Assembly: GCA_009869945.1 (NCBI GenBank)
Contig: WIXG01000780.1
Location: forward strand, 1-22,100
Source: Mesaphorura yosii
Taxonomy: Eukaryota > Arthropoda > Collembola > Poduromorpha > Tullbergiidae
Reading direction: 5' to 3'
Length of the DNA: 22,100 bases
Shown: positions 1-22,100 of the stretch, piece by piece
How positions within the stretch are numbered: position 1 is the first letter of the stretch
Layout: each line of letters starts with the position of its first letter
Translations under genes and position numbers: made by a program
The notes under the pieces: model-generated
The model's input: the letters and a program-made list of their open reading frames with translations, nothing else
Databases searched by the model: none
Told to the model about the DNA's origin: nothing

Positions 1-663
1 GCCAATTTGCACAGAATCGAAACGGCTTTCGACTGAATAGAAATTGAACCGACAAATTGTGATGTGCTCGCGCGCAGTCTGATTTAAAAGTTTGTCGCCC
101 GACTTCGTATACATCCTTTATTGCACAATTGTTGGATATTTTCGTGGAAAGTGGAGTCAAACGCGTTTAATTTTATTGTTACGTACGTTTGGCATAAACG
201 CACAAACTCAAATATTGACAGTCAAAGCTTAAGGTCATTTTTTAACAAAAATAATGTGGAATTATGCTCACTTAATTTGTAATAACGATTGTTATACACA
301 ATGATTAACAATTTCTAATTACGTCACGAATAAATCTTACAAACAAAACGAATTAGTTGCTTTCGCTGATAAATGCTGCTTGTGGTCGCACTCGCAATCA
401 TGATTTTTGGTTCCAACATTATAAACGGCCACGTATTGAAAAGTAGAAATTCTACGTGCGTTCAGATTCAAAATTCTACAATCTTCAAAGACTAAGCTTG
501 CATTGTTTTCCCAACTTGAGGGCACTTCAATCAAAATCTAATCTACACGAGGAATTCAACATTCAACTTGACTCACTTTTACTTAATTACATTGCGCAAC
601 TTGAATTACGTGTTAGTAAATTAATTACTACTACTTACTATACCTAAAGCCAACACATCACCA
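1..663. other. 3' flank of the SR-rich gene; no gene recognised
   Basis: This stretch lies downstream of the minus-strand stop codon at 664-666. It probably holds the 3' untranslated region of the SR-rich gene and then intergenic DNA. Two short open frames (337-534 minus, 456-647 plus) begin at non-ATG codons and resemble nothing I recognise. I see no RNA gene or mobile element here. Confidence 0.5.
172..177 (-). terminator. Candidate poly(A) signal for the SR-rich gene
   Basis: Read on the minus strand this is AATAAA, about 490 nt after the stop codon at 664. A second copy lies at 117-122. Hexamers of this kind are common by chance in AT-rich DNA, so only transcript ends would settle which one is used. 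Confidence 0.3.
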
Positions 664-2516
664 TCACTTCATTGATATAACTTTTCTTCTCGTTTTTTTA
701 TCCTTCGCTGGGTCATCAAATGTGTCACGGAGGGCGAAAGAAAACAACCTTCCTCCACCAGACGCTCTTTTCTGCTCCAACTTGGATCGCAGGTCTTCCT
801 TGTCCAATGCTGCTGCCTGTTTTTGCTCCGCAAGGGCGGACGGTGTTTCGAAGCTTTCCAGACTTTCGATCAACCTACCCGTTACACCATGACTCGGCGA
901 CAAATCTTCGTCGTCTTCTTCGTTCAAGTGTGACTGTCGCGAACCAGCTTCTTCTTCGGAGACTTTAATGCCTAGTCGGGAATTCAGCTTCAGTTTTCTC
1001 TCCAGTCTTTCCTTTTGTCTATCACTTTGTCGTTCGTCGTTCGGCAAATCGTCCTCAATTGTGCGCGTAAATACGATCGGTTGGTGCCTGGATTCTTTCT
1101 TATTATCTTCATTCTTTGGTTTCAGCACAATTTTACCACTGGGCGCCGTCACCTTACTATCTTGACTATCTTCAAATTTTCGCTTTCTCTTCTCCAGCCG
1201 CTCCCGCTGTTCAGCCGTTAAGTTGTGCCACGATTCGGGCTTTGGAGGAGTTGGACTCTTCTCTTTTTGTCGGAGTTTTCGATTATCTTTGCCATCCGCC
1301 TGGTCGCGAAGTGGAGAATTTTTTGCACTTCGATCTGTTCTTCGACCTCTTGACGAAGATCTCGACCTAATTCTTGCAGTATTTTGAGTCTTCTGTTGCA
1401 AATTAATGGGCGATCTTTCCCTGTTGTCTCGCTTTGGTATATCCCTACTTCGTGTTCGCTGGTTAACTGGAGATCTAGACCTATGCCGTCTATCACTGAG
1501 TAACTTCTCTTGTCTGGGCTGACGGCGTCGTCCCGCGTCTAGAGGGGATCTTCTTCTTCCTTCGTTTCGATAGGAGTGATTGACTCTGTTAATGGAGCGT
1601 GACCGTGACCTGGTTCTTCGTCTTAATGGCGAGCGGGAGATATTTCGTCTTGAATGGGAATTAGAGTAGGAGTAATTAACCCGTCGGCCCCTGCCGTCAG
1701 GCGAACTTCGATAGCTAGATGACCTCGACCTCGTCTTGTAATTCCTGTCGGGAGATCGGACTGACCGTCGCCGTTGTGCAACTGCTTCTTCTTTCCGCCT
1801 TTTCAAAACATTAATATTACAATTTAAACTTGAACTATTGAGCACTCCAAGCCTGCTCCGGACTACTTACCTATTCTCCAGGTTTTTCTTGGTGGTTATG
1901 GATGGTGTTTTCTTCGCCGTAGTTGCTCCGCCATTGATCTCTTCCTCGATTGAATTTAATATTTCGTCGAACGAATCTTTGCTGGCGACACTGACCGCAT
2001 CTTCTCCTTCTGATGACTGTTGCTCCTTTTCGGCATTATTGTTTTCGTCATCATCTTCTGAAACAACGACTTCCTCTACGATTTCATCACAATCAGAAGA
2101 AGAAACTGAAAGACCTTCGGCTGCAAGCGAACACACAACTTTATTAACCCGCAGTCAATAGAAAACCTGAGCCTTAATGGATATCAATTACTATGATCTT
2201 ACCAATTACTATTTCATTCTCACTATCAGTTGAACAAACATTACTCTCTCCATTTTCTAACCCTCTCGAAATAACATCGGCTACAACAGGTTGTATTGAA
2301 ATCAAGTTGGAGTTGGTTGACGGACGATAGAACACCTGCGAAATTATCAAAAGTTGTGGCATGCTTTTGTGCTAAAAATACCTTCTTAAGTATATTTAAC
2401 AAGATAAACGGCCTTACAGCGTTTGTAGTGGAAGCTTCCGCTTTCTTTTTCAGGAGAGAAGTTAACGCTGCTTGACGGAGTAACTCCAAGTCGTCAATGT
2501 CTTCTGCATCACTCAT
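664..2516 (-). CDS. Arginine/serine-rich nuclear-type protein, 4 exons, 538 aa
   Basis: The coding exons are 2516-2418, 2335-2203, 2120-1871 and 1798-664. The introns (82, 82 and 72 nt) all have GT..AG ends and phases 0, 1 and 2 that keep one frame. The ATG at 2516 is chosen because the upstream in-frame stretch has only a TTG before a stop. The protein starts MSDAEDIDDLELLRQAALTS. Residues about 90-150 are strongly acidic (SEDDDENNN, SIEEEINGG). Residues about 170-345 form an RS region with repeated SRSRS, RSPD and SRSP units. A charged helix-like segment follows (LTAEQRERLEKRKRKFE, about 357-373), and later acidic and lysine-rich stretches (SEEEAGSRQS, DDEDLSPSHG). Such RS regions are phosphorylated by SR kinases and usually place proteins in nuclear speckles or spliceosome and mRNP complexes. 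I see no RRM, zinc finger or other RNA-binding fold. A role in splicing or RNA processing is inferred from composition alone, and I cannot assign an orthologue. Confidence 0.85.
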
Positions 2517-3289
2517 GATGGAGAATCCGCTTTGTGCCCTTCCCAAATCAGCTGCTCTTCTCCAACTCACCAATTAAGCCACTCCACATTGGGTCACTGA
2601 AATAAACAAGTTCATCATTGTACCGTAAGTACCGTTGACCCAAACTGAAATTTAATGAAATAAGCAGCGTACCTTCACTCTCCTGAACTTGAACTTCAGG
2701 GTCGAAATAAAAAAATTGCAAGGGTCGGCCGTGCTTACAGAACGCCAGCAGTTTGACGCAGTACTAGACTTCTTATCTTCTTTAGAAAACAGAAGTCCAA
2801 ACTGATTCGAATCTTTACAAAATCAATACGAATTACAGGGAAAATTCCCTGTACCGAATTACAGCTTTCTTATGATTATGACACAGTTCCGAGCATATTG
2901 AATTCGTCCGCCTTGCTTGCTCTTTGGCCAAAACACTTTTATGAGACCTTGTGCTGTGGGCTGAGGAAGAGCGCCTCAACTTTGTTTATTTTGTGTGTGT
3001 GAAATGCGTGTAATAACTTGAAATTTATTAGTATTTGAGAGGTGAATTGACAATTGATCGCATAACTCACAATTTAGTCCTGCAACGTAGGAAATCGTCG
3101 ATTCTCGATTTTGCCCATTTTACCATTCAGGAGTCATTGAATTCAGGAAAAGTCAATATTGCGTCCACTCTTTCTCTAGCGTCTGGCCTGCTAATGAAAT
3201 AGGAATTTCAGAACTTTTATTTAGTTCAAGCCTCCAACCAGGGAATGCAACCGATTGGACTAAATAATATGTTCAAAAAATAATTTCAT
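2517..3289. other. 5' flank of the SR-rich gene and intergenic spacer
   Basis: No coding frame of note lies on either strand. On the minus strand a pyrimidine-rich stretch ending TTTATTTCAG (about 2603-2612) could be a 5' UTR splice acceptor or an initiator-like TCAGT, so the transcription start cannot be fixed. The only structured element I see is the small palindrome at 2834-2853. Confidence 0.4.
2829..2864. repeat. Small palindrome flanked by a direct repeat
   Basis: Arms TACAGGGAA and TTCCCTGTA face each other across two bases (2834-2853). The decamer cgaattacag occurs at both edges (2829-2838 and 2855-2864). It lies about 320 bp upstream of the SR-gene ATG. It could be a protein-binding site or a trace of a small insertion, and 9-bp arms can also arise by chance in a window of this size. 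Confidence 0.4.
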
Positions 3290-3295
3290 TTTATT
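3290..3295 (-). terminator. Candidate poly(A) signal for the AKAP2/MISP-like gene
   Basis: This reads AATAAA on the minus strand, about 475 nt beyond the stop codon at 3769. A second copy lies at 3216-3221. It would give a 3' UTR of roughly 0.5 kb. Confidence 0.35.
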
Positions 3296-3768
3296 AAATC
3301 AAGAATTTGGATAATAATAACAGTTCGAATAATCAATTATCTAACTTAATTTAGTAAATTAGCAATCACATGCCTAAAATTTATAACAAGCTGCATTCGC
3401 CAATAATCCACCACTAAACGCCTATATTCAAACGACAACTTCAATCTCAGCAGCAGGAACAACAAGAAATGATTAGCGTCATCTTCACAACCCCTCGACT
3501 TAACTAAATCTAAATTCTGCCCGTTCCAAATTATACACACACTTCGTGAACTTAATTTGGAGTTCAAAAAAGAAAACTGCATTTAAAAGATAACAATAGT
3601 CAAGAAGGGCTCTTACGTGTCAATCTTATTTAAGTGACAATTTCAGGATAAAGCTTTCAATTTTGACGTCAGCCATCATTCATTCTTCATAATTATACAA
3701 CCAATTTAATTAAAGCCATTCACCCAAAAAACAACAAGTAACAAAATAGTAAATAGCCACAGTAAAAG
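3296..3768 (-). other. Probable 3' UTR of the AKAP2/MISP-like gene
   Basis: This AT-rich stretch lies between the stop codon and the first downstream AATAAA. It contains a 78-codon frame on the minus strand (3346-3582) that resembles nothing known, and a perfect CRE palindrome at 3664-3671. Confidence 0.4.
3664..3671. promoter_or_regulatory. CRE-type palindrome TGACGTCA
   Basis: This is an exact eight-base match to the CREB/ATF consensus. It sits about 100 bp past the stop of the AKAP2/MISP-like gene, inside its likely 3' UTR. One such match per roughly 65 kb is expected by chance, so the call rests on sequence only. Confidence 0.2.
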
Positions 3769-6700
3769 TTAAGCTTTGTCATTGCCATTCTGCATCTTCT
3801 CCTCCCATTGTGAAACTAAGTTTGATTTCTTGCGTGCTTTTCCGGCGCCTGGAGCTCCGAAAGAAATATTATTTCCCAGAGCGCTGCGAGCTTTGCCTGG
3901 TGGTCCAAAGGAAATCGTATTTCCGAGTGCACTGCGCGCCATGATTGGAAAGTCAGGCTCCGAGACGGGAAGTTCGTCGCTAACGCTTTCGCCATTCTCG
4001 GAGAATACGTCATCCTCACTCTGCTGACTTGTAATTACATCATCGCTTGGTGAATGCAAAGTTAAATCGGAAGTTGACCTGAACTTTCGGGTCAGCTCCA
4101 ATTCTTTCTCTCGTTCGCGCATTTCCCGCAACTCAGCAGCAATGCGTTGCGATGTCGAGACCAGTCTGCGTCTCGGAGCAACAGGTTCATCGTCTGCAGC
4201 CTCCTCTGCTTCTTGCGCAGCTGCCGCCGCCTCTTTTGCTGCTGTTTCCTCCTCCTTTGCCTTTGCTGCTTCGTCTGATTCTTCTTGCTTAGGAATTTGG
4301 AAATTCGTCCCGATACGCAATTGCATGTTAAGTAAATACCTTCTGTCAAGGCTGTTGAATTTAGGATTTCTAGCTAAGAATGAAAATGTTTGATATGTGC
4401 TCGTAGTTCCGGGAGTTATTGGGGACTTGACAGTCTGAGGCTGAGGTGACACGGGAGCCACTTCAGTTGAAGTTTGCTTGACAATCGTCGGTTCGATCTG
4501 TCTGTAGATTGCAATTGGTGTGTCGTGTACCGGGACAGCCTCCTCTTCCACTTGGAGCTTTGGAGCCTCAACTGCTATTTCCTCTTGTTTGGATAGGTCG
4601 GAGACAGACGACGATTTTGAGCCATTTGTGTCATTGAAAGTATTCTCCTGAAAATTAAATAGGCCCACATTAATTAACCGGTCATTCTCAGGTACCGACT
4701 GAATCAGGAACTGAGCTCACCTCCAAAGTAGTCTTTGGCTGTGTCCTAGCTTTCAACTCCTCTTCTCGCAGTTTGGCTTCCAGAATTTCCTTCTTGAGTC
4801 TCTCGGTTGCCAGCACATATTGCAAGTCCTTCCCTTGAGCATCTCTGTTGGCGGCCTCCCTCGCTTCAAACATATTTCTGGTCGAAATGAATGCTGCAGG
4901 TTTGTAAGGTGCTGGTGTTGAAGTTGCGGCTGGAGGAGTCACGGCCTCAACCGCGGGCGGCGATGTCGGTACCGGCGCCGCCTGTTCCTGCACTTGGGAG
5001 TCGTTGGACATTATGCTGGCACGTCGCAGTTTGTATTCCTGTTCTCTCTCACGAGCCAGACGAATCTCCCTCTCGATGGGCGTCTCCTTCCGGTAATTCG
5101 CAATGCTGCAATAAAGAAGACGCGAATATTATGCAATACGGTTTGGAAAATTGAGTATTGATCGATATGTTCGAATTCGAATTATCCTTAAATAAGTGCA
5201 AGGTGCAAGCTGTATTTACTAGTTTTGCAGTCGCCAAGCAAATTCTGTTACAAGATCCGAATAACCGGACAGATTTCTGCAAAAGAAAAATGTGCACAGT
5301 GCGTGATGAAATTGATAATCGTTAATTGGTTTATGGAAGGAAATTTTCGCCTTGTGTGTTGTGAACAGTTTTAATTCTAACCCGAGTTTAAATACAATAA
5401 ACTTAGCTGAAGAACTTACTGGAATGAGTACGTGACGTCCTCTTCATCTGCGACATTATTCTCGGTGCTGACTGCTGCCTTGTTTGGGGATTTTGGTGTC
5501 TCGAGTTCATCGGAGCTGTTGTACTCGACATTACTTGGCTCGGTCTGCTGCAGTGTGATCGCAATCGTTGCCTTTTTGCTATCGTTGGTCTTTGCTGAAT
5601 ATTTTGACAGCTCCGGTGAACTAATGTTCACGTCGTCTTCTCCAGCATTTGAGTAGAACCCAGACTCAAGTCTTGGACTCTCCGACGGTTCAAATTCGTC
5701 GACACTGCTTCCGGGTGAGGAGAAGATGTCCTCTTCCTCGTCATCATCGCTTGTCTTGGTGTTATTGTTGTTCATTCGCTTGAGTTCCTTCTCGCGTCGG
5801 TGCAACTCTTCAATTTCTGCGTTCATTTTTTGAATCACCGAATTTGAAGCCTGTAGAGAGAAAATTGTTCTTGAGTATTCGCCGAAATTGTTTGACAACA
5901 GCTGATTGAGTACATTTAAGGCATTGGGGCCTGTGTGTCATGCGTTAAGTCTAAAATATACTATTAGCCGAGCATGAAGGTTATCGTGGACGGACGGCGA
6001 GATTTATTTGCATCGCATACTTCCAAATGAAGTAATAAAACAATACGCTCAACTGATGGCAGGACTGATTTGTTTGCCATTTAGCAAGGCACGGCGCGAT
6101 CGTACTTCGTAAGCATACTCAGCGTATTACTCGAATTTGCATTGTTTAGATAGGGGCTGTTTGCCGAGCAATACCTTTACCTTTAAAATTGACAGCGATA
6201 AAGATAAAGCGTGGCATTGTCCGTGCCCACTGAATTCCAACTCGCATGAGTACACGTTCGTATTTCGCGAACGATGTACGACAGAGCAAAGGTGATAACA
6301 ATGGTAAAGCTCTTTTAATGCCTGTACTTTACAGAATTACTGCGCAACCTTGACTTATCAATCTCAAACTCAAGCTCGCTATTTGGTTATTCAATGTAGT
6401 CGAATTTTTATGCTCAACATTTCCTCCGCTTCTGCTCTGAATTTGAAGCAAAGGCAATTGCTCTTGCGAGTGAGATAAAGAGATTTGACTTTAAAAAACT
6501 CAAAAATGCTGTCAATGTTCATCCGGATTCCATTTAAACTTGTGCAATGCATTAAAGCATGAGACACATGGCGCAGACGCTGCAAGTGAATGAATTGACT
6601 ATTTCCTACTATTACATATTTCAATGCAAATAACTTGCAAAATGTCCTTCCTTCCTGTATGCATCAGCGTTTAGCTTCAAGAGCTTCGGCGAGAGAGCGC

Positions 6701-9700
6701 ATTGACATTTCGCCTTACCTTCTTAGCTGCTTTGTCCTTATCATCCTGCTCCTTTCGCAACCGGACTTCCCAGTATTGTTTGGTCTTCTCCTTGTTTCCG
6801 ATGATGCTGTCCTCAACCACTTGCCCTGAAAGAAGTCAGCGATTGTATTTAATTAATGAAACTTAAGGAACAATGACGATTTTAAGAAAATGGAATTGGG
6901 ATTTTAGTGTCGCCTAGTCATACGCCAATTGCAATGAGAAAATTCTCACTCGAAACATGCTTACATAAAAAGATCTTTGGGTTGTGATTGTTCACCTGGC
7001 GAGCTACACTAGCCCTGGCTTTCGGTGTGGTTCTGTTAGATGTTAAGGTGGACGGATCTGACTAACCTGGCATTTCTGCGAAATATTCTTTCCAACCCGA
7101 ACCTTAACCACGCGTGAGATAAGTGACAATGAAACTAATTACAGGCGCCTCCCAATGGTTCCAGTATCAAAAGCGACTAGTTTCATTCACGGTACAAAGA
7201 CCGAATCGTTGTTGCCGGCAAGCGGAATGTAATTCTGGAGTCGCACTCGCAAGTGTGAACAATACTGACACGCCACGAAGCACGGCAAAGAGGATCACAA
7301 ATGGCGAACCAGAATGAGTCAAAGTCAGCCCATATCATTGCAGATATATTCGATACATTCTTGTCACCAGATTCATCATATCCTGCATCAAGCAGTATGT
7401 TGCTGGGATTGCGTCAATTTCGAATTTAATAATAGTTTGCACATGTTTATGGAACCAATGCCATTTATCTTATCTCGACAGCGCACAACTCAGGGTCCTT
7501 TCTGATGGAAATTGCACGATTTACATTTCGCCTGCTTGCCAATGCCACAACCACGTTTATCAGCAGACTGGCAGTGCGAGGGAGTATTACCGAAATCACA
7601 ATGATCACTATAAAAAGCCGAGTTAGAACTGGATCTCACGATGAAGATTTCAGAAGCACTGAACTAATTAACACATAAACGTAAAAGCACGAACCACAAA
7701 GCTGAGAAACGAGATGTCAACAAAAAATGAAGAGAGGCAAATGAGGCAAAGTGTGCGGTGCGGAAGAAGGCGATTAAATGTGCACTAAATGTGAGTCAGC
7801 TCAAGACAAGAGTAAGATGCAGATGCAAGACGTTTTTTGCACAGAAATTTGCGAGAGATGTGAATGCGAGTCGCGCTGAAATTTGTTACCCAATGGTACC
7901 GTTAAAGAGCGTAGCTTCAGTCTAGCAGATTACCAGGTCTACTTGGTGAACATTTAGCATATGCAAGCCCGCTCTGCATTCTCGGCAATCTGCAAGATTA
8001 TATTGAATCAGCTGCTGCACCAGAAAAGAGGTGCACTCATTCATTCTGTCATGCTATGAGGGCCTGCTGCGCTGTATGGGAAAAGACTCCTGGTTCGTTT
8101 CTTTTGCCCGTGCCCGTGCCGTGCCCACTCTGAGTGTTGAAGTAAACTTAATGCACATTTAATCGTAATAGAAAAGAGCGTCTTATCTCTCTTGCAATGC
8201 ACTCAGTATTTCTGAAGCAGTATGCTCGTACTTTACTACAATTCAATACTCAGAAAAAGGAACTTGCCCCACATTCTATTATTAACAATCATCATTCATC
8301 TTTACCCTGCAGAACAACGTGTAGTTGCAGGCAATTCTGTAACGCAATAATTCTAATACGGAAATATGAGCCAATGCAATCGTATTCACACATTCTGGCT
8401 ACTTTAATCCAATGTTGACCTCAGCCGGTCACTGTCACTACTATAAAATTATCGTCTAATTTTTTAGCAACTTGCAAAAACGATTGATACCTGAATTTAG
8501 TGCGTCTGTTAATGCATACTTTTGGATTTCTTTTCACGACTTCGAAGCAAGCAAGGCAAGAAATATCATTTGGGCTCATTTTAATTAGAACTTTGGTCAG
8601 TTATGTAAAACAAAAGATGAAATTCAAGAATCCCAGCATTTCATTGCATTGTTGGCGTCTTGAATATTACATCTTCAAGATGCGAATTGCGATTGCGATT
8701 GTTGTGCAATTTCTGATTGCACACATCTTTTTCGTTTCTTCGTCAAAGTGCCTGCCATTCTATTGTTCTTAATCAGGGTAAATCACCTGCGTATTGTTCG
8801 TACCGGGTCTCAATTCGATTACAATAGCTTGCTCAGCCCTCCTTTCCCATTTTTTCTCATTTTTTCGTTAGATAAGAATGAGATGAATGGGCTCATGTGC
8901 AGTGCAGTTTGTTTATTGTTGTACAGTCATCTTTGTTTAAAATTCCAAGTAATTTAATTAAGACGCTGCATGGCACTGCACAGTCGCAATTCGCACTTCA
9001 CTGGCTCGATTACCATTACTCTGCCATATCATGCTACAATGCCTGCCTGCCTCAGATTCGACCGGCATGGCATAATTTATGGCATATTGTCATGTGAGAC
9101 GAGAGTCTCGTGGTGGGCTTCGGCTGACTTGAAATTTACTTTTTACAGTCAAAAACTCAACGTGAGAATATGATAGGGTAATCATACGTTCGAGTTCTCG
9201 TTACACGCTTCGATGCTTCACAGCACAGCACTTGAGTACTTTTACCTTGTCGAGTCGAGTCGGATGACAGGCTATAAAAGTCTGGTAGTACAATTCAACA
9301 TTCAATGCAACATAGCTATCGGAATGGATATCATAAAAATTAGGCTCATTATCACGGAACAATTTTTTTACTTGTCTGATTAAGCTCGTGGAAGGTTACG
9401 TTTTGCAACAGCAACTTTCGTAACTGCCAAGTGCCAAAATGCCAAGCACAAATTGTCATTCATGAGATTTTAGATGGATTTATGGGGTTGATAATGCCTT
9501 CCAGCGTTGCCAGTACAAAAGCATGGCATTACACGCACAATTTGTCGAATAATTCCTGCATTCACGACATGAGCTGTATTTGGTGTGTGACATTCCCACC
9601 TACGCGGTTGCATAAAATTCAATCAGGAGACAATTTAATCGAGCATGTGCCATGAAATCGAATTTACCTCACGTAAAATTGGAGTAATTAAGAAGCCCGC

Positions 9701-12700
9701 TGGCTTACATACAGTTGGGCCTTTGCATGGTTACGTAAGAATTAATTTCATGTTTACGGAACAATAATTTATTAGGAGGAGCTCCAAATACACATTAAAT
9801 GAGTCATTCTCGTGTGTCGTGTAATAGTTCAAATGGAAATGTAAACGAAATGCAATGCAACGCAGTGTAGTGCCGGGGTTTCAACTTCCTGTCGAAGTTA
9901 ATAAACTCTTCAGTCAGCATGCTTGGCGTTCTGTTTTTCTTCGGCCAAAGACCGTATCAGCAGCGACCCATTGCAATTGCATAACATTGCGATGTGGATG
10001 AAGCGTTCACGGAAGGTGATCTAGTTGCCGAAATTGTAATGTTGCAGGTTCAATTTTAGTACTAATCAAATACAGGAAATGATTATCTCCAGATTTAAGC
10101 ATGTGGATTTCTGTGTTGATGCGACGCTGTGATTGACACATCAGGTCAGGCAATAAAATTTGCTCATTTTCTGCTAACAAATGTATTAAACGGTTTTGTC
10201 AATACTTTTGGGCGCGGCTCATCTTGACGCATGACGCACATCACGCATGTTTACTTTAACAGTATGAGTCATGATAGAACACATACAAAGGGTGAAAATC
10301 CGATTGACCCATTTCTCCGACTAATATAAATATTTACACATCATGTAGTATGCACTCAATGAGTCGCTCCCTGCCGGCTTGGTTATTTGTACAAGTTTAA
10401 TCGGTCAAGCAATTTACGGCTGTACTGTTATCATAACCTCAAGTCAAGACTGAATCTCATCGCCAAGAGAAAGTTGTGAATAAGCGAAGAATGTACGCCA
10501 TCGGGGCTTCGACGCGGCTCATATTCCTTGCATTTTGCATATGCTAATCAGCTAATCGACATTTCTATATTTGTGCTCAGCGTTATTGCACTGCATTATT
10601 AAGATGTCTTTTTGTAGAATACAATTTAACCGTCAGCCATTCGAAAATGAGATTTAAATGCACCGTCGGACTCGCGTAAACCACGCTCAGGAAGGAAGCA
10701 GCCGTGTTTTCGTTTCGTGTTCGCAGAAGGCAAGACCGATTGAGTGACATTACTAGAACAAAACTTCAATGCAAATACAGTGAATAGCGAATTTAGGAAT
10801 AATGACGATCACTTGATCGTGTCGTGTCTCGTGTATCATGAAACGAGATTATTATTAAAGCAGAAATTACCAGTGCCACAAATGTTAATGCCAAATTCAC
10901 TTCACGGCGCTGAAGCCTTGACACTCGCTCGCACTCAATTCGCATGACTTTAACGCGTTTTGCATTTCTCAAAGTTGAACTAATTACAATGTGCAAAATT
11001 GGCCAATTAAAGTACAACAGATTTCATTGTGAAATTCGAGACGACTGCGGCTGCGGCGTGCAGTTTAATTCCTTATTCCGTTTCATATTCATGACCGAGA
11101 GGCTGCTTGCCTGCCAAGCACCGGCATGATAATTGCAAACTATTCACTATTTACACTGCACGTACGACGAATCAGATGCAAAATACGTGCACCGTGCACA
11201 GAATTCAGAAAAAAAAACAAAAGAAAAAGATGAAACGAATGAAAAAGGCTTAAATCTTAATGAAATGAATTGAGACAAAAGGAGGTAAAAATCAGTCTCA
11301 AGTTTCACGAGTGGGATTAAAAACAAAAATGCACCGTGACATTTTCTCCTGAAGAGAAACATGATTATAATTTCCTACTTTATATCCCACTTCCACGTAC
11401 AACACTCTGCTTGTCTTAATGCGTGGCTCAGCTTACCCCGAAAGCCATGCCAAGTTCCATTTTAGTGGCATGTTGGAGTATGAAGAATGCAAAGTGCTGC
11501 ATCATGGCAGCACTATTTTTTATCTCTCCTTACTCCATTATCTTTAACCTCAATCATGCATTGCAAATATTTAATGTGCGTACGCGTATGCGAATCTCGA
11601 ATGCGTTGCGTGAGGATGTAAATTGAAATCATTCACGAAGAGATTTCAGACTGGGAACAACAATCCTACAATAATCTTTCTTCTCTGAATGCATCTGCAA
11701 CCCATGCATAATTGTGCACAATAAATCTCGTTACTTACCATCAATCCAATTTTCGGCGTATTTTGCCTTCACGACTTGTGCTGCGATTAATTGTCTCCTC
11801 GCGAGCTCCAACTCTTGCAGATTAACATAAATTGAATCCTCGTTATCGTGATTTCCATCTCCACCGTTAATCTTATTACTGCCGTTAAGAAGATGCTTCT
11901 GCTGATCTTGCGCGGATGTGGAAGACGCGCCAGTGTCGTTTGACGCTGATGATGATGCACTTGTCGTGGAGCTTGGACACGCTGTCGATGACGCTGCTGA
12001 TGAAGATGAGCTTTGCGATTTATTATCTTCTTCATCGTCACTTTGAGTTGACAGAGTTGACGTCTCATCGTATTTCTCAGCAGCAGCGTGCACGTCAACA
12101 ACGACAATTTCATGATGAGCTTGCAACTCTCCCACTGCTTGATCCATTTTCGCATTGTTGGCTCCGTTTGTGTCTTTGTTATCGTGTGTGATCTTCTGTT
12201 GATGAGTTTCAGGTCCAATAACTTCATTGTTGTTGCATAATAGCGGCTGTGCAGTGGCTCCTTTCTTCACGTAAAGTCGGGGCTTTGCTGCAAGCTGTGG
12301 CTTGAGCTCCTCGTAAATGACGACATGGGTTCCATTGTTGACATTTTGGTTCAGATTGAGATTGGGCCGCTTCTTGTTCTTTCTGATTAGCGTGGGACAT
12401 GGAAATTGCACATTTGTCAGTACGTCTAACGCCGCTGCATCTAAGCACTCATAATCGGGCTTCGTTGCAGTCGTCAACAATCCAGCTGCGTTGCCTGCCG
12501 GTTCTGAGTAGATGCTGTCAGCGGTGCTCTGCTTTCGTGAGTCGTTGAGATGACTTTGTGTGTCAATGCTTAACATGGTGATGGGTTTTGTGAGGCAGAA
12601 GCCTTTGTCTTGTGCGTCGAGTATGTCGCCCGCGTCAGCTGCTACCTTGTCGCAAATGTTATTGTTGTTGCCGTCAGACTCCTTCTTTATCTGACACTTA

Positions 12701-14200
12701 TCACCGGCACCAGCGTGCAGCTGGTGATAATGTTCTTGTGACGCCGACGACTTTGAGTTCCCACCGCCCAAAAGACCGAAGGAGTCGGCAACAATCACAC
12801 TCGTTCTCTGAAATGCGAATAAGAGTCCGGATTACTTAAAATTAGACTCCCGTGTGCGGTATGCGATTTGAATCTGTGGTCGACCACCGTCGGTAGTCAG
12901 TCGATAGGCACTTTCCGTTGAATTAAACGAATTTATAACAAACGCAAATAATAATGTTCACGTAACGGTTAAGTCTCAAGCACAAAGCACCGACTGTCTA
13001 GCCACCGACCCTACCGCACTAATGTGCAACATTGTCTCAGCAGTGTTTAACAGTGTAAGACACACGAATGAATGAAGACATGTAAAGATGTAATTTTACA
13101 TTTAAATTCATGTAGCTTGTTCCGCAAAACAAAAAAATCTCGGAAAAGAATCTGCTGGGTATGGGCGAATGTGTAGCAGCAAGATGTCTTTGTTGAAAAA
13201 GTTCAAGTGTTTACGTAAATGGTGCATTACTGTTTCTTGCTTGTTTTCCTCTTCTGTGATGCTCTTGAACTCACTCACACTCGCACGCACTTAATTCTGA
13301 CAGTTAGCAGATGAAAAGAGCGAATTATGCTTTATCTGCAAAAAATGCATGAAAATTACGAACAAACTCTGTGAATTCCTTGCGAGAGTAAAGAACGATT
13401 GTGATTCCTCTCTTATTCGACGCTCAAGTTGAAAAGTCACGGATGGACAAAGATAGCAGACTTTTAAACCCTCAGTTCTCAGCTGCCGTATGTTTCTCGC
13501 CTGTATGTAACTAGCCACAGCCTATTAATGTACAGGAACAATAATGCTGTGATGCTGCTGCTGAGAAAGTACTTTAAACTATCTCACTCAAGTTATGATA
13601 TTGTGTGCATTTTCGCACTTTATGCTGATGGTGATGGAAATGTGCTAACCGAAGAATCAGGCCACAACTGCATTCCATCGTCATCATTATTAAGAATCTT
13701 TTGAGCGGAAATAAATGGTATTTTTCTCTCGTATGAATTATTGCCCACTTGAACTTTAGAAATCACTGAGAGAGTCTCGTGCTTGTACGCCATGGCCACA
13801 AGTTCAAATGTATGCTTGTAACTCGCACGCTTGGAAGCGTAGCGCAGCACAAAACTCGAACAGAAGAATAGAAATTGGTATTTGGCAGAATGATTCGAAG
13901 ATTTTGCAATAAATGATGAAATGCCAAGAAAACATCGTGGTTCGTGGTTGCTGAGAGATTAAATTATGATTATAGCACACTACTAACCTTGTCTTTACTG
14001 TTACAGCCACTGCTGCTGCAATTCATCACCGTGTTCATGCTCTCTCCTTCAGCAAGCGCCGCCGCATCTTCACATAATTGCTGTGAATTATTTGTACAAG
14101 ACGTAACTGTCATGTTGCCACTTCCACTGCTCCTGTGCGCGTTCGTGTCTTTCTCTTTGAGACTCAGCCTTGAAATTAATTTGCGGAATTTCGTATCCAT
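3769..14200 (-). CDS. AKAP2 C-terminal / MISP-family scaffold protein, 6 coding exons, 1027 aa
   Basis: The coding exons are 14200-13988, 12807-11739, 6825-6719, 5850-5420, 5105-4721 and 4647-3769. All introns are GT..AG and their phases (0, 1, 0, 2, 0) join without a break. The ATG at 14200 (MDTKFRKLIS) is the first in frame after an upstream splice acceptor. Family evidence is the segment around residues 612-632 (KETPIEREIRLAREREQE), the hallmark of the AKAP2 C-terminal domain shared with MISP. Supporting segments are the charged helices EIEELHRREKELKRMN (about 474-489) and QRIAAELREMREREKELE near residue 900, and a C-terminal NLVSQWEEKMQ. Residues 335-371 are a serine-rich linker. Relatives anchor PKA or bind actin at the cell cortex and spindle. 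The same role here is inference, and I could not identify an RII-binding helix. The paralemmin part found in some vertebrate fusions is not seen. Exon 2 has several tyrosine motifs, and residues 972-1005 hold a tandem repeat. Confidence 0.85.
3838..3939 (-). repeat. Tandem ARSALGN(T/N)ISFG peptide repeat in the C-terminus
   Basis: Two copies of a 16-18 residue unit, each starting ARSALGN and containing ISFG.PG, lie head to tail at residues 972-1005. They come just before the C-terminal KSNLVSQWEEK. Synonymous codons differ widely between the copies, so the duplication is old and the peptide appears to be under selection. Its binding partner is unknown. Confidence 0.8.
5106..5419 (-). other. 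Intron 4-5 of the AKAP2/MISP-like gene (314 nt)
   Basis: The donor is TTCCA|GTAAGT and the acceptor is TTATTGCAG|CATTGCG. The codon split across it reads CAC (His607). I see nothing else inside. Confidence 0.75.
5851..6718 (-). other. Intron 3-4 of the AKAP2/MISP-like gene (868 nt)
   Basis: The donor is AAGAAG|GTAAGG and the acceptor is CTCTCTACAG|GCTTCA, phase 0. A 77-codon minus-strand frame (6391-6624) resembles nothing known. No RNA gene or element is recognised. Confidence 0.75.
7609..7616 (+). promoter_or_regulatory. Candidate TATA box inside the large intron
   Basis: The plus strand reads CACTATAAAAAGCCG. An ATG lies about 32 bp downstream at 7641 but opens only an eight-residue frame. 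TATAAA occurs by chance many times in DNA of this composition, so this is weak. Confidence 0.15.
9273..9280 (+). promoter_or_regulatory. Candidate TATA box (TATAAAAG) inside the large intron
   Basis: TATAAAAG is preceded by GGC, which gives a canonical TATA context, and a plausible start (TTCAAT) lies 31 bp downstream near 9304. The first ATGs after it (9305, 9324) open only 12- and 19-codon frames. If real, it drives a non-coding, spliced or very short transcript antisense to the host gene. Confidence 0.22.
11205..11247. repeat. Purine/A-rich tract
   Basis: An almost pure A/G stretch that reads as a poly-pyrimidine run on the strand of the host gene. It is low-complexity sequence and could serve as the pyrimidine tract of an unrecognised alternative acceptor. 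Confidence 0.5.
12808..13987 (-). other. Intron 1-2 of the AKAP2/MISP-like gene (1180 nt)
   Basis: The donor is GACAAG|GTTAGT and the acceptor is GCATTTCAG|AGAACG, phase 0. Frames inside are 60-76 codons, without recognisable content. An alternative first exon within it cannot be excluded. Confidence 0.65.
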
Positions 14201-14350
14201 GTGCAATTCGTAATTCGCAGATTGCACGTAGCCACACTGAGGAGGTACTAAACGAAAGTGTACAAGAGAAAATGAGCTAAAGCTGCTGATCAGCGCCTGT
14301 CATAACAATCAATCACGTTGTGCGATTAGATTCTTCAACAATGCGCTTAC

Positions 14351-14600
14351 CGTATCAATGCTAAATGCTGGTTGTCCGCGTTGCTCCGTGCAAGGCTTAA
14401 CTGTTTCACTTTTGCGGTTGGTGAATGTGAATTGCACTGAACTGAATTGCCTGAATCAATCAAATTATGCTGCTCACTGATATTGATCCTTTTCAGGAAC
14501 CCCAACCTGCCAGGCTCGATTCGTTGACATGAACTGGCTGAGAAATTAGAAAATTTTGAGGAAACGAAGCACAATGCACAAATCCTTAGTCAGAAGTCAG
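14351..14600 (-). other. Probable non-coding first exon (5' UTR) of the AKAP2/MISP-like gene
   Basis: A good donor (GATACG|GTAAGC) ends this segment at 14351. Matching acceptors lie at 14248 (TTCGTTTAG) or 14237 (CTCCTCAG), just upstream of the coding exon with the ATG at 14200. None of the three joining frames carries an upstream ATG that reads into the protein, so the exon is best taken as untranslated. Its 5' end is not defined, and 14600 is only a rough limit. Confidence 0.4.
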
Positions 14601-14871
14601 CCAACACAAGTCAGTCAGAGTTTTGTGCGAATAAAGGAGTGATTTGAATTAGATTGAAAGTTTAATAATGCTTAATTGTCTGAATTGAATCCGCTCATAA
14701 GGAACAAACTGCAATGTAACCACAAAACTCAACTCAAACAAAAGTAATGCGTAACTCAAAGCAAACACAAATAGCTGATGAATGCATTTCCTCAACTTAA
14801 AATCACAAGCACAACAAAAACTTTCAACAATGAATTGCGTGTGTGTCTTTCCTGAGTCACGTCTACCCACA

Positions 14872-14881
14872 GACTGACTGA
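14872..14881 (-). promoter_or_regulatory. Candidate initiator (TCAGTCAGTC)
   Basis: On the minus strand the duplicated TCAGTC matches the arthropod initiator consensus TCAGTY. It lies about 520 bp upstream of the predicted 5' UTR donor. An AGACGT resembling a downstream promoter element occurs close after it but at the wrong spacing (about +17 rather than +28). There is no TATA box. Confidence 0.22.
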
Positions 14882-14899
14882 ACCACCACGAAAAGATAT

Positions 14900-17800
14900 C
14901 GGCGAGACGGGAGATTAAGTTTCAGTTTCGTTGGTCGTCAGAAATTGACAAATTGATTTGATGCCTACAATCGCTCGTTGGTGCCACCATGCAACATGCA
15001 AATGTCCATCAACAATGTACAATGTGGCTACCTGTTGGCTGTTGAATTGGGTACTGACAGGTCATCACAACTCAGCAATGTATCGATCTTGGTCTTGGAA
15101 TCTGTTTGATTGTTGTCATTCACCTTACGCGCTACCTGCTGCGAGGAACAGTGCGTACGCGTACAGTGACTTGGCGTGGCAAGAAGACATGAAATGGAAA
15201 GGCAGTCAACGGCGATTCACTGGCTATGGCTGTGGCTTTGACTTGCTGACCTCCATTCTTGTATCGGATCCGGAGTTAATTTTTTATCACAATACTCTTT
15301 CCACACACGTATCATTGTTATTTATTTTAGAAATGAATGAAATATTTGTCTTGCGCCTTGCATTGTTGTGAAAATCGTAAGTCAACACTAAACGTCTGTT
15401 AATTTGTGTGTAAAGTGTAAATACAAAACTGCACGCAAGGGACGAGTGACGGCTTGGCGGTGAAGTATTAATGAGAGAGACTGCCAGGTTCGTGCGCGTA
15501 CGCACACAAAATTAAAGATCAAGATAAGACACCGCAGAACAAGCGTACAATGTGTGTGAATGTGCGAATCTGATAAGAGCGAAGAAACTTAATTTGTTGT
15601 CAATATCATTAACAATGCACTGCTGAGTACAATGGCCGTTGTGGTATGAATATGCAACAATACGCGGAGAAATTCAACTGTCAGCCACAGCTCGGCAATT
15701 GCAAGCAATCGGCGAGTGAAGAGCCTTTCTGTCTGACTGACACAGTATAACAAGTAACGCGACACGATGCGGCCTGCAAATAATGTGGATTAAAGAGGCA
15801 TAGAATAGTATTCAATTGCAAATGACACACAAAGTACAAAATACAAATACAAAATACGAAGTAGCAATGCAGTCGTGAGAAAGAAAAGAGAAGAGGTGGT
15901 CGTGGTCGTAATGAATGACTGGTGACGATGATGAATTGTTGCGTGTATGAATGCGTGCTATAATTTACTTACAATGGCATTGCATTGCGAAAAGACTGGC
16001 GTGGCGACAATAATGAGATGTACTCGGCACTCACACGGTCTTAAATTAAGCCTACGACAAAAATTGTTATTGTACTGTTGGGTCCTACTTGTAGTCTCAT
16101 CCATGTGCATACCTGCGCCGATTCTTGAGTTTCTGAATGAGCAAAGAAGCCCATGCCATGGATTTTGGGGGCCAGCAAATTGGACAGTGGCAACGGCAAA
16201 AGACATGGTTCGAGGTACGGAATGATTGCTGCACAGCACAGCATGAATTTCTAATTGAATTTATCTCACTTACTTCGTCTTGAGCTTGTCTTGTCATCCA
16301 CCACATAAATAGGATTTGTGTTTAGCTGTTTAGCAGCAGCAGCTTAGCAGGCCTGAAACAATCATCATCAACATATTTCAAGTGCTCAAGTTGACATTGC
16401 CCATTACACATTGCACATTCACACGTGAATGTTGGCCGTGCCGTGAAAGAATGCACAACAATTTCACTTTCTTTGTTAACATGGATAAACGCTGTCACTG
16501 TGTCGTTCGCAGGCACATTCGCACAACAATGACTAGGACAAACACTCGAATTATTCATTTCGGACGGACGCTCAACGCCTTCGTTTGCTTGCTTTGCTTG
16601 GCCTGCTAAATGCCGCAAAACAGTACGAAGAAGAGTCTGACACTTTAATCGCTCAGCCCATCTCGATTCACAAGCACAAAGAAATTATTATTCATCATTT
16701 TTGATTGTCGTCGTACATTTGTTGTTATTGCAAATTATTTCGCAAAGCAAAGGCAGGAGAAAGGGAAATGCCAAGCTGTGCCTGTCGACTGTAAAATTGG
16801 CAAATTTTTGAGTGAAGAATTGACAAAACCGTCGAATTCATTAGTGAGCATTAATTGTTTGATGAGCCCGATGATAAGCGATAAGGTAATCGCATTCGTG
16901 CATAATTTGAATTTAATTCCGTACAAAATAGAAACGCAAAGCAGGAAAGCGGTGGAGATTTCGACAGCAGATTGAGACAAAGCAATAAAAAGACAACCCA
17001 AAAAAGTGGTGATTTTTATGAACAGCAGTGGCAATAAAATATGTTGGATTTTTCGCATTTGTTCACATAGAGCCACAATAAAATGATTTCGCAAGTTAAT
17101 TTTCTCTTCGCCATAGATAATTAAGAAGTTTGCTGTAAGCGTAATCTTTTGTCGAATCTTTTCATTTGAGGAATTTCTACGTTTACGAACGAAATTGCGA
17201 GAAGAATCTGTCAAGTGTGAACTTGAACAGTACTAACATGGTCAAGTTTGTTGCGGCTGGGAATGAAGAGTTATTTATGGCCGACTCTCCTTTATTGCCC
17301 AAATCCAACTCTCTACTCACGTGTTGCATTGCGTGACAATGACAATTGGACATTGCTTTCTTTGAATCAATAATCCAATTAGAATGACAAGCACGAACGA
17401 TAATCGAAGATGAGGTGAGGCAGACGCGACCGCGAGCTCGCAGCGCAGTGAAGGTAAGACTTAAGAAAGCGAATCTCTTCGCTTGCAGGTGCAGGCGTAA
17501 TTTATTATCTCTTCAGAGATCTGGTGAGCACTTGTTAACGTAATTTGCATACCAGATTCTTTGTACGATTGACATGCATTCAATTAACGGCACACCGTGC
17601 AAATTGACAAATTAAGCTCCTTTTCTACTCATTTTTCTATGTCCAAATCTTGATTCTTGATTTGCGAAGAAAGATGATGGTCTTAATCTCTTAATGACAT
17701 TCACCAATCGTAAATCGCAAGGAACGAGAAGTCTGCTGTTCTTTATCTGCCCATCTTCAATTTCCCACGAATTACACATTCCGCAGTCCACGTTTTGCTT

Positions 17801-19162
17801 TTGCATGCAATGATAAAAATGTATTTATCAATTAAAACTTCACACTGCAGTGAAGGAAAGTGAGTTTTTACACGCTTGTCTCAATTCTACGCTGCCGTTT
17901 CACTTTTCAATTCCCTTCCCTTCTACGATAAATAATAGCAATGACATTTACATGCTCGTTGTTTCCACACTCATTTACTTCATTTTCATTTGCTCAGGGC
18001 AAATGGAGCTCAGTGCATGTCATCCTCTTGGCATCAAGCTGCTTCCGTTTACCCACACTCACCTGAAGAAACTCATTAATTTCCACTTGGGGCAGGGTTA
18101 ACAGTAAATTTATTGCTGTTCCTGGCGCTTTGATGGACGACAATCACAGTTTAAACGTTAAAGTCGAAAGGGTACACGCTGGTTCACATCATCACATCCA
18201 AATTCCACGTGCCCCACGGCACGGGGCAAGTCAGCATGTACTTTTGAGTTGAACTATGCAAAAAATCAAGAGTAAATAGAAATTTGAAACTTTCAGATGA
18301 CTAGAGACCAGATTTGAAGTTAATTATGTTGTTGCAGGGCAGACAGCAGACAACTCCGCAATCTGTAATGCTCATTAACTACTCGTACTCGTATGAAATT
18401 GCAATCTCTTGTAATCAGGTTGTTGGCATCGACAAAAAAACTCAATTTTCTGAAAAGATAACAGTATGATCTGTTTAAGTAAAAAGTGCAACAAGTTGTA
18501 AAGTTAAATGTACTGTGGTCTGCGTCTGGCGAGAGAGAAATCACTACCAAATTAATAAAGTACGGTTAAAGACATTTTATTTGGCTTTTGGCAACTGCGC
18601 TCGAGAAGATTTGAGAAATGTGAATGGTAAAGGTCATGGTTATGGTCAGCCGTTGGTCGTTGCTTCTGAACCACGAAATTATTGCGAGCAGACGCGTACG
18701 ACGGACGTATTGCAATCTGCACGAATTTACCCATTTGACTTGGCTGGCTTGCACTTTCATGAAATTGGCTCAGGGCAATTCGCGTACTTGAAGTATGCAA
18801 TTTATTCTAGAGATTTAATGAGCCTGTGCTTGCTTAATTCGATTTAATTAATCCAATTACGAGTACTTTGACGTGCGCCTTGAGGGTTTGGCTTGGCGGT
18901 GTGCGGGCAGATTAACTGCCGGATAGCAAGGAGAAACTATGCTCTTGAAATTAGGTTGAAACGTTGAAAGCAGTAATTAAAAGCACATAAATCTGAAACT
19001 AATTAGCAAGATTTGAATCGAAGTATCCAAGTTCAGGTTTACGGGAATAATTAGTCATGGCTTTGCTGGTTAGAACTAATAAATTGACTTGACATACATT
19101 CCGAGGCGTGCGTAGACAGTTTTGCTTCGTTTTCCTTCATCGAACTTTGCCAAATCTTTACC
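14900..19162. other. Long intergenic region without a recognisable gene
   Basis: About 4.3 kb separates the AKAP2/MISP-like gene from the cholesterol-oxidase-like gene. The longest frames (14961-15371 plus, 136 codons from ATG; 16735-17214 minus, 159 codons from TTG; 18515-18847 plus, 110 codons) have no domain, signal peptide or splice support. Their lengths are near what chance gives at this base composition. No tRNA B-box, rRNA or transposon gene was found by eye. Confidence 0.5.
15832..15861. repeat. Short degenerate ACAAAAT tandem repeat
   Basis: About four imperfect units (tacaaaatacaaatacaaaa and flanks) occur in the intergenic region. This is simple sequence with no evident role. Confidence 0.6.
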
Positions 19163-19169
19163 TATAAAA
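19163..19169 (+). promoter_or_regulatory. Possible TATA box upstream of the oxidase gene
   Basis: TATAAAA lies about 600 bp before the oxidase ATG on the same strand. It would imply a 5' UTR of about 0.55 kb. Chance matches are frequent here. Confidence 0.15.
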
Positions 19170-19678
19170 CTAAATGCATTCTCTCGAAATATGCGCATAA
19201 AATGTGAACATTATTGATTGACTTTGAGAGTTGCAAATCAGAGATTGACACTTTCATGAAAGCTAACTTGACTAGTGAGTAGCGAATCCAATAAAATTGC
19301 TATTCCGTGATTTCGCAAATGCGACAAAAAACTGAAGTAAAGTTAAATGTTATTGTACTGCGACTTGTTAATGATGCTTCAACTGCTGGCCTTGCATTTA
19401 CAGCGGCAAAGGTTATGATTATCGCAAATTGTAAAACACAGCAGCGAACAGCAGTTCTATGTCTCACACAGTTTGGGTTTCACAGTTGTTATTCAAAAGT
19501 TTATCTATCTCATGATCTCAGAATTGCAATTGTTTTTAGTCCTACGTGCACACTCGTCATGCAATTTTTAGCAGAGTTCTAGTTCGAGTTGTTTCAGCAA
19601 GCATTCAATCGGTGAACAGTGCTGACCGAATCAAATTTTTCGCTGCATGTTGGATTACACGTTGGAACCGGGATCGAG

Positions 19679-19757
19679 GTACGACGTTTGCTAAATTTTA
19701 CATTTTTTACTTAAGGTAAAACATGTGTAAGAAGTTGCTCGGTTCGTACGGTTCTAG
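19679..19757 (+). other. Possible 79-nt 5' UTR intron of the oxidase gene
   Basis: A GATCGAG|GTACGA donor and a GTTCTAG|AGC acceptor just before the ATG would delimit an intron of the size typical for this window. The in-frame stop immediately upstream of the ATG is the TAG of that acceptor. Reading through the join gives no upstream Met in frame, so it would not change the protein. The donor is weak. Confidence 0.25.
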
Positions 19758-19760
19758 AGC

Positions 19761-21380
19761 ATGTTTCATTTGGTAGGTGCACAAATCATGCCGCCTGACA
19801 AGTTTCCAGCTCAAATTCGGTTAACTCAAGACAAGTTTTCCAACTGGGCTGGTTCAATCACAGTTGCGTGGGTGTACATTGCGCATCCGAACTCAGCAAA
19901 TGACATTGTCGCCCTCGCCAATTGGGCACAGAAGGAGAAGTACAAACTGCGGCCGCTTGGAAAGAGTTTAGGATGGTCACCGCTTGTTGTATCGTCGTCT
20001 CAAGATTGTACGTGTGTAATTGCGATCAGCTCAGATAAGCTGAACTCGATCGAATTGTTGGAACCTGATTTGGGAAGAAATGCGGTAAAAGTCGGTACCG
20101 GTGCTACAATGAATGAGCTTCTCGGATTCTTGGAGAAGAATGGACTTGGAATTAAAAATGCACCAGCCTGTGGGTATGCGACTGTTGGCGGAGTCCTTAC
20201 TGGAGGTGGTCACGGGGCAGCCATGTCAAAAACAACTCAGCATGGCTTTACGTTCGGCTCGCTCAGCAATCTTGTAATTTCACTCACCGCGGTGGTTTGG
20301 GACGCCTCGTCCGAGTCCTTTGTGCTGAAAACGTTTCACAGGAAAGACGCAGAAACTAAATCGCTCATCGTGAATTTGGGAAGACTTTTCGTTACGGAAG
20401 TTGTGCTACGAGTTGGGACTAATTACAATTTACAGTGCATCAGTCACAAGGACATTCCAGCGACTGAACTTTATAAGAATCCGGAAGACGTGCAGCCAGA
20501 CGATCGGACATTTGCCACTCTAATCGAGAAATCTGAGGGAGTGAGTTCCATTTGGTTCGTGTTCAGCAAGAATCCGTGGGTCAGAGTATTTTACGATAAA
20601 GCAGTGCGACCTGTCTCAGCAAAGGCAGTTGACAAGCCTTACGCGTACCCGTTTTCGGATAATGTGCCGCGGTTCGTGTCAAGTCTTCTGTCTTCTACTT
20701 TGAATACATTCCCGGGAATTACTCCAGTATTCGGAAATATTCAGGCAGCTTCGACAAGTGCTGGTTTGACAGTTACCCGCTCGCGCGATGTTTGGGGCTC
20801 GTCCAAGAACCTTCTCTTCTATGTGAAGCCGACCACAGTACGAATCATTTCCTATAGCTATGCAATAATCACAAAAAGGAGCAATATCCAACTTGTTGTA
20901 TATCAGTACATGAACTTCCTGGAGAACTTAATCTTAGAGTACAAAGCGAAAGGAAAGTATCCACTGAACATAGGCTCTGAACTTCGTGTAACTGGCTTGG
21001 ACATCGCAAAAGACGTCGATTTTGAAGGCGCCGAGTCTCCCTCGTTGGCTCCTTCGACGCCAGTTCCAGCCCAACCAGAGTTTGATGTCGCTATTTGGAC
21101 AGACGCAATCACAATGGCCGGTACAAATGGAAACGAGGAATTTGGAGCCGAATTAGAGAAATTCATGTTCTCAGTCTTTGACCCGGACGTTGCTGTAGTG
21201 CGGCCAGAGTGGAGTAAAGGATTTGGATACACCGCATCCTCGGGGTGGAAAAATTTGGAAGTCTTGACCAAAACGATCCCTCGACTGTATCCAGGCTGGA
21301 AGGAGGCGTTGAGAATTTTCAACAAATATGATCCTCACAGAGTATTCACGAATGAATTGCTTGATGTACTAATGCCGTAG
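19761..21380 (+). CDS. Type II cholesterol oxidase-like flavoprotein (VAO family), intronless, 539 aa
   Basis: The bacterial relatives use O2 to oxidise and isomerise cholesterol to cholest-4-en-3-one, releasing H2O2. The order matches them end to end. First is a short FPAQIRLTQDKFSNWAG lead. Then comes a PCMH-type FAD-binding domain (about 35-225) with TGATMNELLGFLEKNGLG, TVGGVLTGGGHGAAM and FGSLSNLVISLTAVVWD. Then comes a cholesterol-oxidase substrate-binding domain (about 225-530) with SIWFVFSKNPW, YAYPFSDN, DVWGSSKNLLFYVKPTT, SELRVTGLD, RPEWSKGFGYT and DPHRVFTN. Glu407 and Arg409 match the Glu-x-Arg oxygen-gate pair. The FAD-linking histidine is replaced by Leu70 (GKSLGWSPL). Length equals the mature bacterial enzyme, and no secretion signal is seen. 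Met1 follows an in-frame TAG; Met10 (19788) is an alternative start. The single exon among spliced animal genes suggests horizontal transfer. The substrate is unproven: another sterol or steroid-like alcohol is possible. Confidence 0.9.
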   Translation: MFHLVGAQIMPPDKFPAQIRLTQDKFSNWAGSITVAWVYIAHPNSANDIVALANWAQKEKYKLRPLGKSLGWSPLVVSSSQDCTCVIAISSDKLNSIELLEPDLGRNAVKVGTGATMNELLGFLEKNGLGIKNAPACGYATVGGVLTGGGHGAAMSKTTQHGFTFGSLSNLVISLTAVVWDASSESFVLKTFHRKDAETKSLIVNLGRLFVTEVVLRVGTNYNLQCISHKDIPATELYKNPEDVQPDDRTFATLIEKSEGVSSIWFVFSKNPWVRVFYDKAVRPVSAKAVDKPYAYPFSDNVPRFVSSLLSSTLNTFPGITPVFGNIQAASTSAGLTVTRSRDVWGSSKNLLFYVKPTTVRIISYSYAIITKRSNIQLVVYQYMNFLENLILEYKAKGKYPLNIGSELRVTGLDIAKDVDFEGAESPSLAPSTPVPAQPEFDVAIWTDAITMAGTNGNEEFGAELEKFMFSVFDPDVAVVRPEWSKGFGYTASSGWKNLEVLTKTIPRLYPGWKEALRIFNKYDPHRVFTNELLDVLMP

Positions 21381-21724
21381 AATTTAGGAAAATAACATTT
21401 GAGAATTTAATGCCAGCAAGCTCCATGACGTATTCTTCCAGGACTCTGAACTACAACTAATTTCATAGAGGTTCATTAAGGAATTAAAGCTACGAGTACG
21501 TTTACGTACTCTAAACTTATATTCAATTATTCTATCTAAGAATACAAAATACTTGTCCAACAAAAGACGGTGTGCACTAACAAGTCATGGCTTTCTTTTA
21601 TAAAATGCGAGTTGTGTAACACGTGTATTATTATCATCGTTGCACAGTACCTCATAAAAATCAGGAGGAAATAGCTCCTCACAGAGTTCAAGTTTCAACG
21701 CATCTAACAAATCTTAAGGAGGGT

Positions 21725-21730
21725 AATAAA
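21725..21730 (+). terminator. Candidate poly(A) signal for the oxidase gene
   Basis: AATAAA lies about 345 nt after the oxidase stop. The variant ATTAAA at 21483-21488, about 100 nt after the stop, is an alternative. Either fits a eukaryotic transcript. Confidence 0.35.
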
Positions 21731-21885
21731 ACTACATCCAGATCACAATTCAAAGTACACCAGTAATTGACTTAACTAACAATGAGTATGTAATGGCTCG
21801 TATTTTAAGCCACCTCAAAAGTACTGAAATTCCTCCGCAAATTCACGACTCCGCAGAAATACTTACTTTCTCCCCCAAAAGATTC

Positions 21886-21948
21886 TTTGACCGTCCCAAA
21901 ATCCAATTTGACCGCATTTTAAAAATTGACCACATTATTTGACATTGG
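21886..21948. repeat. Cluster of four TTGAC words
   Basis: TTTGACCG, TTTGACCG, TTGACC and TTTGACA follow one another at spacings of about 21, 20 and 12 bp between the oxidase and the right-edge frame. It may be an array of one short binding word or a decayed tandem repeat of about 20 bp. Confidence 0.35.
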
Positions 21949-21964
21949 TCATAAAGATATATAT

Positions 21965-22100
21965 TTATTGAACCAAAAGCGCCTTCTTGGCGGTAGTCGC
22001 TGCGCCTTTTTGCTCTACTCGCTGTACTTTCGTCCAGTGAGTCATGTCAGTGGCTAAATATAGCTTTTTAATGAGAAAAGTGGACTTTATGGGGAGACAA
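21965..22100 (-). CDS. Possible 3' end of a minus-strand gene, partial
   Basis: An open frame enters from the right edge and ends at a TAA at 21965-21967, finishing MTHWTKVQRVEQKGAATTAK then KALLVQ. A TATATTTAG acceptor-like sequence at about 22054-22062 could begin its last exon at 22053. The only nearby AATAAA overlaps the stop codon, which would leave a very short 3' UTR and argues for caution. I do not recognise the protein. It may be a chance frame. Confidence 0.2.
   Translation of the reverse strand, partial: CLPIKSTFLIKKLYLATDMTHWTKVQRVEQKGAATTAKKALLVQ

Follow-up and report, generated by a model that had tools for sequence, protein, structure and literature searches.

A type II cholesterol oxidase homologue with replaced flavin-linking and putative gate residues in a springtail genome assembly

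The described type II cholesterol oxidases closest to the protein studied here are the enzyme of Brevibacterium sterolicum, BCO (PDB entry 1i19), and that of Chromobacterium DS-1 (3js8). The class is defined by a covalent bond between FAD and a histidine, as stated in an excerpt of PMC2890692. For the H69A variant of the Brevibacterium enzyme, the same excerpt reports that oxidation and isomerisation both persist, whereas turnover is lowered 35-fold, the potential is shifted by about 100 mV to more negative values and stability is reduced. Glu475 and Arg477 were described as crucial in catalysis (excerpt of PMC7588053), and cholesterol oxidase has been counted among the gated oxidases (excerpt of PMC9040561). 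The variant without the FAD-linking histidine is represented by the structure 2i0k (His121Ala, corresponding to H69A), a laboratory mutant which carries a single change and keeps Glu311. This residue is what we take to be the glutamate of the Arg-Glu oxygen gate, the pair being Arg477/Glu311. Arthropods cannot make sterols and depend on those supplied by the diet. With a resident enzyme from the cholesterol oxidase family of bacteria, an animal would have a new route to alter dietary sterols. Among the matches listed in the open-access literature, there was no paper on a cholesterol oxidase gene of a springtail, mite, insect or other arthropod.

The stretch of DNA analysed, here called the window, has a length of 22,100 nt and comprises the whole of contig C780 in the Mesaphorura yosii assembly, which contains 93 Mb in 1127 contigs. 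On the forward strand, positions 19761 to 21380 are occupied by a single open frame of 539 codons, which runs from ATG to TAG with 0 internal stops and codes for a type II cholesterol oxidase homologue of the VAO/PCMH fold (the window gene and window protein). Two Pfam domains follow each other in the order that characterises the family: a PCMH-type FAD_binding_4 domain at residues 39-157 (PF01565, E 3.7e-12; 19875..20231, forward strand) and a Chol_subst-bind domain at residues 224-539 (PF09129, E 4.4e-95; 20430..21377, forward strand). In a search of the PDB, 3js8 was the top match with an E of 1.7e-122 over residues 11-537, followed by 2i0k and 1i19. An AlphaFold2 model calculated from a 45-row alignment reached a mean pLDDT of 87.7 and a pTM of 0.90. 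When this predicted model was submitted to Foldseek, 3js8, 1i19 and 2i0k ranked first, with TM values of 0.92-0.93 (0.93 for 3js8) and 36-38% identity, in agreement with a VAO/PCMH fold. The homology to type II cholesterol oxidases far exceeds chance, and the unbroken 539-codon frame with a full-length match to these enzymes, as claimed in the earlier sequence-only reading, is upheld by Pfam, the PDB search and the fold model alike. L-galactono-1,4-lactone dehydrogenase and related PCMH enzymes have the FAD domain in common with the window protein, but match it in sequence only at about residues 25-154 and reach a query TM of just 0.62-0.67 to its model.

Two further copies of the family have been identified in the same assembly. 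An intact paralogue (locus L002), the product of which is 39% identical to the window protein, is located on contig C555 at 10848-12503, with an Ada3 gene at a distance of about 4 kb. Here, a hydrophobic first exon, by eye an apparent signal peptide, is followed by an apparent intron of 91 nt. A third copy, on contig C369 at 19804-20757 (loci L003-L005 and L010-L012), is broken by stops. On one side of it lies an F-box gene, a weak match barely above the cut-off, and on the opposite side a gene for a sodium:neurotransmitter symporter, further frames being located in between. In the piece of this copy which covers the Glu311 position, an Asp is read by eye.

The 5' end of the window gene is predicted only, and the printed start MFHLVG may fall inside an intron. 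Two acceptor-like AG ends are present on the forward strand at 19758..19777, which would place the start of the exon at 19758 (phase 0) or at 19777 (phase 1). Since phase 1 at 19777 matches, by eye, the phase of the intron in the C555 paralogue, the printed start may be intronic. Between 14 and 19.7 kb, none of 228 ATG-to-GT stretches passed the filters for phase 1, hydrophobicity and donor site that were set for an upstream signal-peptide exon. A looser list starting from 12 kb contained 74 stretches. Among those that began beyond 16 kb or were strongly hydrophobic, the few hydrophobic ones in phase 1, at 12.5-13.6 kb, were rejected as being more than 6 kb distant and having poor donors. No twin-arginine signal was seen by eye, in contrast to BCO and the Chromobacterium enzyme. 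Downstream of the frame, the eukaryotic 3' signals named in the first description of the locus are present as possible polyadenylation signals, AATAAA at 21725..21730 and a second one, ATTAAA, at 21483, both on the forward strand.

The relatives considered below are drawn from the best 120 matches of each of three protein searches, which yielded 1452, 510 and 1423 proteins at E <=0.001. The alignment derived from them contains 269 sequences besides the window protein and one relative, P0002, namely 266 searched proteins, the C555 protein, 1i19 and 3js8, and this set is redundant and rich in Streptomyces. At the FAD-linking position, His121 of the Brevibacterium enzyme (His69 of the mature protein), a histidine is found in 269/269 of these sequences, whereas the window protein has Leu70 (codon TTA, 19968..19970, forward strand). 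At the Glu311 position, all 269 have a glutamate, and the window protein has Ser262 (codon AGT, 20544..20546, forward strand). Thus, neither the histidine for a covalent bond to FAD nor the glutamate of the presumed gate is present, with the arginine of the pair being kept. P0002 carries the same Leu and Ser. The invariance of both residues holds in 71/71 representatives below 70% identity and in 79/79 readable loci from bacterial genomes, the latter obtained in a scan with a broad alignment that gave at least 431 relatives, of which the best 80 were taken and one was dropped for lack of a readable frame. A separate and weak search of bacterial genomes for the Leu/Ser type, using two narrow patterns from the window protein and P0002, gave 74 pattern matches with 0 relatives among them.

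Further replacements, given in Brevibacterium numbering, accompany these two in the window protein and P0002. Ala198, an alanine in 269/269 of the others, is Thr in the window protein and Ser in P0002, and Lys324, likewise a lysine in all 269, is Arg in both; together with I199G, these changes (A198T/S, K324R) are absent or rare elsewhere. The residues assigned to catalysis have been retained. Glu407-Leu-Arg409 (20979..20987, forward strand) occupies the places of Glu475 and Arg477, which are Glu in 268/269 and Arg in 269/269 of the other sequences, and Glu483-Trp-Ser-Lys486 (21207..21218, forward strand) those of Glu551 and Lys554, each found in 269/269. The window protein is therefore like BCO and the Chromobacterium enzyme in both domains, over nearly its full length, in fold and in these four residues, and differs from them in the flavin-linking and Glu311 positions. 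The nearest working model is the H69A/H121A mutant, which also lacks the FAD-linking histidine but retains the glutamate where the window protein has Ser. The linked loss of the histidine and the gate residue would represent a natural version of this classic mutagenesis experiment.

Among the matches listed, two named animals were identified, the springtail Allacma fusca (P0075) and Bradysia coprophila (LOC119074591, P0186); the other names are bacterial, and many rows are nameless. The Allacma, Bradysia and C555 proteins, which are without a stated function, are 39-40% identical to the window protein and belong to the same family and the same animal-type group in the trees. Unlike the window protein, all three retain the FAD-linking His and the Glu at the Glu311 position. 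The C555 paralogue is consequently the better candidate, judged by its residues, for a true animal cholesterol oxidase, and with both residues kept it provides a built-in comparison within the same genome. P0225 has an identity of 72% with the protein of Bradysia and probably originates from a related fly, so that the fly-type gene would not be confined to one species.

P0002, from an ENA contig of 2849 bases, is 51% identical to the window protein and is the sole aligned relative with both swaps and the other rare residues. Its amino-acid make-up is AT-like (0.99), in common with the animal rows; some bacterial rows, such as a Serratia entomophila protein, are about equally so (0.97), and the make-up of P0002 therefore does not settle its host. 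P0002 may be bacterial, in which case its Leu and Ser swaps would be older than a transfer. Since both swaps are common to two proteins of only 51% identity, they are probably old, and their persistence in a frame that is still open speaks for a function. Of 114 positions with a conservation of 95% or more across 225 other sequences, the window protein keeps 88, the lowest number among eight rows counted, compared to 97 for P0002, 97 for C555, 103 for Allacma and 106 for Bradysia.

The origin of the gene was analysed by three unrooted maximum-likelihood trees, calculated from chosen subsets of 48, 43 and 32 rows. The window protein and P0002 form a pair in every tree, with supports of 100/99, 100/100 and 100/99, respectively. 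In the 48-row tree, four rows labelled as animal, including P0002, the host of which is given by label only, are located on one side of a branch with a support of 82/97, the bootstrap not being settled. In the 43-row tree, five labelled rows and P0122 are set apart from 37 others (97/96). The sequence-only reading had proposed a horizontal acquisition followed by adaptation. Bacterial ancestry, host-like codon use, an intron-bearing second copy, a broken third one and named animal relatives speak for this proposal; neither a recent transfer nor a donor emerged from the trees. It had also stated that a tree placing the gene within a vertically inherited animal family would count against it. The protein search and phylogeny come near to that outcome, with the animal-type rows grouping apart from the bacterial rows in trees that carry no root.

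A vertical inheritance within the arthropods, from a single ancient origin with many losses, has somewhat less than even odds, and it is compatible with the best explanation. It is favoured by the smallest tree, that of 32 rows, in which the window protein, P0002, C555, Allacma, Bradysia, P0122 and P0225 are separated from 25 others with 98/98, and by the five labelled rows, which were not rejected as a single clade (p-AU 0.245). However, the animals named among the best 120 matches of each search are only two, and the trees, besides being unrooted, carry long branches which may be drawn together; the C555 branch, with about 2 changes per site, shifts its position between trees. One old acquisition followed by losses and several transfers from related, unsampled bacteria are both conceivable histories. 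The window gene is no isolated oddity of this genome, and with its animal-type relatives grouped together it may be a member of an old arthropod family that was retained in a patchy manner.

For the function of the window protein, the reading preferred here, with a probability of about 0.55, is that of an old acquisition that was retuned into a sterol-type oxidoreductase with non-covalent FAD and an altered use of oxygen. Bacteria would have supplied an ancestor of the animal lineage with a type II cholesterol oxidase gene, which is now resident. On the branch of the window copy and P0002, the FAD-linking His would have been replaced by Leu and the Glu at the Glu311 position by Ser, together with the changes at positions 198, 199 and 324, while the alignment and the model show that the fold was retained, as were the other residues of catalysis. 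The protein is expected to fold around a non-covalently bound FAD and, at the Glu475/Arg477 site, to take a hydride from a 3-hydroxy sterol or a similar alcohol. Its flavin potential would be lower and the access of oxygen changed, so that it would be a slow oxidase or, with greater likelihood, a dehydrogenase which delivers the electrons to a different acceptor, and a dietary or fungal sterol or a related lipid might serve as substrate. The protein is probably functional, because its frame is open in comparison to the broken C369 copy, because its swaps are probably old and common with P0002, and because the other catalytic positions are kept.

The window protein is probably no longer an ordinary cholesterol oxidase, and the name is doubtful for this copy. 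Of the initial claim of a cholesterol oxidase that makes H2O2, the assignment to the sequence family stands, but the function is in doubt, with the FAD-linking His and an invariant Glu replaced. Immediately before the HG motif, the protein has a glycine (GGGHG). A glycine at this place permits the reaction with O2 in related enzymes, which weakens the gate argument for a dehydrogenase. It can be suggested tentatively, as an unlikely but more specific proposal, that in an old arthropod type II family one branch is now a new type of enzyme, an oxygen-shy sterol or lipid dehydrogenase with non-covalent FAD, by which an animal that cannot make sterols would modify the 3-hydroxyl group of dietary or fungal ones without forming H2O2. 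Relaxed constraint or a shifted substrate are also possible, given the 88/114 conserved positions.

That the window gene codes for an ordinary working cholesterol oxidase, slower with its FAD bound non-covalently and still making H2O2 on dietary sterols, appears rather improbable. The persistence of both activities in Brevibacterium H69A (excerpt of PMC2890692) is in line with it, as is the retention of the fold and of the four catalytic residues. However, two positions invariant in 269/269 sequences have changed jointly, in addition to the equally invariant Ala198 and Lys324, and the loss of one gate residue would predict a change beyond the effect of H69A. A pseudo-enzyme, in which the fold is retained for sterol or lipid binding or for regulation and turnover is absent, is still harder to favour. 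The loss of the histidine and the invariant glutamate and the lowest count of conserved positions would fit this proposal, but not the complete retention of Glu475, Arg477, Glu551 and Lys554, nor the FAD_binding_4 domain, which is still recognised.

In the window, a eukaryotic gene was identified on the reverse strand at 3769..6825, with four exons (6825-6719, 5850-5420, 5105-4721 and 4647-3769) which, when spliced, have one frame in common with a terminal stop as the sole stop. Its product presumably resembles the AKAP2/PALM2 C-terminal type. The introns have lengths of 868, 314 and 73 nt, and from the two multi-exon animal neighbours with introns of 72-82 nt that had been proposed, one four-exon gene with one intron of that size is retained. 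Within residues 1-500 of the spliced product, Pfam gave no family above the cut-off, nor did it in five neighbouring ORFs, one of which has a sub-threshold Tub_N match; the designation of the neighbours as animal consequently has its basis in the introns and in what the other contigs of the assembly contain. There, homeobox genes are arranged in a row on contig C22 (115800-395085), which look to us abd-A-, Ubx-, Antp-, ftz-, Scr- and Dfd-like. In searches of the assembly, cox1 was not found, nor was 7tm_6, the latter searched without a positive control.

The base use of the window gene resembles that of the neighbouring exons, as had been stated from the sequence. Its GC3 is 0.487, compared to 0.470 for the exons of five neighbouring ORFs and 0.914 for a homologue from Sorangium, and its codon use correlates with 0.85 to the neighbouring exons and with 0.27 to the Sorangium gene, the one bacterial homologue compared. 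A scan for bacterial signals gave 4 promoter-like sites, against 5.3 in shuffled sequences, and 4 terminator-like sites, against 2.2. A search for flanking repeats that could indicate a mobile element gave no more than short and imperfect repeats of 20-28 nt at 71-81%. As far as sequence allows, these data support a resident gene that is adapted to the animal genome. A bacterial contaminant or a chimeric assembly, for which the confinement of the window to one entire contig of 22.1 kb could be cited, is very improbable in view of the intron-bearing neighbour, the host-like GC3 and codon use that differ from the Sorangium homologue, the apparent-intron copy and the broken third copy near eukaryotic genes on other contigs, and the named relatives in Allacma fusca and Bradysia coprophila.

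Some additional observations were made in the same assembly. Proteins with a FAD_binding_4 domain of a different kind are encoded on contigs C934 (8702-10297, L006) and C535 (5477-5680, L007), the former in an open frame of 532 codons with a D-arabinono-lactone oxidase domain; both are possible further acquired genes. OS-D was matched four times, and internal stops interrupt two of these matches. Twelve matches to DIOX_N, of the 2-oxoglutarate-dependent-oxygenase type, were identified, including one on C759 (14869-15240, L013), and one DIOX_N match is located in a single open frame of 362 codons, which adjoins a frame named by eye as histone-deacetylase-like.
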